Positions 1-64,000 of a stretch of DNA of 64,000 nt are shown one piece after another (position 1 is the first letter of the stretch; each line of letters begins with the position of its first letter). The stretch is taken from contig NZ_OY821667.1 of assembly GCF_963682185.1 (NCBI RefSeq), positions 4,477,501-4,541,500 of the forward strand, in the 5' to 3' direction. The stretch comes from an uncultured Cohaesibacter sp. Lineage in GTDB: Bacteria > Pseudomonadota > Alphaproteobacteria > Rhizobiales > Cohaesibacteraceae. A program made the translations under genes and the position numbers. The notes under the pieces were generated by a model that did not search any database, had not been told where the DNA came from, and saw nothing but the letters and a program-made list of their open reading frames with translations.

Positions 1-153
1 GGCAAGATCAATAACATTGCCAGCACCTTCTTTGTCGGCGGCGCCAAGGCGGCCATCGCCTTTACCGATTTCGAAGTGGAAGCTGACGAATTGGAAGAGC
101 GTGTCGCCGAGCTGAAGAAGCTGGTGGCAAAGATAGAAAATCATGATCAATAA
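1..153 (+). CDS. 3' end of an unidentified gene
   Basis: Fifty codons are open from the first base and end at a TAA. The visible tail begins GKINNIASTFFVGGAKAAIA and finishes in a charged, probably helical segment rich in Glu and Lys. I do not recognise the family from this fragment. It stops 14 bp before the sugar ABC ATPase, so it is very likely the preceding gene of the same operon, but its function cannot be read here. Confidence 0.6.
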   Translation, partial: GKINNIASTFFVGGAKAAIAFTDFEVEADELEERVAELKKLVAKIENHDQ

Positions 154-167
154 ATGGGAGGGACACC

Positions 168-1292
<1,125 letters not shown>

Positions 1293-1320
1293 TATTCCGG
1301 CCTCAAGGTTGGCTAAAAAG

Positions 1321-1352
1321 AAAGGCGCCTGAAACGATCAGGCGCCTTTTTT
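1321..1352 (+). terminator. Rho-independent terminator
   Basis: A perfect 12-bp stem (AAAGGCGCCTGA and its complement) around a 5-base loop is followed by a run of seven T. It ends the sugar ABC operon and separates it from the convergent dehydrogenase operon that ends at 1378. Confidence 0.92.
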
Positions 1353-1377
1353 TGTCGACCAGTTGGTTAAGGCAGCA

Positions 1378-2718
1378 TCAGTGGCGTACGGCCTTGACCG
1401 CATCCGCTGTTACCGCACCGGCATCATTGCCCCAACCCTTGCGCAGGAAGGTGGCGAGGGCTGCAACATCCTCATCGCTCAAGCGCTCGGCAAAGCCTGG
1501 CATCTTCAGCTTTTCAGGGCGTTTTGCCGTTGAAGGCATTTCCGCACCATAGAGGATGGTCTCGATAAGGCCCGTGGTCTGATCAGAGGTGACGAGCGAG
1601 TTATCACTCATCGCCGGGAAGACTTCTGCCGCCCCTTTGCCGTTGGTCATGTGACAGGCCGCGCAATTGTCCATATAGAGCATTTCGCCTTCATCAAGGC
1701 CGATGCCCTTGGCCAACTTGAGCGAAGTAGCATCCGTAGCCTTGTCGATCTGACGCGGAGCGCTGAGGCTCTGGTCAGGAACAGAGGGAGCCGGCTGCCG
1801 CTCGCCTTTGACGATGTGATGCAGATAAGCAACCATCGCCTCGGCGTCCTCGTCGGTCATATATTGCAGGGAATCCTTGACCGCCAGTGCCATTTCACCG
1901 GCAACGGCCGTGTGAGCATTGCGTCCGGTGGTCAGGTAGGCTTTGAGGTCTGCGGCAGACCATCTTTGTGCAGCAGAGCTGGCGCTGCGCAGGTCTGGCG
2001 CTTCCCAGCCACCAATCACGCCGCCGGAAAGGAAGCCGTCATCCTGAGCCGTCTTGCCACCCTCGGCCATGATTAGGTTGCGTGGGCTGTGACAGGAGGC
2101 ACAATGGCCCGGACCCTGCACCAGATAGGCCCCGCGAGCCAACTGCTCGTCAGAGGCGATGGCGTCTGTTTCAGGCTTGAAGCCGGAAGAGCCAAGAGCA
2201 ACCCAGTTCCACAGGCGAATGCCCCAACGCTGGTTGAACGGGAAGGCAAGAGCCGTCTCTTCCACCTTGTTGTTCACCGCAGGCACCTCATTCATGAAGT
2301 AATCATACATGGCGCGAATGTCGGTTTCGCTGAGGTTACGATAATTCTCGTATGGCATGGCCGGATAGAGATGCTCGCCACCAGGAGCAATGCCGTCCAC
2401 CAGGGCGGCGCGGAAGTCGTCCAGTGACCAGTTGCCGATGCCTGTCTCTTTATCAGGTGTTATGTTGGTCGCCCAGATGGTGCCCATCGGGCTTTCGATG
2501 GCGCGGCCGCCGGCAAAGGGCTCGCCACCCTCGGCCGTGTGACAGGCGGCACAGTCGGCCATGCGCATGGCATATTCGCCCTGTCCGGGCGCAGGCTTCC
2601 AGTCCGCGGAAAGCGGTTCGCTGGGTTTGGTCAGTTGCGGCGGCACGAAGATAATGGCCAGAAGCACGATCACGCCAAGGCAAACCAGCCCCGCCAGAAT
2701 ACGAAGGTAAGTTTTCAT
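1378..2718 (-). CDS. Triheme cytochrome c subunit of a membrane-bound dehydrogenase
   Basis: This 446-aa protein has an N-terminal membrane anchor or signal (hydrophobic residues 7-24) and three CXXCH haem sites: CAACH at 56-60, CASCH at 206-210 and CAACH at 352-356. Three covalent haems in about 440 residues is the architecture of the cytochrome subunit of gluconate, fructose, sorbitol and alcohol dehydrogenase complexes, which passes electrons from the periplasmic flavin or PQQ subunit to ubiquinone. It is the last gene of a three-gene minus-strand operon, 11 bp after the GMC oxidoreductase. The actual substrate of the complex is not visible. Confidence 0.93.
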   Translation of the reverse strand: MKTYLRILAGLVCLGVIVLLAIIFVPPQLTKPSEPLSADWKPAPGQGEYAMRMADCAACHTAEGGEPFAGGRAIESPMGTIWATNITPDKETGIGNWSLDDFRAALVDGIAPGGEHLYPAMPYENYRNLSETDIRAMYDYFMNEVPAVNNKVEETALAFPFNQRWGIRLWNWVALGSSGFKPETDAIASDEQLARGAYLVQGPGHCASCHSPRNLIMAEGGKTAQDDGFLSGGVIGGWEAPDLRSASSAAQRWSAADLKAYLTTGRNAHTAVAGEMALAVKDSLQYMTDEDAEAMVAYLHHIVKGERQPAPSVPDQSLSAPRQIDKATDATSLKLAKGIGLDEGEMLYMDNCAACHMTNGKGAAEVFPAMSDNSLVTSDQTTGLIETILYGAEMPSTAKRPEKLKMPGFAERLSDEDVAALATFLRKGWGNDAGAVTADAVKAVRH

Positions 2719-2729
2719 CTTTCAGTCCC

Positions 2730-4502
2730 TCACATCAACGGGCGTGGATTTTTGAGATAATCCTTGCGGATGGCATCCGCAGCCCAATAGGCCAGCGCGC
2801 CGAGCGGACCGGTCGGATTATATTGCGTGTTCTGCGGATAGGCGGATGCGCCCATGACGAACACATTGTGGCAATCCCAGCTCTGCAGATAGCGGTTGAT
2901 GACAGAGGTTTTCGGATCGGTCCCCATGATTGCGCCGCCCACATTATGGGTCGACTGATAAGGCCGCACGTCATATTGCGAACCATCATGCTTGTAGCCC
3001 GAGGCCATCTCGTCCGGATTCATGGACTTTGCGACTTCCTCGATCTTGCCCTTCATGAACTGGGTCATCTTGATGTCATTGTCCTTCCAGTTGAAGGTCA
3101 TGCGCATCAAGGGGCGACCGTGGCGGTCGGTATAGGTCGGGTCGAGATCAAGATAGCAATCCCGGTAGGACATGTTGGAGCCATGGGAGCCGATGGACAT
3201 CTTGCTGGCGTACCACTGGCCAGCCGCTTCCTTCCAGCCTTGTCCCCATGAGGGCGTGCCCGGAGGAGTGGAAAGCTGTTGGATTGGGCGTCCACCCGTA
3301 TGCCCGCCGGTGATATAGCTGCCGCCAATAAAGCCTTCCTTGGCGAAATCGATCTGGCCGATCGAGAAGTCGTCAATCGACATACCGACCGAGCCGGTGC
3401 CGATGAACGGGTTGAAATTCTTGTCCTTGAAGTACAGGGCTGTACCACCGGTCATCTGGTAGGAATAGTTCCGCCCTACGACGCCTTCGCCTGTTGCCGG
3501 ATCATAAGGCTGACCAATGCCGGAAAGCAGCAACAGATGCACATTGTTGAGGGAGTAAGTGCATACAAGCACCAGATCTGCAGGCTGGAACACCTCGTCA
3601 CCGGTCTTCTCGTCGAAATAGGTGACGCCCGTAGCGGTTTTGCCATCGGCTGCCTTTTCGATCTTGAGCACCTCGGCATGGGTCTTGTAGCTGAAATTCG
3701 GCTTTTGCTTCAGCGCATCCAGAATACAGGTCTGTGGCGATGCCTTGGAATAGTTGAGGCACCCGAAACGTTCGCAGAAGCCGCAATAGTTGCAAGGGCC
3801 AAGCTGCATGCCATATTCGTTGGTGTAGGCGCGGCTGGCGTTGGCTGCGGGACGCGGGAAGGGATGATAGCCGAACTTGCGTGCCGCATCGGCGAAGAGT
3901 TCCGCATCATAGGTATTGTCGAGCGGCGGATTGGGATAATCCCGCGCGCGAGGCGCTTCAAACGGGTTACCGCCTTCCTGTATCTCGCCATTGATGTTGC
4001 CGGCCTTGCCCGAGATGCCCATCATATATTCGAGACGATCATAATGGGGTTCCAGCTCTTCCTGCGTGACGCCCCAGTCCTGTATCTGCATACCTTCAGG
4101 AATGATGTCGGCGCCGAAGGTTTCCTCAACATAGGATTTCAACCGCAGTTCAACGTCCTGCGTGCGCCATGTGTGGCCATTCCAGTGGATGCCAGCCCCA
4201 CCGACGCCATTGCCGGGTAGGAAAGAGCCCAGATGCCGATAGGGCAGGGCCTTCTGCTCTGTATTATGGCGCACGGTCAGTGTCATTTTGGCAGGCTTCT
4301 GCATAAAGCCGTAGCGAATGCCATATTTTAACTCGTCAACCACGCCCGGATACTGAAAGTCGGGTACGGTGTTGCGATCTTCACCGCGTTCAAGGGCGAG
4401 GATTTCAAGCCCTTCCTGCGCCAGTTCCATGCCGAGAATGGAGCCGGTCCAGCCCAGGCCGAGGATCACGACATCTTTTTTAGGATCTGTTCTTGTAGCC
4501 AT
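2730..4502 (-). CDS. GMC-family FAD dehydrogenase, gluconate 2-dehydrogenase-like large subunit
   Basis: This is the catalytic flavoprotein of the three-component complex. The FAD-binding GLGWTG motif is at residues 15-20, and the family's C-terminal signature includes the catalytic His in STHNVGGA and the NPTGPLGALAYW stretch. A cysteine cluster (C237, C240, C243, C248) lies in the middle. Related membrane FAD glucose/fructose dehydrogenases carry a 3Fe-4S cluster, so this cluster probably does the same. The 590-aa length is normal. No signal peptide is visible, which fits export as a hitchhiker with the Tat-signal small subunit encoded just upstream. The substrate is likely a sugar acid, polyol or alcohol. 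Confidence 0.9.
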   Translation of the reverse strand: MATRTDPKKDVVILGLGWTGSILGMELAQEGLEILALERGEDRNTVPDFQYPGVVDELKYGIRYGFMQKPAKMTLTVRHNTEQKALPYRHLGSFLPGNGVGGAGIHWNGHTWRTQDVELRLKSYVEETFGADIIPEGMQIQDWGVTQEELEPHYDRLEYMMGISGKAGNINGEIQEGGNPFEAPRARDYPNPPLDNTYDAELFADAARKFGYHPFPRPAANASRAYTNEYGMQLGPCNYCGFCERFGCLNYSKASPQTCILDALKQKPNFSYKTHAEVLKIEKAADGKTATGVTYFDEKTGDEVFQPADLVLVCTYSLNNVHLLLLSGIGQPYDPATGEGVVGRNYSYQMTGGTALYFKDKNFNPFIGTGSVGMSIDDFSIGQIDFAKEGFIGGSYITGGHTGGRPIQQLSTPPGTPSWGQGWKEAAGQWYASKMSIGSHGSNMSYRDCYLDLDPTYTDRHGRPLMRMTFNWKDNDIKMTQFMKGKIEEVAKSMNPDEMASGYKHDGSQYDVRPYQSTHNVGGAIMGTDPKTSVINRYLQSWDCHNVFVMGASAYPQNTQYNPTGPLGALAYWAADAIRKDYLKNPRPLM

Positions 4503-4505
4503 GGA

Positions 4506-5207
4506 TCACGCCCTTTCGCCAGAAATGGATAGTGCAGGCAGCGGATAGGTCTGATTATGTTTGGTGACCCATTCGGTATAGGCTGCGCGTGCGCCCGGGA
4601 AGCCGATATAGGCCCAAGCCTTCAGCTGGTAATTCCCGCCATATTTTGGATCGGCAAAATAGCCTTCCTTGGTGTTCTGCAGGAGAAAAGAAAAGAAATC
4701 GCGAAGCTCTGGGTCGAGAGAGACTTCACCCTTTTGCAGCGATGTCAGAGCCTTGTCCTTTGTGGCCGCATCGAGATTTTCAAAGGCATCGCCATGTGTG
4801 GTCTGGCACCATTCTTGAAAGACTGGAATGGCCTGGCGATAGATCTGGGCCGGAGCCAGGGGAGACTGGAAGCCCAGAAGCGGATCAGCGTCGGGCTGGT
4901 GCGGTCCTGCCATATACCAGTCGGAGGCGTCCCCAAAGCTGCCTGCCATCTGCAGGTCGATGAAGACCGGAACACGGGTTTCCAGAGCGCCGGGGCCGTC
5001 CCCTTCTGCGGGGATCAACCGGTCACAGGCAGCCATGATGAAACGCCACTCATCGGCATTGAAATATACAGGTTTATAGTCTTCCAGTGGTGGCAGCTCA
5101 GTCTGCGCATAGGAAAGAGAAGGGTCCATCAAGGTAGCATATGCGGCACTGGCCGCAGACCCCATGAGGAACCCTCGACGCGAAACGCGTCCTGGAATGT
5201 CAGTCAC
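4506..5207 (-). CDS. Gluconate 2-dehydrogenase subunit 3 family protein, Tat signal
   Basis: This is the first gene of the dehydrogenase operon. Its N-terminus has a twin-arginine signal (SRRGFLMG at residues 9-16, then an Ala-rich hydrophobic stretch). The rest resembles the small (gamma) subunit of gluconate 2-dehydrogenase and FAD glucose dehydrogenase, which acts as chaperone and export partner of the GMC subunit. It ends three bases before the GMC gene starts, so translation is probably coupled. The 233-aa length is typical. Confidence 0.87.
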   Translation of the reverse strand: MTDIPGRVSRRGFLMGSAASAAYATLMDPSLSYAQTELPPLEDYKPVYFNADEWRFIMAACDRLIPAEGDGPGALETRVPVFIDLQMAGSFGDASDWYMAGPHQPDADPLLGFQSPLAPAQIYRQAIPVFQEWCQTTHGDAFENLDAATKDKALTSLQKGEVSLDPELRDFFSFLLQNTKEGYFADPKYGGNYQLKAWAYIGFPGARAAYTEWVTKHNQTYPLPALSISGERA

Positions 5208-5574
5208 GAAAAACTCCTTAGGTCCAATTTGGGAGAAGAAATTACATTGATAAATTTGAGTAGGTCGGGCCTCCGACTATAAGCCGATTACATGACATCT
5301 CAACAGCTTCTGTAATTTTTCTATAAAGAATACACCGTTGATGAAATATCATAAAGTGTGTTTGAATTTTGTTTTTAAATAATAAAAACATATACTTAAT
5401 GAGTTATTTCGGGTGCCGGAGCGGGTAGGCATCGCCCAGCTATGGTGTGAATGCAAGACTGCTTTGACTTACGTGCTTAGCCTTATTGTCAAAATTTACA
5501 ATCCTCAATCATCTCTAGGAACAAGATTCGCTGGCGGTTGAAGGGGCGAGTCGCCTCTTTTCCTTCCCTGCACG
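5208..5574. other. Intergenic region, promoter side of the dehydrogenase operon
   Basis: About 370 bp without a credible gene. It is AT-rich, especially 5310-5410, and must contain the promoter of the minus-strand dehydrogenase operon. I see no clear operator or RNA structure. Confidence 0.5.
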
Positions 5575-5610
5575 GGCAAAATAAAAGCCGCCAGACCGGA
5601 AAGTCTGGCA
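5575..5610 (-). terminator. Terminator of the glutamine-synthetase-like gene
   Basis: A 7-bp stem (GCCAGAC/GTCTGGC at 5590-5596 and 5603-5609) is followed on the minus strand by GGCTTTTATTTT. It lies about 30 bp downstream of the stop codon at 5641. Confidence 0.8.
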
Positions 5611-5640
5611 GCTTGAATTGGTTTAACAAGGTGCGCCGTA

Positions 5641-6954
5641 TCAGTAGACTGCAGCATAGGCTGCGCAGCGCTCTGCTATATTCTTGCCTTCCAGATAAGC
5701 GAGTTCGCCTTTCTTGTGAGCCAGATAGACATCGACAAACTGGTCAGGGAACCAACTGCGAACGGTCTCGTTGGCATCGAGACGTGCGAGAGCTGCCTCC
5801 AATGTTTCGGGCAGGCGCACATAGCCACGCTCGCTAAGCGCACTTTCGCTGAGAAGGGAAAGATCTTCCTCTGTCACCTTCGGCATGGGCAGCTGGTCCT
5901 TGATGCCTTGGGTGCCTGCGAAAAGAATGGCCGCAAGGGCCAGATGCGGCGAGGCGGAACAATCGGCTGCACGGAACTCGAAATTATATTGTCGCGCGAT
6001 GCTTTCCGGATCGGTCGAGGTGACCGGGCAGATGCGCACTGAGGCTTCGCGATCCCGGAAGCCGAGATTGTTGTAGGCCGCGCTCCAGCGGTGAGGCGTC
6101 AAGCGCAAATAGGAGATATCCGAAGGAGCCGTGAAAGCCACGATGCTGTCGAGATATTTGAGAACGCCCGCGATAAAGGAACCGGTTATCGGCGACATGC
6201 CCGCAACACCATTGGCATCATAGGTGGCCGGTTCGCCTGCCTCAGTCACAAAGCTCATATGAATATGCACGCCGTTGCCAACGGAGGCTGGGTCCTGAAT
6301 CGGCGTGAAAGTCACCGCCTCGTCACAGCGCGCTGCCGTCATGCGGGTCACTTCACGCAGGATGAGGGATTCATCGGCGGCACGATGATTTTGGCTCGGC
6401 CCGATGGTCACTTCATACTGGTCTGGCCCATATTCCTTCATGAAGGTATCGGGATGCAAACCGGCCTGTTCAAGGGCCGCCATCAAGGTTTCTCCAAACT
6501 GGCGGCGGCGGGTGAAGCCATTCAGGCCATAGGGTTCGCCCTGTGGAGCTGCGCCGGCAAGAAACTGGAATTCATGCTCGAATGCAGCGATCAGTTCAAC
6601 GCCGCCAGCCTCTTTCAGGCCAGCCAGTGCGGATTTGAGAATGGAGCGGGTGCAGCAGGCCCAGGGTTGGCCATCGAGATCGGTGATATCCCCCAGCATG
6701 AAGCGTTCAATGGGGCCGCCATCTTCAAAATCAAGCTCAACATTGGCATCCGCATCGGGAATGAGCAACAGGTCGCCAAGCGAGCCGAATGGACTGTCGG
6801 CAATCGCGTCAAAACAGGTAATCTGCACGTTGGTCGGCGTCCAGCCGACACCACGCTTGAGACGCTTTTGCATTTCCTTCAAGGGAAAGGCCTTGCCGCG
6901 GGATTTGCCCGCAATGTCTGAGGTCAGGGCGAAGACGAGAGGATTGGTGATCAC
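5641..6954 (-). CDS. Glutamine synthetase family protein (gamma-glutamyl ligase-like)
   Basis: An ATP-dependent glutamate-amine ligase of the glutamine synthetase fold, about 437 aa. Visible motifs are the metal-site segment AAFEHEFQF, the GNGVHIHMSF loop and the FRAADCSASPHLALAAIL substrate region. Divergence from housekeeping GlnA suggests a gamma-glutamylation role in catabolism of an amine, like gamma-glutamylpolyamine synthetases. I chose the GTG at 6954 because a GGAGAA site lies just before it and overlaps the end of the rpiR-type gene, whose stop is 2 bp upstream; a longer frame with an ATG at 7020 lies inside that gene. It is co-transcribed with the regulator and divergent from the Liv-type transporter. 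Confidence 0.86.
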   Translation of the reverse strand: MITNPLVFALTSDIAGKSRGKAFPLKEMQKRLKRGVGWTPTNVQITCFDAIADSPFGSLGDLLLIPDADANVELDFEDGGPIERFMLGDITDLDGQPWACCTRSILKSALAGLKEAGGVELIAAFEHEFQFLAGAAPQGEPYGLNGFTRRRQFGETLMAALEQAGLHPDTFMKEYGPDQYEVTIGPSQNHRAADESLILREVTRMTAARCDEAVTFTPIQDPASVGNGVHIHMSFVTEAGEPATYDANGVAGMSPITGSFIAGVLKYLDSIVAFTAPSDISYLRLTPHRWSAAYNNLGFRDREASVRICPVTSTDPESIARQYNFEFRAADCSASPHLALAAILFAGTQGIKDQLPMPKVTEEDLSLLSESALSERGYVRLPETLEAALARLDANETVRSWFPDQFVDVYLAHKKGELAYLEGKNIAERCAAYAAVY

Positions 6955-6956
6955 TT

Positions 6957-7796
6957 TTATTCTCCAAAGTCTAATCGCATCGAATCCCAATGTTCGATGC
7001 GTTGCTTGGTTGTTTCCCAATGGGAGTCGGCGATGTTGGTAAGAGTCGCCTCAATAACGGCAAAGGCGCCCGAATAACTGTCCCATAGAGTATCGGTGTT
7101 AATGGGAATGGCCAAAATCTCGGACGCATTGCGCGAGACAGGAGACATCCAGCGGTCGGTGATAAGAACCACATGTGCCTTGCGTTCTTCGGCCGCCTTG
7201 CGTGCCAAATGCGTCAGATTGGACTGGTAACGTCTGAAATCGGCGATCACGAGAATGTCCTTGGACCGCATGCGCAGCAGATATTCCGGCCACATTTCCG
7301 GATCTGAGGGCAGGTGATAGACCTTCTGGCGGATCTGGCGCAAATGGCGAGACATATATTGCATGAGCGTATCACTCATCCGGCCGCCGATAAAATAGAG
7401 GGAGCGTTTCGGATCGGACAACATCTGGCAGATCCGATCAAACTGAGCCTCGGAAATAGACTGTGTGGATTCTTCCAGAATGCCGGACACACGATCAAGA
7501 AAGCTGGCCATATAGGCGCCATGCATGGGCTTGCTCATGGATTTGCGCTCGACCGGAGAGGTCTGAATCTGCTTGAGCTCGTCGATCAAATGACGTTGAA
7601 AGTCCTGAAAACTCTGGAACCCGATTTTGGCAACAAAGCGCGAAATGCTCGGTGCCGATGTCTGCGCCCGCTCTGCCAGCGCCTGAATCGGTTCTAGGCC
7701 AGCAAAGGGATAGTCCAGCAAAAGCGTTGTGCTTAGGCGTCTTTCCGTAGCGGTAAAGTCGGCGGAATGGGCCTCGATCTGATCGCGAACTGTCAT
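6957..7796 (-). CDS. RpiR/MurR family transcriptional regulator
   Basis: This 279-aa protein has the N-terminal RpiR helix-turn-helix domain (about residues 1-77, with the characteristic TSAPSISRFVAKIGF recognition region) and a C-terminal SIS domain (about 125-250) that usually binds a phosphorylated or amino-sugar ligand. It is transcribed divergently from the Liv-type operon across a 115-bp region and forms a two-gene unit with the glutamine-synthetase-like gene, so it most likely controls both. The effector is unknown, since RpiR proteins beside amino-acid transporters are less studied than those in sugar loci. Confidence 0.9.
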   Translation of the reverse strand: MTVRDQIEAHSADFTATERRLSTTLLLDYPFAGLEPIQALAERAQTSAPSISRFVAKIGFQSFQDFQRHLIDELKQIQTSPVERKSMSKPMHGAYMASFLDRVSGILEESTQSISEAQFDRICQMLSDPKRSLYFIGGRMSDTLMQYMSRHLRQIRQKVYHLPSDPEMWPEYLLRMRSKDILVIADFRRYQSNLTHLARKAAEERKAHVVLITDRWMSPVSRNASEILAIPINTDTLWDSYSGAFAVIEATLTNIADSHWETTKQRIEHWDSMRLDFGE

Positions 7797-7911
7797 GTCG
7801 TTCTCCCTTCAGAACCATAATGCGAAATGAAATTAATTTGTCAAATACATTTTTTTTATTGACATTGAAATTCTGTTTTCATTATGGTCACTAGCAATTA
7901 GTTGGAGAATT
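7797..7911. promoter_or_regulatory. Divergent promoter/operator region between rpiR-type and Liv-type genes
   Basis: A perfect sigma70 -35 hexamer TTGACA is at 7859-7864, with weak -10 candidates around 7881-7889. Two dyads are visible: TGTCAA (7839-7844) with TTGACA (7859-7864), and TGAAA (7866-7870) with TTTCA (7877-7881). Either could be the RpiR operator. A TTGGAGAA ribosome site precedes the ATG at 7912. Confidence 0.5.
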
Positions 7912-9726
7912 ATGATGCTTGTCACCTCTGGTCGTCAGCTGTTTTATTCAGTTTTTGCCATACTCGCCCTCGCTTTGATCGCATCGGCAATTGCTTGGTA
8001 TATTGGCCCGGCAAGCCAGCGCATTCTCGTTGTATTCTTTGTTTCGCTCATTGCGGTGGTTGCTCAGGGCGTCTATTGCGGTAACAGCGGTATCATGTCC
8101 TTCGGGCATCTTTCCTTCATGGCGATCGGGGCCTATGCCTCTTCGCTTCTGACGGTGCCCGCCATGATGAAAGCGGCAACCCTGCCCAAGCTGCCTCATT
8201 GGCTGGCCTCCACGGAGACGAGCCTGTTGCCCGCCATTCTGGCTGCGCTCGTCGTGGTGGCGCTGGTCGCAATCATCACCGGCGTGGTGGTCGGCAAGCT
8301 TCAGGGGGAGGCGGCAACCATCGCAACGCTTGGATTGTTGATCATCGTGCATGGCATTCTGATCGGCTGGCGGGATGTGACGCGCGGTTCTGGCTCCTTC
8401 TTCGGCGTGCCCCGCGAGACAACGATGTGGGTGGCCATGATCGGATGTGTCATCGCACTCATCATCGCGCGGCTCTACAGGGATTCCATATCGGGTCTCA
8501 AGCTGCGCGCCAGTCGTGAAAATGCCATTGCGGCGGCGGCTGTTGGCGTCAATATCAAGCGCGAGCGGCTGGTCTCCTGGGTGATCAGCGCTGTGCTGAT
8601 GGGCCTGTCCGGTGCCTTGATGGCGCATTTCCTCGGTGCCTTCAGTCCCAAGAATTTCTATTTCGTTGATACCTTCCAGTATCTTGCCATGCTTATCGTC
8701 GGCGGCATGACCACCGTAACCGGCGCCATTTCCGGCGCGGTGGTGATCACCATTGTCACGGAAATCCTGCGCCATCTGGAAAGCGGCTTCTCGCTCGGCT
8801 TCATTGAGGTGCCTCAAGTCTTTGGCACGACACAAATCGGCATCGCGCTGCTCATTCTGTTTGCCATGTTCCGCAAGGCCGATGGCCTGACCGGCCTCAA
8901 GGAATGGGAAGAGCGCTTCATCAAACCCAAACGTAAAATTCTCTCTGGCGCATCTCTGCAAGCAGCAGAGCCCGATGGCATCCTGACAGCGAAGGGCATG
9001 ACCATGCGCTTTGGCGGGCTCGTTGCGGTTAACAATGTTGATTTCAAATTGATGCCCGGCGAGATCGTGGGCCTGATCGGGCCAAACGGTTCTGGCAAGA
9101 CGACACTGCTCAACATGCTCTCCGGTGTTCTGAAACCAAGCGAAGGCACCTTCAAGATCGCGGATACGCTGCTCGACGGTGTGCCTTCGCACAAAGTCGC
9201 CGAACATGGCATCGCACGGACCTTCCAGAATATCCGCCTGTTCAACCATTTGAGCGTTTTCCAGAATGTGCTGGTTGCGGCGCTATCCACTCGCGGGGGC
9301 AAGGATGCGGAAAGCCGAGCCCAGACAGCGCTGGAACGCATGGGCATGAGCAAATTTGCCGAAATGGATGCGGGAACCCTGTCTTACGGTGATCAGCGTC
9401 GGGTGGAGATTGCCCGCGCGCTTGCCTGCCAGCCAAGCCTCTTGTTTCTCGATGAGCCAGCCGCAGGCATGAACCGCGAAGAGACTGACGCGCTGATGGA
9501 AATGCTGCGCGGACTGACCAGGGATCTGGGTATCGGCATCTTGCTTGTCGACCATGATCTGAAGCTGATCAACCAATTGTGCGACCGTATCGCTGTGCTC
9601 AATGAAGGCACACTGATTGCGGCGGGCACACCTGCTGAAATCCGGAAAAATCCCGCAGTCGTCGAGGCATATCTCGGCGCCAGCACGGATCAGAATGATG
9701 ACCCTGAAGGCAATCAGGGCACATGA
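7912..9726 (+). CDS. Fused LivM-type permease / LivG-type ATPase of a branched-chain amino acid ABC transporter
   Basis: This single 604-aa polypeptide joins a LivM-like inner-membrane permease (about residues 1-330, many hydrophobic helices) to a LivG-like ATPase (about 355-600) with Walker A GPNGSGKTT, signature LSYGDQRR, Walker B LLFLDEPAAGMN and the switch His in VDHD. The domains are separate proteins in classical systems, though fusions are known. It is followed in order by the binding protein, LivF-like ATPase and LivH-like permease, so the full transporter is present. The ligand is probably an amino acid, amide or related nitrogen compound, judging by the hydrolases at the end of the operon. 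Confidence 0.93.
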   Translation: MMLVTSGRQLFYSVFAILALALIASAIAWYIGPASQRILVVFFVSLIAVVAQGVYCGNSGIMSFGHLSFMAIGAYASSLLTVPAMMKAATLPKLPHWLASTETSLLPAILAALVVVALVAIITGVVVGKLQGEAATIATLGLLIIVHGILIGWRDVTRGSGSFFGVPRETTMWVAMIGCVIALIIARLYRDSISGLKLRASRENAIAAAAVGVNIKRERLVSWVISAVLMGLSGALMAHFLGAFSPKNFYFVDTFQYLAMLIVGGMTTVTGAISGAVVITIVTEILRHLESGFSLGFIEVPQVFGTTQIGIALLILFAMFRKADGLTGLKEWEERFIKPKRKILSGASLQAAEPDGILTAKGMTMRFGGLVAVNNVDFKLMPGEIVGLIGPNGSGKTTLLNMLSGVLKPSEGTFKIADTLLDGVPSHKVAEHGIARTFQNIRLFNHLSVFQNVLVAALSTRGGKDAESRAQTALERMGMSKFAEMDAGTLSYGDQRRVEIARALACQPSLLFLDEPAAGMNREETDALMEMLRGLTRDLGIGILLVDHDLKLINQLCDRIAVLNEGTLIAAGTPAEIRKNPAVVEAYLGASTDQNDDPEGNQGT

Positions 9727-9773
9727 AGACCTTCCAAGATAAACACTCACCACACCAATTCCAGAGGATACCT

Positions 9774-10931
9774 ATGAAAAAGGCACTCTTTCTCACGAGC
9801 CTTCTTGCTCTGTCCGCTCTTAGCCAGCCGGTTCTGGCTGAAGATCTGAAAATCGGCCTCGCAACGGCCCAGACCGGTGGTCTGGCTCCTTATGACGCGC
9901 CAGTTATTGAAGGCGTTCACATCGCCGTCGATGAAATCAACGCTGCAGGCGGCATTGATGGCAAATACAAGATCGACCTGATCGACAAGGATGTGCGCTC
10001 CGATGCCGCGCAGACCTCTATCGCAACTCAGGAACTGGTCGACCAGCAGGTGTCCGTTCTGGTGTTGCCATGCGATGCCGATCCGGCGCTGGCTGCCATT
10101 TCCATTGTCGCTGCTGCTGAAATTCCGGCCATCTCCACTTGCGCCTCTTCGCCAACCCTGCCACTGGTCGGTGGTGACTATATGTTCGCCAACTTCCCCG
10201 GCGACAACGTGCAGGCAACCGTTTCCGCTGAATGGGCGTGGGGCGAAGGCTACAAATCGGCCTACATCATCTATAGCCCGGATGCGCAATACACCACTCT
10301 GCCTCTCTACTTCAAGGAAGTGTTTGGCAAGCTGGGTGGTGACATTCTGGGCGAAGACACCTATTCCATTGGCCAGCAGGATTTCTCTGCGATTGCAACC
10401 CGCATCGCCGCGCTTGACCCTCAGCCGGATGTCATCATGACTGCCGCCTTCGAGCCAGACTTCCCGTCTCTTCTGAAGGCCCTGCGTGCGGCTGGCGTGA
10501 AAAGCCAGATGATCGGCTCTGATGGTATCGATAGCCCGACCACCTTCTCCCTTGGGGATGTTGTTGAAGGCACTGTCTTCACCACGGCAGGCTTTGCCAC
10601 CGAAGGCAGCCCGATGGAAGCATTCAACAAGAAATACAAGGAAGTTACCGGCAAGGACAGTCAGACGGTCTTCAACGCTGTTGGCTATGATCTGATCAAG
10701 GTCATCGAAGCCGCTGTCAAGGAAGCCGGGTCCACCGATCCGAAGGCCTTGCGGGATGCGATTGCCAATCTCGAAAATGTTCAGGGTGCAACCAGCATGA
10801 TCACATATAAGGGTACCAACGGCATGCCTGTGCGTCAGGTGTCTCTGGTGCGTGTCACCGGTGGCGACCGCGAATTGATCGGCCAGCCGAGCCCGACTGC
10901 TGATCTGGTTCCTGCACCTCGTATGCAGTAA
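9774..10931 (+). CDS. Periplasmic binding protein of the Liv-type ABC transporter
   Basis: This is a type I periplasmic binding protein (Peripla_BP_6/LivK family). The signal peptide is MKKALFLTSLLALSALSQ ending at VLA, with mature protein from EDLKIGLATAQTGG. I chose the ATG at 9774, which has an AGAGGA site and begins this signal peptide, over an in-frame ATG at 9723 that overlaps the preceding gene. The product is 385 aa. It presumably delivers the ligand to the fused permease-ATPase and the LivH-like permease. Confidence 0.92.
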   Translation: MKKALFLTSLLALSALSQPVLAEDLKIGLATAQTGGLAPYDAPVIEGVHIAVDEINAAGGIDGKYKIDLIDKDVRSDAAQTSIATQELVDQQVSVLVLPCDADPALAAISIVAAAEIPAISTCASSPTLPLVGGDYMFANFPGDNVQATVSAEWAWGEGYKSAYIIYSPDAQYTTLPLYFKEVFGKLGGDILGEDTYSIGQQDFSAIATRIAALDPQPDVIMTAAFEPDFPSLLKALRAAGVKSQMIGSDGIDSPTTFSLGDVVEGTVFTTAGFATEGSPMEAFNKKYKEVTGKDSQTVFNAVGYDLIKVIEAAVKEAGSTDPKALRDAIANLENVQGATSMITYKGTNGMPVRQVSLVRVTGGDRELIGQPSPTADLVPAPRMQ

Positions 10932-10950
10932 GTCAAGGAGCGTTGATCCA

Positions 10951-11664
10951 ATGGAACCGCTGTTGAAAGTATCCTCGCTGCATGTGCGGTATGGCGCTGT
11001 ACAAGCGGTTCGCGGGGTCGACTTTGAAATCCGGGAAGGCGAGATTGTCGCCTTTCTGGGCGCCAATGGGGCGGGCAAGTCTTCCACGCTCAATGCCATT
11101 GCCGGGTTGGTGGAGGCCCATGCGGGCACCATCGAGTTTGCCGGACGGGACATTACCGATCTGGCACCTGAAACACTGACCCCGTTGGGGCTGGCGCTTT
11201 CGCCCGAAGGTCGCCGCGTATTTCCTGCGCTATCTGTCGCTGAAAATCTGTTGATGGGTGCCTATAGCGTCAAGGACAAGACAAAGGTGAAAGATGCATG
11301 GGAGCGGGTCTATTCGCTCTTTCCCATCCTGCATGACCGCAAGGACCAGTTGGCCGGAACCCTTTCGGGTGGTCAGCAGCAAATGCTCGCGGTCGGGCGC
11401 GCCCTGATGAGCGGCCCGCGCCTGTTGTTGCTTGATGAGCCATCCCTCGGCCTTGCGCCGCTGATCGTCGAGCAGGTGTTCGAGCTGATCTCCATCCTCA
11501 GAGACCAGAAGGTGACCATTGCGCTTGTCGAGCAGAATGTCGCCAAGAGCCTCGAGATCGCCGACCGTGGCTATATTCTGGCTGGCGGACAGGTTGTCGG
11601 CGCGGGGGCTGCTTCGGATCTGATGTCCGAGGGCGGCCTTGAAGATACATTCCTTGGAGCATGA
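10951..11664 (+). CDS. LivF-type ABC ATPase
   Basis: The second ATPase of the Liv-type importer, 237 aa. Walker A GANGAGKSS, signature LSGGQQQM, Walker B LLLLDEPSLGLAP and the Q/H-loop segment VEQNV are all present, as is usual for LivF proteins. It begins about 19 bp after the binding protein and overlaps the LivH-like permease gene by 4 bases. Confidence 0.94.
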   Translation: MEPLLKVSSLHVRYGAVQAVRGVDFEIREGEIVAFLGANGAGKSSTLNAIAGLVEAHAGTIEFAGRDITDLAPETLTPLGLALSPEGRRVFPALSVAENLLMGAYSVKDKTKVKDAWERVYSLFPILHDRKDQLAGTLSGGQQQMLAVGRALMSGPRLLLLDEPSLGLAPLIVEQVFELISILRDQKVTIALVEQNVAKSLEIADRGYILAGGQVVGAGAASDLMSEGGLEDTFLGA

Positions 11665-12560
11665 CAATGGAACTTTTGCTGCAACAAACTGTCAATGCCA
11701 TCGCGCTGGGGGGCACCTATGCCCTGCTTGCACTGGGGCTGGCCGTTGTCTTCTCCATCATGGGGCTGATCAACTTTGCCCATGGCGAATTGATGACCAT
11801 TGCGGGTTATGTGCTGATGTATTGCGGGTTGGCGGGTGTTCCCTTTGCTATTGCCGCAGCGCTGGCCATTGGTGCGGCCATGCTGGCCGCCGTGTTGATG
11901 GAAATGATCGCCTTCAGGCCCGTGCGCAACGCCTCGGGGGAGACCATGCTGGTCACCTCTTTCGCGGTATCCATGGTGCTTCAGGTGTTGTTCCAGAACT
12001 TTATCGCCGCGCGGTCTCAGCCAGTGCTGCTGCCGCAGCTTCTCTCCGATAGCATCAGCCTTTTCGGACTGGTCATCGGGGTGAACAAGATTGCCGCGAT
12101 TGTGGCAACCATCGTCATGCTGGCTTTTCTCGACTGGTTCATGCGCAAGCAGAAACACGGCATCGCCATGCGCGCTGCTGCGGAAGATTTTGCCGTCGCC
12201 CGGCTGATGGGCATTCGCGCCAACACGGTGATTTCTGCCGCCTTTGCGCTCTCTGGCCTGCTGGCCGGGGTGGCTGCTGTGCTCTGGGTTTCCCAGCGCG
12301 CGTCGGTTGATCCTCTGATGGGCTTTGCACCTGTGCTGAAGGCCTTCATCGCTGCTATTCTCGGCGGATTGGGCTCTCTGCGGGGCGCTGTAGCCGGTGG
12401 CTTCGTGCTCGGCTTCATCGAGATCTATCTGGCGGCCTTCCTGCCGTCTGACATGCAGGAATTCCGAGAGCCGATCGGGCTGGGCATCGTCGTCTTCATC
12501 ATGCTATTCCGTCCGAACGGACTAATCCCTGCCGCCAGCCTGAAGGCTGAGAAAGTGTAA
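11661..12560 (+). CDS. LivH-type ABC permease
   Basis: An inner-membrane permease of the branched-chain amino acid family, 299 aa, with about eight hydrophobic helices and the early ALGGTYALLALGLAVVFSIMG region typical of LivH. The ATG overlaps the stop of the LivF-like gene (ATGA); a second ATG two codons later is also possible. It completes the importer, whose permease order is unusual: the fused LivM-LivG comes first and LivH last. Confidence 0.93.
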   Translation: MTMELLLQQTVNAIALGGTYALLALGLAVVFSIMGLINFAHGELMTIAGYVLMYCGLAGVPFAIAAALAIGAAMLAAVLMEMIAFRPVRNASGETMLVTSFAVSMVLQVLFQNFIAARSQPVLLPQLLSDSISLFGLVIGVNKIAAIVATIVMLAFLDWFMRKQKHGIAMRAAAEDFAVARLMGIRANTVISAAFALSGLLAGVAAVLWVSQRASVDPLMGFAPVLKAFIAAILGGLGSLRGAVAGGFVLGFIEIYLAAFLPSDMQEFREPIGLGIVVFIMLFRPNGLIPAASLKAEKV

Positions 12561-12575
12561 TCAAGGTTCCCTTTT

Positions 12576-13328
12576 ATGACGCAATTGTTGCAAGCTGGCG
12601 ATCCTTCGCCGTCCCTCATTCTCAATCCCGAAGGGACATGTCCCATCCTGTTAGCCTGTGAGCATGCCGGGCAGGGGATTCCCAAAGCTCTGGGCGATCT
12701 TGGCCTCAGCCGCGAGCAGCTGGACATGCATATTGGCTGGGACATCGGAGCCGCGGCGCTCACGCACCTGCTCTCCGAGCGCCTCAATGCCACCGCCATT
12801 CTGCAGCATTACAGCCGTCTGGTCATCGACTGCAATCGCCCGCCCGAGGCACCGGATTCCGTGCCCGAAGTCAGCGACAAGGTGACCATTCCGGCCAATG
12901 TGGATGCGGATAACAAGCCGGCCCGCGTGGACGAGATTTTCACGCCCTATCAGGGGCAAGTGTCGCGCCTGCTCGATAGTGGCCGCTACAAGGCTGCGCT
13001 TTCCATTCACAGCTTCACACCCGTCATGCAGGGCGTGCCGCGCCCATGGGATATCGGGTTTCTGTTTGGCACCCATGAAGACACATCGCGCAGGCTTGCC
13101 GCCTTCCTTGAGAAGGCCTACCCTTGGATGACCATCGGTTTTAACGAGCCCTATCAGGTGAGCGGCCTGTCTGATTGGTTCGTCCCCCGCCATGGGGAAG
13201 CAAGAGGCCTGCCGCATGCTCTTATCGAGGTGCGCAACGATCATATTTCAGACAAGGACGGTCAGGAAAAATGGGCCGATATTCTTGCTGCATCCTTTAG
13301 GCATTTTCTTGAAGAGGTTCCTGCATGA
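12576..13328 (+). CDS. N-formylglutamate amidohydrolase family protein
   Basis: This 250-aa protein resembles HutG-type N-formylglutamate amidohydrolases, zinc enzymes that release formate from N-formylglutamate. The N-terminal segment PILLACEHAGQGIPK and the later ALSIHSFTPVMQG and LIEVRNDHI segments are characteristic. No other histidine-degradation (hut) gene is nearby, so the substrate is probably another N-acyl amino acid or amide imported by the adjacent transporter. It begins 15 bp after the permease gene and overlaps the cysteine hydrolase gene by 4 bases. Confidence 0.85.
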   Translation: MTQLLQAGDPSPSLILNPEGTCPILLACEHAGQGIPKALGDLGLSREQLDMHIGWDIGAAALTHLLSERLNATAILQHYSRLVIDCNRPPEAPDSVPEVSDKVTIPANVDADNKPARVDEIFTPYQGQVSRLLDSGRYKAALSIHSFTPVMQGVPRPWDIGFLFGTHEDTSRRLAAFLEKAYPWMTIGFNEPYQVSGLSDWFVPRHGEARGLPHALIEVRNDHISDKDGQEKWADILAASFRHFLEEVPA

Positions 13329-13960
13329 CTTTGACCCGTGACATACCCCTTGATCCTTCCGTCTCTGCGCTGTTGTTTGTTGACGTGCAGAATTTCAGTT
13401 GCAGCCGCAAGGGCGGCGAGTTTGCCCATCTCAGCGAGCAGGAGCTGGAGGAAAAATGCGGCTGGTTCTTTGAAAAGGCCGAAACCGAAATCGTGCCCAA
13501 CATGCAGGCTCTTCAGGCCAAATGCCGGGAGAAGGGCATCGAGGTGATGTATACCACCATCGAAAGCCTGACCTTTGACGGCCGGGATCGCTCGCTTGAT
13601 TACAAAATTACCGGATTCAACGTGCCCAAGGGCTCTTGGGATGGCAAGGTGATCGACGAGATTGCGCCGCAGGGCGATGAAATCGTGCTGCCCAAAAGCT
13701 CGTCATCGGTCTTCGTGTCTACCCATATCGATTATATCCTGCGCAATCTGGGCGTCAAACAGCTGGTCATCTGCGGCATGCTGACTGACCAGTGCGTGGA
13801 GAGCGCCATTCGTGATGCCTGCGATCTTGGCTATCTGGTGACCGAAGTGACTGATGCTTGCCTGACGCTCACTCAAGAGCGCCACGACAATTCTCTCAAG
13901 GCGATCAAGGGCTACTGCAGACAGATCACGACAGCCCAGTTGCTTGAAGAACTGGGATAG
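13325..13960 (+). CDS. Isochorismatase-family cysteine hydrolase
   Basis: A 211-aa amidase of the isochorismatase/N-carbamoylsarcosine-amidase superfamily. The predicted catalytic triad is visible: Asp20 in LLFVDVQN, Lys124 in VLPKSSSSVF and Cys157 in GMLTDQCVES, with the expected spacing. Such enzymes hydrolyse carbamoyl or simple amides. As the last gene of the Liv-type operon, overlapping the preceding amidohydrolase gene, it probably acts on the same imported compound or its breakdown product. The exact amide is not predictable. Confidence 0.88.
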   Translation: MTLTRDIPLDPSVSALLFVDVQNFSCSRKGGEFAHLSEQELEEKCGWFFEKAETEIVPNMQALQAKCREKGIEVMYTTIESLTFDGRDRSLDYKITGFNVPKGSWDGKVIDEIAPQGDEIVLPKSSSSVFVSTHIDYILRNLGVKQLVICGMLTDQCVESAIRDACDLGYLVTEVTDACLTLTQERHDNSLKAIKGYCRQITTAQLLEELG

Positions 13961-13987
13961 AGATATCGCTCTAAGATCTGCGATGAG

Positions 13988-14010
13988 AAGGCCCCTCTGG
14001 GGCCTTTTTT
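13988..14010 (+). terminator. Rho-independent terminator of the Liv-type operon
   Basis: An AAGGCCCC/GGGGCCTT stem with a 3-base loop ends in six T, 27 bp after the stop codon. The palindrome may also serve the convergent MgtC-like gene. Confidence 0.92.
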
Positions 14011-14028
14011 ATCGAGACCTCGTGAAGC

Positions 14029-14529
14029 CTAGTCGCTCTCGCCTTCCGGCTCGAAATCATCCTGCAGTCGCGCTTTCAATAGACCCAAAAGTCCCAGCAC
14101 GATAAATGCCAATGCAGTTGTCAGAATGGCGACCTGCCAAAAGCCGAAGCCCGTTGCCAACCCGATGGCTCCGGCCATCCACATGCCTGCACCAGTGGTC
14201 AAGTTGCGCACGCGTCCGCGGCTAAACACAATCAGCCCCGCTGCCAGAAAGGCCACGCCGGAGGTAACAGCCTCGATCAGTCGGAACGGATCGATCCGGA
14301 TCGCATCGCCCTGAAAGGCCGGCATATGGGCGATATCAATGGACAGGATGGCCATGAGAGCCGAAGCGAGACTGACCAGGATATGGGTGCGCAGCCCGGC
14401 TGCATTGTGACGCCATTCTCTCTCGAAACCGACAACTGCGCCCAGCAGCAGAGCAATCGTCAAGCGGATTGCTATTACATCCATGCCCAGCCAACTCTCA
14501 TTGGCCCAATATAAAATGTCGGTATTCAT
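14029..14529 (-). CDS. MgtC/SapB family membrane protein
   Basis: A small polytopic membrane protein, about 166 aa, with the family hallmark RLTIALLLGAVVGFEREW near the N-terminus and further hydrophobic helices including FLAAGLIVF. MgtC proteins are linked to magnesium limitation and modulation of F1Fo ATPase in some pathogens, but many SapB-type members are uncharacterised. I start at the ATG at 14529 (MNTDILYW); a longer frame to 14622 adds an unconserved-looking extension. Confidence 0.85.
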   Translation of the reverse strand: MNTDILYWANESWLGMDVIAIRLTIALLLGAVVGFEREWRHNAAGLRTHILVSLASALMAILSIDIAHMPAFQGDAIRIDPFRLIEAVTSGVAFLAAGLIVFSRGRVRNLTTGAGMWMAGAIGLATGFGFWQVAILTTALAFIVLGLLGLLKARLQDDFEPEGESD

Positions 14530-15072
14530 TGCTTTCTTTCGTTTGTTCGATTTGGGCAAAAGGAAACCAGATGCCGAATATTCGGGTAACGGCGGTTGGG
14601 CCAAGGAAAGGAGCAAAGGCAATATAGGCCGCTATGTTTTCGTAGCTGTAGGTGGATTACGGTGCCGCCGCTCCGCCCGGTATGCGAACAGGGCAAAACT
14701 TTCAAGTCAGCTTGCCTCTGTGCCATTTTGCTGAATGAGGAAACGTCAAGACATAAGGATGGCCATCGGCAAAAGAGACAATAAGGGTGCTGATTTATCA
14801 GATGGCATTGCGCAAGTCCTTGTTATAGCTCCTATTACTAACTGCGCGGTCGCCTAATTGTTCCCCTTTTCCATCAGTTTTGGCAAAAGGTATGAAAATC
14901 TCAAATGAATTGGCCAATTGCGCGCGATCTGTCTCAGACAAGGACGTGAGTTTTCCAAGCTTGGAGACAAATTTCAAACCGGTTGGCACAAATCAGTAAA
15001 AAGCTTTTGCCTTTGGGCCATAATCGGCGCAACTAGAGACGACAAAAAGAAAAGATCACCACGAGGTAACAA
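14530..15072. other. Intergenic region with no recognised gene
   Basis: About 540 bp between the divergent MgtC-like and aminotransferase genes. Short open frames here have no recognisable products. Promoters for both flanking genes are expected, but I cannot point to convincing hexamers. Confidence 0.4.
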
Positions 15073-16254
15073 ATGTTCGAAAAAATGCAGGAACAGCCGC
15101 CTGTAAGCTTGCTGGGTCTTCTTATTGCCTATCAGGCAGATCCGCGCCCGCACAAGATTGACCTTGGCGTTGGCGTTTATCGTGATGCAACGGGTCACAC
15201 GCCCGTCATGCGCGCTGTAAAGGCGGCCGAAAAGCGCCTTTGGGAAACGCAGGATAGCAAGCGCTATCTTGGCCGTGAAGGGGACATGGGGTTTGTTGAA
15301 GCACTCAAGCCGATCATTTTTGGCGCTGGCAGTGACCTGATTGATCAAACGACAGGATTGCAGACACCCGGTGGCTGCGGCGCAATCAGACTGGCCGCTG
15401 ATGTAATCGCGACCGCCAGTCCTGATGCGCGGGTCTGGACGGGAACCCCGGGGTGGCCGAACCATAATCTGTTCTTCTCCCATTCCGGACAAGAAGTGAT
15501 CGAATATCCCTTCTTTGATCTGGCGACCCAGACCATCCTGTTCGACAAGGTGCGCGAGGCGCTGACCTCTACCCGCGAAGGCGATGTCTTTCTGCTGCAT
15601 GGCTGCTGTCACAACCCGACTGGCGCGAATTTTACCACAGAGCAGTGGCAGGAAATCGCCGATTTGCTCGTGGAGCGCAAGCTGGTGCCATTCCTTGATC
15701 TGGCTTATCAGGGGCTTGGACGTGGTCTTGAAGAAGATGCCAAGGCCCTTCAGCTCGTGCTTTCAGCCGTAGATGAAGCCTTCATTTCCTATTCCTGTGA
15801 CAAGAATTTCGGTTTTTATCGTGATCGTGTCGGCGCGCTCTACATGATGAGCCGCAATCCCCGCGAGTTGAAAATTGCTGCCAGCAACGCAACCGCTTGT
15901 GCCGCTCCGAGTTGGGGTATGCCTCCAGATCATGGGGGCGCCGTGGTCCGAACCATCCTCGAGAGCGAAGAACTAACCGCCATCTGGCGTGCCGAACTCA
16001 AGGAGATGGGCGAACGGGTGAATGGCAACCGAGCCGCTTTGGCCGATGCGCACCCGGATCTGGCCTTCATTAAAGAGCAGGGCGGTCTTTTCTCCACGCT
16101 CAATATGTCGGTTGAAACCGCCAAGAAGCTGCGCGAACACTACGCGATCTATTTTGCCGATTCCGGTCGCATGAATCTGGCAGGCATGCAGCCGGCGGAC
16201 GTGAAGCCGATCATCGATGCGTTGGTTGCAGAGGGTGTTCTCAAGGCCCTTTAA
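15073..16254 (+). CDS. Aspartate/aromatic amino acid aminotransferase (AspC/TyrB-type)
   Basis: A PLP-dependent class I aminotransferase, 393 aa. Motifs include the N-terminal IDLGVGVYRD, the CHNPTG loop (about 180), the DLAYQGLG region and the PLP lysine K244 in SYSCDKNFGFYRDRVG. The usual SFSKNFGLY sequence is altered to SCDKNFGFY, though the lysine is kept. The family transfers amino groups between aspartate or aromatic amino acids and 2-oxoglutarate. It is a monocistronic plus-strand gene ending in a terminator shared with the convergent D-amino-acid-type aminotransferase. Confidence 0.92.
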   Translation: MFEKMQEQPPVSLLGLLIAYQADPRPHKIDLGVGVYRDATGHTPVMRAVKAAEKRLWETQDSKRYLGREGDMGFVEALKPIIFGAGSDLIDQTTGLQTPGGCGAIRLAADVIATASPDARVWTGTPGWPNHNLFFSHSGQEVIEYPFFDLATQTILFDKVREALTSTREGDVFLLHGCCHNPTGANFTTEQWQEIADLLVERKLVPFLDLAYQGLGRGLEEDAKALQLVLSAVDEAFISYSCDKNFGFYRDRVGALYMMSRNPRELKIAASNATACAAPSWGMPPDHGGAVVRTILESEELTAIWRAELKEMGERVNGNRAALADAHPDLAFIKEQGGLFSTLNMSVETAKKLREHYAIYFADSGRMNLAGMQPADVKPIIDALVAEGVLKAL

Positions 16255-16273
16255 GCCTGAAGGGCGACATGAC

Positions 16274-16316
16274 AAAAAAGGAGCAGGGCTTGTGCAAAGT
16301 CCTGCTCTTTTGTTTT
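16274..16316. terminator. Terminator between convergent aminotransferase genes
   Basis: A GAGCAGG (16281-16287)/CCTGCTC (16301-16307) stem with TTTTGTTTT after it on the plus strand and a run of six A before it, so it can act in both directions. Confidence 0.8.
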
Positions 16317-16330
16317 CTGTGCCGCTGTCT

Positions 16331-17185
16331 TTAGATGGCTGTTGCCAGACGGCTTTCGACATAGATGTCGCGCAGTTTCTTGGTGATCGGGCCGGGCGTG
16401 CCGTCACCGATTTTCTGGCCATCAATGCTGACGACAGGCAACACGAAATTCGTTGCCGAGGTGTTGAAGGCCTCTGCCGCTTCCTTGGCTTCCTCAAGGG
16501 TGAAGGGGCGTTCTTCAACCTTGATGCCAGCTTCCCGAGCGAGATCCAGCGTGCTGGCGCGCGTAATGCCAGGCAGGATCACATGGGACAGGTCGCGGGT
16601 GACCAGCGTGCCATCCTTTTTGACGATGTGAGCGGTTGCCGAGCTGGCTTCGGTAACAAACCCGTCTTCCAGCAACCATGCATCATCGGCGCCCTGACGG
16701 GAGGCCTGCGTTTTCGCCATGGTCGGATAGAGCAGCTGTACGGTCTTGATGTCGCGACGTTCCCAGCGCCAGTCTGGCAGGGAAATCACGGAAATACCGG
16801 ACTTGGCGTATGGATTTTCCAGCACTTTCTTGGTCTGTGTGAACATGGAGAAGGTCGGCTTCATTTCTTTGGGATAAACGAAGTCCCGATCATCGACGCC
16901 ACGAGAAATCTGCAGATAGATCATGCCTTCTTCGACATTGTTTCGCGCCACGATTTCGCGATGTACAGCGAGCAGTTCGTCTTCATCAAGCGGGCAAACC
17001 ATGCCCAGCTCGCCAAGAGAGCGCTGCATGCGCGCCGAATGGCCGGGATAGTCGATGAGCTTACCGCCCACGATTGCGGTTACTTCATAAATGGCATCGG
17101 CAAAGGTGTAGCCACGATCAAAAATGGAAATTTTGGCATCGGCTTCATCGAGCCATTCGCCATTGAGATAAACAGTGCGAGACAC
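16331..17185 (-). CDS. D-amino acid aminotransferase-like class IV PLP enzyme
   Basis: A fold-type IV aminotransferase, about 284 aa, beginning with the segment VYLNGEWLDEADAKISIFDR typical of D-alanine transaminase. The PLP lysine is the K in YPTMAKTQA, and the GFVTEASSATAHIV motif follows. I chose GTG at 17185 because GGAGAG lies 5 bp before it; the longer frame runs into pxpA. It lies 28 bp downstream of pxpA on the same strand, linking D-amino-acid metabolism with 5-oxoproline degradation. Branched-chain or aminodeoxychorismate-lyase-like activity cannot be excluded. Confidence 0.87.
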   Translation of the reverse strand: MSRTVYLNGEWLDEADAKISIFDRGYTFADAIYEVTAIVGGKLIDYPGHSARMQRSLGELGMVCPLDEDELLAVHREIVARNNVEEGMIYLQISRGVDDRDFVYPKEMKPTFSMFTQTKKVLENPYAKSGISVISLPDWRWERRDIKTVQLLYPTMAKTQASRQGADDAWLLEDGFVTEASSATAHIVKKDGTLVTRDLSHVILPGITRASTLDLAREAGIKVEERPFTLEEAKEAAEAFNTSATNFVLPVVSIDGQKIGDGTPGPITKKLRDIYVESRLATAI

Positions 17186-17213
17186 GGGTCTCTCCTTTGG
17201 ATTGCTGGATTTA

Positions 17214-17987
17214 TTATACTTGCGGGGTTTTAAAGGGAGCGAAGGAAATGCCTTCTTGCGCCAGCGCATCACGCAAGGCACGTGCTACGGCTACCGCTCC
17301 CGGGGTATCGCCATGAATGCAGACCGTTGCCGCCTCCACAGGCAGCTTTTTGCCGCCAACTGTGGGGATGAAGCCCTCCTTGACCATGCTGAGAACCTGA
17401 TCGGTGCTCTGTTTGAGGTCATGAATGACCGAGCCTTCCTTCTGGCGCGAGGTCAGCATGCCATTGTCATCATAGCTTCTGTCGGCAAACACTTCGCAGG
17501 CCACATCAAGGCCCGCTGCTTCGGCGGCCTTCATGGTCTCCGAGTAGGGCAGGGTGACAAAGGTGAGATGCGGGTCTACGGCCTTGATGGCAGAAGCGCA
17601 GATGGCGGCAAGTTCTGGGTCTTCAGCGGCGATGTTGCCCAGAGAGCCGTGGGTTTTGACATGGGTAATCGGCCAGCCCAGTGCTTCGGACATGCCCTTG
17701 ACGGCAGCAATCTGATAGATCAGCTGCGCTTCCAGATCCTTGGGTTTTTCACCATAGATCCGGCGGCGACCAAAACCATACAGATCCATGAAGGAGGGAT
17801 GGGCTCCAATCGCCACGCCCTTCGCCTTGGCAGCCAGAATGGTATCGCGAATGACAACCGGATCTCCCGCATGAAATCCACATGCGATATTTGCGGTATT
17901 GATCAGCTCGAACATGGCCGCATCATCGCCTATTGTGTAGGCGCCGAAGCTTTCTCCCATGTCGCAATTGAGATCGATCGTTGTCAT
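17214..17987 (-). CDS. pxpA: 5-oxoprolinase subunit PxpA (LamB/YcsF family)
   Basis: A 257-aa subunit of the bacterial ATP-dependent 5-oxoprolinase, which opens 5-oxoproline (pyroglutamate) to glutamate together with PxpB and PxpC. The diagnostic N-terminus DLNCDMGESFGAY and internal ACGFHAGDP and GAHPSFMDLYGFGRR motifs are present. It is transcribed divergently from pxpB-pxpC across about 216 bp instead of sharing their operon. Length and motifs are intact. Confidence 0.95.
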   Translation of the reverse strand: MTTIDLNCDMGESFGAYTIGDDAAMFELINTANIACGFHAGDPVVIRDTILAAKAKGVAIGAHPSFMDLYGFGRRRIYGEKPKDLEAQLIYQIAAVKGMSEALGWPITHVKTHGSLGNIAAEDPELAAICASAIKAVDPHLTFVTLPYSETMKAAEAAGLDVACEVFADRSYDDNGMLTSRQKEGSVIHDLKQSTDQVLSMVKEGFIPTVGGKKLPVEAATVCIHGDTPGAVAVARALRDALAQEGISFAPFKTPQV

Positions 17988-18157
17988 GTCACTGTCCTTT
18001 CACCAACTGGCACCATCTGGAAAATTCAGACTGTTGGGCGAAGGGCAAAGCGCATAAACTCCGATCCAAAGGGCAGCGAGTCCCCCTCAGAAACCGCATG
18101 CTCGGGCGAGCATAATCAACACGCAGACACTTCATTCCCGGAGGTCTGTTTTTTATC

Positions 18158-18190
18158 ATTTACTCCTGACATACAATTGGTATACTGAAA
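18158..18190 (+). promoter_or_regulatory. pxpB promoter with a motif shared with dctP
   Basis: A consensus-like -10 TATACT (18181-18186) lies downstream of a weak -35 (TTTACT at 18159-18164). Overlapping it is a 24-nt sequence at 18167-18190, beginning TGACATACA and ending GAAA. It is matched at 20 of 24 positions by the sequence upstream of the TRAP binding-protein gene (28193-28216, opposite strand). The core ATAC-N5-GTAT at 18171-18183 is a dyad of the sort bound by GntR-family regulators. Confidence 0.55.
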
Positions 18191-18203
18191 TGGCAAGAAC
18201 ATA

Positions 18204-18995
18204 ATGACGCGGAAAATGAAATTGAAACTGTTTGATAAATTGCGCAAAGGCTCCGCTGCTTCGGGGCAGCGCGGGCAACTCTCAGCGCGATTCCTTCCAT
18301 GTGGAGACAGCGCCATCGCCGTTGAACTCGCCAGCGAGATCGATGAAAAGGCCAATCAGCAGGTGATCGTTCTGGCCGAGGATCTTTCCAAGCGCCCCAT
18401 CGAGGGGATCGAGGAAGTGATCCCGACCTATCGCTCGCTGTTGGTGCTTTATGATACGGCTGTTATTCGCGGACAGAAGCTTATCGAGGCCCTGCAGGGG
18501 CGGCTCGACAAGCTCGTCGTGTCCGATGCCCAGACGCGCCATTTTTCCATTCCCGTGCTCTATGGCCATGAGGCCGGGCTCGATCTGGAAGCCATGGCCG
18601 AGATGAAAGGGGTAACGCCTGAAGAAATCATCTCGCTGCATTCCAGCGCTGAATATCGGGTTTACATGATCGGCTTTGCTCCGGGCTTTGCCTATCTGGG
18701 TGGTGTACCGGAAATCCTTCATACGCCACGCCTTAAAGAGCCACGCCAGCATATTCAGGCAGGCTCCGTCGGCATCGGGGGCAAGCAGGGCAACATCAAC
18801 TCTGTTGCATGCCCAAGCGGCTGGCGCTTTCTGGGCCGCACACCGCTGAAATTGTTCGATCCGACGCGTGAAGAGCCCTTCCTGCTTCAGGCTGGGGATA
18901 CGGTGACTTTCCGTCCCATCGAGCGCGAAGAGGCTCTGGAGCTGGATGCCGCCGTTGCGCGTGGCGAAACCGGAGTGGAGGCCAGCGTAAAATGA
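18204..18995 (+). CDS. pxpB: 5-oxoprolinase subunit PxpB (KipI-like)
   Basis: A 263-aa carboxyltransferase-domain protein of the KipI/PxpB family. The motifs IGFAPGFAYLGGVP and VGIGGKQGNINSVACPSGW are diagnostic. With PxpA and PxpC it forms the ATP-dependent 5-oxoprolinase. About 30 N-terminal residues (basic, MTRKMKLKLFDKLRKG) precede the conserved domain; the ATG at 18216 is an alternative start. The gene overlaps pxpC by 4 bases (ATGA), so the two are translationally coupled. Confidence 0.93.
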   Translation: MTRKMKLKLFDKLRKGSAASGQRGQLSARFLPCGDSAIAVELASEIDEKANQQVIVLAEDLSKRPIEGIEEVIPTYRSLLVLYDTAVIRGQKLIEALQGRLDKLVVSDAQTRHFSIPVLYGHEAGLDLEAMAEMKGVTPEEIISLHSSAEYRVYMIGFAPGFAYLGGVPEILHTPRLKEPRQHIQAGSVGIGGKQGNINSVACPSGWRFLGRTPLKLFDPTREEPFLLQAGDTVTFRPIEREEALELDAAVARGETGVEASVK

Positions 18996-19942
18996 ACGTC
19001 ATTCAGATCAAGAATTCCGGCCCCATGATGACCGTGCAGGATCTCGGACGTCCGGGCATGCTGCATGCAGGTGTCTCTCGCTGCGGCCCGATGGACACAC
19101 CGTCTTTCCGTCTGGCCAACGCGCTGGTGGGCAACGCAGAAGAGTGCAGCGCCATTGAATTTGCCATGTTCGGCGGCACCTTTGTGGCGTCCGTTCCGGT
19201 CCGGATTGCCGTGACCGGTGGCATGGTGGATGTGAAAATAGATGGCGTGACTGTTTCTCCATGGGAAAGCCACTGGCTGCAGCCGCAATCGCAGTTGACA
19301 ATCGGCGCCATGAAGGGGGCTGTCTGGGGCTATCTCGCCATTTCCGGCGGATTGAATGTGCCAGAAACCCTGGGGTCGCGCTCGACACATATTCGCACCG
19401 GCCTTGGCGGGCTGGATGGCCGCTGCCTGCAGAAAGATGATATCATCGAGCTTGGCCAAGCGTCTTCCGCTCCCTTGATGGTGCAAAGCCATCCGCGCAT
19501 TTTCAATGGCGATGTTATTCGCGTCGTGCCCGGCCCGCAGGCCGACTATTTCGATGATGAAGCCTGGCAGATCTTTCTCGGCCAGCCCTTCACGATCTCA
19601 GCCAAGCGCGACCGCATGGCGCAGTCACTCGAAGGCCCTCAACTGAAGGCTGCCCGTGGCCATGACATCGTTTCCGATGGCACGGTCTTTGGCTCCATGC
19701 AAGTGCCCGGCTCAGGCCAGCCACTGGTGCTGATGGCTGAGCGCCAGACAACCGGCGGCTATCCCAAAATCGCCACGGTCGCCACTGTTGATCTACCCAA
19801 ATTCGCCCAGACGCCCACCGGCGCGTCTGTCCGTTTTGTTTCCATTTCAGCAGAAGAAGCCGAAGATCTGCTGATCGCCGATCGGCAAGCGATCAAGGCC
19901 AGTCTGGCTGCGCTTGTCAAAAAACCTGACCCCGCAGGATGA
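18992..19942 (+). CDS. pxpC: 5-oxoprolinase subunit PxpC (KipA-like)
   Basis: This 316-aa biotin-dependent-carboxylase-like domain protein is the third 5-oxoprolinase subunit. Typical motifs are the N-terminal MTVQDLGRPGMLHAGV, the middle GAVWGYLAISGG and the C-terminal GSMQVPGSGQPLVLMAERQT and GGYPKIATV. It follows pxpB with an ATGA overlap. Downstream, after 126 bp, comes a D-2-hydroxyacid dehydrogenase on the same strand, so the operon may continue. Confidence 0.94.
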   Translation: MNVIQIKNSGPMMTVQDLGRPGMLHAGVSRCGPMDTPSFRLANALVGNAEECSAIEFAMFGGTFVASVPVRIAVTGGMVDVKIDGVTVSPWESHWLQPQSQLTIGAMKGAVWGYLAISGGLNVPETLGSRSTHIRTGLGGLDGRCLQKDDIIELGQASSAPLMVQSHPRIFNGDVIRVVPGPQADYFDDEAWQIFLGQPFTISAKRDRMAQSLEGPQLKAARGHDIVSDGTVFGSMQVPGSGQPLVLMAERQTTGGYPKIATVATVDLPKFAQTPTGASVRFVSISAEEAEDLLIADRQAIKASLAALVKKPDPAG

Positions 19943-20068
19943 AGCTGTCTCTGGCCCTTGTCGCTTGTGGGGAGCGGCAGGGGCCGGAGCCTTCATCCAT
20001 TCCGTCATCCGCATTTGAAGAAACCAGCAAACAAGATCAAATGCGCCTTATGGAAAGAAAAAGAAGAA

Positions 20069-21007
20069 ATGAAGTGCCTGATCATTCAGCCGATCCATGA
20101 GATTGGCCATACCATGCTGCGCGACGCCGGCATTGAACCCGTAATGTGCCCATCTCCAGATATGGAGACGGTGATCAAGATGATCCCCGGTTGTGATGCC
20201 GTCATTACCCGCGACGCTGGCTTTTCCGCAGAAGCTGCGGCTGCCAGCGACAAACTCAAGGTCATCATCGTGCATGGGGCCGGTCATGATGCGGTCAATA
20301 AGGAAGCCGCAAGCGAAAAGGGTATCCTTGTTTGCAATACGCCGGGGCAGAATTCCCGCTCTGTATCCGAACTGGCTGTTGGCCTGATCCTCTCATGCCT
20401 GCGCCATATTCCTGAGGCCAACCGTGCTGAACGGGCCGGAGAAAAAGGCATTCGTGAACGTGAAACCTACACCGAGCTGACAGGCAAGACAGCTCTGATC
20501 GTCGGGTGGGGCACCATCGGACGCGGCCTTGGCCATATGCTCAAGTCCGCCTTTGACATGACCATTCTGGTCTATTCTCCGCGCGCTCCACAAGTGGATG
20601 GCTTCGAACGCGTCAGCAGTCTGGAAGAAGGGCTTGCCAAAGCCGATGTCATCTCGCTGCATACGCCCATGCGGCCCGAGACTGCCAACATGATCTGCAA
20701 GGCCTCTCTGGCCAAAACGAAGCCGGGAGCTGTGCTGATCAACACCGCCCGCGCCGGACTGGTCAATGAATCCGATCTCGCCGAAGCGATCCTGTCCGGT
20801 CAGATTTCTGCTGCCGCGCTGGATGTCTATTCCCATGATGCGCCGACAGGGCCATTGGCTGAAACCGGTCATGTGATCTTCACCCCGCATTTGGGGGGAA
20901 CGACCACCGAAGCCATGAAGCGCATGGCCATTGGGTCGGTTGGTCATCTGCTCAAGGCTCTGTCAGGTGAACGCCCCGAAACAGCGGTGAACGAGCCAAA
21001 GATCTAA
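20069..21007 (+). CDS. D-isomer-specific 2-hydroxyacid dehydrogenase
   Basis: An NAD-dependent dehydrogenase of the phosphoglycerate/D-lactate dehydrogenase family, about 312 aa. The cofactor motif is VGWGTIGRGLGHML. Catalytic Arg (INTARAGLV), Glu region (ALDVYSHDAP) and His (FTPHLGG) are all visible. I start at the ATG at 20069 (MKCLIIQPI), behind a purine-rich AAGAAGAA stretch; the open frame extends upstream to 19958 with no family resemblance. It probably interconverts a 2-oxo acid, such as one made by the neighbouring aminotransferase, with its D-hydroxy acid. Confidence 0.9.
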   Translation: MKCLIIQPIHEIGHTMLRDAGIEPVMCPSPDMETVIKMIPGCDAVITRDAGFSAEAAAASDKLKVIIVHGAGHDAVNKEAASEKGILVCNTPGQNSRSVSELAVGLILSCLRHIPEANRAERAGEKGIRERETYTELTGKTALIVGWGTIGRGLGHMLKSAFDMTILVYSPRAPQVDGFERVSSLEEGLAKADVISLHTPMRPETANMICKASLAKTKPGAVLINTARAGLVNESDLAEAILSGQISAAALDVYSHDAPTGPLAETGHVIFTPHLGGTTTEAMKRMAIGSVGHLLKALSGERPETAVNEPKI

Positions 21008-21072
21008 AAATTTCGCATAAAATACCTTTCAAAAGAAAAGCCTCCCACAAGAGAGGCCAGAAGAGAATTCCT

Positions 21073-22308
21073 ATGAACGACGTCATTCGAGAAACCGTGA
21101 ACCGCTTGCTGGACAGGATCAACGCCCTTTCCGATCCCGGTCCGGGCTATACGCGCCCTTCCTATAGTGAACTGGAAAGCAAGGCTCACGATATCGTGGC
21201 GGAAGAAGCCGAAGCCTTGGGAATGACGGTAACGCGCGACGCCGGGCTCAATATGTTCGCCCGGTTGCCGGGCATAGATCGCAATGCCCCGCCGCTGCAT
21301 ATCGGCTCTCATCTAGATACTGTGCCCATGGGCGGCGCCTATGATGGACAGGCAGGCGTTGCTGGCGCCATGGCGCTGGTCGCCGCCTTTGTGAAGTCTG
21401 GTCAGAAGCCCAAGGCCGACATTGTGGTGACGGTTACCCGCGCCGAAGAAAGCGTGTGGTTTCCGGTTTCCTTCATTGGCTCGCGTGGCCTTTTGGGGCG
21501 GCTTGACCCTCAGGATCTTGAGGCCAAGCGGGCAGACACCGGCCAGACCCTGGCCCAGCATATGCGAGAGCTTGGTGGCGATCCGGACAAGGTGCTTGAT
21601 GGAGCAGGTCTTGAGCCCGCGCGCTTTGTGGAATTCCATATCGAACAAGGCCCGGTTCTGGATGATGCCAAGGAACCCTTTGGCATTGTCACGGCCATTC
21701 GCGGCGGTTTGCGCTATCGCAATGCCGTGATCGAGGGCACATGGGCCCATTCGGGCGGTGCCCCTCGCGAAGCGCGGGCCGATGTGGTCTTTGCGCTGTC
21801 CGAACTTGTTATGCGGCTCGATGAGCTGTGGGGCAAGATGTTAGATGAGGGTAAGGACATCGCGGTGACCGTTGGTCGGATTGATGCTGCAACTCCGGAA
21901 CATGCCTTTGCCAAGGTGCCCGGTCGGTTGGAATTCTGCATCGATCTGCGCAGCGTCGATGATGCCGCACTCGATCAGATGGACGCCTTGCTCAAGGAAG
22001 AAATCGCCAAGATTGAAGCCAAGCGTGGCGTGACCTTCAAGCTTGGCCCGCAATCACGCAGCACACCGACCCCTTTGTCTACTCAGTTGGGCGACGAGGT
22101 GGAAAAGGCCGCCAAGGCACTTGGCATTGCGCCGCGGCGCATGATGTCCGGTGGCGGCCATGATGCAGCTGCCTTCGCATTGGTCGGTTGGGAATCTTTG
22201 ATGGTGTTCATCCGTAACTGGAACGGCAGCCACAATCCCGATGAAGCCATGGACCCCGAAGATCTGATTACCGCAGTAAGCGTGCTCCACAAGGCATGGA
22301 GCGAGTGA
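21073..22308 (+). CDS. M20-family amidohydrolase (N-carbamoyl-L-amino acid hydrolase / allantoate amidohydrolase-like)
   Basis: A 411-aa dinuclear-metal hydrolase. Metal and active-site motifs are SHLDTVPMGGAYDGQAGV (about 77-95), the acidic pair in TRAEES, FHIEQGPVLDD, the lid-domain GTWAHSGGAP and the C-terminal SGGGHDAAAF. These match the hydantoinase/carbamoylase branch, which cleaves carbamoyl or ureido groups. Deviations from the usual EEEGSRF and NHAGTTPM motifs suggest a different substrate. Its stop overlaps the next gene's start by one base, implying a shared pathway with the creatinase-like protein. Confidence 0.88.
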   Translation: MNDVIRETVNRLLDRINALSDPGPGYTRPSYSELESKAHDIVAEEAEALGMTVTRDAGLNMFARLPGIDRNAPPLHIGSHLDTVPMGGAYDGQAGVAGAMALVAAFVKSGQKPKADIVVTVTRAEESVWFPVSFIGSRGLLGRLDPQDLEAKRADTGQTLAQHMRELGGDPDKVLDGAGLEPARFVEFHIEQGPVLDDAKEPFGIVTAIRGGLRYRNAVIEGTWAHSGGAPREARADVVFALSELVMRLDELWGKMLDEGKDIAVTVGRIDAATPEHAFAKVPGRLEFCIDLRSVDDAALDQMDALLKEEIAKIEAKRGVTFKLGPQSRSTPTPLSTQLGDEVEKAAKALGIAPRRMMSGGGHDAAAFALVGWESLMVFIRNWNGSHNPDEAMDPEDLITAVSVLHKAWSE

Positions 22309-23615
22309 TGAAGATCGGGAGCTGGCAAGAGTTGGCTCCCCGTAGATTTGGATCATTGTGGAACTGCAATCCTCGATGTCTCGAGGCAGATAATAAGACC
22401 TTGTTACGCCAGATGGACGCTCACAAGAGACTAGAAAGCAAGATTTTGACAGACCAATTCAAAATGGTGCGCGGACGTGAAGCCGCTTTTTCCGAAGCAG
22501 AATTTGCACAAAGACAAGCGCGCGCGCAGGCGGCGGTTGAGGCTGCCGGTCATGAGGTGCTTCTGGTCACCAGTCCTGAAAATATCTACTGGCTGACGGG
22601 GCGCCAGACGGCAGGCTACTTTGCCTTTCAAACGCTACTCCTTCCAGCCAGAGATGCCCCCACATTGCTGGTGCGCCAGTTGGAATTGAGTGGGTCTATT
22701 GCCAATTGCTGGCTGGAAGACATCGTGGCCTATCAGGATGGCGAAGACCCGATTGCCTTGCTCGGAAGCATCCTTTCCAAACGGCACTTTGCAAAGGTGG
22801 CCATGGAGATGGATGGCTGGTTTGTCTCTCCCAAAATGGCAAGCCAGATCAAAGCATCTTTGCCAACGGGGAAATTGTCCGACGGCTCCGGCCTTATCGC
22901 GCCTTTGCGCATGATCAAGTCTCCGGCTGAACTGGACGCAATCCGTCATGCTGCACGATATGCCGAGGCGGGTCTTGCGGCCGGTATCGACGCTTGTGCT
23001 GCGGGCGCTGACGAGAATGCCGTTGCAGCTGCCATGTTGGCCGAAGCCGTGCGGCAAGGTTCGGAGACCATGGCCATGGAGCCTCTGGTTTCCTCCGGCC
23101 CACGCAGCGGTTTGCCCCATATGACATGGCGCAGGCGGACTCTGGAAGCGGGCGACCCACTTTTCCTTGAGCTGGCCGCCAGCCATCTGCGCTATCATTC
23201 CGCGCTGATGCGCACCGTCTGGATCGGGCAGCCCAGCCAAGAAGGTCAGCGCATGATGGATTGCGCTCTTCTGGCGCTCGAGCGTGCCCTAGAGGCCATC
23301 AAACCCGGTGTGCCGTGCGCCGAGCCACATTTGGCCGCCCAAAAGGTCATTGATGATCATGGATACACGGCTGCCTTCCGCAAACGCATCGGCTATTCCA
23401 TGGGCGTTGCCTTCGCGCCGGATTGGGGCGAGGGGGGTATTCTAAGTCTCTTCACGGGCATCGAACAGGAAATCCAGCCCGGTATGGTCTTCCATCTGCC
23501 TGCCACCTTGCGCTCCTATGGCGAATGGACAGTGGGGGCCTCTGAAACCGTGATCGTAACGCAAAGCGGCATCGACATCCTGTCGAACCTGCCGCGACAG
23601 ATCTGCATCAAGTGA
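22308..23615 (+). CDS. Creatinase/ectoine-hydrolase-like pita-bread (M24 fold) hydrolase
   Basis: About 435 aa with the creatinase N-terminal domain (AQAAVEAAGHEVLLVTSPENIYWLTG) and an M24-fold catalytic domain. The usual metal ligands are largely replaced (LFLELAA, YHSALMRT, IGYSMGVAFAPDWGE), a pattern known from creatinase and ectoine hydrolase DoeA, metal-free C-N hydrolases. The candidate catalytic His is in LPHMTWRRR. The start overlaps the preceding stop; the first about 50 residues look unconserved, so a later start (ATG at 22464) is possible. It likely hydrolyses a C-N bond in a cyclic or amidine-type compound. No ectoine deacetylase (doeB) is adjacent. Confidence 0.82.
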   Translation: MKIGSWQELAPRRFGSLWNCNPRCLEADNKTLLRQMDAHKRLESKILTDQFKMVRGREAAFSEAEFAQRQARAQAAVEAAGHEVLLVTSPENIYWLTGRQTAGYFAFQTLLLPARDAPTLLVRQLELSGSIANCWLEDIVAYQDGEDPIALLGSILSKRHFAKVAMEMDGWFVSPKMASQIKASLPTGKLSDGSGLIAPLRMIKSPAELDAIRHAARYAEAGLAAGIDACAAGADENAVAAAMLAEAVRQGSETMAMEPLVSSGPRSGLPHMTWRRRTLEAGDPLFLELAASHLRYHSALMRTVWIGQPSQEGQRMMDCALLALERALEAIKPGVPCAEPHLAAQKVIDDHGYTAAFRKRIGYSMGVAFAPDWGEGGILSLFTGIEQEIQPGMVFHLPATLRSYGEWTVGASETVIVTQSGIDILSNLPRQICIK

Positions 23616-23689
23616 TGGAATGATGAAGTGATGAATGTGAGGATGCGCGGGCGCTACCCGCGTGTCAGAAGCAATGGCGAGAGCGTGTC

Positions 23690-24331
23690 TCAGACCCGAG
23701 ACAGCCAGTCCAGAAAACGGATGCGCACATTGTCGAAATGATGCTCCATGGCAGCCCGAGCCTCATCCGGAGCGCCCGCCTCGATGCCGGCAATGACAGC
23801 CAGATGATCCTGCGCCTGCGCGGCAAACTGATCATGCACCCGCGTGATGGTGCAGCGCCGGGCCGTAACGCGTAGTTTCTGGATCATGCCGCTGAGCATG
23901 GGCAGATCCGCTGCGTCAATCACCGCATTGTGGAAGTCATCATCCAGCTCCCAGAAATCATCAAAAGCCATGTTGGTGTCCGGATCGAGGCAATGCGCCA
24001 TAACGTCACGAGACGCTTTGAGAGCACCGGTCATGCCGTTTTCTGCGGCACGGGCCGCGGCGGCTCCTTCCAGAATGCGGCGCACCTGTACGATCTCGAG
24101 CAACTGCTCCACCGAAACGCGACGCACCAGCAGGGCACCATTATCCAGCCTATAGACAACGCCTTCTTTCTCGATACGGGAAATGGCCGAGCGGAGTGGC
24201 GTTCTGGAAATACCAAGCTCTGCGGCAAGCCCGCGCTCGGTCAACACCTCTTCAGGCTGATATTGTTGGGACAATATCTTCTGCTTGATCGCGTTATAGG
24301 CCTGTTGTGCCAGCGTTTCTTTTTCACTCAT
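23690..24331 (-). CDS. GntR family regulator, FCD subfamily (first of two)
   Basis: A 213-aa protein with an N-terminal winged helix (LTERGLAAELGISRTPLRSAISRIEKEG) and an all-helical FCD effector domain with metal-site histidines (DDDFHNAVIDAA, MEHHFDNVR). FCD proteins sense organic or amino acids. It faces convergently the hydrolase genes to its left and is followed upstream by a second, separate FCD regulator. Its target is probably this catabolic cluster or the TRAP transporter. Confidence 0.9.
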   Translation of the reverse strand: MSEKETLAQQAYNAIKQKILSQQYQPEEVLTERGLAAELGISRTPLRSAISRIEKEGVVYRLDNGALLVRRVSVEQLLEIVQVRRILEGAAAARAAENGMTGALKASRDVMAHCLDPDTNMAFDDFWELDDDFHNAVIDAADLPMLSGMIQKLRVTARRCTITRVHDQFAAQAQDHLAVIAGIEAGAPDEARAAMEHHFDNVRIRFLDWLSRV

Positions 24332-24399
24332 ACCCGTGTCCGATGGTTTTGATGTCCTCGCTTTGAGGTGAGATGATCCGACGTCGCTCCATGCTGCGT

Positions 24400-25047
24400 T
24401 CAGGCTTCCGGCGCGGCGGCGCTAAAGCCTGCCAGTCGTTCCAGAATAGCCTGTTTGGCATTGTCTATATGTTGCGCCATGCGCGCCTTGACTTGTTCTT
24501 CGTCGCCGTCTTCAAGCGCCTTCAGGATGGTTAGATGCTCCTGATTGCCCTTCAGGAACCGGCCCCGCACTCGCGTATGATCGAACATGCAGGTACGCAG
24601 ACGCAAGTCATTGACCGTGCTGATCAAGGTCTGGTTATGTGTGGCTCTGGTGAGCATGCCGTGGAAATCTTCATCCACCTGCCAATGCTCTTCGCCTTCG
24701 CCGGGGCCTGCCTGCAAAAGCGCCTCAATGCGTGTTTGCATGGCTTCCAGCTTTGACTTGGGCAAATTGAGCGCCATGCGCGCGGAATAGACTTCCAACT
24801 CGCTGCGCAGGAAAAAAATCTCTTCCACTTCGGCGGGGGACAGAAGCCGCACGCGCAAGAAGCGACCGCTCTTTTTGGCCAACCCTTCGGCCTGAATGCG
24901 GTTGATGGCTTCTCTCACGGGGGTGCGAGACATATCCAGCTGTTCACCCAGCTTGGCTTCCTGCAGTGCATCTCCGACCTTTAGCTCGCCTGAGAATATC
25001 ATCTCGATAATTTGCGTGTATGCACGCTTTGCCAGCAGTTCGGTCAT
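24400..25047 (-). CDS. GntR family regulator, FCD subfamily (second of two)
   Basis: About 215 aa, starting at ATG 25047 (MTELLAKRAYTQ). The winged helix has LGEQLDMSRTPVREAINRIQAEGL, followed by an FCD domain with DEDFHGML and MAQHIDNAK. A longer frame to 25155 runs back through the TRAP operon terminator and is not used. Two FCD regulators side by side, with different recognition helices, suggest dual control of the neighbouring amide/5-oxoproline genes and the TRAP transporter. Confidence 0.9.
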   Translation of the reverse strand: MTELLAKRAYTQIIEMIFSGELKVGDALQEAKLGEQLDMSRTPVREAINRIQAEGLAKKSGRFLRVRLLSPAEVEEIFFLRSELEVYSARMALNLPKSKLEAMQTRIEALLQAGPGEGEEHWQVDEDFHGMLTRATHNQTLISTVNDLRLRTCMFDHTRVRGRFLKGNQEHLTILKALEDGDEEQVKARMAQHIDNAKQAILERLAGFSAAAPEA

Positions 25048-25123
25048 GGAGATCTGACGGTGCCTTCTCTGGTGGTTCAAGTCTGTCCGTTGGCTTCCAA
25101 GGATGCCGCGAACGGGTGTTAAA

Positions 25124-25165
25124 CGAAAAACGGTTAGCGAAGAGAGATACCCCACGCTAACCGTT
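25124..25165 (-). terminator. Terminator of the TRAP operon
   Basis: An 11-bp perfect stem (AACGGTTAGCG at 25129-25139 with CGCTAACCGTT at 25155-25165), followed on the minus strand by TTTTTCG. It lies 16 bp beyond the stop of the large permease gene and insulates the GntR gene. Confidence 0.9.
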
Positions 25166-25180
25166 CAGAATTGCAGACTC

Positions 25181-26485
25181 TTAGTTGCTAGCCGAAAGGC
25201 TGTTTGGCAACCAGGTTACGATTCCGGGGAATACTGCAATCGTGAGCACAAACGCTGCCATAATCAAGAAGAAAGGCATCGCTGCGCGCGCGATGGTGCC
25301 GATCTTGTCGCCTGTCAGGCGTTGGATCACAATAAGGTTGAAGCCAACCGGTGGTGTGATCTGAGCCATTTCCACAACTAAAACAAGGAACACCCCGTAC
25401 CAGACCTTGTCATATCCAGCAGCCAGAACCAGCGGCAGGGTGATCGGCAAGGTCATCACGATCGCGGACATGCCTTCCATGATGCAGCCGAGAATCGCAT
25501 AGAACAACAGCAGCACCAAAATCAGCACAAGCGGGGACAGGTGCAGCGACTGGATATAGCCTGCGATGAAGGACGGTAGCCCCAGATAGCCCAGCGATAC
25601 CGACAGGAACATGGCCCCGACAATGATAAAGCCGATCATCGAAACGGTCTGGGCGGCATGATAGACAGCCTCGGCCAGATTCTTCATGTTGATGGAGCGT
25701 TGGAAAAGGCCGATCAGAATGGAGCCAGCCACGCCAACGCCAGCAGCTTCTGTGGGGGACGCGATCCCACCATACATAGAGCCGATAACGGAAATGATGA
25801 GCAGCAATACCGGGCCAAGGCCCATCAGAGCTTCGCACTTTTCCTTCCAGCTCGTGGAAGGAGTGGCCTCACCAACCATGGCCGGGTTGAGCGTTGAGCG
25901 AATGGCCAGATAGCCCATATAGGTCGCTGCCAGACAGCCACCCGGAATGATGCCTGCCATGAATAGCTTGAGGATCGATTCCTCGGCCAACACGCCATAG
26001 ATGATCATGATCACGGATGGGGGGATGAGGAAACCGAGCGTACCAGCTCCGGCAAGGCTGCCGATCACCATTTGGCGATCATAGCCACGTCCGATCAATT
26101 CTGTTGCCGTGATGCGGCCCACCGTGGCGGTTGTCGCGGCAGAAGAGCCGGAAACGGCGGCAAACAAGGTGCAAGCCAGAACTGTAATATGGCTCATTCG
26201 GCCCGGCAGACGACGGGTCCATGGCGCCAAGCCGCTGAACAGGGCTTCGGAAAGGCGGGTCCGGAACAGGATTTCGGCCATGAGAATGAACAGAGGCAAA
26301 GCCAGCATTTCCATGCTGACGGCCGAGTTCCAGATCTGTTGGGCCAACAGTTTTGTGATTGGGAAGCTTGATTTGAAAATCGACATCGTCAGGATGCCCG
26401 TGCCGATCAGGCCGAGGCCAACCCAGACACCGGCGCCCAGCAACAGGGCAAGCAGGCCGACAAGAGTGAGAGTTAGTTTACCCAT
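25181..26485 (-). CDS. TRAP transporter large permease (DctM family)
   Basis: A 434-aa polytopic membrane protein with about 12 hydrophobic segments. It has the DctM hallmarks AVSGSSAATTATVGRIT, LAGAGTLGFLIPPSVIMIIYG and the C-terminal TPPVGFNLIVIQ region. It catalyses sodium-driven uptake of the ligand supplied by the DctP protein. Its start overlaps the stop of the small permease gene (TAATG), giving the normal P-Q-M gene order. Confidence 0.95.
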   Translation of the reverse strand: MGKLTLTLVGLLALLLGAGVWVGLGLIGTGILTMSIFKSSFPITKLLAQQIWNSAVSMEMLALPLFILMAEILFRTRLSEALFSGLAPWTRRLPGRMSHITVLACTLFAAVSGSSAATTATVGRITATELIGRGYDRQMVIGSLAGAGTLGFLIPPSVIMIIYGVLAEESILKLFMAGIIPGGCLAATYMGYLAIRSTLNPAMVGEATPSTSWKEKCEALMGLGPVLLLIISVIGSMYGGIASPTEAAGVGVAGSILIGLFQRSINMKNLAEAVYHAAQTVSMIGFIIVGAMFLSVSLGYLGLPSFIAGYIQSLHLSPLVLILVLLLFYAILGCIMEGMSAIVMTLPITLPLVLAAGYDKVWYGVFLVLVVEMAQITPPVGFNLIVIQRLTGDKIGTIARAAMPFFLIMAAFVLTIAVFPGIVTWLPNSLSASN

Positions 26486-27027
26486 TACAGCTGGTCCTCG
26501 ATATCTGCATCGTTATGTAGGGTTTCGCCGCTCACTGTGCGGAGCACCTGCGCGAACATCTGAAGTGTGAAAATCAGGGCGCCAACAACCATGAGGCCTT
26601 GAGGAATCCACAAAGGAGTTCGAACGACAGAAGAGGAGGTCGAGCCTCTCTTGAGCGAGAGCATGGCCATATCGCTGACGGCATAGAGAATAACCAAAGC
26701 TATGGCCAGCCCGATCAGACAGGCAACGGCATCGAGAACTTGCTGACCCTTGGGGGGAAGATAATCATGAAGGGCGGTAACGCGGACATGGCCGCCAGCT
26801 TTCAGGGTTGCACCTGCTGAGAGAAAGATGCAGGCGCCCATCATATAGGCCGCAAAATCCCAGCTAAAGGGGAGACTGGTGCCAAGAAAGTTACGCGCGG
26901 TGATTTCTGCGGCGATGAGTGCAAAAATGGCAACCAGACAAACGCCACCAACAATGCAGGAGTAACTGCTAATTTGATCGATCGGGTTTGTGATTGCCGA
27001 AAATTTCCGATCCTCGGACACTGGCAT
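26485..27027 (-). CDS. TRAP transporter small permease (DctQ family)
   Basis: About 180 aa with four predicted membrane helices, including CIVGGVCLVAIFALIAAEI and the DctQ-typical PFSWDFAAYMMGACIFLSAG. I start at ATG 27027 (MPVSEDRK); the frame extends 17 codons further with no support. It partners the large permease and lies about 117 bp downstream of the binding protein, with a terminator-like hairpin between them. Confidence 0.88.
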   Translation of the reverse strand: MPVSEDRKFSAITNPIDQISSYSCIVGGVCLVAIFALIAAEITARNFLGTSLPFSWDFAAYMMGACIFLSAGATLKAGGHVRVTALHDYLPPKGQQVLDAVACLIGLAIALVILYAVSDMAMLSLKRGSTSSSVVRTPLWIPQGLMVVGALIFTLQMFAQVLRTVSGETLHNDADIEDQL

Positions 27028-27103
27028 GGTATGTACCTGCAAACGGCATTCGCCAGAATGACCAATAGTTTGAACCAAGGTCTCGTGACTGGCAAGAAAA
27101 GTG

Positions 27104-27137
27104 AAAAGGCCGCCCGAACACTGGGGGTGGGCGGCCC
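27104..27137 (-). terminator. Attenuating terminator between dctP- and dctQ-type genes
   Basis: GGCCGCCC (27108-27115) pairs with GGGCGGCC (27129-27136), and on the minus strand the hairpin is followed by TTTTTCACTTTT. It sits inside the TRAP operon, just after the binding-protein gene, and would make the binding protein more abundant than the permeases. Confidence 0.82.
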
Positions 27138-27143
27138 GTTTGA

Positions 27144-28124
27144 TTAGTTGCGAACGGCCAGATAGGCGTCGATATAGTCTGCAGCTTCAGGAACACGTTC
27201 CTTGAACTCTTCCCACAGCGGCTGTGCGCGCTTGATCAGCTCGGCTTTCAGCTCGGCAGATGGAGCGGTAACAGACATGCCGTTTTCTTCCAGAACAGCA
27301 ATCTTCTTCTGGTCTTCTGCACGGCTTGCTTTCCAGAAATCGCCTTCGAGCTTGATGGCAGCCTGTTCAATGGCTTCCTGATTCTCTTCGGACAGGTCGT
27401 TCCATGCGTCAAGGTTTACGGTGACCAGGTTGCTGGATGCCTGCCAGTTGAAGGTGCTCATGTTGCTCATGAATTCCCAGAAGGAGCCATCAACACCTGA
27501 AGAGGAAGAGGTGGTCACGCCTTCAATGGTACCTGCAGCGAGGGAAGGAACCACTTCACCCCAAGGCATCTGAAGGGGAGCGGCGCCCAGAGCGGTGAAG
27601 AAGTTCTGGCCGTTTGCGTCAACAACGCGCAGTTTGACACCATCCAGATCCTCGATCGTCTTGATCGGGTTCTTTGTGTAAACAGCCTGACCTGGCCATG
27701 GAACCATGTAGAGCAGCTTCTGGTTCATGGATTCTGCCACTTCTTCAATCTTCGGGCGGATATATTTGTGAAGCAGAGCAAGGTCGGACATGGTCGGAGC
27801 GAGGTAAGGCAGGCTCTCGATACCCAGAACCGGTGCTTCACCAACCTGCTGGCTCATCAGGATGTCGGCGATTGGAACGAGACCATCACGAACAGCGGCC
27901 ATGCCTTCAGGGCCCTTGATGCCGAGAGAACCACCAGCATGAACGGTGATAACAACTTCACCGTCGGTGACTTCCTTGATCGTGTCTGCAAATGTGATGG
28001 CGTCCTGGGTGTGGAAGTTGCCCTGTGGCCAAACCACAGACATATCCCAGTTTGTTTCTGCGTAAGCTTGTGCAGCAAAGGCAATGGTGCCTGCTGCCAG
28101 AAGTGCGCGGAATGCTGATTTCAT
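27144..28124 (-). CDS. TRAP transporter substrate-binding protein (DctP family)
   Basis: A periplasmic binding protein of about 326 aa with the signal peptide MKSAFRALLAAGTIAFAA ending QAYA. The mature part contains the DctP motifs VKLRVVDANGQNFFTALGAAPLQMPWGEV (split here as VKLRVVDANG and GAAPLQMPWGEV), with the Arg that usually salt-bridges a ligand carboxylate. I start at ATG 28124, behind GAGGG; the frame upstream is not coding. The ligand is probably an organic or amino acid, such as 5-oxoproline or an N-acyl or cyclic amide used by the adjacent genes (inference from a shared promoter motif). Confidence 0.92.
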   Translation of the reverse strand: MKSAFRALLAAGTIAFAAQAYAETNWDMSVVWPQGNFHTQDAITFADTIKEVTDGEVVITVHAGGSLGIKGPEGMAAVRDGLVPIADILMSQQVGEAPVLGIESLPYLAPTMSDLALLHKYIRPKIEEVAESMNQKLLYMVPWPGQAVYTKNPIKTIEDLDGVKLRVVDANGQNFFTALGAAPLQMPWGEVVPSLAAGTIEGVTTSSSSGVDGSFWEFMSNMSTFNWQASSNLVTVNLDAWNDLSEENQEAIEQAAIKLEGDFWKASRAEDQKKIAVLEENGMSVTAPSAELKAELIKRAQPLWEEFKERVPEAADYIDAYLAVRN

Positions 28125-28192
28125 CGGTATGTAACCCTCATCGTTCGGTGTAGCGATTGCGTTATTCTTATATGGCAGAAATCGACTTGCGT

Positions 28193-28216
28193 TTTCGGTA
28201 TTCCACCTGTATGTCA
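28193..28216 (-). promoter_or_regulatory. Motif upstream of dctP-type gene shared with the pxpB promoter
   Basis: On the minus strand this 24-nt sequence starts TGACATACA and ends CGAAA. It matches 20 of 24 positions of 18167-18190 upstream of pxpB. The TTGACA it contains could also be a -35 element. It lies about 70-90 bp before the binding-protein start. Confidence 0.5.
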
Positions 28217-28564
28217 AAACATGAGAGACCATACGATGGAAAATTAGGCAGCGCAAGAGGGTGCACAATATTTGAGCTGATTTTTTAGACTATTCGTGAA
28301 AAAAGGTCCATTAGTCTAAGAAGAAAACCAACGCGTTTCTGCGCTTTTGGCGCTTAACTCAGCTACTCTAATTTGCTCTGTATATTGCTTGCAAAAAGAG
28401 GGCCATAGCGAAAGCCAAACAACCAAATTGGCATTGCGATTGGGTCTTCAGTTCCATCAAGTCCAGCTTATCTTGCATTCCACGGTCAATGAGCCGTGGT
28501 AAATGTGTAAAAAGCCGTTGAAAAATTCCCGTTTGGGGAGAGGCATAACAAAAGGAAGCTTTGC
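28217..28564. other. Intergenic region between divergent dctP-type and aminotransferase genes
   Basis: About 350 bp, AT-rich, holding the remaining upstream DNA of the TRAP operon and the promoter of the aminotransferase. A possible -10 TATATT is at about 28380. No gene is recognisable. Confidence 0.4.
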
Positions 28565-29782
28565 ATGTCGTTGGAAACAAAATTCAAAATGCTCGGCACA
28601 GACAATGCTCCGGGGCAGGAAGTCCGGCAGGGTCAGGATGGTCTTGTAGATCTGATGCGCGGGGATACTCTGGAAGGACGCCCGGTTGATTTTTCTCACG
28701 GGGATGTGGATGCCCATGAACCAACACCTGGCTCTTTTGAGTTGTTCGCAGAGGGCTTTGGCAAGGGCGCAGCGCAGGCCTACACCGAATATCGCGGTGA
28801 TATCGGTATTCGCGAACAGGTCGCGACCGATTTAGCCGCCTTCACCGGAGCACCGGTTGACGCCGCCGATGGCCTCATCATCACGCCGGGCACGCAAGGG
28901 GCGCTGTTTCTGGCCATGGCTGCAACGGTTGGCCGGGGAGATAAGGTCGCCATTGTGCAGCCGGACTATTTCGCCAACCGCAAGCTGGTGCAATTTTTCG
29001 ATGGCGAAATGATGCCTGTGCAGCTGCATTATGCCAAGGCAGAAGAGGGCACTGCGGGGCTGGATCTCGGTGAATTGGAAGAGGCATTCAAGGCTGGGGC
29101 CAAGCTGTTCCTCTTCTCAAACCCGAACAACCCGGCTGGTGTCGTCTATTCCAAACAGGAAATCGCGACGATCGCCGCGCTCGCTGAACAATATGGTGCG
29201 ACGGTGATTGTCGACCAGCTCTATTCGCGCTTGCGCTATAGCGATGTCGCCTACACCCATTTGCGTGCCGAGCCGATTGATCCGGAAAATGTCATCACCA
29301 TCATGGGCCCATCAAAGACCGAATCCCTTTCCGGCTTCCGCCTCGGGGTTGCCTATGGCTCGAAAAAGATCATAACGCGCATGGAGAAGCTGCAGGCGAT
29401 TGTAAGCCTCAGAGCCGCCGGCTACAGCCAGGCCATCTTGCGTGGCTGGTTCCATGAGCCCGTCGGCTGGATGGACGACCGTATCGCCCAGCATGAGGCC
29501 ATCCGTGACGATCTGCTCAAGCTTTTCCGCGCCATAGAAGGCGTTAGCGCCCGTACGCCACAGGCTGGCAGCTACCTGTTCCCAGCGTTACCCGCCCTGT
29601 CTGTTTCTCCTGCGGATTTCGTCAAGATCTTACGGGTTCAGGCGGGCGTCATCGTGACGCCGGGCACCGAATTCAGCCCGCATACGGCCAACAGCATCCG
29701 CCTCAACTTTTCTCAGGATCATGCAGCTTCGGTTGCTGCGGTTGAACGTCTGGCAACGCTCGTCGAAAGATATCGCACTTGA
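28565..29782 (+). CDS. Class I/II PLP-dependent aminotransferase
   Basis: A 405-aa fold-type I enzyme. Motifs are TPGTQGALFLAM (PLP phosphate region), SNPNNPAGVVYS (about 185-196), the DQLYSRLRY Asp-Tyr pair and the PLP lysine K251 in GPSKTESLSGFRLG. It resembles valine-pyruvate/aspartate-type aminotransferases, but the substrate is not evident. It is monocistronic or coupled with a RidA-like remnant overlapping its stop codon. The ABC and class III aminotransferase operon begins 700 bp downstream. Confidence 0.9.
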   Translation: MSLETKFKMLGTDNAPGQEVRQGQDGLVDLMRGDTLEGRPVDFSHGDVDAHEPTPGSFELFAEGFGKGAAQAYTEYRGDIGIREQVATDLAAFTGAPVDAADGLIITPGTQGALFLAMAATVGRGDKVAIVQPDYFANRKLVQFFDGEMMPVQLHYAKAEEGTAGLDLGELEEAFKAGAKLFLFSNPNNPAGVVYSKQEIATIAALAEQYGATVIVDQLYSRLRYSDVAYTHLRAEPIDPENVITIMGPSKTESLSGFRLGVAYGSKKIITRMEKLQAIVSLRAAGYSQAILRGWFHEPVGWMDDRIAQHEAIRDDLLKLFRAIEGVSARTPQAGSYLFPALPALSVSPADFVKILRVQAGVIVTPGTEFSPHTANSIRLNFSQDHAASVAAVERLATLVERYRT

Positions 29783-29952
29783 CCGTTGCCATCGCCGTAG
29801 GGGAGGGCTTTACCGGCTATTTGAAACGGGCCGATTTCGCTTCTACCTCTCTGGCCAAACCGCTTGGACCGCAGGGGATCGGCAGCCGCGCAGCGGTAGG
29901 CGCCGCCACTTTGCCTGGCAATGCGACGGTCGAGATCCCGCCGATCGGTTGA
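29779..29952 (+). pseudogene. RidA/YjgF-like C-terminal remnant
   Basis: A 57-codon open frame from a TTG overlapping the aminotransferase stop. The C-terminal half, SRAAVGAATLPGNATVEI, resembles the last strand and conserved Arg of RidA (reactive enamine/imine deaminase) proteins, which are normally about 115-155 aa. The N-terminal two-thirds are absent and no in-frame ATG or ribosome site is visible, so I read it as a truncated gene. RidA genes often accompany PLP enzymes, which fits the position. The resemblance is by eye only. Confidence 0.4.
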
Positions 29953-30007
29953 CTATCGAAAATGAGCCTGCGCGTCGTCCATGTGCGATGCGGGGCATAG
30001 GAAATTT

Positions 30008-30058
30008 AAGCCCGTTGCTTTGGCATTTCGTGCGCAAGGCAACGGGCTTTACTATTTT
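30008..30058 (+). terminator. Terminator after the aminotransferase/RidA-like remnant
   Basis: AAGCCCGTTGC (30008-30018) pairs perfectly with GCAACGGGCTT (30039-30049) around a 20-base loop, followed by TACTATTTT. Confidence 0.75.
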
Positions 30059-30260
30059 GGAGGGCTATCGTCGGGCTGAGTCTGAACCGGCTTGACTATA
30101 CTGTCCGGCGTTGATCAAAAATTAGCCAACGCTCCGACTGAATTTTGTCATGCCGAAATCTATGGATTTCCTGATTTTTAAATAAGCTGTTGAATTTATA
30201 GAATAAATTTAAATATCCTGTGTTGATTTCAAATGCAGCAAAACAGATGTTTATTTGATC

Positions 30261-30306
30261 TTGAAAAGTTGAATGCATCAAATCATAGTTTTGATGCATC
30301 ATAATT
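30261..30306 (+). promoter_or_regulatory. GntR operator/promoter module, copy 1 (before class III aminotransferase operon)
   Basis: A putative -35 TTGAAA (30261-30266) and, 17 bp later, CATAGT (30284-30289) as a -10. Two palindromic boxes overlap them: GAATGCATCA (30271-30280) and the perfect TGATGCATCA (30292-30301), with centres 21 bp apart. The whole 46 bp aligns without a gap with 36374-36419. The module lies about 190 bp before the ATG at 30494. The remainder of 30059-30493 is AT-rich leader or upstream DNA with nothing else recognised. Confidence 0.75.
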
Positions 30307-30493
30307 CCAATTGAATATATCGCAGCTAAAGACCATCGCCCCGACCAACCCTTCCAGACACGTCCATTCGGGCATGCAATTAACGCAATCGCGGACATCC
30401 ATATTGGATGATGTACCGAGCGGGATCTTCCCTCAGAAGCCTATCGGTCCCCTCGTACGATCAGTTGATTAAAGAATATCAGGAATCTGCATC

Positions 30494-31843
30494 ATGAGCA
30501 TTACGCCCAATTCAGTTGAAGCACGCGATATCGCCTACCACATGCACCCAGCCGTTAATTTGCGCAAGTTCGAAGAAAAGGGCGGCCTTGTCATTGAAAG
30601 CGGCGATGGCGTTTATGTCTACGACAACACCGGCAAACGCTATATCGAAGGGCTGGCCGGTCTTTGGTCTGTCGCTGTTGGCTTCGGTGAGAAGCGGCTG
30701 GTTGAAGCGGCCACCGCTCAGCTGCAAAAGCTGCCTTACTATCACTCCTTCAACTACAAGACCAACGGTCCGTCGGTCGATCTGGCAGAGCTGCTCATCA
30801 GCATCGCGCCGGTTCCCATGTCCAAGGTGCATTTCACTTCTTCGGGGTCAGAGGCCAACGATCTTGTGGCCAAGATGGTCTGGTATCGCTCCAACGCATT
30901 GGGCAAGCCGGAGAAGAAAAAGATCATCGGACGCATCAAGGGCTATCACGGCGTGACGATTGCTGCGGGTTCCATCACAGGCATTCCGGCAAACCACACA
31001 AGCTTCGACTTGCCGCTTGATCGCATGGTCCATACATCCTGCCCGTCCTTCCCCCATTTCGGTGAAGACGGCGAGAGCGAAGAGGCCTTCACCGCTCGCA
31101 TGCTGAAGGATCTGGAAGACCTGATCGTCAAGGAAGGGCCGGAAACCATCGCCGCCTTCTGGGGCGAGCCGGTCATGGGCGCAGGTGGCGTGCTCACCCC
31201 GCCAAAGGGCTATTGGGAAGGTGTTCAGGCCATCCTGAAAAAATATGACATACTGCTGGTGGCCGATGAGGTGATCTGTGGCTTTGGCCGTACCGGCAAG
31301 ATGTTTGCCTGCGAAACCTATGACATCAAACCCGATGTGCTGGTCATTTCCAAGCAATTGTCATCATCCTACATGCCTCTGTCGGCCATCATGATGAATG
31401 ACAATTTCTACCAGCCGATTGCCGATGAATCCGACAAGATCGGGGTCTTTGCCCATGGCTTCACGGCCTCGGGGCATCCGGTGGCAACTGCCGTTGGCCT
31501 TGAGAATGTCAAGATCATCATCGAGCGAGATCTCGTCGGCAATGCCGCTCGCCTTGAAAAGACCTTCCTTGATGGCCTTGCAAAACTGGCCGAGCATCCG
31601 CTCGTGGATTCCTCTCGCGGCATCGGTCTCATCGGGGCACTTGAGTTGACCCCATGGGAGCAGGAAGGGGCCGGAGCGGCAGCACTGGCTGTGGCAGAAG
31701 CCATTCAGGAAGAAGGCTGCATCATCCGCAACATTGGCGAAGCCATCTGCTTCTGCCCACCACTGATCATCACCGCAGAGCAAATTGAAGAAATGTTCGC
31801 AATCGTCCTGCGTGCACTGAACAAGGTTGCCGAGACGCGTTAA
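30494..31843 (+). CDS. Class III aminotransferase (omega-transaminase-like)
   Basis: A 449-aa PLP enzyme of the putrescine/taurine/beta-alanine-pyruvate transaminase group. Seen are FTSSGSEANDLVAKM (about 114-128), YHGVT at 151-155, Asp258 in LLVADEVICGFGRTG and the PLP lysine K287 in VISKQLSSSYMPLSA. It begins an operon with a polyamine-type ABC transporter (the binding-protein gene starts 93 bp downstream), so it probably deaminates the imported amine with pyruvate as acceptor. The upstream paired TGATGCATCA module indicates control by the GntR regulator encoded at 36505. Confidence 0.92.
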   Translation: MSITPNSVEARDIAYHMHPAVNLRKFEEKGGLVIESGDGVYVYDNTGKRYIEGLAGLWSVAVGFGEKRLVEAATAQLQKLPYYHSFNYKTNGPSVDLAELLISIAPVPMSKVHFTSSGSEANDLVAKMVWYRSNALGKPEKKKIIGRIKGYHGVTIAAGSITGIPANHTSFDLPLDRMVHTSCPSFPHFGEDGESEEAFTARMLKDLEDLIVKEGPETIAAFWGEPVMGAGGVLTPPKGYWEGVQAILKKYDILLVADEVICGFGRTGKMFACETYDIKPDVLVISKQLSSSYMPLSAIMMNDNFYQPIADESDKIGVFAHGFTASGHPVATAVGLENVKIIIERDLVGNAARLEKTFLDGLAKLAEHPLVDSSRGIGLIGALELTPWEQEGAGAAALAVAEAIQEEGCIIRNIGEAICFCPPLIITAEQIEEMFAIVLRALNKVAETR

Positions 31844-31936
31844 GCGCCTCTTCGGCAGCTCAGGATTTCACCCTTAAAGATAGATCGGGACAACCCGGCG
31901 TTTTTAAAGCAATCAACCTACCGGAGAAACAAAATC

Positions 31937-32974
31937 ATGAAAAAATGGGCACTATTGGCGTCTGTTCTTGCTCTTGGCGCCATGTCAAGCGCGTCTCAGG
32001 CCCGCGACCTGACCATCACCAGCTGGGGCGGTAGCTACCAGACTGCGCAACAGGATATCTATTTCAAGCCATTCTCTGAAAAGGTTGGCAAGCCGGTTCT
32101 GGACGAAAGCTGGGACGGCGGCTATGGCGTGCTTCAAGCCAAGGTAAAAGCCGGTGCTCCCAACTGGGATGCAGTGCAGGTGGAAGCCGAAGAGTTGGCC
32201 CTTGGCTGTGACGACGGTATCTTCGAAATGATCGACTGGGACAAGATGGGGGGCGAAGATGCCTTCATGCCTGCCGCTGTCAGCGATTGCGGCGTGGGTA
32301 CCATCGTTTGGTCTCTGGCTCTGGCCTATGATGGCAACAAGCTCAGCGATGGCCCTAAAAACTGGGCTGACTTCTGGGATGTCAAGAAATTTCCGGGCAA
32401 ACGCGCTCTGCGCAAAGGTGCCAAATACACCCTTGAATTTGCCCTCTTGGCAGATGGCGTTCCGGCTGATGAGCTCTATGATGTTCTCTCCACTCCGGAA
32501 GGCATCGACCGGGCCTTTGCCAAACTTGACGAGTTGAAACCGGATCTGGTCTGGTGGGAATCCGGCGCCCAGCCGTTGCAGTTCCTCGCTTCTGGCGAAG
32601 TGGCTATGGCCGCATCCTATAATGGCCGTATCACCAGCATCAACAAGACAGAAGGCAAGAATTTCAAGATCGTATGGCCTGGCTCCATCTATGCTGTCGA
32701 CAGCTGGGTTATCCTCAAGGACGCCGAAAACAAGGAGCTTGCTCAGGATTTCATCGCCTTTGCCAGTCAGCCGGAAAACATGTCCAAGCTGCCTGAATAT
32801 ATCGCTTACGGGCTGACCAACAAGGAAGCTTCCAGCATGGTGCCGGATGAATATAAGGCAGACATCCCGACCACGCCGGAAAACCTGGAACAGGCGCTCT
32901 CACTGAATATCGATTTCTGGATCGACAATTCTGAAGCCCTGAACCAGCGCTTTAACGCCTGGCTCGCCCAATAA
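31937..32974 (+). CDS. Periplasmic binding protein of a spermidine/putrescine-type ABC transporter
   Basis: A 345-aa PotD/PotF-like extracellular binding protein. The signal peptide (MKKWALLASVLALGAMSS...SQA, 22 aa) precedes the characteristic RDLTITSWGGSYQ. The C-terminal half has the VDSWVILKDAENKELAQDFI region. Family ligands include polyamines, GABA-like and other amino compounds. The adjacent transaminases and amino-alcohol-type kinase make an amino acid or amino alcohol plausible. A stable hairpin follows the gene. Confidence 0.92.
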   Translation: MKKWALLASVLALGAMSSASQARDLTITSWGGSYQTAQQDIYFKPFSEKVGKPVLDESWDGGYGVLQAKVKAGAPNWDAVQVEAEELALGCDDGIFEMIDWDKMGGEDAFMPAAVSDCGVGTIVWSLALAYDGNKLSDGPKNWADFWDVKKFPGKRALRKGAKYTLEFALLADGVPADELYDVLSTPEGIDRAFAKLDELKPDLVWWESGAQPLQFLASGEVAMAASYNGRITSINKTEGKNFKIVWPGSIYAVDSWVILKDAENKELAQDFIAFASQPENMSKLPEYIAYGLTNKEASSMVPDEYKADIPTTPENLEQALSLNIDFWIDNSEALNQRFNAWLAQ

Positions 32975-32984
32975 GGCAAAAGGC

Positions 32985-33018
32985 AAGCGCATGGAGCAGA
33001 GCCCCGCTTCATGCGCTT
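32985..33018 (+). other. Intercistronic stem-loop after the binding-protein gene
   Basis: AAGCGCATG (32985-32993) pairs with CATGCGCTT (33010-33018), with further AGC/GCT pairing inside. There is no T run, so it probably stabilises the upstream mRNA 3' end or partly attenuates transcription, and does not fully terminate it. Confidence 0.6.
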
Positions 33019-33152
33019 CCTCCACGCATTCTCATCCGTTTGTTCACGAGAGGCGAGAGCTTTCCCGAGCGGGTGCGTATGCCTTGTGATCTCAGGCGTA
33101 GGATAGACCGGCTTGTCCCGAGACTGTCTGGTCATACGTTGCAGGAAGAAAA

Positions 33153-34226
33153 ATGACCGAGCAGCCATATATTGAATTCCGAAAAGTCAGCAAAGTCTTT
33201 GGGTCCCTGACCGTTGTTGACCATCTCGATCTGACCATCAACAAGGGCGAGTTCGTCTCGCTTCTTGGTCCATCCGGATCTGGCAAGACAACCTTGCTTA
33301 TGATGTTGGCCGGCTTTGAAGATCCCACCGCAGGGGACATTCTGCTCGGAGGCTCCGTGTTGAACCGGACCCCGCCTTACAAGCGCAATATGGGGGTCGT
33401 GTTCCAGAATTACGCCCTGTTCCCCCATCTGTCTGTTGCCGAGAATATTGCCTTTCCGCTCAAGAGGAGAGGCGTTGCCAAGGCCGAGATCGCTGAGCGG
33501 GTCAATCGCGTGCTGGAAATGGTGCAGTTGCCCGACCAATCGGAAAAACTCCCCAGCCAGCTGTCCGGTGGTCAGCAGCAGCGTGTGGCGCTTGCCCGTA
33601 CGCTGGTCTTTGAGCCCAATGTGGTCTTGATGGATGAACCCCTTGGCGCGCTCGACAAGAATCTGCGCGAGCAAATGCAATATGACATCCGCCGTTTGCA
33701 CAGGGATCTGGGCCTGACAATCGTTTTTGTTACCCACGATCAGTCCGAAGCCCTGACCATGAGCGATCGCATTGCCGTGTTCAACCATGGCAAGATCGAG
33801 CAGATCGGCACACCGCAGGATATCTACGACCGACCAAACACGCATTTTGTCGCCGAGTTTATTGGCGAAACCAATCTTATTCCCGTCAAATATCGCGAGG
33901 GAGACCGTTCCCGCTGTTCAGTGACCACCAATACAGGCAAGGATCTGGAAGTGACCAGCCCTGTGACCCTGTTCCGCGGAACAGAAGTATTGCTTTCCTT
34001 GCGGCCGGAACATATCGAGCTGGGCGATAGTGCCGAAGGGCTGGAGAATGCCATGCCTGCGCGCATCAGCGACGTGGTCTATCAGGGAGATCACCTGCGG
34101 GCCGACATCGAGGTGGATGGTGCAAAGCTGGTGGCCCGTCTTGGCCGTCATTTGCCGCCGCATGATCCCGGCGACGAGGTCTTCATCGGTTTCCGGCCTC
34201 AAAATGCACGGGTGATCCTGCCATGA
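33153..34226 (+). CDS. Polyamine-type ABC transporter ATPase (PotA-like)
   Basis: The 357-aa ATPase of the transporter: Walker A GPSGSGKTT, signature LSGGQQQR, Walker B VVLMDEPLGALD and switch His in VTHDQSEA. A C-terminal TOBE domain carries SLRPEHIEL and FIGFRPQNARV. It overlaps the first permease gene by 4 bases (ATGA) and begins 178 bp after the binding-protein gene. Confidence 0.94.
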   Translation: MTEQPYIEFRKVSKVFGSLTVVDHLDLTINKGEFVSLLGPSGSGKTTLLMMLAGFEDPTAGDILLGGSVLNRTPPYKRNMGVVFQNYALFPHLSVAENIAFPLKRRGVAKAEIAERVNRVLEMVQLPDQSEKLPSQLSGGQQQRVALARTLVFEPNVVLMDEPLGALDKNLREQMQYDIRRLHRDLGLTIVFVTHDQSEALTMSDRIAVFNHGKIEQIGTPQDIYDRPNTHFVAEFIGETNLIPVKYREGDRSRCSVTTNTGKDLEVTSPVTLFRGTEVLLSLRPEHIELGDSAEGLENAMPARISDVVYQGDHLRADIEVDGAKLVARLGRHLPPHDPGDEVFIGFRPQNARVILP

Positions 34227-35398
34227 CTGCAAGACTAGGCCCACATCTCAAAGCCTCGGCGCTTGTGCTTCCGCTGGTGCTGTTTCTGGCCCTGTTTTTT
34301 GTCTGGCCGATCATCGCCATGCTCAAACAGTCCATCTCCGACCCCGTCGTGCACAATACATTGAGCCAGACCAGCGCGATCGCCGCCCAGTGGAACGGCA
34401 AGGCACCGGTTCCTGCTGCCCTGCAGGACGCACTTGTGGCCGACATTCGCGCCACGACGGATCGGCAGGAAATGGGCGCGGTCGTGCGGCGCCTCAACAG
34501 CGCCAAATCCGGCTTCAGAACGCTCATGCGCAAGACGCGCCGCGCCATTCGAAAAACCGATGGCCCGATCAATCTGGGTGAAGTCGACAAGCGCTGGAAC
34601 GAAGTGGCATGGTGGCACACCATTGCTCAGGCATCTTCGCCCTATACGGACCGTTATCTGCTTGCAGCGCTTGATTATGGCCGAGACAAACATAATCAGA
34701 TTGTGGCTCTGCCCGAAGATGCCTCCGCCAACAGAACCATTCTGGCGCGGACATTCGTCATCAGCCTGTCGGTGATGCTGTCCTGCCTGGCAATTGGGTT
34801 GCCGTTCGCCATGGTCATCGCTTCCACCTCTGGCTGGTTGCGCAACGTGTTGCTGGCCGCAGTGTTGCTGCCGCTCTGGACCTCGCTTCTGGTACGCACC
34901 ACGGCGTGGTTCATCATTTTGCAGAATAACGGTCTCATCAACTCCGCTCTTCAGGCACTCGGGATCACCGATCAACCAATCCCGCTTATTTTCGAACGCA
35001 CCGGTGTCATCATCGCCATGACGCACGTATTGCTGCCCTTCATGGTGCTGCCGATCTATAGCGTGCTCTTGTCCATGCCGGGTAATCTCATGCAGGCGGC
35101 GTCTTCGCTGGGAGCACACCCGATCGTTGCCTTCCTCAAGGTCATGTTGCCTCTCTCGGCAAGGGGCATCGCCTCCGGCTCGCTGTTGGTCTTCATGTCT
35201 TCGATTGGCTACTACATCACACCGGCTCTCATCGGCGGTCCGTCTGACCAGATGATTTCCTCCGTGATTGCCTTCTATGCAACGGAATCGGCGAACTGGG
35301 GCATGGCTGGTGCGCTCGGTCTGGTTCTGCTCTCGATCACCTTGCTGCTCTATGTCGTCTATGGACGTCTTTCGGCTGAAAAGAAGGGAGTCGCGTAA
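34223..35398 (+). CDS. Polyamine-type ABC permease (PotB/PotH-like) with a large periplasmic insertion
   Basis: A 391-aa inner-membrane permease. After the first helix (about residues 11-35) comes about 130 mostly hydrophilic, basic and alpha-helical residues before the remaining five helices, making it about 100 residues longer than classical PotB. The coupling loop is the MQAASSLGAHPIVAFLKVMLP region. Such insertions occur in some alphaproteobacterial members; their role is unknown. It is coupled to its neighbours by an ATGA overlap upstream and a one-base TAATG overlap downstream. Confidence 0.9.
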   Translation: MTARLGPHLKASALVLPLVLFLALFFVWPIIAMLKQSISDPVVHNTLSQTSAIAAQWNGKAPVPAALQDALVADIRATTDRQEMGAVVRRLNSAKSGFRTLMRKTRRAIRKTDGPINLGEVDKRWNEVAWWHTIAQASSPYTDRYLLAALDYGRDKHNQIVALPEDASANRTILARTFVISLSVMLSCLAIGLPFAMVIASTSGWLRNVLLAAVLLPLWTSLLVRTTAWFIILQNNGLINSALQALGITDQPIPLIFERTGVIIAMTHVLLPFMVLPIYSVLLSMPGNLMQAASSLGAHPIVAFLKVMLPLSARGIASGSLLVFMSSIGYYITPALIGGPSDQMISSVIAFYATESANWGMAGALGLVLLSITLLLYVVYGRLSAEKKGVA

Positions 35399-36204
35399 TG
35401 TTCCCGACAGTCAAAAAAGCCTTTGGCATTCTTGTCATGTTGTTTCTGATTGCGCCGCTGGCAGCCATTCTGCCGCTGGCCTTCACCTCCAGCGCTCTGC
35501 TCACTTATCCGGTTCCGGAGTGGTCCATGCGCTGGTTGACCGAGCTGGTGACCGAGCCGGTCTGGCGCCGCTCCATCGCCAACAGTCTGATCATCGGTGG
35601 CGGAACGACAGTGCTCGCTACCACCCTTGGCACGTTGGCCGCTCTGGGGCTGCGGCGTTATTCCTCGCTGTTTGCCGGAGTGCTCAAGACCTTCTTCCTG
35701 CTGCCAATGGTGGTGCCTGCCGTGGTGCTTGGTGTGGGCATGCAGGTCTTCTTCGTCCATGTGGGCATCGCCAACTCCTATCTGGGTGTGATCGTGGCGC
35801 ATACGGTGATTGCAATGCCGTTCGTGTATGTCAGCGTGTCAGGCTCGTTGGCGGGTATCGACCCTCGTGTCGAGCTGGCCGCCGCCAGTCTTGGAGCGTC
35901 GCCCTCTACGGTTTTGCGCACGACGACCCTGCCGCTCAGCCTGTCTGGCATCCTTTCTGGTGCTGTGATGGCCTTTGCGACCTCGCTTGATGAGGTGATC
36001 CTGACTCTCTTCATCGCGGGGCCTCACCAGCGCACGCTGGCCAGACAGATGTTCTCTACCATTCGTGAGAATGTGTCTCCGGCCATTGCGGCTGCTGCCT
36101 TTGTCTTCATCGTCGGCACCATTCTTGTCGCTTGCCTTATCATGCTTGTGCGCGCACGCACCGGTGGCACCATGCAGAAGACTGTCGGGCCTGGCATTTC
36201 ATAA
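35398..36204 (+). CDS. Polyamine-type ABC permease (PotC/PotI-like)
   Basis: A 268-aa second permease with six hydrophobic helices and the coupling-loop motif ELAAASLGASPSTVLRTTTLP. It overlaps the previous gene by one base (TAATG). It is the last gene of the 30494-36204 operon; the next gene, the GntR regulator, has its own promoter module 170 bp downstream. Confidence 0.93.
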   Translation: MFPTVKKAFGILVMLFLIAPLAAILPLAFTSSALLTYPVPEWSMRWLTELVTEPVWRRSIANSLIIGGGTTVLATTLGTLAALGLRRYSSLFAGVLKTFFLLPMVVPAVVLGVGMQVFFVHVGIANSYLGVIVAHTVIAMPFVYVSVSGSLAGIDPRVELAAASLGASPSTVLRTTTLPLSLSGILSGAVMAFATSLDEVILTLFIAGPHQRTLARQMFSTIRENVSPAIAAAAFVFIVGTILVACLIMLVRARTGGTMQKTVGPGIS

Positions 36205-36373
36205 GGGCTGTGGCGCCTCGAACATTTATACGCGTGACGCGCCACGCCATTCTGTTTTCTTGGTGAAAACAAATAGAAAGAACAACGCGATGATGATGAC
36301 GCATCTGGCCGTTGCTCAAGCTACGCATGCCATATCTGGTTGCAGATGAGTGTAGGCATAGGATCGATTGTAT

Positions 36374-36419
36374 TTGAAAATAATGATGCATCAAGTTAGA
36401 GTTATGATGCATCATAAAT
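36374..36419 (+). promoter_or_regulatory. GntR operator/promoter module, copy 2 (before the regulator gene)
   Basis: TTGAAA (36374-36379), 17 bp, then TAGAGT (36397-36402) form a plausible sigma70 promoter. Two perfect palindromes TGATGCATCA (36384-36393 and 36405-36414) have centres 21 bp apart, two helical turns on one DNA face. The arrangement equals copy 1 at 30261-30306 base for base in spacing. It lies about 90 bp upstream of the regulator start, pointing to autoregulation. The rest of 36205-36504 holds only weak hairpins. Confidence 0.78.
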
Positions 36420-36504
36420 GGAGGTGGCATATCTGTATGGACAGATTGCCAAAAGATGCAGCCTCCATATTACGAGAAACACTGTAACTGGATTGAGTTT
36501 GTAT

Positions 36505-37167
36505 ATGCAATCGCAACAAGAAGGCAAAAAGCTCTCTGATATGGTCTATGACAGACTGTGCGAGGCCCTGCTCAAGGGGCACTATCTTCCGGGCAAGCGC
36601 CTGAAAATCCGGGAACTGGCAGAAGAAATGCAGACCAGCGTTACCCCGGTGCGCGACGCCATTCTCCGGTTGCACTATGACGAGGCGGTTATCTACAATT
36701 CGCCACGTTCAATTCATGTCACCTCTTTAAGTCGTTCGCGCTACGAAGAAATCCGCAAGATTCGCCTGCCGCTGGAAGTGATGAGCGCCAAGGCTGCTGC
36801 ACAATATGCAACTCTTTCAGACATCAGCGATCTTGAAAACCTGATTGCGGTGAATGAAGACGCCATGGCCGAAGGCGATGGCATTCTCGGTGCCGCGCTC
36901 AATCAGCAATTTCATTTCAAGCTGGTCGAAATGTCGGCCATGCCGGTGCTCTATGGAGTCTTGCGCCGTCTCTGGCTGCAAACCAGTCCGCTGATTGCAC
37001 ATGGCTATCTTGAGGCCGGGCGGGCAATGATCGATCACCATTACGAGGTACTGGAAGCGGTGCGCAACAAGGATGTGGAGGCTGTCGCCATCGCCGTGGA
37101 GCGTGATCTGACCTTAGGAGGCGCCCCGCTGGTACGTATGCTCGACAAAGTGTCGGAGGGTGAATGA
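36505..37167 (+). CDS. GntR family regulator, FCD subfamily, likely master of this locus
   Basis: About 220 aa from the ATG at 36505 (MQSQQEGKKLSDM). The winged helix contains IRELAEEMQTSVTPVRDAILRL, and the FCD domain has FHFKLVEMSA and DHHYEVLEAV histidine motifs. An in-frame ATG at 36418 abuts the operator and would add 29 unconserved residues; I prefer the later start. Paired TGATGCATCA operators precede this gene and the transaminase/ABC operon, so this protein is the best candidate to bind both. It may be co-transcribed with the downstream kinase and PLP-enzyme genes. Confidence 0.9.
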   Translation: MQSQQEGKKLSDMVYDRLCEALLKGHYLPGKRLKIRELAEEMQTSVTPVRDAILRLHYDEAVIYNSPRSIHVTSLSRSRYEEIRKIRLPLEVMSAKAAAQYATLSDISDLENLIAVNEDAMAEGDGILGAALNQQFHFKLVEMSAMPVLYGVLRRLWLQTSPLIAHGYLEAGRAMIDHHYEVLEAVRNKDVEAVAIAVERDLTLGGAPLVRMLDKVSEGE

Positions 37168-37310
37168 CCCAGACACAGGCATTGGCGATGCCAAACAACC
37201 AAATCAACCCGTTCAAAGCCAGGAAATTCATCGCTAGGGGGCTACCCCACACCCGATGGCCATCATCACAGGCTCTTTATAAAGACACAATAATCAGGGG
37301 AGACCGGCCA

Positions 37311-38366
37311 GTGACCACTGCAGACCCAGATATCGGATCGCTTCTTACGACGCCTCCGCCCGCAATTTCACAGCAAGAGGCTCTTGCGATTGCCAAAACG
37401 ACCTTCGGTCTTACCGGTAATCTGAAACAGCTGACTTCGGAACGCGACGCCAACTTTCTGCTCCGCGCGGATGACGGCAAAGGCTATGTGCTCAAATTCA
37501 CCAACGAGATGGAGCCGGAAGAGCAAACCGATTTCCAGACCAAGGCTCTGCTGCATCTGGAAAAAACGGCACCATCCCTGCGCGTGCCACGGGCCGTGCC
37601 GACACTTTCGGGAGAGCTGTGGCAGGAGCTGGAAAATGGATCCCGCGCGCGGCTTCTAAGCTATGTTGAAGGAAGCCTCAGCTCGACGCTTCCCAAATCG
37701 CCCAATCTGGCAATTGCGGTTGCCACTGCCGGTGCCAAACTGGTCAACGCCCTTGAAGGGTTCGAGCATCCTGCTGCCAATCACTATCTGATCTGGGATA
37801 TCAAGAATGCCGGAACCCTGCGCTCCATGCTGCCGCTGATCGAGGATAGCGACCAGCGGGGACTGGTCGAAAGGGTGATTGATGGATTTGATGAAAGAAT
37901 AGCACCACGCCTAGATGACTTGCCATGGCAGGTCATTCACGGTGATCTCAATCCGCAAAATCTGGTGACCGAAGATGAGACTGATCTGGAAATCGGCGTG
38001 CTGGATTTTGGAGACATGGTGCGTTCGCCGCGCATTTGCGAACTGGCGATCGCAGCGGGTTATCAGCTCGACTTTTCCGATGCCGGGGCATCCCTCATGC
38101 AGTTCCTTGCCCGCTGGCACAGCATTTGTCCGCTGACCCGTGCCGAGGTTGAGCTGTCTGCCGATTTCATTGCTGCCCGTTTTGCTACCATCATCACGGT
38201 CGCCAACTGGCGTGCTCAACGCTATCCGGAAAACAGGGCCTATATCACTCGCAATCTGGCGTTGGCTTCCAATGGGATCAGGCATCTGACCAATCTGGAC
38301 ACCAAAGGGCTCTATGAGGCTCTGGCTGATAGAGCAGAGGCCAAACTGCATAAGGAGATTGCATGA
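37311..38366 (+). CDS. APH-family phosphotransferase, hydroxylysine-kinase-like
   Basis: An aminoglycoside-phosphotransferase-fold small-molecule kinase, about 351 aa. The catalytic loop is HGDLNPQN (His210, numbering from this start) and the metal motif DFGD begins at Asp232; the nucleotide-binding Lys is probably in YVLKFTNE. It resembles hydroxylysine kinase (HYKK/AGPHD1) and ethanolamine or amino-alcohol kinases. I prefer the GTG at 37311 (GGGGAG site); an ATG at 37164 overlapping the regulator stop with GGAGGG is an alternative that adds 49 atypical residues. It overlaps the phospho-lyase-like gene by 4 bases, strongly suggesting consecutive steps. Confidence 0.82.
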   Translation: MTTADPDIGSLLTTPPPAISQQEALAIAKTTFGLTGNLKQLTSERDANFLLRADDGKGYVLKFTNEMEPEEQTDFQTKALLHLEKTAPSLRVPRAVPTLSGELWQELENGSRARLLSYVEGSLSSTLPKSPNLAIAVATAGAKLVNALEGFEHPAANHYLIWDIKNAGTLRSMLPLIEDSDQRGLVERVIDGFDERIAPRLDDLPWQVIHGDLNPQNLVTEDETDLEIGVLDFGDMVRSPRICELAIAAGYQLDFSDAGASLMQFLARWHSICPLTRAEVELSADFIAARFATIITVANWRAQRYPENRAYITRNLALASNGIRHLTNLDTKGLYEALADRAEAKLHKEIA

Positions 38367-39670
38367 TGTCGCAAGACCAGTCCATGGCAAATGCCTTCGT
38401 GCCGGGGCAGGCGATCCTGTCTGCGGGCGATGAAGCTCTTTTGCAACGCCGCACCGACACGCTTGGGCCTGCTTATCGCCTATTCTATGAAGAGCCCTTC
38501 CATCCGGTGCGAGGGGAAGGGGTGTGGCTCTATGATGAAGATGGTACAGCCTATCTTGACGCCTACAACAATGTTGCCTGTGTGGGCCATTGCCATCCGC
38601 GCGTGGTGGAAGCCATGGCCCGACAGGCCTCTATGCTGACCACCCACACGCGCTATTTGCAGAATAACATTGTCGATTTTGCAGAAGATTTTCTGGCGAG
38701 TTTTCCCGATCCCCTGTCTCACATCATGTTCACCTGCACAGGCTCGGAAGCCAACGATCTGGCGCTGCGCATTGCTCGGGTGAAGACCGGTGGTACCGGC
38801 GTCATCGTGACGGAGAATGCCTATCACGGCGTTACCATCTCCTTGGCTGCCATGTCGCCTTCTCTGGGGGCTGGAGCGCCCAAGGATGACAATGTCTTCA
38901 CCATTCCCGCTCCGAGCGGACAGCATGGCGAGCAGGAAGGCGAGGTCATGCGTGCCAACGTGGATAAGGCACTCGCCGCCATGGCGGAACGAGGCATCAA
39001 ACCCGCAGCTCTCTATGTCGACACGATCTTTTCTTCGGATGGCATTTTCAGTCATCCCAAAGGGTTTCTCAAACCTGCCGTTGATGCCTTTCGTGCAGCC
39101 GGTGGGCTGTTTGTCGCCGACGAGGTGCAGCCCGGCTTTGCTCGCACAGGCGAGGAGATGTGGGGCTTTCTGAGACATGGATTAGTGCCGGACATGGTCT
39201 CCATGGGCAAGCCGATGGGCAATGGCTATCCTGTTGCCGCATTGGTCGTGCAGCCTGATGTCGTGGCCGAGTTCGGCGAACGCACCCGCTACTTCAACAC
39301 TTTCGGCGGCAACACAACGGCCATCGCCACAGCGCAGGCCGTTTGGGATATCATTCACGATGAGAGCCTGCAGAAAAAGACGCTAGAAACCGGCAATGCC
39401 TTCCGTAGCGAGTTGGAGATCCTTGCCAAAGAGGGGGATGTCATCTGCGACATCCGTGGCAGTGGCCTGTTCATCGGGGTGCAGATTGTCGGAGATGATC
39501 CAAGGGGGCGGACTGCCCGCCTCGTCAATGCGCTAAAGAAAAAGCGTATTCTCATCAGTGCGTCTGGCCCGGGCGGTGATGTACTCAAAATCCGCCCACC
39601 GCTGGCCTTCGGCTCCGATGCGCTGGACTTCTTCATGAGCGGATTGCGAGAGGTCATCAAGGATATCTAG
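38363..39670 (+). CDS. Class III PLP enzyme, AGXT2L/phospho-lyase-like
   Basis: A 435-aa class III aminotransferase-fold protein. Motifs are YLDAYNNVACVGHCHPRVV near the start (typical of AGXT2L1/AGXT2L2), TCTGSEANDLALR, Asp253 in LFVADEVQPGFARTG and the PLP lysine K283 in SMGKPMGNGYPVAA. AGXT2L enzymes are not transaminases but eliminate phosphate and ammonia from O-phosphorylated amino alcohols (phosphoethanolamine, 5-phosphohydroxylysine). Coupling to an APH kinase gene by ATGA overlap supports a kinase plus phospho-lyase pair here, though ordinary transaminase activity is not excluded. Confidence 0.86.
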   Translation: MMSQDQSMANAFVPGQAILSAGDEALLQRRTDTLGPAYRLFYEEPFHPVRGEGVWLYDEDGTAYLDAYNNVACVGHCHPRVVEAMARQASMLTTHTRYLQNNIVDFAEDFLASFPDPLSHIMFTCTGSEANDLALRIARVKTGGTGVIVTENAYHGVTISLAAMSPSLGAGAPKDDNVFTIPAPSGQHGEQEGEVMRANVDKALAAMAERGIKPAALYVDTIFSSDGIFSHPKGFLKPAVDAFRAAGGLFVADEVQPGFARTGEEMWGFLRHGLVPDMVSMGKPMGNGYPVAALVVQPDVVAEFGERTRYFNTFGGNTTAIATAQAVWDIIHDESLQKKTLETGNAFRSELEILAKEGDVICDIRGSGLFIGVQIVGDDPRGRTARLVNALKKKRILISASGPGGDVLKIRPPLAFGSDALDFFMSGLREVIKDI

Positions 39671-39716
39671 CCTGAGGGGGGAGCGACGAGCACATTCTTA
39701 CCTCAATAAAACGATA

Positions 39717-39730
39717 GTGTATAAATACAC
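39717..39730 (+). promoter_or_regulatory. Palindrome upstream of the SDR gene
   Basis: GTGTAT-AA-ATACAC forms a 14-bp dyad 25-38 bp before the SDR start. It could be an operator or part of a promoter; no partner site was noticed elsewhere. Confidence 0.35.
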
Positions 39731-39754
39731 AGCTTCCATTGGAAAGAACTGGAT

Positions 39755-40501
39755 ATGAGTTCGAACGAGAGAAAAACCCTTTTGATTACTGGCGCCAGTC
39801 GTGGCATCGGTCATGCCACTGTAAAGCGCTTCTCTGATGCGGGTTGGCGGGTGCTCAGTTGTTCCCGACAGCCCTTTGATGAAAAATGTCCCTGGCCGAT
39901 GGGCAAGGAAAACCATATTCAGGTGGACCTCAGCGATCTGGCAAGCATCGGCAAGGCAATTGGCGTTGTCAAGGAACGCCTGAAATCGGAAGGCGGCAGG
40001 TTGCATGCGCTGATCAACAATGCGGCCATCAGCCCCAAGGACGAAAATGGCCAGCGACTTGATAGCCTCAAGACACCACCATATTTGTGGCATACTGTTT
40101 TCACGGTCAACTTTGTGGCGCCCATCATGCTCGCAAACGGCTTGATTGAAGAGCTGCGCGCAGCGAAGGGCTCTATCGTCAATGTCACGTCCATTGCAGG
40201 CATGCGCGTGCATCCCTTCGCCGGTACGGCCTACGCCACGTCAAAGGCGGCGCTGTCCACTTTGACACGCGAAATGGCCGCCGATTTTGGTCCGCACGGT
40301 ATTCGGGTAAACGCCATCGCACCGGGAGAAATCGACACCTCGATCCTGTCACCGGGCACCGAGAAGATTGTCGAGACCATTCCGCTGCGGCGTCTGGGCG
40401 AGCCTTCCGAGGTGGCTGAAACCGTCTTCTATTTGTGCTCGGATGCCAGCTCCTATGTTTCCGGCACCGAAATTCACGTCAATGGCGGCCAGCATGTCTG
40501 A
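39755..40501 (+). CDS. Short-chain dehydrogenase/reductase
   Basis: A 248-aa classical SDR. The cofactor motif TGASRGIG begins at residue 12, NNAAIS is the structural motif, the catalytic Ser is in VNVTSIAG and the YATSK motif carries Tyr and Lys. It sits 84 bp after the phospho-lyase-like gene on the same strand and may oxidise or reduce the aldehyde or alcohol intermediate of that pathway, though the gap and the intervening palindrome allow separate control. Confidence 0.9.
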   Translation: MSSNERKTLLITGASRGIGHATVKRFSDAGWRVLSCSRQPFDEKCPWPMGKENHIQVDLSDLASIGKAIGVVKERLKSEGGRLHALINNAAISPKDENGQRLDSLKTPPYLWHTVFTVNFVAPIMLANGLIEELRAAKGSIVNVTSIAGMRVHPFAGTAYATSKAALSTLTREMAADFGPHGIRVNAIAPGEIDTSILSPGTEKIVETIPLRRLGEPSEVAETVFYLCSDASSYVSGTEIHVNGGQHV

Positions 40502-40896
40502 ATGAGCCATCCCTGATGTGCTGAATATGTGCCCCGGCTTTCGCTCCATGTTGCGAGGGTGGGGCACATCTCCTTTACCGCTGTTAATCAGGGGAAGGAA
40601 CCGGGCCATGGCTGGAGAAGCACGGTCTTTTCGGTTATCGTTGGGCAGATCCTCCCGGATCCAATCTTACTTCCTGATCGGAGTGTTCTCCTGCCTCATC
40701 GGGGTGAGGCTTGGGACTGCGCGTCTTGAACTCAGTCAGGTTGGTCTGCCAATGGCAAACCGCCCCCTTTCCGCCATGACGAACAAAGCTTCGCCACGAT
40801 GCCCGAAGGGCGCAGGACAGCACTCTGCATGGAAGATGAAAAGCAAGGGACGCGGCGATCGCGCCGCTCAATATGCGTCCAAAAGAGAGTATTGTG
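40502..40896. other. Intergenic region with a long-range hairpin
   Basis: About 395 bp. ATGTGCCCC (40527-40535) and GGGGCACAT (40561-40569) form a perfect 9-bp inverted repeat around 25 bases, without a T run. An open frame of 130 codons crosses the region but has no recognisable product and implausible composition. It may hold the SDR operon's end and the dehydrogenase promoter. Confidence 0.4.
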
Positions 40897-41886
40897 ATGA
40901 ACAAGAATAAACTGGTTGTCGTCGGCGTTGGCCATGTTGGCTCTTACGTGCTGGCAGACGCCATGAAGACGGGCCTGTTCGCTGAAATCGGCGTAATCGA
41001 CATTTTGGAAAATGTCGCCTATGGCGAAGCGCTGGATCAGGCACAGGCAACGGCCCTGACCTATATGAACAATGTGGATGTCAAAGCGGGCGGCTATGAA
41101 CAATGCGCCGACGCCGATGTGATCGTCGTGGCCGCGGGGCCGAGCGTCATTCCCGATCCGGATAACCCCAAGGCCGAACCCGACCGCACGCTGCTGACCA
41201 AGACCAACTGTGAAGTCATTCGCGAGGTCATGACGGGCATTACCAAATACACCAAGGATGCCATCGTCATCCTGATCACCAATCCGCTCGACACCATGGT
41301 GTATATTGCGGAAAATGAATTCGGATATCCCAAGGGCCGCGTTTTCGGAACCGGCACAATGTTGGATTCAGCCCGCTTGCGCAAGCTGATCGCCGACACC
41401 TATCAGGTCGATCCCAAGTCGATTTCCGGCTATATGATGGGTGAACATGGCAGTACGGCTTTTCCTGTGCTGAGCCATGTGACTGTGGGCGGCATTCCGT
41501 TTGAGGCCGTTGATGACTATCTGGCGCCCACCAGCAATATTCAAGATCCGGATGTCGTGAAGACAAGCATTGTCTCTGCCGCCTATGAAGTGCTCAACGG
41601 CAAGGGCTGGACCAATGCTGGTGTTGCCCAATCTGCCATCACGATGGCAAAGGCCGTTTTGCTGGATGAGCGCAGCATCTATCCCGCATCAACCACGTTG
41701 CGCGGCCAATATGGTCATGATGGCGACGTGGCCCTCAGCATGCCATGCGTCATCGGCCGGGAAGGGATCATCAAGCAATTGCCCGTTGATCTGAATGAAT
41801 GGGAAAAGCAAAAGCTGCAGGAAACAATCGCTTTCATTCAGTCCACGATGGTGGATGCCAAAACAGGGCCGGACAAAGCAAAATAA
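40897..41886 (+). CDS. L-lactate/malate dehydrogenase family, L-2-hydroxyacid (hydroxyisocaproate-like) dehydrogenase
   Basis: A 329-aa NAD-dependent LDH/MDH-superfamily enzyme starting at ATG 40897. It has the GVGHVG cofactor motif, NPLDTMVYIA, the catalytic-Arg region LDSARLRK and the catalytic His in MGEHGSTAFP. The substrate loop is atypical: where LDH has a Gln and MDH an Arg after GAPQK/RKPG, this protein has SVIPDPDNPKAEPDRTL, recalling the longer loop of L-2-hydroxyisocaproate dehydrogenases. It probably acts on a bulkier 2-oxo/2-hydroxy acid. Confidence 0.85.
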   Translation: MNKNKLVVVGVGHVGSYVLADAMKTGLFAEIGVIDILENVAYGEALDQAQATALTYMNNVDVKAGGYEQCADADVIVVAAGPSVIPDPDNPKAEPDRTLLTKTNCEVIREVMTGITKYTKDAIVILITNPLDTMVYIAENEFGYPKGRVFGTGTMLDSARLRKLIADTYQVDPKSISGYMMGEHGSTAFPVLSHVTVGGIPFEAVDDYLAPTSNIQDPDVVKTSIVSAAYEVLNGKGWTNAGVAQSAITMAKAVLLDERSIYPASTTLRGQYGHDGDVALSMPCVIGREGIIKQLPVDLNEWEKQKLQETIAFIQSTMVDAKTGPDKAK

Positions 41887-41917
41887 TCTGACAGATTTTT
41901 GAAAGAAAAGCGAATAG

Positions 41918-41937
41918 CGGACGGGGTCGCCCGTCCG
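41918..41937. terminator. Hairpin between convergent LDH-like and DUF2062 genes
   Basis: CGGACGGG/CCCGTCCG with a GTCG loop; a T-rich stretch (TTTTCTTTC) follows at a few bases' distance on the minus strand. It is a probable terminator for one or both genes. Confidence 0.5.
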
Positions 41938-42020
41938 TCATGCCCGCTCTATCAACGGGCGGTTGGGCTTGCCGAGTGGCAGGCGTAAAGATGCTTCAAT
42001 ATCAGGAGATGCGCTTGGGC

Positions 42021-42632
42021 CTAGCTGCTGGTCGCCTTGGAGGTCATGTCGGTCGTATGCTCGGCCAACTCCTTGCGCCAACGCCCCGCCTCAAAGGCTT
42101 TGCGCGCCAAATGCGCTTTGCGGCGATGCTGATAGGAGCGAGCGGCATGCCGGGTCAGATAATAGAAAATCAATGCCACTGCGATGCCGACAGGCACAGC
42201 GCCCACGGCCATGATCTTGATCGTTGGCAGAATGGCTGAGAGAGACTGTGAGAGCAGTCCATGCTGAAGCGCATGGATCTTGTGATGCATGATCGGTTGC
42301 CCCAGAATCAGGCAGCCCGTTGAATAGGTCGCGCTCCAGATAAACGGAAATGTCAGTGGATTGCCAATCGCAGTGCCAACAGCAGCCGCAAGCAGGTTGC
42401 CTCCGATCAAGAAGGCGATCGCCCAAGCGATGAGAAAGTGAAATCCCAGAAAAGGTGTGAAAGAGGTGAAGACCCCGGCCGCGACTCCTGCCGCAATGGC
42501 ATAGGGAGACCCTGTCAGGCGCAAGACCCGCTTGATATAATAAACGCCGGACCGTTTCCAGCTACGACGCGGCCACAGCAACACACGCATGCGCTCGGCA
42601 AATTTGGGCTTGTTCTTCCGACCAAAAATCAC
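42021..42632 (-). CDS. DUF2062 membrane protein
   Basis: A 203-aa protein with the DUF2062 signature: the segment SPYAIAAGVAAGVFTSFTPF followed by LGFHFLIAWAIAFLIGGNLLAA and AIGNPLTFPFIW. Two or three membrane helices and a further C-terminal one are visible, with a basic cytoplasmic tail. The function of the family is unknown. It stands alone on the minus strand. Confidence 0.87.
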   Translation of the reverse strand: MIFGRKNKPKFAERMRVLLWPRRSWKRSGVYYIKRVLRLTGSPYAIAAGVAAGVFTSFTPFLGFHFLIAWAIAFLIGGNLLAAAVGTAIGNPLTFPFIWSATYSTGCLILGQPIMHHKIHALQHGLLSQSLSAILPTIKIMAVGAVPVGIAVALIFYYLTRHAARSYQHRRKAHLARKAFEAGRWRKELAEHTTDMTSKATSS

Positions 42633-43060
42633 GGTTTCCAGTCTCTTTCGTCTTTTTGTAAAACCGATGTGCCGTTGAGCACGATATGCTGGTCCACCTT
42701 AAGCCAGCAGGCCCGCAACATAGCACATAAAGTCACTATTTTTCTTTTAAAGACAAACACTAATTTCCAAGTGTTTCTCGGCTTAAAGAAGGGGCATCCT
42801 TTGTCCGAAGATATAAGATGCGTTATCGCTTCTGAAAAGGGCTATTTCGTGGCCGTTTTTCACGATTTTTCCAAGTAAGGGTTTAGGCCTCTCTTGGAAT
42901 TGTTGCAAACGATTTTAAATAGGAGAAGGGCAAATGGTGAATAAATTTGTATCACGGAGATTATTTCTAGCCTAATGGGCAGCTTAGCGGGTAATCAGAG
43001 TGATGCGTTTTTGCATTTGCGATGAAGAAGACGGGCACGATCAAAACCGGGTGAAAGATT
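42633..43060. other. Intergenic region upstream of the CDP-alcohol phosphatidyltransferase
   Basis: About 430 bp containing a possible short leader ORF (listed separately) and otherwise no recognisable gene. Its left part must hold the DUF2062 promoter. Confidence 0.4.
42934..42975 (+). CDS. Possible 13-codon leader peptide
   Basis: ATG at 42934 is preceded by a textbook TAGGAGAAGGG ribosome site and encodes MVNKFVSRRLFLA, then TAA. Such a strong site before a tiny frame, 85 bp ahead of a gene starting with TTG, could be a leader peptide. It could equally be the remains of a longer gene or chance. Confidence 0.25.
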   Translation: MVNKFVSRRLFLA

Positions 43061-43654
43061 TTGGATTATTTCAACAAGGGAGAAGCGGAAAAACAGGCCG
43101 CTTTTGCCAAAAAAAGGGATCTCATATTCCGTCCACTCGTTCGATATCTGGCGCGCAAAGGAGTGACACCCACTGCCATCAGTATGGTTGGCGTCATATT
43201 CGCATCTTTTGCCGTTGCCATGCCTGTGGAGCTTTGGGAGTTGGCCGCAGGCGGTTTCTTGCTCTATGTCCTGATGGATGCGTTGGACGGCCCGTTGGCA
43301 CGTCTTACCAAGGCCAATAGTCATGGCGGCTCGCTGGTTGATATTTTCGCAGATCAATTCGGGGTCATTCTGGTGGCTCTGGGAAGTATATGGTGGCTGG
43401 ATGCCAGCATTCTGGCCAATGTCTTGTTTGCCTTCTTCTATAGCCACACGATTTATCTGATGGTGATCTGCAATCTGCTCTCGGTGCCCATGCCCTATGT
43501 GCTGAGAGTGAAATATATCTATTTCATCGTCTATATCTGCTCGCTTTATGCCCAGAGCAATATGGCTATCAATATCTTTGCGATCATTTTTTTGGCCTAT
43601 TATCTGGCCTATTTCGTCATCCTCTTCAGGCAGGTTCTCAAGCGTAGATCCTGA
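43061..43654 (+). CDS. CDP-alcohol phosphatidyltransferase family protein
   Basis: A 197-aa integral membrane enzyme. The family motif D-x2-DG-x2-AR-x8-G-x3-D-x3-D is complete: DALDGPLAR...GGSLVDIFAD. Such enzymes move a phosphoalcohol from a CDP-lipid to an alcohol in phospholipid synthesis. The start must be a TTG at 43061, since an in-frame stop lies three codons upstream, with no strong ribosome site. Six membrane helices are predicted. A PHP-domain protein is encoded 157 bp downstream on the same strand. Confidence 0.83.
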   Translation: MDYFNKGEAEKQAAFAKKRDLIFRPLVRYLARKGVTPTAISMVGVIFASFAVAMPVELWELAAGGFLLYVLMDALDGPLARLTKANSHGGSLVDIFADQFGVILVALGSIWWLDASILANVLFAFFYSHTIYLMVICNLLSVPMPYVLRVKYIYFIVYICSLYAQSNMAINIFAIIFLAYYLAYFVILFRQVLKRRS

Positions 43655-43811
43655 AAATTGCAGCCCGCGCTCAGGTGGCCCCTTGATAAAAATCCTGCCG
43701 ATTAACGCTAATGTGTTAGTCAAAAGACTGGCTTGCAAGCGTGCCTCTTGATACACTTATCAAGGAGATAGGCCAGCATGTGGCCTGCGCGGAGAGGAGA
43801 GGCACTCCCAT

Positions 43812-44687
43812 ATGGGGTTGTATGAGTCAGACAAGAGTTTTGCGATTGATACGCATTTTCATGCGAACGTCTTTCGGCGTCCTCATGCCAAGCGCAAGCG
43901 CATTGCTGCTCAGCTTTCTCGTTATACGGCACATCTGGATGGTCTTTGCTCGACCGAGCATGCCTATAAGAATCCGCTGGAGGCCTATGATTTCTTATGT
44001 GAGATGGTTGGGTATTACGGGCTTCAGACGATCATTGTGCCGGGCGTTGAAAATATCTCGCGCGAGGGGGTCGAGGTCATTCAGCTGTTTGAAAGCCGCG
44101 CCGCTCTGGTGAGTGCTCTGAAGGCGTTTCCGGCCTTCTCATGGTCCATTCATGATGCCGTCAACCTGCAGTCCCCTGACTGCGTGACCATTCTGCCGCA
44201 TCCTTTCTCTCCGAGCGGCACAGGTATCGTGAGCGGTATCGGGTTTGACAAGGCCTGCCAGTTGCTTCAACATTTTGATTATATTGAAATATCCAACGGG
44301 TCGTTTCTGGAAGTACCACTGGATGCTCTGCCGCGCACCAAATTCAAGGATCAGGTGGAAAAGACCACGCAGTTCCCAGAGGAGCTCATGCCCAGCGGCG
44401 TGGGGCGCAGTTATGGCTCTGATGCGCATCGTCCTCGGGATATCAACCTTTTCAGTTCTCTTATCAAAGGAAATGACGAGAGTGTCTTTCAGGCCCTGAC
44501 CATGCGGCAGGATCTCAAGCCGATCTTGCGGACGATTGCCGAATTCCGTGCCGTGGGCAAGATTTCGCGCAGCCTGCTGACTTCCAGCATCGAATATATG
44601 CAAAAGCAGGACTACAAGCTCACCAACAATGGCGACGGTACGCGCCCTTCGCTCGCCAAACGGGCCCGCAGCCGCATTCTTGGCTAA
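43812..44687 (+). CDS. PHP-domain metal-dependent phosphoesterase-like protein
   Basis: A 291-aa PHP superfamily protein. Metal-binding motifs are DTHFHAN (His15, His17), CSTEHAYK, GVEN, ILPHPFSPSG and YGSDAHRPRDI, the full set expected for a trinuclear-metal phosphoesterase. The substrate is not known; neighbours suggest lipid-head-group or phosphoalcohol metabolism only weakly. The start has a GGAGAGG-type purine stretch within 20 bp. Confidence 0.85.
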   Translation: MGLYESDKSFAIDTHFHANVFRRPHAKRKRIAAQLSRYTAHLDGLCSTEHAYKNPLEAYDFLCEMVGYYGLQTIIVPGVENISREGVEVIQLFESRAALVSALKAFPAFSWSIHDAVNLQSPDCVTILPHPFSPSGTGIVSGIGFDKACQLLQHFDYIEISNGSFLEVPLDALPRTKFKDQVEKTTQFPEELMPSGVGRSYGSDAHRPRDINLFSSLIKGNDESVFQALTMRQDLKPILRTIAEFRAVGKISRSLLTSSIEYMQKQDYKLTNNGDGTRPSLAKRARSRILG

Positions 44688-44790
44688 GCGACCGATTGGG
44701 CCAGAGCGATCATGCCAGCCTGCTGCTTACCACAAAAGAAAAGACCCGATGCCGAAACACCGAGCCTCTCCCCTCTGCTATCAGGCAGAT

Positions 44791-44810
44791 GGGGCGCTGT
44801 GAAGCGCCCC
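44791..44810. terminator. Hairpin between convergent PHP and sugar-binding-protein genes
   Basis: GGGGCGCT-GTGA-AGCGCCCC, a perfect 8-bp stem with a tetraloop. No T run follows, so it is a likely but unproven convergent terminator. Confidence 0.5.
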
Positions 44811-44830
44811 CCATGAGCTTCAAAACGTGC

Positions 44831-46114
44831 CTATTTTCTTTCTTTTTCAAGAGCTTCATTGATGCCCATGACGATCTCGTCAGCAGCTTCTTCGGCCGTC
44901 AGCTCGCCATAGGCGAACATTTCGATGGCATCGCCAAAGGATTCTTCCACTTTTGGATGGTCAAAATAGGCGGAAATGGCCGGACCCGAAGCGTCCAGAA
45001 CCAGATTGTGGGCCTTCAGAAGGACCGGCTCGATTGCGCCTTTATCCATCAGATGCTTGAAGGCTACCTTGGAAGCAGGGATACCACGTGTGGTGCCCAG
45101 AATGTCAGCCGTTCCCGTATCGGTCAGCAAGCAGTTGACGACTTCAGCCGCAGCTTTCGGGTTTTTCGAATTCTTGGAAATAGAGAACAGCATGGAAGGT
45201 TTGCGGAAAACCCCGTCGTTGGTGGCATCTGCATTCTTGAGGATCGGAGCAGGCACCAGCTCCTGACCTTCCTTCATCGGATCCGCAATCTTGTGATATG
45301 TGGTGTCCCACTGATAGGTGCCGGCAATGCGGCCATCAGCCCATTTCGGATCTTCGTGTAGAGGCACGTTGGCTCCGGCTGCAGCCACGGTTTTCCAAGG
45401 CACGATGACTTTTTCATCAGAGAATGTCTTATACAGATTCAAGCCCTCGATGAAATCTTCCTTAGTGAAGTTCAGCGCCAGAGTGTCGGGGTCGATCATG
45501 GTGACGCCCTTCTTCTGAACGATGTAGGCCCGGATCAGACCACGGGCGTCAAGACCATGGGACGTGAGGCCGGTTGCTTCATAAGGATAGTAACCATCCC
45601 CCAGCTTTTCCTGGAAGACCTTGGCGGCAGCAATCAGGTCATCCCATGTTTTGGGCAGAGGCAGGCCTGCTTTATCAAAGGTGGTTTTGTTGAACCAAGG
45701 CACACGACCGGTGATGGACAGTGGCAGGCCCTGCAGATGACCCTTTACAGAAGTGGCTGCGAGTTCGCTCTCGGACCACTGGGAAAGATCGATTATGTCT
45801 TTATAGTCATTCAGATCGGCAAAGCCGGTGCCATCTTTGGTGAACAGAGGCAGCCAAGGCCAGTTGATCTGCATGATGTCGGCCTCGGTGCCACCGGCAA
45901 GCTGTACGGTAACTTTGGCCAGATGGCCATTCCAGCTGGTGAATTCCGGAGCAATGGTATGACCCAGCTTCTCGCCGCAATATTTCAGTGCCTCTTGCGT
46001 GGCTTCGTGGCGGCTGTTGCCTCCCCACCATGACATGCGCAAATCGGCAGCATTGGCAACAGAAAGGCTGGTTGCGGCCATGAGTGTGGCCAAAATCGTC
46101 ATCTTCAGTTTCAC
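44831..46114 (-). CDS. Orphan sugar ABC transporter substrate-binding protein (family 1)
   Basis: An extracellular binding protein of about 427 aa of the CUT1 sugar family. The signal peptide ends SVANA and mature protein begins ADLRMSWWGG. Typical later features are GRVPWFNKTTFDKAGLPLPKTW (in two parts: GRVPWFNKTTFDKAG and LPLPKTWDDL) and KNPKAAAEVVNCLL. The start is GTG at 46114 with a strong GGGAGG site; an in-frame ATG at 46153 is less supported. No permease or ATPase gene is adjacent, so it must share membrane components encoded elsewhere. Confidence 0.9.
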   Translation of the reverse strand: MKLKMTILATLMAATSLSVANAADLRMSWWGGNSRHEATQEALKYCGEKLGHTIAPEFTSWNGHLAKVTVQLAGGTEADIMQINWPWLPLFTKDGTGFADLNDYKDIIDLSQWSESELAATSVKGHLQGLPLSITGRVPWFNKTTFDKAGLPLPKTWDDLIAAAKVFQEKLGDGYYPYEATGLTSHGLDARGLIRAYIVQKKGVTMIDPDTLALNFTKEDFIEGLNLYKTFSDEKVIVPWKTVAAAGANVPLHEDPKWADGRIAGTYQWDTTYHKIADPMKEGQELVPAPILKNADATNDGVFRKPSMLFSISKNSKNPKAAAEVVNCLLTDTGTADILGTTRGIPASKVAFKHLMDKGAIEPVLLKAHNLVLDASGPAISAYFDHPKVEESFGDAIEMFAYGELTAEEAADEIVMGINEALEKERK

Positions 46115-46779
46115 AGGAACCTCCCTAACATATAAAATTAAGATGTATTTCAAAACCGGTTGACCCGAATACGGGCCTTTCCTCCGGCATTGTCGTAACG
46201 CGAATGAACTGTCCTTGATGGCGCGACATATCCGGTTGTCCTCACATCACCCGCCGGGTGATCTCAACCGTCCTCTCCTCGATATCCCACCTGTTTTGCG
46301 ATCAAAAATTGATCACCGGGGTGGTTTGCCTCGCCATTTATTTCCTCGGACAGGGCTGTGAGACTGGCTCCAACCCTTATTCAAATTCTTGATAAAATTA
46401 TACAAAAGATCGGGGGCATTAACATGGACGAACTGGTAATTTCATGGGCCTGAAAATCTACGATTCTCTCCATGCTGGTTGGTCTGGAAGGGACCTACCA
46501 GTGCGATTGTGAATCTTTTGGGGGAAGGAGAGTGCGCGTGTTCAAATGTCCGGGCAAACTTTTGTCCCGTTTGAACAGAAACTGATGCTGCAGGTTTTTA
46601 GAGCGCTGTCGCCACAGTCAATGTTGACTATAAGCAGAGATCTTGGAAGAAATCATAAAAAAAGCGCCACTTGGGAAAAGTGGCGCCTCAAGTTGTCAGT
46701 AGCACCGAGCTACATGAAACAAGTGAATACCTGGGGACGTTGGTATCCAAATGTATTTATTCCTTGGTATTATTTGATT
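46115..46779. other. Intergenic region with an inverted repeat
   Basis: About 665 bp with no convincing gene. An inverted repeat CTGGTTGGTC (46475-46484) / GACCTACCAG (46492-46501), 9 of 10 paired around 7 bases, could be an operator. A smaller dyad CCCG-AATA-CGGG is at 46164-46175, close to the binding-protein promoter. A 109-codon plus-strand frame at 46546 has no family resemblance. Confidence 0.4.
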
Positions 46780-46989
46780 TTAATTACTCAGATTTTGAAA
46801 TCTTGCAGATTTCTGATCCTTTCTATTGACAGTTCGTTTGTCGCTTTTAAGCAATTCTTCGATTGCCATCCTTAAGAAGTAGGATAGCATGGGATTGCCT
46901 ATCGTATTTGAGCCCAGCATCGCTCGTCTCAGATCGGTTTCAATCTCATTTCTGATTTGAGCCGATGAGTAGTGAATTTGCCCATCCAT
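46780..46989 (-). CDS. Small unrecognised protein downstream of luxI
   Basis: A 69-aa frame from ATG 46989, preceded at 8 bp by GGAGA, 34 bp after the luxI-type stop on the same strand. The product is soluble and helical-looking: MDGQIHYSSAQIRNEIETDL, then a hydrophobic patch NPMLSYFLRMAIEELL and a basic tail. I do not recognise it; it is not TraM. Position, ribosome site and amphipathic composition support a real gene co-transcribed with luxI, possibly modulating the LuxR-type receptor. Confidence 0.55.
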   Translation of the reverse strand: MDGQIHYSSAQIRNEIETDLRRAMLGSNTIGNPMLSYFLRMAIEELLKSDKRTVNRKDQKSARFQNLSN

Positions 46990-47023
46990 GCCAAAGTCTC
47001 CATTACAGACAAGCTCTTTGACT

Positions 47024-47677
47024 CTAGGCTGCAACTTCCAGAGGGTCGTTATGAAGCCCGTTTTTGTGGTAAAGCGTAGATGAGACCGCCAGTTTGTTCC
47101 GCATAGTGGCAAGAACGGGCTCTGAAACTTCAAACACACCGCAGCAAACAGGGCGTTTGCCATATCCATCAGCGCGCCCTAATTCCTGAACCTTTACACC
47201 AGCGCGGCGATAGACCAGCTTCATCTGTGGCTCGTAATTGGACACCATGGTGTGAATGCCATGATCAAGCGCACATTCGCACAGTGCCAGAAACAGCAGG
47301 CTGAATGCGCGGCTGGCTTCCATCGAGGGATAGACCGCGTTGATGGCTTCCTGGTCGATGCACATACGGGTGCCTTCCCAAATGCCCGGGGCAGAAAGGG
47401 AGACTTGATTGGGGAATGTTCTTCTGAAAACATCATAAAGAAGAGTAGGGCCAGTTGTCGGCATCAAGCGCATAGAGCCATATAGCTCTGTGCGGTCATC
47501 GTTGCACCAAACCAGATATGCTGGCATTTTCTCATCATAAATATCGCGCTCATAGTCACCATCGACTGAAACATCCCAGTCGAGCTGGTCAGAGAAAACC
47601 TCTTTGCGCAGCTTGAACATGCGGTCCATTAAAATCGGATATTTATGATATTCATGCGCTTCAATTGTCACAAACAT
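47024..47677 (-). CDS. Acyl-homoserine-lactone synthase (LuxI family)
   Basis: A 217-aa autoinducer synthase with all invariant residues in place: Arg24, Phe28, Trp34 (FKLRKEVFSDQLDW), Asp45 and Asp48 (ERDIYDEK), Arg70 (GSMRLMP), Glu101 and Arg104 (WEGTRMCID). It makes an acyl-homoserine lactone from S-adenosylmethionine and acyl-ACP or acyl-CoA; the acyl chain cannot be predicted. It lies downstream of luxR on the same strand, with a lux-box-like palindrome about 95 bp before its start. Confidence 0.95.
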   Translation of the reverse strand: MFVTIEAHEYHKYPILMDRMFKLRKEVFSDQLDWDVSVDGDYERDIYDEKMPAYLVWCNDDRTELYGSMRLMPTTGPTLLYDVFRRTFPNQVSLSAPGIWEGTRMCIDQEAINAVYPSMEASRAFSLLFLALCECALDHGIHTMVSNYEPQMKLVYRRAGVKVQELGRADGYGKRPVCCGVFEVSEPVLATMRNKLAVSSTLYHKNGLHNDPLEVAA

Positions 47678-47754
47678 CTATTAGCTCCATCGGCAAAATT
47701 GATGGCTCCACAATGTTTCAAAACCTATGAAGATGGAATTCGCATAAATGGGTG

Positions 47755-47784
47755 AACACATATAGCTTCACACATATGTGTTGA
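47755..47784 (-). promoter_or_regulatory. lux-box-like element upstream of luxI
   Basis: The 12-bp perfect palindrome ACACATATGTGT (47770-47781) sits inside a wider dyad AACACATAT (47755-47763) / ATATGTGTT (47774-47782). Its core CACATATGTG is nearly repeated before luxR at 48618-48635. Confidence 0.6.
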
Positions 47785-47820
47785 TTTCTCGTCTGGCGGC
47801 CCGTTGCATGTGAGGGAAGG

Positions 47821-48558
47821 TCAGGCGCCGATCAGATGTAAGGTGATGGCCTTGGCAACAGCCTGTGACATGTTGGAACAATTGAGTTTGTAGCGGGCCG
47901 AACGCATATAGGTGCGCACGGTATGTTCTGAAATGCCAACAATGAGGGCGATTTCCTTATAGTCCTTGCCCTTTGCCGACCAATGCAGGATTTCCAGTTC
48001 CCGTGGACTGAGAACCGGAACCGGATCTTCATCACCGAACAATTCAACAATGGCTTTTTTATGCAGAACATGGGCAAGCTCCATCCAATCTTGACGGAAA
48101 GATTTGACGAAGTCGGACCAGTTGGTCTCTCCGGGCCTGGAATTCACCGAAAGCAGGGCCCGTCGGCCAACCTTGTCGGTGATAGGAATGGAATATCCGT
48201 ACTCTCCCATGCCGTGGACCTGGAAGTTGGACATCATTTCCACCGCTTCTCCAGTTGGCTCAATCTCGGACCAGTCAAAAGGTAGACTGCGTCTAAGGCC
48301 TTCCTTGACCACCGGATCAATGGTGACATAGCTCCTGGTCAGGTAGATTGCGATCCAGTCTGGTGGGTAGGTCGTGCGCACGAACGGTGAGTCGATCTGC
48401 ATATCCGCAGTCACGGTTTGCGCCATATGATAGGTCACATGACCAAGGCGATACCCATCACGCAGTTCAAAAACTGCCTTCTCGACATTCTCGGCTTTTT
48501 TGATTTCTCTGAAGATCGTTTCGCGCAGCAGAAGAAATCTGTCGGAAGTTTCGGTCAT
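47821..48558 (-). CDS. LuxR-family quorum-sensing regulator
   Basis: A 245-aa autoinducer-dependent activator or repressor. The ligand-binding domain keeps Trp68, Tyr72, Asp81, Pro82 and Trp96 (equivalents of TraR Trp57, Tyr61, Asp70, Pro71, Trp85), so it is not a solo with a degraded pocket. The C-terminal helix-turn-helix is LSPRELEILHWSAKGKDYKEIA and GISEHTVRTYMRSARYKLN. It is encoded 143 bp upstream of luxI in the same direction, and a lux-box-like sequence lies before both genes. Confidence 0.95.
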   Translation of the reverse strand: MTETSDRFLLLRETIFREIKKAENVEKAVFELRDGYRLGHVTYHMAQTVTADMQIDSPFVRTTYPPDWIAIYLTRSYVTIDPVVKEGLRRSLPFDWSEIEPTGEAVEMMSNFQVHGMGEYGYSIPITDKVGRRALLSVNSRPGETNWSDFVKSFRQDWMELAHVLHKKAIVELFGDEDPVPVLSPRELEILHWSAKGKDYKEIALIVGISEHTVRTYMRSARYKLNCSNMSQAVAKAITLHLIGA

Positions 48559-48617
48559 GGTCCGCTCTCAATTGCTTTCCTAAGTAATCGCAAAATCGAT
48601 TTATTCGCGCAAGTCCT

Positions 48618-48635
48618 CTCGTACATATGTGCGAG
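48618..48635 (-). promoter_or_regulatory. lux-box-like element upstream of luxR
   Basis: CTCGTACATATGTGCGAG is an 18-bp inverted repeat with one mismatched pair, the size of a classical lux box, 60-77 bp before the luxR start. It shares ACATATGTG with the element before luxI, suggesting LuxR autoregulation. Confidence 0.65.
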
Positions 48636-48920
48636 GCAACTATACAAATAGCAATCATTGAGAGTAAATTGGTATCAATACACGATATACTTTAGCTATT
48701 CTCTGCAATCTTTGAATGCATCTATAGGTAGTATCGAAATTTGCGTAAACTTTTTGAGTTAATGCTCTGTTAACTGCAGGAAAACGGCCATATTGCGATA
48801 AAATTTGCCAGAAATTACGCCATTCTGGCGATTTGTGCGCCTAATAGAGAAGAAAGCGCTTTATCAAGAAGCAAGCATAAGAAACTTGAACGTCGCGACT
48901 GTTCCTCTGAGCAGATGCGC

Positions 48921-48954
48921 AAAAAACCCCAGAAGTTGAAATCTGAGGCCTTTT
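48921..48954 (-). terminator. Terminator of the GGDEF-EAL gene
   Basis: On the minus strand CCTCAGA/TCTGGGG (one G-T pair) is followed by TTTTTTG, about 100 bp past the stop at 49054. The rest of 48636-49053 is AT-rich upstream DNA of luxR with no gene seen. Confidence 0.65.
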
Positions 48955-49053
48955 AAAACCGTGTTGCCGTGGAAAGGGAAATTTAATCGCTAAACCAATA
49001 GCGCATTTTATCTGTGAACAAACTCAATTAGGGCGCATCTGGTGCAGGAGATC

Positions 49054-51120
49054 TCAAGCCCAGATGACTTCTGCATCCAGTGTTTCGGGCAAACGAGACT
49101 GCATCTTGTGCTGATGTCTGGACGTTAGCAGCTCGATAAGGCACTCCAAGGGAACAGGTCGGGAATAAAGGAAGCCCTGATATTGATCGCAGTGATTCAT
49201 GCGCAACCAAGCCAATTGGTCGATCGTTTCCACCCCTTCCGCAACGGCGGAAATACCGATCAGACGGCAGAGGGAGAGGATCAGATTGATCACAGAGCTC
49301 TGGTCTTCGATCATATTGACGAAGGAACGGTCCACCTTGAGGCTGGAGATGGGGTAATCCTGAATATAGGCGAGGTTGGAATAACCCGTGCCGAAGTCAT
49401 CCACCGCTATGGAGAAGCCTGTACGGCACAAATCCATCAAAATGGCTTTGGCGTCAAAGCCGACACCCATGAGCATACTTTCGGTGATTTCGATTTCAAG
49501 CCTGTCGGTGGGGCAGCCTGTCTTGGCTAAACCCGCAGTCAGACGATTGACGAAATCGGGTCGTTCAAACTGCTTGGGTGAAATATTGATGGATATGGGA
49601 ATGTCATAGCCCAACTCGGCAAGCCTTCTTTGGTCCCGTCCGGCGCGATCGGCAATCCAGTCGCCAGCCCGATGGATCAGGCCTGTATCTTCCAACGCTG
49701 CGATAAATTCACCGGGAAACACCAAGCCCTTCTCAGGATGCTGCCAGCGCATGAGAGCCTCGGCACTGACAACCTTCTGAGTCTGGCAATCGACCCGTGG
49801 CTGGTAATAGAGACAGAATTCGTTCTTTTCCACGGCACGCACAAGATCCTTCTCAAGCGCACGCTTGGCAAGGGCTGCGTGTTGCAGCGCAGGACGATAG
49901 AAGCGATAAGTGTTGCGGCCACTATCCTTGGCTTCATGCAAGGCAAGATCACAGTGACGAAGAAGTGTCGGCAAGTCTCTGCCATGTTCAGGGAACAGAG
50001 CAAGGCCAATACTGGCATTGGCGCTCAGTATATGATCACCCACGCGGCACTCCGCATTGATGGAGGCCAGAAGCATCTGACAGCGGTTATCAAGGTCTGA
50101 TGTCGACGCATAGGGTTTGACAATAACAAATTCGTCACCGCCAAGGCGCGCGATCTGTTCGGTTTCGCTCAGTGACAGCTGAAGCAGGGACGCAACATGC
50201 TTGAGCAAGGCATCACCAGACGGATGCCCCAGCGTTTCATTGATCGATTTGAAATGATCAAGACCGATGACCATGAAGACAAGACGTTCATTGTCGCGAA
50301 ACGCACTTTCGATCATGTCCGGATAATGAGAGTTGACATAGTTGCGGTTATGCAAGCCGGTCAACATGTCATAATGGGCAAGATAGCGAACGCGACTTTC
50401 CTTCTCCTTGAGCTCCGTCACATCGGATTCAGTGAGAATGAAAGCGGGCTGTCCGGTCGGGCCATCGAAGCAATTCATGCCTGTGATTTCGTGCCAGCGC
50501 TTGCCGTCCTTGGTCTTGACTTCGCATATCTTGGAAATCGAACGACCCTTTTTGATATTACGGATAAAGCGGTCATAATCGGATTTCTTGACAAAGCGCC
50601 CGCGCAGGTTAAGCGAAGCGTCGCCGTAGGTTTCAAGCGCCGCCGGGTTCTTGTAAAGAGACTGGCCGCTCATATTAAAAAGCGAAATGCAAACCGGAAT
50701 ATGATTGAGCGCTTCGGCACTTCTGATCTGTTCCGGCACACGGTTTACATCTGCTGAGGCTTCAAAGAGCAGTCCAAACCGCCCATCCGGCAGTGCATGG
50801 GCGCAAATGCGAATGTGGTATGGGCAGGGCTTGCCTTCCGGATAGAGAGTCCACAATTCGCGAAAGGACTGGCCAGATTTGCGTGAGGCTTCCAGATATT
50901 GCTGTAGACGTTCGACAACGGTTGCGCCAATATCTGCGCTTAGATCTCGGCTCATCAGCTCTTCAGCGCTGTCTGCTTGCCAAAGTTTGCAGGCAGAATC
51001 GTTCGCCCAAAGAATGCGCAAGGTTTCAATATCAAGAACCCACAACGGTATCGACAATTGCATCGCATCTGATGCACTGAATACTGCTTTCTCGGTGACT
51101 TTCTGGGGGACTCGAGTCAT
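49054..51120 (-). CDS. PAS-PAS-GGDEF-EAL cyclic-di-GMP enzyme
   Basis: A 688-aa soluble signalling protein. Two PAS-like domains occupy about residues 20-125 and 135-245. The GGDEF domain has an intact RLGGDEFV (327-331), and the EAL domain keeps SAEALMRW (453-455), NISPKQF, the metal motif DDFGTGYSNL, GVET and a QGFLYSRP end. Both active sites therefore look competent, with no RxxD inhibitory site five residues before GGDEF. No membrane segment is seen, so the PAS domains should sense a cytoplasmic cue. It is monocistronic, adjacent to the quorum-sensing locus. Confidence 0.93.
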   Translation of the reverse strand: MTRVPQKVTEKAVFSASDAMQLSIPLWVLDIETLRILWANDSACKLWQADSAEELMSRDLSADIGATVVERLQQYLEASRKSGQSFRELWTLYPEGKPCPYHIRICAHALPDGRFGLLFEASADVNRVPEQIRSAEALNHIPVCISLFNMSGQSLYKNPAALETYGDASLNLRGRFVKKSDYDRFIRNIKKGRSISKICEVKTKDGKRWHEITGMNCFDGPTGQPAFILTESDVTELKEKESRVRYLAHYDMLTGLHNRNYVNSHYPDMIESAFRDNERLVFMVIGLDHFKSINETLGHPSGDALLKHVASLLQLSLSETEQIARLGGDEFVIVKPYASTSDLDNRCQMLLASINAECRVGDHILSANASIGLALFPEHGRDLPTLLRHCDLALHEAKDSGRNTYRFYRPALQHAALAKRALEKDLVRAVEKNEFCLYYQPRVDCQTQKVVSAEALMRWQHPEKGLVFPGEFIAALEDTGLIHRAGDWIADRAGRDQRRLAELGYDIPISINISPKQFERPDFVNRLTAGLAKTGCPTDRLEIEITESMLMGVGFDAKAILMDLCRTGFSIAVDDFGTGYSNLAYIQDYPISSLKVDRSFVNMIEDQSSVINLILSLCRLIGISAVAEGVETIDQLAWLRMNHCDQYQGFLYSRPVPLECLIELLTSRHQHKMQSRLPETLDAEVIWA

Positions 51121-51504
51121 GAGTATTTTCCAACGGTTCTTTATTGTCTGCCTGCACCACTGTGGTTCAGTGATTGCGTTTTTATATGCGCCCTATATTT
51201 GACATCGAAAAGATCAAACACAGCACAGTTTGGGCGCGCCTCTACCCTCTATTGGTTGATTCAATTAAACGATATGATCAGTAAATAATAATTTAAGTTG
51301 CAATTGACAAATAACATATATCGAAAAACGTGAGGATCTCTCTGCTTTTTCTATAGGCTTGACTTGTAAAAAATAACAATAAACAAATTGATCGCTTTCC
51401 CATACATGGTTATCAAATTGATTATTTTATCAGGCCATGCGCAAAAGCTCACTCGATCGCTCTCTTTATTAAGAGAGCGGAAACTATAAGTGCGAAATAC
51501 ACAT
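51121..51504. other. Intergenic region with a strong hairpin
   Basis: About 385 bp, AT-rich. CGCTCTCTT (51458-51466) and AAGAGAGCG (51471-51479) form a perfect 9-bp stem with a 4-base loop about 25 bp beyond the GNAT stop, a likely terminator although its T run is displaced. The left part holds the promoter of the GGDEF-EAL gene. No gene was found. Confidence 0.5.
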
Positions 51505-52026
51505 TCAAAATGCCGCTTTGTTCGATTGAAGTGGATCCCAGGCCAAATATTCCACATTCACGGGATAACCAAACAGGCTTTCCTGCTTTATGGCGCCAGG
51601 CAGGGCGCCATGGCGCAGATAAAAGCGGCGTGCACCGTCATTGCCAATCAGAACGGAGAGGCTGGCCATTTGTTCGTCTTGCTCGGCCAGTTGTTTCAAT
51701 GCCGTGCACAAAAGCTGAGAGCCGATGCCAAGCCCGGTGCGAGACGGATGGCAATGAAGATTATCGATGAAGGGGGAGGGGCGGCACCATATGGATATGA
51801 AACCGGCAGGCACAGCTGTTTCTTCTTCTATGGCCAGTAAAACAAGATCCCGCTTGCCCGTTCTGCATGTCTTCCATCGGTCCGCGATATCTGCCTCCAG
51901 GCGGTCCCTTATATAGTGAGGGGGCAGGTAATTCCTATAGGCGGTCGCCCAGCTCTCCGCCTGCAATTTAGCGATGGCAGGAAAGTCGGAACGAACGGCT
52001 TTTCGGATCGTGATCTGTGTCTGCAT
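51505..52026 (-). CDS. GNAT-family N-acetyltransferase
   Basis: A 173-aa GNAT protein. The acetyl-CoA-binding motif A is visible as LHCHPSRTGLGIGSQLL, followed by the helix-strand SVLIGNDGARRFYLRHGA. The N-terminus ITIRKAVRSDFPAIAKLQAESW is typical. The acceptor is unknown. It lies 41 bp downstream of the LysR gene on the same strand, so the two may be co-transcribed. Confidence 0.88.
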   Translation of the reverse strand: MQTQITIRKAVRSDFPAIAKLQAESWATAYRNYLPPHYIRDRLEADIADRWKTCRTGKRDLVLLAIEEETAVPAGFISIWCRPSPFIDNLHCHPSRTGLGIGSQLLCTALKQLAEQDEQMASLSVLIGNDGARRFYLRHGALPGAIKQESLFGYPVNVEYLAWDPLQSNKAAF

Positions 52027-52067
52027 GGGAAGGGCCGAGTCAAACAGGCAAAGCGCGAAGGACGCCG

Positions 52068-53093
52068 TTAGGTCAAAGCGTCTCTAGGAGAGCGAGAGGA
52101 TCGGGCGTCTGTTTTTGTATCTTTCTTAAGGTTGGCTTCATTCTCTTGCTTGATGCGCATCAGCGCCCTTTGGCAGGCTTCGTTGGTTTGTGGCAAATCA
52201 CGGGCAACCGTCTTGATCAATTCGCGGAACCATTTATGCCGAGGCGAATGGCGGTTGCGAATATGCCAGACCATGAAAAATTCACTTGGAGCCAGCTCAA
52301 GGGGAGGATCTACCCACGCAAGGCCGCGGAAAATCGAGTCTGCCAAACGTGAAGGTGCTGTAGCCAGCATGTTGGTTCCACGCACAACCATGGCTGCGGA
52401 AGCAAAATTCGGTCCAAGGTAAGATACATTGCGTGAGCGCCCCAGCTCTGCAAGGGCCTTGTCAACGGCTGTATTTTCATTGCTATCCCATGAGAGGATG
52501 GCGTGGTTGGCACGACAGAAATCATCCAACCCTTCTGGCGCGTCCCGCACAGTGGGGTCATAATATGTCAACATGCGGTCCCCACATAGCTTGCTGACAA
52601 CCAGATCTGTTGAATCCTGTGGCGCATAGGGACAAAGCTCCAGATCGGTGAAGCCTTTTTCAAGTGGATTCCGGACGGCCATGTTCAACTGATATGTCTT
52701 GAGCGAACAGTGGGGCGCTTCCTTCTTGAGCTGCTGGAAAATAGCAGGCACCAGCAAGTCATGCTCATAGTCGTTGCAGACAATGGAAAAGCGGTCGTTG
52801 GAATTCAAGGGGTCAAAAACAGCCTGACTATAAAGAGACTCGATACCCTCTAGCACCGTGTCGATATCGCCCATCATCGTCTCGACCCGCTCCGTTGGCA
52901 CCATGGCGCGCCCAACCTTCAGAAACAGGGGGTCTCCCAGCATACTGCGCAGCCGGTCCAGAGAATGGCTCACCGAAGACTGGGTCACCCCCAGCAGTCT
53001 GGCTGCCTCAGTTACGGAGCGGTGCTCATGAATCAGCTTGATCATGTAGAGCGAGCGTCCGTCGAGAGATAAGTAATCGATATTTTTCATCAT
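52068..53093 (-). CDS. LysR-family transcriptional regulator
   Basis: A 341-aa LysR-type regulator with the N-terminal winged helix (HRSVTEAARLLGVTQSSVSHSLDRLRSMLGD, split as HRSVTEAARLLGVTQSSVS and HSLDRLRSMLGD) and a C-terminal type II periplasmic-binding-like effector domain. The C-terminal basic tail of about 30 residues is an extension over typical members. It is divergent from the WrbA-like flavodoxin gene and probably regulates it. Confidence 0.9.
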   Translation of the reverse strand: MMKNIDYLSLDGRSLYMIKLIHEHRSVTEAARLLGVTQSSVSHSLDRLRSMLGDPLFLKVGRAMVPTERVETMMGDIDTVLEGIESLYSQAVFDPLNSNDRFSIVCNDYEHDLLVPAIFQQLKKEAPHCSLKTYQLNMAVRNPLEKGFTDLELCPYAPQDSTDLVVSKLCGDRMLTYYDPTVRDAPEGLDDFCRANHAILSWDSNENTAVDKALAELGRSRNVSYLGPNFASAAMVVRGTNMLATAPSRLADSIFRGLAWVDPPLELAPSEFFMVWHIRNRHSPRHKWFRELIKTVARDLPQTNEACQRALMRIKQENEANLKKDTKTDARSSRSPRDALT

Positions 53094-53231
53094 AGCTATT
53101 AATATAATGCATTTGAAAACATTTTAACAATTCTTATTTTTGGCGTGACCAAACAATTCGTCTTTTTTTTTGACGTGCTGATCCAATTTGTAGAGCCCCA
53201 TAATAATGGGAAAGAAAAGGGAATTTAAGAA
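53094..53231. promoter_or_regulatory. Divergent region between LysR and WrbA-like genes
   Basis: A 138-bp AT-rich region where the LysR protein is expected to bind. Several T-N11-A matches are possible in such AT-rich DNA, so I do not single one out. Confidence 0.35.
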
Positions 53232-53822
53232 ATGACTGATGTCCGCGAAGCGTCCGTCGTCGTCTTGTATCACAGCGGATACGGACATACAGAAGCTGTA
53301 GCAAAATCTGTTGCCAAGGGTGCTGAGGCTGTTGATGGCGTGTCTGTCCAGCAGATCAAGGCCGATGATGAAAATCTGAACTGGGAAGCATTGGCCGAAG
53401 CTGATGCCATCATCTTCGGTAGCCCGACCTATATGGGGTCTGTTTCTGCTCAGTTCAAAACTTTTATGGACGCAAGTTCGAAAGTTTGGGCTTCCATGGG
53501 CTGGAAGGACAAGTTGGCCGGTGGCTTCACCTGTTCGGCATCGCAGTCTGGTGACAAGCTGAACACTCTGATTCAGCTCGCTGTCTTTTCTGCCCAGCAT
53601 GGTATGCAGTGGATTTCCACTGGCACACTGCCTGGCAATAACAGCTCTCAGGGGTCCATTGAAGATGTGAACCGTCTTGGTTCCACTCTCGGGCTGATGG
53701 CGCAGGCCAATGCAGACCAGGGCGCTGACGTTGCTCCCCCTGCAACCGACCACCGTACTGCTGAGCTTTATGGCACTCGCATCGCCGAAGCTGCAAAGCG
53801 CTGGAATGGTCTTGCTGGCTAA
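53232..53822 (+). CDS. WrbA-like flavodoxin/NAD(P)H:quinone oxidoreductase
   Basis: A 196-aa flavodoxin-fold protein. The FMN phosphate loop is YHSGYGHTEAVA near residue 14, and GSPTYMGSVSAQFKTFMD and the TCSASQSGDKL region match WrbA-type and NADPH-dependent FMN reductases that reduce quinones by two electrons. It is divergent from a LysR regulator, the usual arrangement for stress- or xenobiotic-inducible oxidoreductases, and ends in a strong terminator. Confidence 0.9.
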   Translation: MTDVREASVVVLYHSGYGHTEAVAKSVAKGAEAVDGVSVQQIKADDENLNWEALAEADAIIFGSPTYMGSVSAQFKTFMDASSKVWASMGWKDKLAGGFTCSASQSGDKLNTLIQLAVFSAQHGMQWISTGTLPGNNSSQGSIEDVNRLGSTLGLMAQANADQGADVAPPATDHRTAELYGTRIAEAAKRWNGLAG

Positions 53823-53865
53823 TCCGACATTTGATCTGCCGTAAAGCAGAAAACAAAAATCATGG

Positions 53866-53897
53866 AGCAGGGATACCGAAAGGTCCCTGCTTTTTTC
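53866..53897 (+). terminator. Rho-independent terminator of the WrbA-like gene
   Basis: AGCAGGGA pairs with TCCCTGCT around a 10-base loop and is followed by TTTTTTC. Confidence 0.92.
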
Positions 53898-54001
53898 TTG
53901 TGATTGACGCGCGGAGTAATTGAGATTGCCCGCGATCGATTCTAAGCTGCAGATCAAGAGCGGGATTGGCAAACATGCGGATGGGGCTGAATTGGTAAGC
54001 T

Positions 54002-54883
54002 ATGACAGGAATTTATAAATTCAAAATGTCCCGGCTCGCTCATTGGGCACTCGGGTTTGCCAGATTATCCATTCCCGTGGCAATCCTGTCATTTCTTCTC
54101 ATGCGCTTTGGCGGTCTGCATCCATCCATCGCACTCTATTGCTTTGCCGCTTCGGTTTGTCTCGCCCTTCTGTCCATTCTGACCAGTTGGGCTGCTTTTC
54201 CGGCCATCTGGTTTGATGGCCAAAAAGGGGGGCGCTCCCTATGGGGAGCCTTTTTGCGCAGCTTGGTGGTGCTTTTGCCTGCCGCGGTATTTGGCTATTT
54301 CTATTTTACATTGCCGCCTTTTTCCGATCTTTCGACCAATCCGCTCAATCCTCCTGAATTTGTCGCCGCCTGGCAAATGCGCAGTGACGCCGACAATTCT
54401 CTGGCCATCGCATCGCTGGATGCGCGTGAGCAGCAGGCGCTGGCCTATCCTGCATTGAAAAGCCAGACTTACGCTCATTCCGTTGCGCTTATGCAATTAG
54501 CCATTGCTGATGAATTGAAGAAGCATGAGTGGCAGGTACTGCGCGCAGAAGAGCAGCCAGAGGCAGATGGAAACGCCTATTACGAAGCCTATACGCGATC
54601 GGTTTTCACTGGATTGCGCTATGTGATGAGCATTCGTCTTAGCCCCAACGGAGACGAGGAATCAAACCTCGATATGCGCTCGGCGTCGCTTTGGGGGCCT
54701 CGTGACTTTGGAATGAATGCACGCAGAATTCAGAGCTTTATCGAAGGCGTAGAAAGCCGTTTGGAGACCAACGTACAGCGCTATGAACTCAAGCTGGAAG
54801 AGATCGAGCGTTTGCGCCGCCTGCAAAGAGGCCCTATACCGCGCCCCAAACCCGAAAATCTTGGCCAGAGTGCGACAGGTTGA
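54002..54883 (+). CDS. DUF1499 family membrane protein
   Basis: A 293-aa protein with three predicted N-terminal membrane helices (to about residue 105) and a C-terminal DUF1499 domain: PPFSDLSTNPLNPPEF near the boundary and the conserved DMRSASLWGPRDFGMNARRI. The basic tail is proline-rich. The domain's function is unknown; it is common in alphaproteobacteria. It converges on the MBL hydrolase gene 12 bp away. Confidence 0.88.
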   Translation: MTGIYKFKMSRLAHWALGFARLSIPVAILSFLLMRFGGLHPSIALYCFAASVCLALLSILTSWAAFPAIWFDGQKGGRSLWGAFLRSLVVLLPAAVFGYFYFTLPPFSDLSTNPLNPPEFVAAWQMRSDADNSLAIASLDAREQQALAYPALKSQTYAHSVALMQLAIADELKKHEWQVLRAEEQPEADGNAYYEAYTRSVFTGLRYVMSIRLSPNGDEESNLDMRSASLWGPRDFGMNARRIQSFIEGVESRLETNVQRYELKLEEIERLRRLQRGPIPRPKPENLGQSATG

Positions 54884-54895
54884 GAAGCTAAAGCC

Positions 54896-55825
54896 TTAGC
54901 GGTCCTTGCGGGGCCGTACCAGTTGGTACTGGGCCGAAAGAGTCGGTTCTGCATCCAGACACTGCACAATGCCCCGCGCTACAAGATATTCCATTTGTGC
55001 AAACATGGAGAGGGCTGCGGCTTCGTGCAGCGAGACATCGACATCTTTGTAAACGGTTGCGACCATGTCCGGAATGGTTTTTTCTCCGGCACTAAGGCGT
55101 GCAATAAGGGCTTGCTCGCGTTTTTCCCGGTGAGATTTGAGGCCGGCAAGGAACGCATGCGGGTTGGCAATAACGCCTCCATGCCCCGGCCAGTAAAGCC
55201 GATCCTGTCGCAGCATCAGTTTGCTGATGCTATTCATATAAGCTGCCATGGATCCATCTGGCGGTGCAACGATTGATGTCGACCAGGCCATGGCGTGATC
55301 GCCGCAAAAGAGGCCGCTGCCATCTGAGAAGCCAAAAGAGAGATGATTGACTGTGTGCCCCGGCGTGTGCACGACTTCCAAGGCCCAGTCATCGCCCTCC
55401 ACGAGATCTCCATCGACCAGAAAATGATCGATCTCCAGGGTGCCATCCCCTTCTGCATCCAGCGGATTGGCTTCGCCCCTGTGAAGCGGGCGCGTGGGGC
55501 GATGGATTCCTTCTGCGTAGATAGGTGCGCCACATTGTTCTTTTAGGAGCCGCGCGCCTGGGGAATGATCCGCATGGCTATGTGTAATAAGAATATGTGT
55601 GATGGTCTCTCCGGCGGTGGCTTTCATCAGGGCATCAATATGCTCCCGGTCAGATGGTCCCGGATCGATGATCGCAACCTTTCCATGTCCAACAATATAG
55701 CTGTTGGTGCCCATAAAGGTAAAAGGGCTGGGATTGTTGCAGGTCACACGCCTGACGTTGGGGGCAAGCTTCACGGCTGTGCCATAAGCGGGCGAGAAAT
55801 CCCTGTCGAAGTCGAGGTCTGCCAT
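54896..55825 (-). CDS. MBL-fold metallo-hydrolase (LACTB2-like)
   Basis: A 309-aa metallo-beta-lactamase-fold protein. The zinc motif THSHADHSPGA, Asp/His motif GDHAMAW and GHG at the third site are intact, as is the HTPGHTVNHLSF His. Many such proteins are thioesterases, glyoxalase II-like or RNases; length and the C-terminal winged-helix-like segment fit the LACTB2/CDF-type group. The substrate is unknown. Confidence 0.9.
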   Translation of the reverse strand: MADLDFDRDFSPAYGTAVKLAPNVRRVTCNNPSPFTFMGTNSYIVGHGKVAIIDPGPSDREHIDALMKATAGETITHILITHSHADHSPGARLLKEQCGAPIYAEGIHRPTRPLHRGEANPLDAEGDGTLEIDHFLVDGDLVEGDDWALEVVHTPGHTVNHLSFGFSDGSGLFCGDHAMAWSTSIVAPPDGSMAAYMNSISKLMLRQDRLYWPGHGGVIANPHAFLAGLKSHREKREQALIARLSAGEKTIPDMVATVYKDVDVSLHEAAALSMFAQMEYLVARGIVQCLDAEPTLSAQYQLVRPRKDR

Positions 55826-56332
55826 TTATGAGATCCTGCAGGATAGGAGGCATACGGCTTTGCCGGTCAAAATCTTCTTGAGTGAGAAGACGGAAGTGTC
55901 AAGGATACCAACAGTTTTAGGCCTTCGCCAAGGGGCTTGGTCGCCATGTGACGATTATGTGACATTCTACAAGAATAGGGGAATGCGTAGTATAAAAAGG
56001 GATTTTTTTGAGCAATCGTGATTAATTTCTGAATTTTTCCATTTATATTTTAAAATTTACAATTGAATTCTGTGGAAACTTTGGAATCGTGAAGTAAAAT
56101 TGATTGCAAGAAAAGCTTGCAGAAAAATCACATTCTACGTGAAATTACATATTTTTCCACGACTTAATGGCGAGATATGGTTAAAAAGGTAGTAATATCA
56201 ATTATTTTCTACCGTTTAAGCAAAATTAACCTGCCTTAAGTGAAACTAACCATGCCAATATTGCTTATGGTGTGATTTGGGCGATATTGTCGGATTTGTA
56301 CAGTATTACTATAGTAAAAAGGCTTCTGACCC
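55826..56332 (+). promoter_or_regulatory. Long AT-rich intergenic region with promoter of the PAS gene
   Basis: A 507-bp AT-rich region without genes. Just before the PAS gene, TTGTCG (56287-56292), 17 bp, TATAGT (56310-56315) form a good sigma70 promoter. The -10 lies inside the perfect palindrome TTACTATAGTAA (56306-56317), which could be an operator. The leader would be only about 11-15 nt. Confidence 0.5.
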
Positions 56333-56884
56333 ATGTCTGTTGAGCAGTCAGTAACTGGTGTAGAAAGATTTTTTGGTGATGACGACATCATCGTCAGCAA
56401 GACCGATTTATCGGGGCGCCTGACTTATGCAAACAAGATATTCCTCGATATTTCCGGATATAAAGAAAAAGAAGTCCTGGGCAAACCGCATAATCTGATC
56501 CGGCACCCCTACATGCCTAGAACCATTTTCAAGCTTCTCTGGGAATCAATCGAGAGCGGTCATGAAATCTTCGCTTATGTTAACAACCGCTGTAAAAATG
56601 GGGATCACTATTGGGTTTACGCGCATGTGACGCCGAGTTGGAACAAAGAAGGCAAAGTGAGTGGCTTCCACTCCAACCGGCGCGTACCTGATAAGGAGAT
56701 ACTCCAGAAACATGTGATCCCGCTCTATGACAAGATCCGGAGTGCTGAGCAATCAGTTACCAACCGAAAGGATGGGCTGAAGGCCGGCATGCAGGTCATT
56801 GACACGCTACTTGCTGAAAAAGGCCTTCAATATGACGAGTTTATCGCAACGTTGGGGCAAAAAAAGAGGCGGGGCTACCGCTGA
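56333..56884 (+). CDS. PAS-domain sensor protein (Aer-type PAS), without output domain
   Basis: A 183-aa protein with one PAS domain of the Aer family: KTDLSGRLTYANKIFLDISGY, then GKPHNLIRHPYMPRTIFKLLW and the strand YWVYAHVTPSWNKEGKVSGF. No transmembrane or signalling domain follows, only a short helical C-terminus. Aer-type PAS domains bind FAD or haem to sense redox state or oxygen. The next gene, 51 bp downstream, encodes a chemoreceptor without a sensor domain, so the two together probably form a split aerotaxis/redox-taxis receptor. Confidence 0.88.
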   Translation: MSVEQSVTGVERFFGDDDIIVSKTDLSGRLTYANKIFLDISGYKEKEVLGKPHNLIRHPYMPRTIFKLLWESIESGHEIFAYVNNRCKNGDHYWVYAHVTPSWNKEGKVSGFHSNRRVPDKEILQKHVIPLYDKIRSAEQSVTNRKDGLKAGMQVIDTLLAEKGLQYDEFIATLGQKKRRGYR

Positions 56885-56935
56885 TAGGTGAGGGTATCAC
56901 TGTCATGCGGTTTATAGTTCCGGAGGAGAAACCAG

Positions 56936-58096
56936 ATGGTTTTTGTTAAGAAGTCTGCTTCCATAAGAAAAGCGATGGAAGTGTGTCAGGCAGTCGCAGA
57001 TGGTGATTTTTCCGTGCGCATCACAAATATTGATGACCGGGGAGAAGTGGGCCAACTGATGCATGCGATCAATCAGATGATCGACCGCTCCGACGCTTAC
57101 ATCCGGGAATCAAAAGCCTGTCTGGACTATGTGTCGCGCAACCAGCATTTTCGCCTGATCGCGGAAAAAGGTATGGTGGGTGACTTCAAGCGTGCAGCTG
57201 AGAGCATCAACCGCGCAACATGGAAGATCAAGCAACGTCACGATCAGTTTGATGAAATGGGCACCAGATTCGAACATGAGCTGGACCATATCGTCGAAAG
57301 CATGACCGGCATGATTTCCAATCTGCAAGGGGCTTCAAAGAAAGTGTCTACCGCCTCTCATGGGGCTCAGGAACAATCCCTGATCGTCGCTTCCGGGGCC
57401 GAGGAGGCTTCTGCCAACATGCAGTCGGTTTCTGAAGCTGTCGAGCAGCTCACCGACGCCATCGCGGAAATTAACTCGCAGGTGGTCAACAGCAGTGGCA
57501 TCGCGCGCCAGTCTGTTGAGAAATCACACGATATGAGTGGAGAAATCTCTAGTCTGGCAACTGCCTCCCAGCAGATCAGCGAAGTTGTCTCCCTTATTTC
57601 AGATATCGCCGCACAAACCAACCTTCTGGCTCTGAACGCCACCATCGAGGCCGCGCGCGCCGGAGAGGCAGGCAAGGGCTTTGCCATTGTTGCGCAGGAA
57701 GTCAAGAATTTGTCGGCCCAGACTGCCGAGGCAACGGAGCAGATTTCAGGGCAGATCAGCGGACTGCAACAGGCAACCGAACGGGCAGTGCGCGCCAATG
57801 ATGATATTTCCAAGACGATTGAACGGGTGAGCGAAATCTCCACCGCCATCGCGGCCGCTGTTGAGCAGCAGAGCGCAGCAACACGGGAAATTTCCTCAAA
57901 CATCGAAGAAGCCGCCGTCGGCACGCAGGATGTCAGCCGTGGTGTTTCCGAAGTCAAGGAAGCGACGTCAATTACGGAAGAAACCGCCAAAGAAGTGCTC
58001 GTGGTTTCAGAAAATCTGGTTCAGCAAGAAGGCAGCCTGGCCAAATTGCGCGAAGAACTGGTCCGCTTCATGGGGGAAGTGCGCAAGGTTGGGTGA
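56936..58096 (+). CDS. Soluble methyl-accepting chemotaxis protein
   Basis: A 386-aa receptor without membrane helices. The N-terminus (about 1-110) resembles HAMP-like helical bundles ([21 protein letters not shown], then QLMHAINQM), followed by a full MCP signalling coiled coil with hairpin tip [24 protein letters not shown] (split here as [19 protein letters not shown] and [18 protein letters not shown]). A GGAGGAGA ribosome site precedes the ATG. With the PAS-only protein upstream, it likely receives its input in trans and controls CheA. A terminator follows. Confidence 0.92.
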
Positions 58097-58127
58097 TCCA
58101 CTCTGCGACAATCTGCATGGATAGAAA

Positions 58128-58160
58128 GAAGGCGGCTCCATATCGGGAGCCGCCTTCTTC
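58128..58160. terminator. Bidirectional terminator between MCP and pgm
   Basis: GAAGGCGGCTCC (58128-58139) and GGAGCCGCCTTC (58146-58157) form a 12-bp stem, with TTCATT on the plus strand and TTCTTTCT on the minus strand. Confidence 0.85.
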
Positions 58161-58217
58161 ATTACAAGTCTTGTCCGGCTTGAGCGCCAAAAGGGCTGCG
58201 CGCCGTTTCTCTTGGGA

Positions 58218-60369
<2,152 letters not shown>

Positions 60370-61263
60370 TCACACACGCGCACGCCGACTGTTCAGCACA
60401 ATGCCAATAGCAATAAAGGCGATGCCCATCAGATGGTAGCCTTGTAAGCGCTCGCCAAGCAGGAAAAAGGCGAGAATCGCCACCCACACCGGCATCAGGT
60501 GAATGAACACACCCGCCTTGGAAGGGCCGATGAGGCCAACGCCCTTGTTCCAGCTGAAATAGGCCAGAAGCGAGGCAATGAATGTCACATAGACAATCGC
60601 TGCCAAATTCGTCGGCGTGAGCGTAACAGGCTGATAGGTGAGGGTTTCCCAGATATAGAGCGGCAGCAGGATAAGGGCGCCAAGGCCGGTGATCACCATC
60701 AGCATGACCAGCGGATCAAGGGCCAAGGGGCGTAGCTTGACCGTAATAGAATAGAGTGCCCAGACAATCGCCGCCCCGACCATCCAGATATCGCCGACGG
60801 TGAATTTGAGATGGAACAGGGTGCTCAGCTCGCCGGAGGTGATGACAAAGATGACTCCAAAAAAGGAGATCATAATCCCTGCGATCTGCGCGAGGCCGAG
60901 TTTCTCCTTGAGAATGAACACCGAGAGCAATGCCATGATGGCAGGGCAGGTGGCCAGAATCAGCGTCGAGTTGATGGCCGTGGTGCTGTGCAAGGCCTGA
61001 TATTGCAGTGGGTTGAAAGCGGCAATACCCGTGGCCGACATGGCAAGGAGCAGCTTCCAGTGTTTGCGGATGACAGGCCAGTTGGCGGGCAGCTTGCGGG
61101 CGGTGAAAAACAAAAGGATGAGGCAGCAGAAAAACCAGCGCCAGAAGGACAACCCAAGCGGAGGCAAATCGCCCCGAACGGCGCGCCCGATCACAACATT
61201 CCCACCCCAGCACAGGGTTGCAAGGGCCAAGGGAGCATAGGCGGCGATATTACTGTTTTTCAT
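60370..61263 (-). CDS. EamA/DMT superfamily transporter
   Basis: A 297-aa inner-membrane protein with ten predicted helices made of two EamA repeats (ALATLCWGGNVVIGRAVRG at the first; WMVGAAIVWALYSITVKLRP at the second). Members export amino acids and other metabolites by proton exchange, but this substrate is unknown. It is divergent from the DJ-1-like gene. Confidence 0.92.
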   Translation of the reverse strand: MKNSNIAAYAPLALATLCWGGNVVIGRAVRGDLPPLGLSFWRWFFCCLILLFFTARKLPANWPVIRKHWKLLLAMSATGIAAFNPLQYQALHSTTAINSTLILATCPAIMALLSVFILKEKLGLAQIAGIMISFFGVIFVITSGELSTLFHLKFTVGDIWMVGAAIVWALYSITVKLRPLALDPLVMLMVITGLGALILLPLYIWETLTYQPVTLTPTNLAAIVYVTFIASLLAYFSWNKGVGLIGPSKAGVFIHLMPVWVAILAFFLLGERLQGYHLMGIAFIAIGIVLNSRRARV

Positions 61264-61397
61264 GAATTTTGCTTTTTATAAAAAGGAAGACTGCAAGGAA
61301 GGATTTCTCCTTCGCATATTTTGATCTTGCGTGGAAGGAAAAAGACGTTCCATAGTGTTTTGGTTTTCTTTGTGATTGAAGCATCAGGGCATACGGT

Positions 61398-62006
61398 ATG
61401 AAAATCGGAATATTGATATTCAAGGATGTTGAAGAGCTTGATTTTGTCGGGCCTTGGGAAGTTTTCACCATGGCCAATATGGTTAAGAAAGCCAAGGGAA
61501 AGGAGCCTCTCTTCGAAATGGCGCTGATCGCTCCTGACGCCGAGCCAGTCACCTGCGCCAAGGGCATGCGGGTGTTGCCGGACAAGACAATGGCCGAGAC
61601 TGACTCGCTCGATGTGATTCTTGTTCCCGGTGGACAGGGGACACGACGCGAAGTGAATAATCCGGCCATTATCAACTGGATTGCAGAAATCGGTGAGGAG
61701 GCAAAATGGGTGACCAGTGTATGCACCGGATCGCTACTGCTCACAGCTGCCGGTCTGACCAAGGGCAAGAAAATTACAACCCATCACGGGGCCGTTGATC
61801 TGGTCAAAGAGCGACCGGAAAAACCTGACGTGCATGGGGAATATCGCTATATCCGTGATGGCAATTTGGTGACCAGCGCTGGTGTGTCTGCTGGTATCGA
61901 TATGAGTCTCTGGCTCGTAGGCGAGTGGTATGGCCCTGATTTTGCGCGCATTGTGCAAAAGGCCATGCAATATGACCCGGTTCCGCCTTATTCTGCTCTG
62001 ACCTGA
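61398..62006 (+). CDS. DJ-1/PfpI family protein
   Basis: A 202-aa class I glutamine-amidotransferase-like protein. The nucleophile Cys is in WVTSVCTGSLLLTAAG, the acidic partner in KDVEELDFVGPWEVF, and TTHHGAVDLVKE matches the isonitrile-hydratase/AraC-like-amidase branch. It lacks a DNA-binding tail. The substrate is uncertain. Its 3' end overlaps the convergent MATE gene by 19 bp. Confidence 0.9.
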   Translation: MKIGILIFKDVEELDFVGPWEVFTMANMVKKAKGKEPLFEMALIAPDAEPVTCAKGMRVLPDKTMAETDSLDVILVPGGQGTRREVNNPAIINWIAEIGEEAKWVTSVCTGSLLLTAAGLTKGKKITTHHGAVDLVKERPEKPDVHGEYRYIRDGNLVTSAGVSAGIDMSLWLVGEWYGPDFARIVQKAMQYDPVPPYSALT

Positions 62007-63391
62007 GGGCTGTCGCCATCTGGGCCGAGGCCCTCGGCAAAGGCACGTCTTTTAAGCCTCATTGCCATGATGCCGAGCCGCATAGTCTCTTCCAGAATGA
62101 GAATTCCGTAGACGATATAGAGCGACAGCTCAAAGACCTGGGTGCAAATGAGCAAGAGCGGCACTCCGAAGCCCCATTGTAGCCCGACCTGAACCCAGAA
62201 CACCCATTTGGGCCGGTCTGTCGCACGCAATATGGCGCCGATGGTGACTGATGCCGTGCGCACCAGAACCAACAAGCCTCCATAAGGGATCAGCAACAGG
62301 AAATTGATTCGAACCCAATCGGAGATATGCCAGGAGAGAGCGTCTGCGAGCAGCGTCACGCCGACAAACAGCAATGCAAGGCGTGGTGCCAGCAAGCGCA
62401 GGGCTTTCAGTACAGAGAGGATTGCCCTGCGTAATTCCGGGCTGCCGGGCTCCAGATCCGCGCAAGTGAGAGTAGCCGACATAGCTACCGCCCGCCCGAG
62501 CACATTGGCAACCGAGAGCCATGGGGTCATCAGCGCCAGAGCAGCAAAGGTCAAATAGGGTTGCTGGGCAAACAACAACTGATAAGCTTGCGCTCCGACA
62601 ATGAGTGCAGCCACATTCAGCATGACCGGCAGCAAAACCGAACGCGGCAGCAGTGCTTCTCGGTCATAGTCTGCGCTCCCTGACGTTTCTGCGGCGCTTT
62701 TGTCCCGCAGAGCCACGCGCATGTCGCGCACTGTCAGCACCACGAGATAAAGGAGCCGCGCGCTTTGACTGACAAGAGTCGCGATGGCCGCTCCCTTGAT
62801 GCCCAGTTCCGGAGCTCCGAACCAGCCGTAGATCAGAAGCGCATTGAGAATGACATTGAGCGGCAACTCGATGGCAAATCCCCGCAATTCGCGCGGCGCC
62901 TGTCGTCGAACATCGAAACTGATGGTCAGGAGATAGGCGGCAAAGCTGAGAGGAAGGGCGTAGACCATGAGCGCCAGATAGCGCTTCGCCGCAAAGCCGA
63001 TGCCGGATGTCGTGGCCAGCCAGTCCACAAGAAAATTGATGTTGAAGCGGAAGAGCAGAACAAGAATGATACTAAGCCCGAGGCCCAACATCATCATGCG
63101 CAGGAGGCGCACAAAGTAAAGGCGCATATCGCCCGCGCCAAAAGCACGCGTTAAAAGGATCTGTGCACCCGACCCAAGTCCGAACAACAGCGCCATGAAA
63201 ACACCATAGAGCCCTGCGCACAGGCCAAGACCCGCTAAGGTCTCATCACCAATCGGACCAACCATATTGGCATCAATCAGAATGGCGGAAGTGGAAAAAA
63301 GACCGGACAGCGAAAGAAAACCCGCCAACTTGAGAATAGAGGGGGTTTCACGATCGAGTAGGGCAGACTTGGTCGAAGGATTGGCTGTCAC
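61988..63391 (-). CDS. MATE-family efflux transporter
   Basis: A 467-aa, 12-helix multidrug and toxic compound extrusion protein. Visible MATE features include the first-helix FSTSAILIDANMVGPIGDETLAG (in part), LFGLGSGAQILLTRAFGAGD and the repeat ALMTPWLSVANVLGRAVAMS. Family members export cationic drugs using sodium or proton gradients. The 3' end overlaps the DJ-1-like gene. Confidence 0.9.
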   Translation of the reverse strand: MTANPSTKSALLDRETPSILKLAGFLSLSGLFSTSAILIDANMVGPIGDETLAGLGLCAGLYGVFMALLFGLGSGAQILLTRAFGAGDMRLYFVRLLRMMMLGLGLSIILVLLFRFNINFLVDWLATTSGIGFAAKRYLALMVYALPLSFAAYLLTISFDVRRQAPRELRGFAIELPLNVILNALLIYGWFGAPELGIKGAAIATLVSQSARLLYLVVLTVRDMRVALRDKSAAETSGSADYDREALLPRSVLLPVMLNVAALIVGAQAYQLLFAQQPYLTFAALALMTPWLSVANVLGRAVAMSATLTCADLEPGSPELRRAILSVLKALRLLAPRLALLFVGVTLLADALSWHISDWVRINFLLLIPYGGLLVLVRTASVTIGAILRATDRPKWVFWVQVGLQWGFGVPLLLICTQVFELSLYIVYGILILEETMRLGIMAMRLKRRAFAEGLGPDGDSPQVRAE

Positions 63392-63493
63392 GGGGATAAT
63401 GAAATCTTCTATTTGCGAATGGTTGGCGTTGGGCGGACATTAGGCTAAATTGCCCCCAATGCCAATGAAGAAGACCTCCAAGCCTGAAAGCGA

Positions 63494-63691
63494 ATGCTCG
63501 TGTCCAATCTTGTTATTTACAGTCCCTATCTGGGGATCGCCGTTCTAGTCATTTTCGTTCTGTCAGGCAAAGTTTTTCGCGATAACTGGAAAGCGGCAGG
63601 GCCTCACTGGAAGCGCAACTGCTGGCTCTCGGGAATCGTGGCGACCCTCTGCTTTCTGGCGCTGGCCTTCATACCCTTTGTTCCGCACTGA
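63494..63691 (+). CDS. Small two-helix membrane protein of unknown function
   Basis: A 65-aa hydrophobic peptide with helices at about residues 5-25 (LVIYSPYLGIAVLVIFVLSG) and 44-62 (LSGIVATLCFLALAFIPF), joined by a basic, Trp-containing loop KVFRDNWKAAGPHWKRN. I do not recognise a family. The two-helix organisation with a polar loop supports a real gene. It is divergent from the MATE gene. Confidence 0.55.
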   Translation: MLVSNLVIYSPYLGIAVLVIFVLSGKVFRDNWKAAGPHWKRNCWLSGIVATLCFLALAFIPFVPH

Positions 63692-63848
63692 GATATCCAG
63701 TCAATCTGTGCAAAACCTGTCGTTTGAACAAAGGGGTCGTTTCATTTCTGTCATGAACAATGTGCATGAGTTTTGGCAATGGGCAACACTGCTTTTCGCT
63801 TCCATTGACCAGATTGACGGTGCGACGGAGCGACAGACAGCAGAAACG

Positions 63849-63877
63849 AAAAAGGCACGTCTTCGGCGTGCCTTTTT
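63849..63877. terminator. Bidirectional terminator
   Basis: AAAAAGGCACG pairs with CGTGCCTTTTT around a TCTTCGG loop, ending in T on the plus strand and in T on the minus strand. It ends the minus-strand gene at the window edge. Confidence 0.9.
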
Positions 63878-63905
63878 AAATAGATCCTAACGCGCAATAG
63901 CCAGT

Positions 63906-64000
63906 TTATTCGGCTGCGCTCATGGCTGCTTCGCGTTCTGCTTTCTCGCGGGCCGCTTTCTTGCGAGGGCATTCCCCATGAAGACGCTCTTTGAGAGGGC
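63906..64000 (-). CDS. 3' end of an unidentified gene at the window edge
   Basis: Thirty-one codons plus a TAA are open on the minus strand, reading PLKERLHGECPRKKAA and then a Glu/Ala-rich tail ending SAAE. The CPRK and basic segment do not identify a family. The terminator at 63849-63877 lies just beyond the stop. Confidence 0.55.
   Translation of the reverse strand, partial: PLKERLHGECPRKKAAREKAEREAAMSAAE

Follow-up and report, generated by a model that had tools for sequence, protein, structure and literature searches.

Twin promoter-operator modules with paired palindromes 21 bp apart probably mark an autoregulated FCD-GntR regulon in Cohaesibacter

Introduction

Atu1419 of Agrobacterium fabrum is a GntR repressor of the FCD/VanR subfamily with sites before its own gene, according to the available part of its published account (PMC7797058). 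Its 10-bp palindromes, lying on the -10 or between the -35 and the -10, and the occurrence of two or more palindromes in one control region are features that the same part of that account shares with the locus described here (PMC7797058). DgoR of Escherichia coli is similar in another respect, being described in the accessible portion of its report as an FCD repressor with two inverted repeats over the promoter of a catabolic operon (PMC7674646). For FCD operators in general, the consensus NyGTM-N0-1-KACNy is given in the portion available of a further source, with NanR and BioR as known exceptions (PMC4494728).

Here, we analysed a window of 64,000 nucleotides from an uncultured Cohaesibacter sp. 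(contig NZ_OY821667.1), in which an FCD-GntR gene and a neighbouring aminotransferase/transporter operon are preceded by closely similar modules. In the records examined, this group of regulators was named only "GntR family". All genes and promoter hexamers located below lie on the plus strand, and the palindromic boxes are given without strand.

Results

The original prediction described two gapless modules, each with TTGAAAA and two ATGCAT-centred palindromes (three of four perfect) at a centre distance of 21 bp, and our analysis recovered them at the same coordinates, 30261-30306 and 36374-36419, with 36 of 46 positions identical. Both modules have the order TTGAAA, box O1, weak -10 and box O2, and the O1-O2 centre distance was 21 bp in the left and right module alike. 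The perfect palindrome TGATGCATCA forms three of the four boxes, namely left O2 (30292-30301), which lies over the expected start point, right O1 (36384-36393) and right O2 (36405-36414), the last being the middle part of a longer perfect palindrome of 16 bp, TTATGATGCATCATAA. Left O1 (30271-30280) is GAATGCATCA, with two mismatched pairs. The -35-like hexamer TTGAAA occupies 30261-30266 and 36374-36379, and the weak -10 that had been predicted between the boxes was found in both modules as CATAGT (30284-30289) and TAGAGT (36397-36402), each 17 bp after TTGAAA. These hexamers score 9/12 matches in each module. Promoter-like matches were not enriched in the module stretch (5 vs 4.0 in shuffles); minus-strand matches made up two of the five, at 30310-30282 and 36394-36367, positions within the modules or at their margin.

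One module had been assigned to a class III aminotransferase/ABC operon and the other to the FCD GntR gene, and this assignment held in the window as well as in four relatives, in which the pairs precede AT1 and gntR. Behind the left module lie AT1, a class III aminotransferase (30494-31843; PRK06105 subfamily, above cut-off), the solute-binding protein of a polyamine/GABA-type ABC transporter (31937-32974; nearest solved structures 4i1d and 4eq7), a potA-like ABC ATPase (33153-34226; TIGR01187 above cut-off) and ABC permeases 1 (34223-35398) and 2 (35398-36204), both BPD_transp_1 and both conserved neighbours. Behind the right module, gntR (36505-37167) overlaps by 4 nt the gene of an APH-fold phosphotransferase (kinase; 37164-38366), identified by family searches, which in turn overlaps by 4 nt the gene of AT2 (38363-39670), a phospho-lyase-like class III PLP enzyme whose nearest solved structures, by sequence likeness only, are the phospholyase 5g4i and the ethanolamine-phosphate phospho-lyase 6tor. 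Family searches bore out the identities predicted for the target set, that is, transporter, transaminases, kinase and phospho-lyase-like enzyme. An SDR oxidoreductase gene (39755-40501) follows after an 84-nt gap as a possible operon member; it has no ATGCAT box upstream here, and some of its orthologues elsewhere have one. The lactate/malate dehydrogenase-family gene at 40873-41886, behind a 371-nt gap, is kept beside the cluster in the genus, and its membership of the regulon is uncertain.

Paired boxes at up to 3 mismatches occurred twice in the window against 0.02 expected, and none of 100 shuffles reached two. Single boxes were not enriched in the window and were if anything fewer than expected (39 vs 51.2 with at most 2 mismatches). 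In the whole 5.39 Mb genome, the paired pattern matched three places at up to 3 mismatches, the third (400488) falling within a mechanically called ORF. At up to 2 mismatches the two modules were the sole matches, so that such pairs are not scattered through the genome, a point on which the original prediction had invited a search. These results show that the module pair is genuine and beyond chance. Exact single boxes numbered 21 in the genome, 3 of them in the modules; among the remaining 18, 16 lie in mechanical ORFs and 1 in the gap before a TRAP transporter operon, and one of the 18 stands in front of a 208-aa ORF that we take to be mobA-like, at a distance of about 23 bp, though this box is itself covered by a mechanical 80-aa ORF.

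Among the 20 family genomes, paired boxes were present in five, two per genome and about 6.1 kb apart, and exactly the same five (own included) held an orthologue of the FCD-GntR gene at 36505. The 15 family genomes without the regulator had no pair at up to 2 mismatches, and an ATGCAT core within 500 bp upstream was found in none of the three genomes that carry an 83-84% identical aminotransferase gene without the regulator. The pairs could have been missing from the orthologous promoters of related genomes, which would have spoken against the original prediction, but they are present in 5/5 regulator-bearing family genomes (own included); this check and the one for scatter both favour the prediction. 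At the gntR promoter of these five Cohaesibacter genomes, 10/10 columns of O1 and 9/10 of O2 were invariant, compared with 2/50 and 9/79 in the flanks. The right -10 varied (TAGAGT in the window; TATGAT, TGTGAT, TATAAT and TATAAA in relatives) at a constant 17-bp spacing, and relatives have TTGATT or TTGAAC at the -35. In the left module, TTGAAA, O1, CATAGT and O2 were the same in 5/5 genomes, and 70 of 75 columns were invariant (30252-30326).

The left invariance extends about 25 bp past O2, a stretch that the operator model leaves unaccounted for.

We then turn to distant loci with a GntR relative, where GATGCATC was found within 350 bp upstream of gntR in 37 of 40 (62 sites in all, in 706 kb); the Sinorhizobium meliloti SM11 locus (L093) was not counted, and L004 was merged with G005, seemingly the same record. 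The 37 loci are not 37 independent observations, because most are from Rhizobiaceae. The distance from the single box to the gntR start is about 20-70 bp in most of the distant loci. Their promoter hexamers are placed differently from those of Cohaesibacter, TTGAAA being 7 bp further from the box, and a second box at +/-21 was found in 0/37 of the boxed promoters. The three loci without a box near gntR, from Acidocella, a Pseudomonas plasmid (45% identity) and Chelatococcus, have the same recognition stretch in the regulator, and in Acidocella the box precedes the kinase gene rather than gntR. Within 260 bp upstream of the SDR gene, the best match to the box had 9-10 letters in 10/36 loci and 8 letters in 24. 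Upstream of the solute-binding-protein gene the corresponding counts were 3/32 and 19, and 18 of these 19 eight-letter matches are GAATGCATCA, the sequence of left O1, which is therefore found before this gene in 18/32 loci. For AT2 there was no 9-10-letter match within the same distance in 37 loci and no 8-letter match, and for the ATPase and both permeases no 9-10-letter match in 32 loci each, with 8-letter matches at two loci for the ATPase, two for permease 2 and none for permease 1. AT1 belongs to the cluster at three distant loci, none with a 9-10-letter match before it. The same operator thus stands before the regulator gene and neighbouring catabolic genes and is kept across species, as in an autoregulated local regulon. 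Since the boxes follow the orthologue in 5/5 family genomes and 37/40 distant loci, phylogenetic footprinting strongly supports the predicted assignment of the modules to the 36505 protein as their probable binder.

A search of 385 genomes of the class for box pairs with no more than 2 mismatches returned, besides the window's own genome, nine genomes with one match each, and the reversed pattern used as a control matched in four. The nine were rejected as twin operators: all lie inside stop-to-stop frames of at least 150 codons, and the only adjoining cluster gene was a weak SDR match at one locus. We saw the 21-bp twin arrangement in no genus other than that of the window.

The 36505 protein might also use these boxes as an activator or dual regulator, in the manner of CitO, which the available part of its description presents as an FCD activator and which serves as a precedent; the weak -10 hexamers of the window can accompany activation as well. 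We consider this improbable, as O1, in the -35/-10 spacer, and O2, where transcription is expected to start, occupy a blocking position, the -10 of one relative is TATAAT, and the single box of most distant loci is placed so close to the gntR start.

The proposed box binder scored above cut-off for both of its Pfam domains (PF00392, 48.3 bits, cut-off 27; PF07729, 66.3 bits, cut-off 24.3). Its predicted structure (pLDDT 92) has seven helices between 77 and 219, an all-helical FCD fold, and the best fold matches of the model include McbR, Atu1419, PmiR and AlkR. We infer that gntR starts at 36505 rather than at the upstream in-frame ATG at 36418, because the 36505 ATG and the coding sequence that follows it are kept in five genomes (own included). 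The recognition stretch TSVTP[VI]RDA was the same in the 41 proteins compared, except for one residue in one protein. All 41 have Val (Val46 in the window's protein) at the position of Arg45 in Atu1419 and FadR, so that recognition would not be of the Arg45 type; the numbering follows a motif alignment with FadR residues. Also invariant in 41/41 were N133, H137, H179 and D201, a candidate metal/effector site. The GT...AC of the FCD operator consensus is absent from TGATGCATCA, which does not exclude the family because that consensus has its known exceptions.

The relation between residue 45 and operator was examined in a regulator set of 52 entries, from which two duplicates were dropped and in which the recognition helix was found by profile; L135 (a broken gene without a helix match) and L136, L151, L154 and L155 (repeats of own-genome regulators) were left out. 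Upstream of the 28 FCD regulators without Arg45, TTGATCAA occurred in 5 cases (0.17 in shuffles), its core TGATCA in 9 (1.97) and T[GT]GT-N2-3-AC[AC]A in 1 (0.98). For the 22 with Arg45, the counts were 1 (0.13), 6 (1.93) and 4 (0.96), respectively, together with 2 for ATGCAT (2.04) and 0 for GATGCATC. TGATCA is therefore raised in both groups. ATGCAT boxes were rejected as a general mark of FCD regulators without Arg45, with 3/28 (1.76 in shuffles) and GATGCATC in 1/28, the window's own.

That the modules have a different binder, such as either of the two FCD proteins encoded at 23690-25155 or a genomic paralogue, appears less probable still. FCD matches in the genome number 37. Two of these belong to the window, at a distance of about 6 kb, and a paralogue at 2246.5 kb adjoins the TRAP operon, whose promoter contains one copy of TGATGCATCA. 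Since an FCD paralogue comes with that operon, use of the box may extend beyond the 36505 regulator; among 13 genomes searched, the window's own was the only one to contain the TRAP solute-binding gene. Against a different binder, the boxes track the 36505 orthologue in the family and distant loci alike, and GATGCATC lies upstream of 1 of 50 FCD regulators, again the window's own. That the likeness is a recent promoter copy or mobile element remnant of no regulatory meaning, as the high identity including TTGAAAA and the spacing, with little likeness of the flanks outside the modules, might suggest, is contradicted by the conservation of the boxes, which stay constant over five genomes while the right-module spacer and surroundings change and which recur singly at gntR in other families, and it can be set aside as very improbable.

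Discussion

We read the modules as promoter-operator cassettes of an autoregulated regulon, probably bound and repressed by dimers of the 36505 FCD-GntR protein, and put the probability of this reading at roughly 0.82. The dimers would bind the 10-bp palindrome TGATGCATCA. Each cassette would interleave a promoter with two same-face operators, O1 lying in the spacer between TTGAAA and the -10 and O2 covering the start point. In the absence of inducer, a pair of dimers would occupy the neighbouring boxes, with probable cooperativity, and keep RNA polymerase from the regulator's own operon (gntR, kinase, phospho-lyase-like AT2 and, perhaps, the SDR gene) as well as from the AT1-ABC-transporter operon. 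A substrate or intermediate in the FCD pocket would release the DNA, and the uptake and breakdown genes would rise together. A possible inducer is an amino alcohol, or else an amino acid carrying a hydroxyl group, on which the kinase/phospho-lyase-like pair would act.

A broader proposal, tentative and as a whole somewhat below even odds, has three parts. An uncharacterised group of alphaproteobacterial FCD-GntR proteins (Cohaesibacter, Rhizobiaceae, Azospirillum and Haematobacter), in which Val replaces the guanine-reading Arg45, would read the GT/AC-free TGATGCATCA; an ancestral single box would have become a fixed -35/O1/-10/O2 cassette at two Cohaesibacter promoters, where two same-face dimers occlude a polymerase site of drifting strength while the operators stay fixed; and the group would control an undescribed pathway for amino alcohols or hydroxy-amino acids. 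The present analysis provides a testable operator and target set for regulators named only by family in the records examined. It also joins a kinase/phospho-lyase-like pair, SDR, second transaminase and GABA/polyamine-type transporter into one catabolic unit of many soil and marine bacteria, including the laboratory strain Sinorhizobium meliloti 1021, and offers a clean natural case of a one-box operator seemingly turned into a phased two-box cassette.

Among the matches listed in our literature search, from which subscription journals were mostly absent, none linked this box to a GntR protein, and none of the matches listed dealt with the pathway of this cluster or with Cohaesibacter together with GntR. 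The locus tags of the S. meliloti orthologues led to one paper.

Several differences separate the locus from the closest described systems. McbR/YncC of E. coli (4p9f) is the closest solved structure by sequence and fold, at 27% identity, and we know of no comparable regulon for it; unlike the regulator here, it reportedly prefers AT-rich sites with an ATATAT motif, as far as the part of the source at hand goes. Among amino-alcohol kinase and phospho-lyase pairs, the fused family PRK06148 is matched at one end by the kinase and at the other by AT2, in both cases with a score under the cut-off of that model. Unlike in that family, the two are separate genes here, accompanied by a GABA/polyamine-type transporter, an SDR and a second transaminase. 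The DgoR operator is listed among those of FadR type, with GT and AC 3 nt apart, and different genes are controlled. For Atu1419, the available part of the account describes a metal site with Asn and His ligands (PMC7797058), and the candidate site here pairs with its N137, H141, H192 and H214 by spacing alone, with Asp for His at the fourth. In the same account, Atu1419 has the palindrome ATGTATACAT, sites 190 or 109 bp apart that a tetramer can bridge, and an Arg45 that reads guanine (PMC7797058), whereas the window has Val at that position, a different box and pairs at 21 bp. An autoregulated catabolic FCD-GntR regulon would thus be of a known type, and the box, the Val at the Arg45 position and the 21-bp twin cassette appear to set this one apart.

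Two matching modules in the window

The left module (30261-30306), which precedes the operon of the class III aminotransferase AT1 and an ABC transporter, and the right module (36374-36419), which precedes the FCD-GntR regulator gene gntR (36505..37167, + strand), aligned over 46 bp without gaps, with 36/46 bases identical. Both have the order TTGAAA, first box (O1), weak -10 hexamer and second box (O2). As the original prediction had described, the box centers lay 21 bp apart in both modules, and three of the four boxes were the perfect palindrome TGATGCATCA. The weak hexamer followed TTGAAA after 17 bp in each module. The left O1 (30271-30280) was GAATGCATCA, with two mismatched pairs, and the fourth box (36405-36414) widened into a perfect 16-bp palindrome.

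Single boxes in the window showed no excess over chance (39 observed, 51.2 expected at ≤2 mismatches); therefore, the pair carries the weight. Paired boxes were found twice where 0.02 were expected, and 0/100 shuffles contained two pairs. Promoter-like hexamers were unconvincing alone (5 hits, compared with 4.0 in shuffles). The two-module observation was confirmed.

Two further features were seen in the window. An inverted repeat noted by eye at about 30010-30060 (AGCCCGTTGC...GCAACGGGCT, then T-rich sequence) is likely the terminator of the gene preceding the left module; the hairpin scan omitted it, its loop exceeding the allowed length. At 42283-42292, TGATGCATGA lies about 400 bp downstream of an LDH-family gene, and it was found at equal distance in 3/4 relatives.

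Distribution of the pair and the regulator

The pairs were not scattered at random: in the 5.39-Mb genome holding the window, only the two modules matched at ≤2 mismatches, and one further match at 3 mismatches fell within a mechanical ORF. Across 385 genomes of the class, the same threshold returned the pair twice in this genome and once each in nine others, all nine inside long open frames away from the gntR cluster; the reversed pattern, used as a control in the same genomes, hit four.

In the family sample (20 genomes, 18 of the genus, this one included), the pair (≤2 mismatches) occurred in five genomes, twice in each and about 6.1 kb apart. An orthologue of the gntR product, the 36505 protein (E ≤ 1e-30), was present in precisely those five, so that pair and regulator agreed in presence and absence across 20/20 genomes, although these genomes share kinship and the co-occurrences are therefore not independent events. 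AT1 was found in 8/20, and in the three genomes with AT1 (83-84%) and no regulator, the 500 bp preceding AT1 contained no ATGCAT core. The regulator and its Cohaesibacter marisflavi counterpart were 95% identical.

Conservation in five Cohaesibacter genomes

In the five-genome alignment of the right module, invariant columns made up 10/10 of O1 and 9/10 of O2, compared with 2/50 and 9/79 of the flanks and 3/11 of the spacer. The -35-like hexamer (TTGAAA, TTGATT, TTGAAC) and the -10-like hexamer (TAGAGT, TATGAT, TGTGAT, TATAAT, TATAAA) both varied, and the recurrence of these variants at a constant 17 bp was our best evidence that the hexamer between the right boxes is a real -10; promoter strength may drift, with the operators held.

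Around the left module, 70/75 columns (30252-30326, CATAGT included) were invariant, reaching about 25 bp beyond O2, and the left boxes are therefore inconspicuous against their immediate surroundings, unlike the right ones. The 25 bp directly 3' of left O2 (30302-30326, TAATTCCAATTGAATATATCGCAGC) had one variable column, although the rest of the leader varied. This stretch may act as a leader element or bind a second factor.

The box at distant loci

When one genome per species was scanned, relatives of the regulator turned up at 35 loci, one of them in C. marisflavi and the other 34 about 50-55% identical and, judged by names, mostly Rhizobiaceae. The comparison set of 40 loci comprised scan loci plus six from plasmid records (Azospirillum, Haematobacter, S. 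meliloti 1021 pSymA, Pseudomonas, Pseudochrobactrum, Chelatococcus). Here GATGCATC had 62 sites over 706 kb and lay ≤350 bp upstream of gntR in 37/40 loci, counts that, like all those from distant loci, are inflated by relatedness. The Acidocella, Chelatococcus and Pseudomonas loci (3/40) had no such site within this distance; in Acidocella, the box stands instead immediately before the kinase gene.

Genes for the kinase, the phospho-lyase-like enzyme AT2, the oxidoreductase SDR, the solute-binding protein (SBP), the ATPase and both permeases were all matched beside gntR in 31/34 scan loci, where kinase and AT2 lay on the strand opposite gntR. Scored by the best match within 260 bp upstream, 9-10/10 letters preceded gntR in 37/40 loci, the kinase, which shares a divergent region with gntR, in 15/37, SDR in 10/36 (24 more with 8) and SBP in 3/32 (19 more with 8). 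No such match preceded AT2 (0/37), ATPase (0/32), either permease (0/32 each) or AT1 (0/3). Among the score-8 SBP matches, 18/19 were GAATGCATCA, identical to left O1, whose module also serves the transporter; most score-8 SDR matches were the differently shaped TCAAGCATCA and are doubtful as boxes.

A second box (≥7/10 matches) at +21 or -21 was found in 0/37 distant gntR promoters. Since the class hits also lay off the cluster, the twin boxes appear to have arisen at both promoters within the genus of the window, as an addition to a single box.

Tables in a PhaR/AniA study (PMC12542648) include SMa1755 (SBP; site 999179-999159) and SMa1761 (aminotransferase), and the orthologous S. meliloti cluster may thus also answer to PhaR. 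The SMa1755 site falls inside the pSymA locus (990908-1009546).

The regulator and its relatives

The 36505 protein had GntR and FCD domains above Pfam cut-offs, and its predicted structure (27 aligned sequences, pLDDT 92) had its closest matches in McbR of E. coli and further VanR/FCD proteins. The recognition helix TSVTP[VI]RDA was common to all 41 proteins compared, save one residue in one protein. Valine stands in these proteins at the Arg45 position of FadR and Atu1419. Published work gives the Atu1419 Arg45 position (PMC7797058) and a usual FCD operator consensus containing GT and AC (PMC4494728). Unlike these common operators, TGATGCATCA has neither GT nor AC, and the missing guanine-reading arginine and the missing bases would fit together.

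A general code linking FCD regulators without Arg45 to ATGCAT boxes was unsupported: such regulators do not generally use ATGCAT. TTGATCAA occurred upstream of 5/28 FCD regulators without Arg45 (loci L120, L137, L148, L149, L152), compared with 0.17 in shuffles, and of 1/22 with it; a sister group perhaps uses it as an operator in which the TTGAT half-site is shared and the spacer absent.

Other FCD regulators were also observed. Two lie side by side at 23690-25155 (- strand) of the window, both with arginine at position 45, near a TRAP-type solute-binding gene. Elsewhere in the genome, at 2243175, a TRAP transporter operon with its own FCD regulator at the far end (34% identical, TSITPVRE helix) is preceded by a TTGACA hexamer and, shortly 3' of it, a single TGATGCATCA; the solute-binding gene of this operon was found in 0/12 other genus genomes searched. 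An FCD match at genome position 48587-48877, which contains one TAG and two TAA, is probably a broken regulator gene.

Proposed regulon and comparison with known systems

The interpretation of the modules as operators of an autoregulated GntR protein was supported, within the reach of sequence comparison. One operon would be gntR-kinase-AT2, whose stop and start codons overlap, perhaps also with SDR; the other would be AT1-SBP-ATPase-permeases. The fused family PRK06148 was matched at one end by the kinase and at the other by AT2, neither match reaching the model cut-off; AT2 was closest to phospho-lyases, and SBP to 4i1d and a group including 4eq7 and a GABA sensor. Our guess is that the substrate is a vicinal amino alcohol, for example ethanolamine or 4-amino-3-hydroxybutyrate, which would suit a kinase and a phospho-lyase.

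The system is most likely an autoregulated FCD-GntR catabolic regulon, itself ordinary in kind. Its operator sequence, missing Arg45 and phased two-box cassette are distinctive, a variant that deserves a short bench study. Two helix turns between the boxes would place two adjacent dimers on one face; O1 between -35 and -10 and O2 over the expected start would form a blocking arrangement, as likewise described for the sites of Atu1419 (PMC7797058) and for DgoR (PMC7674646).
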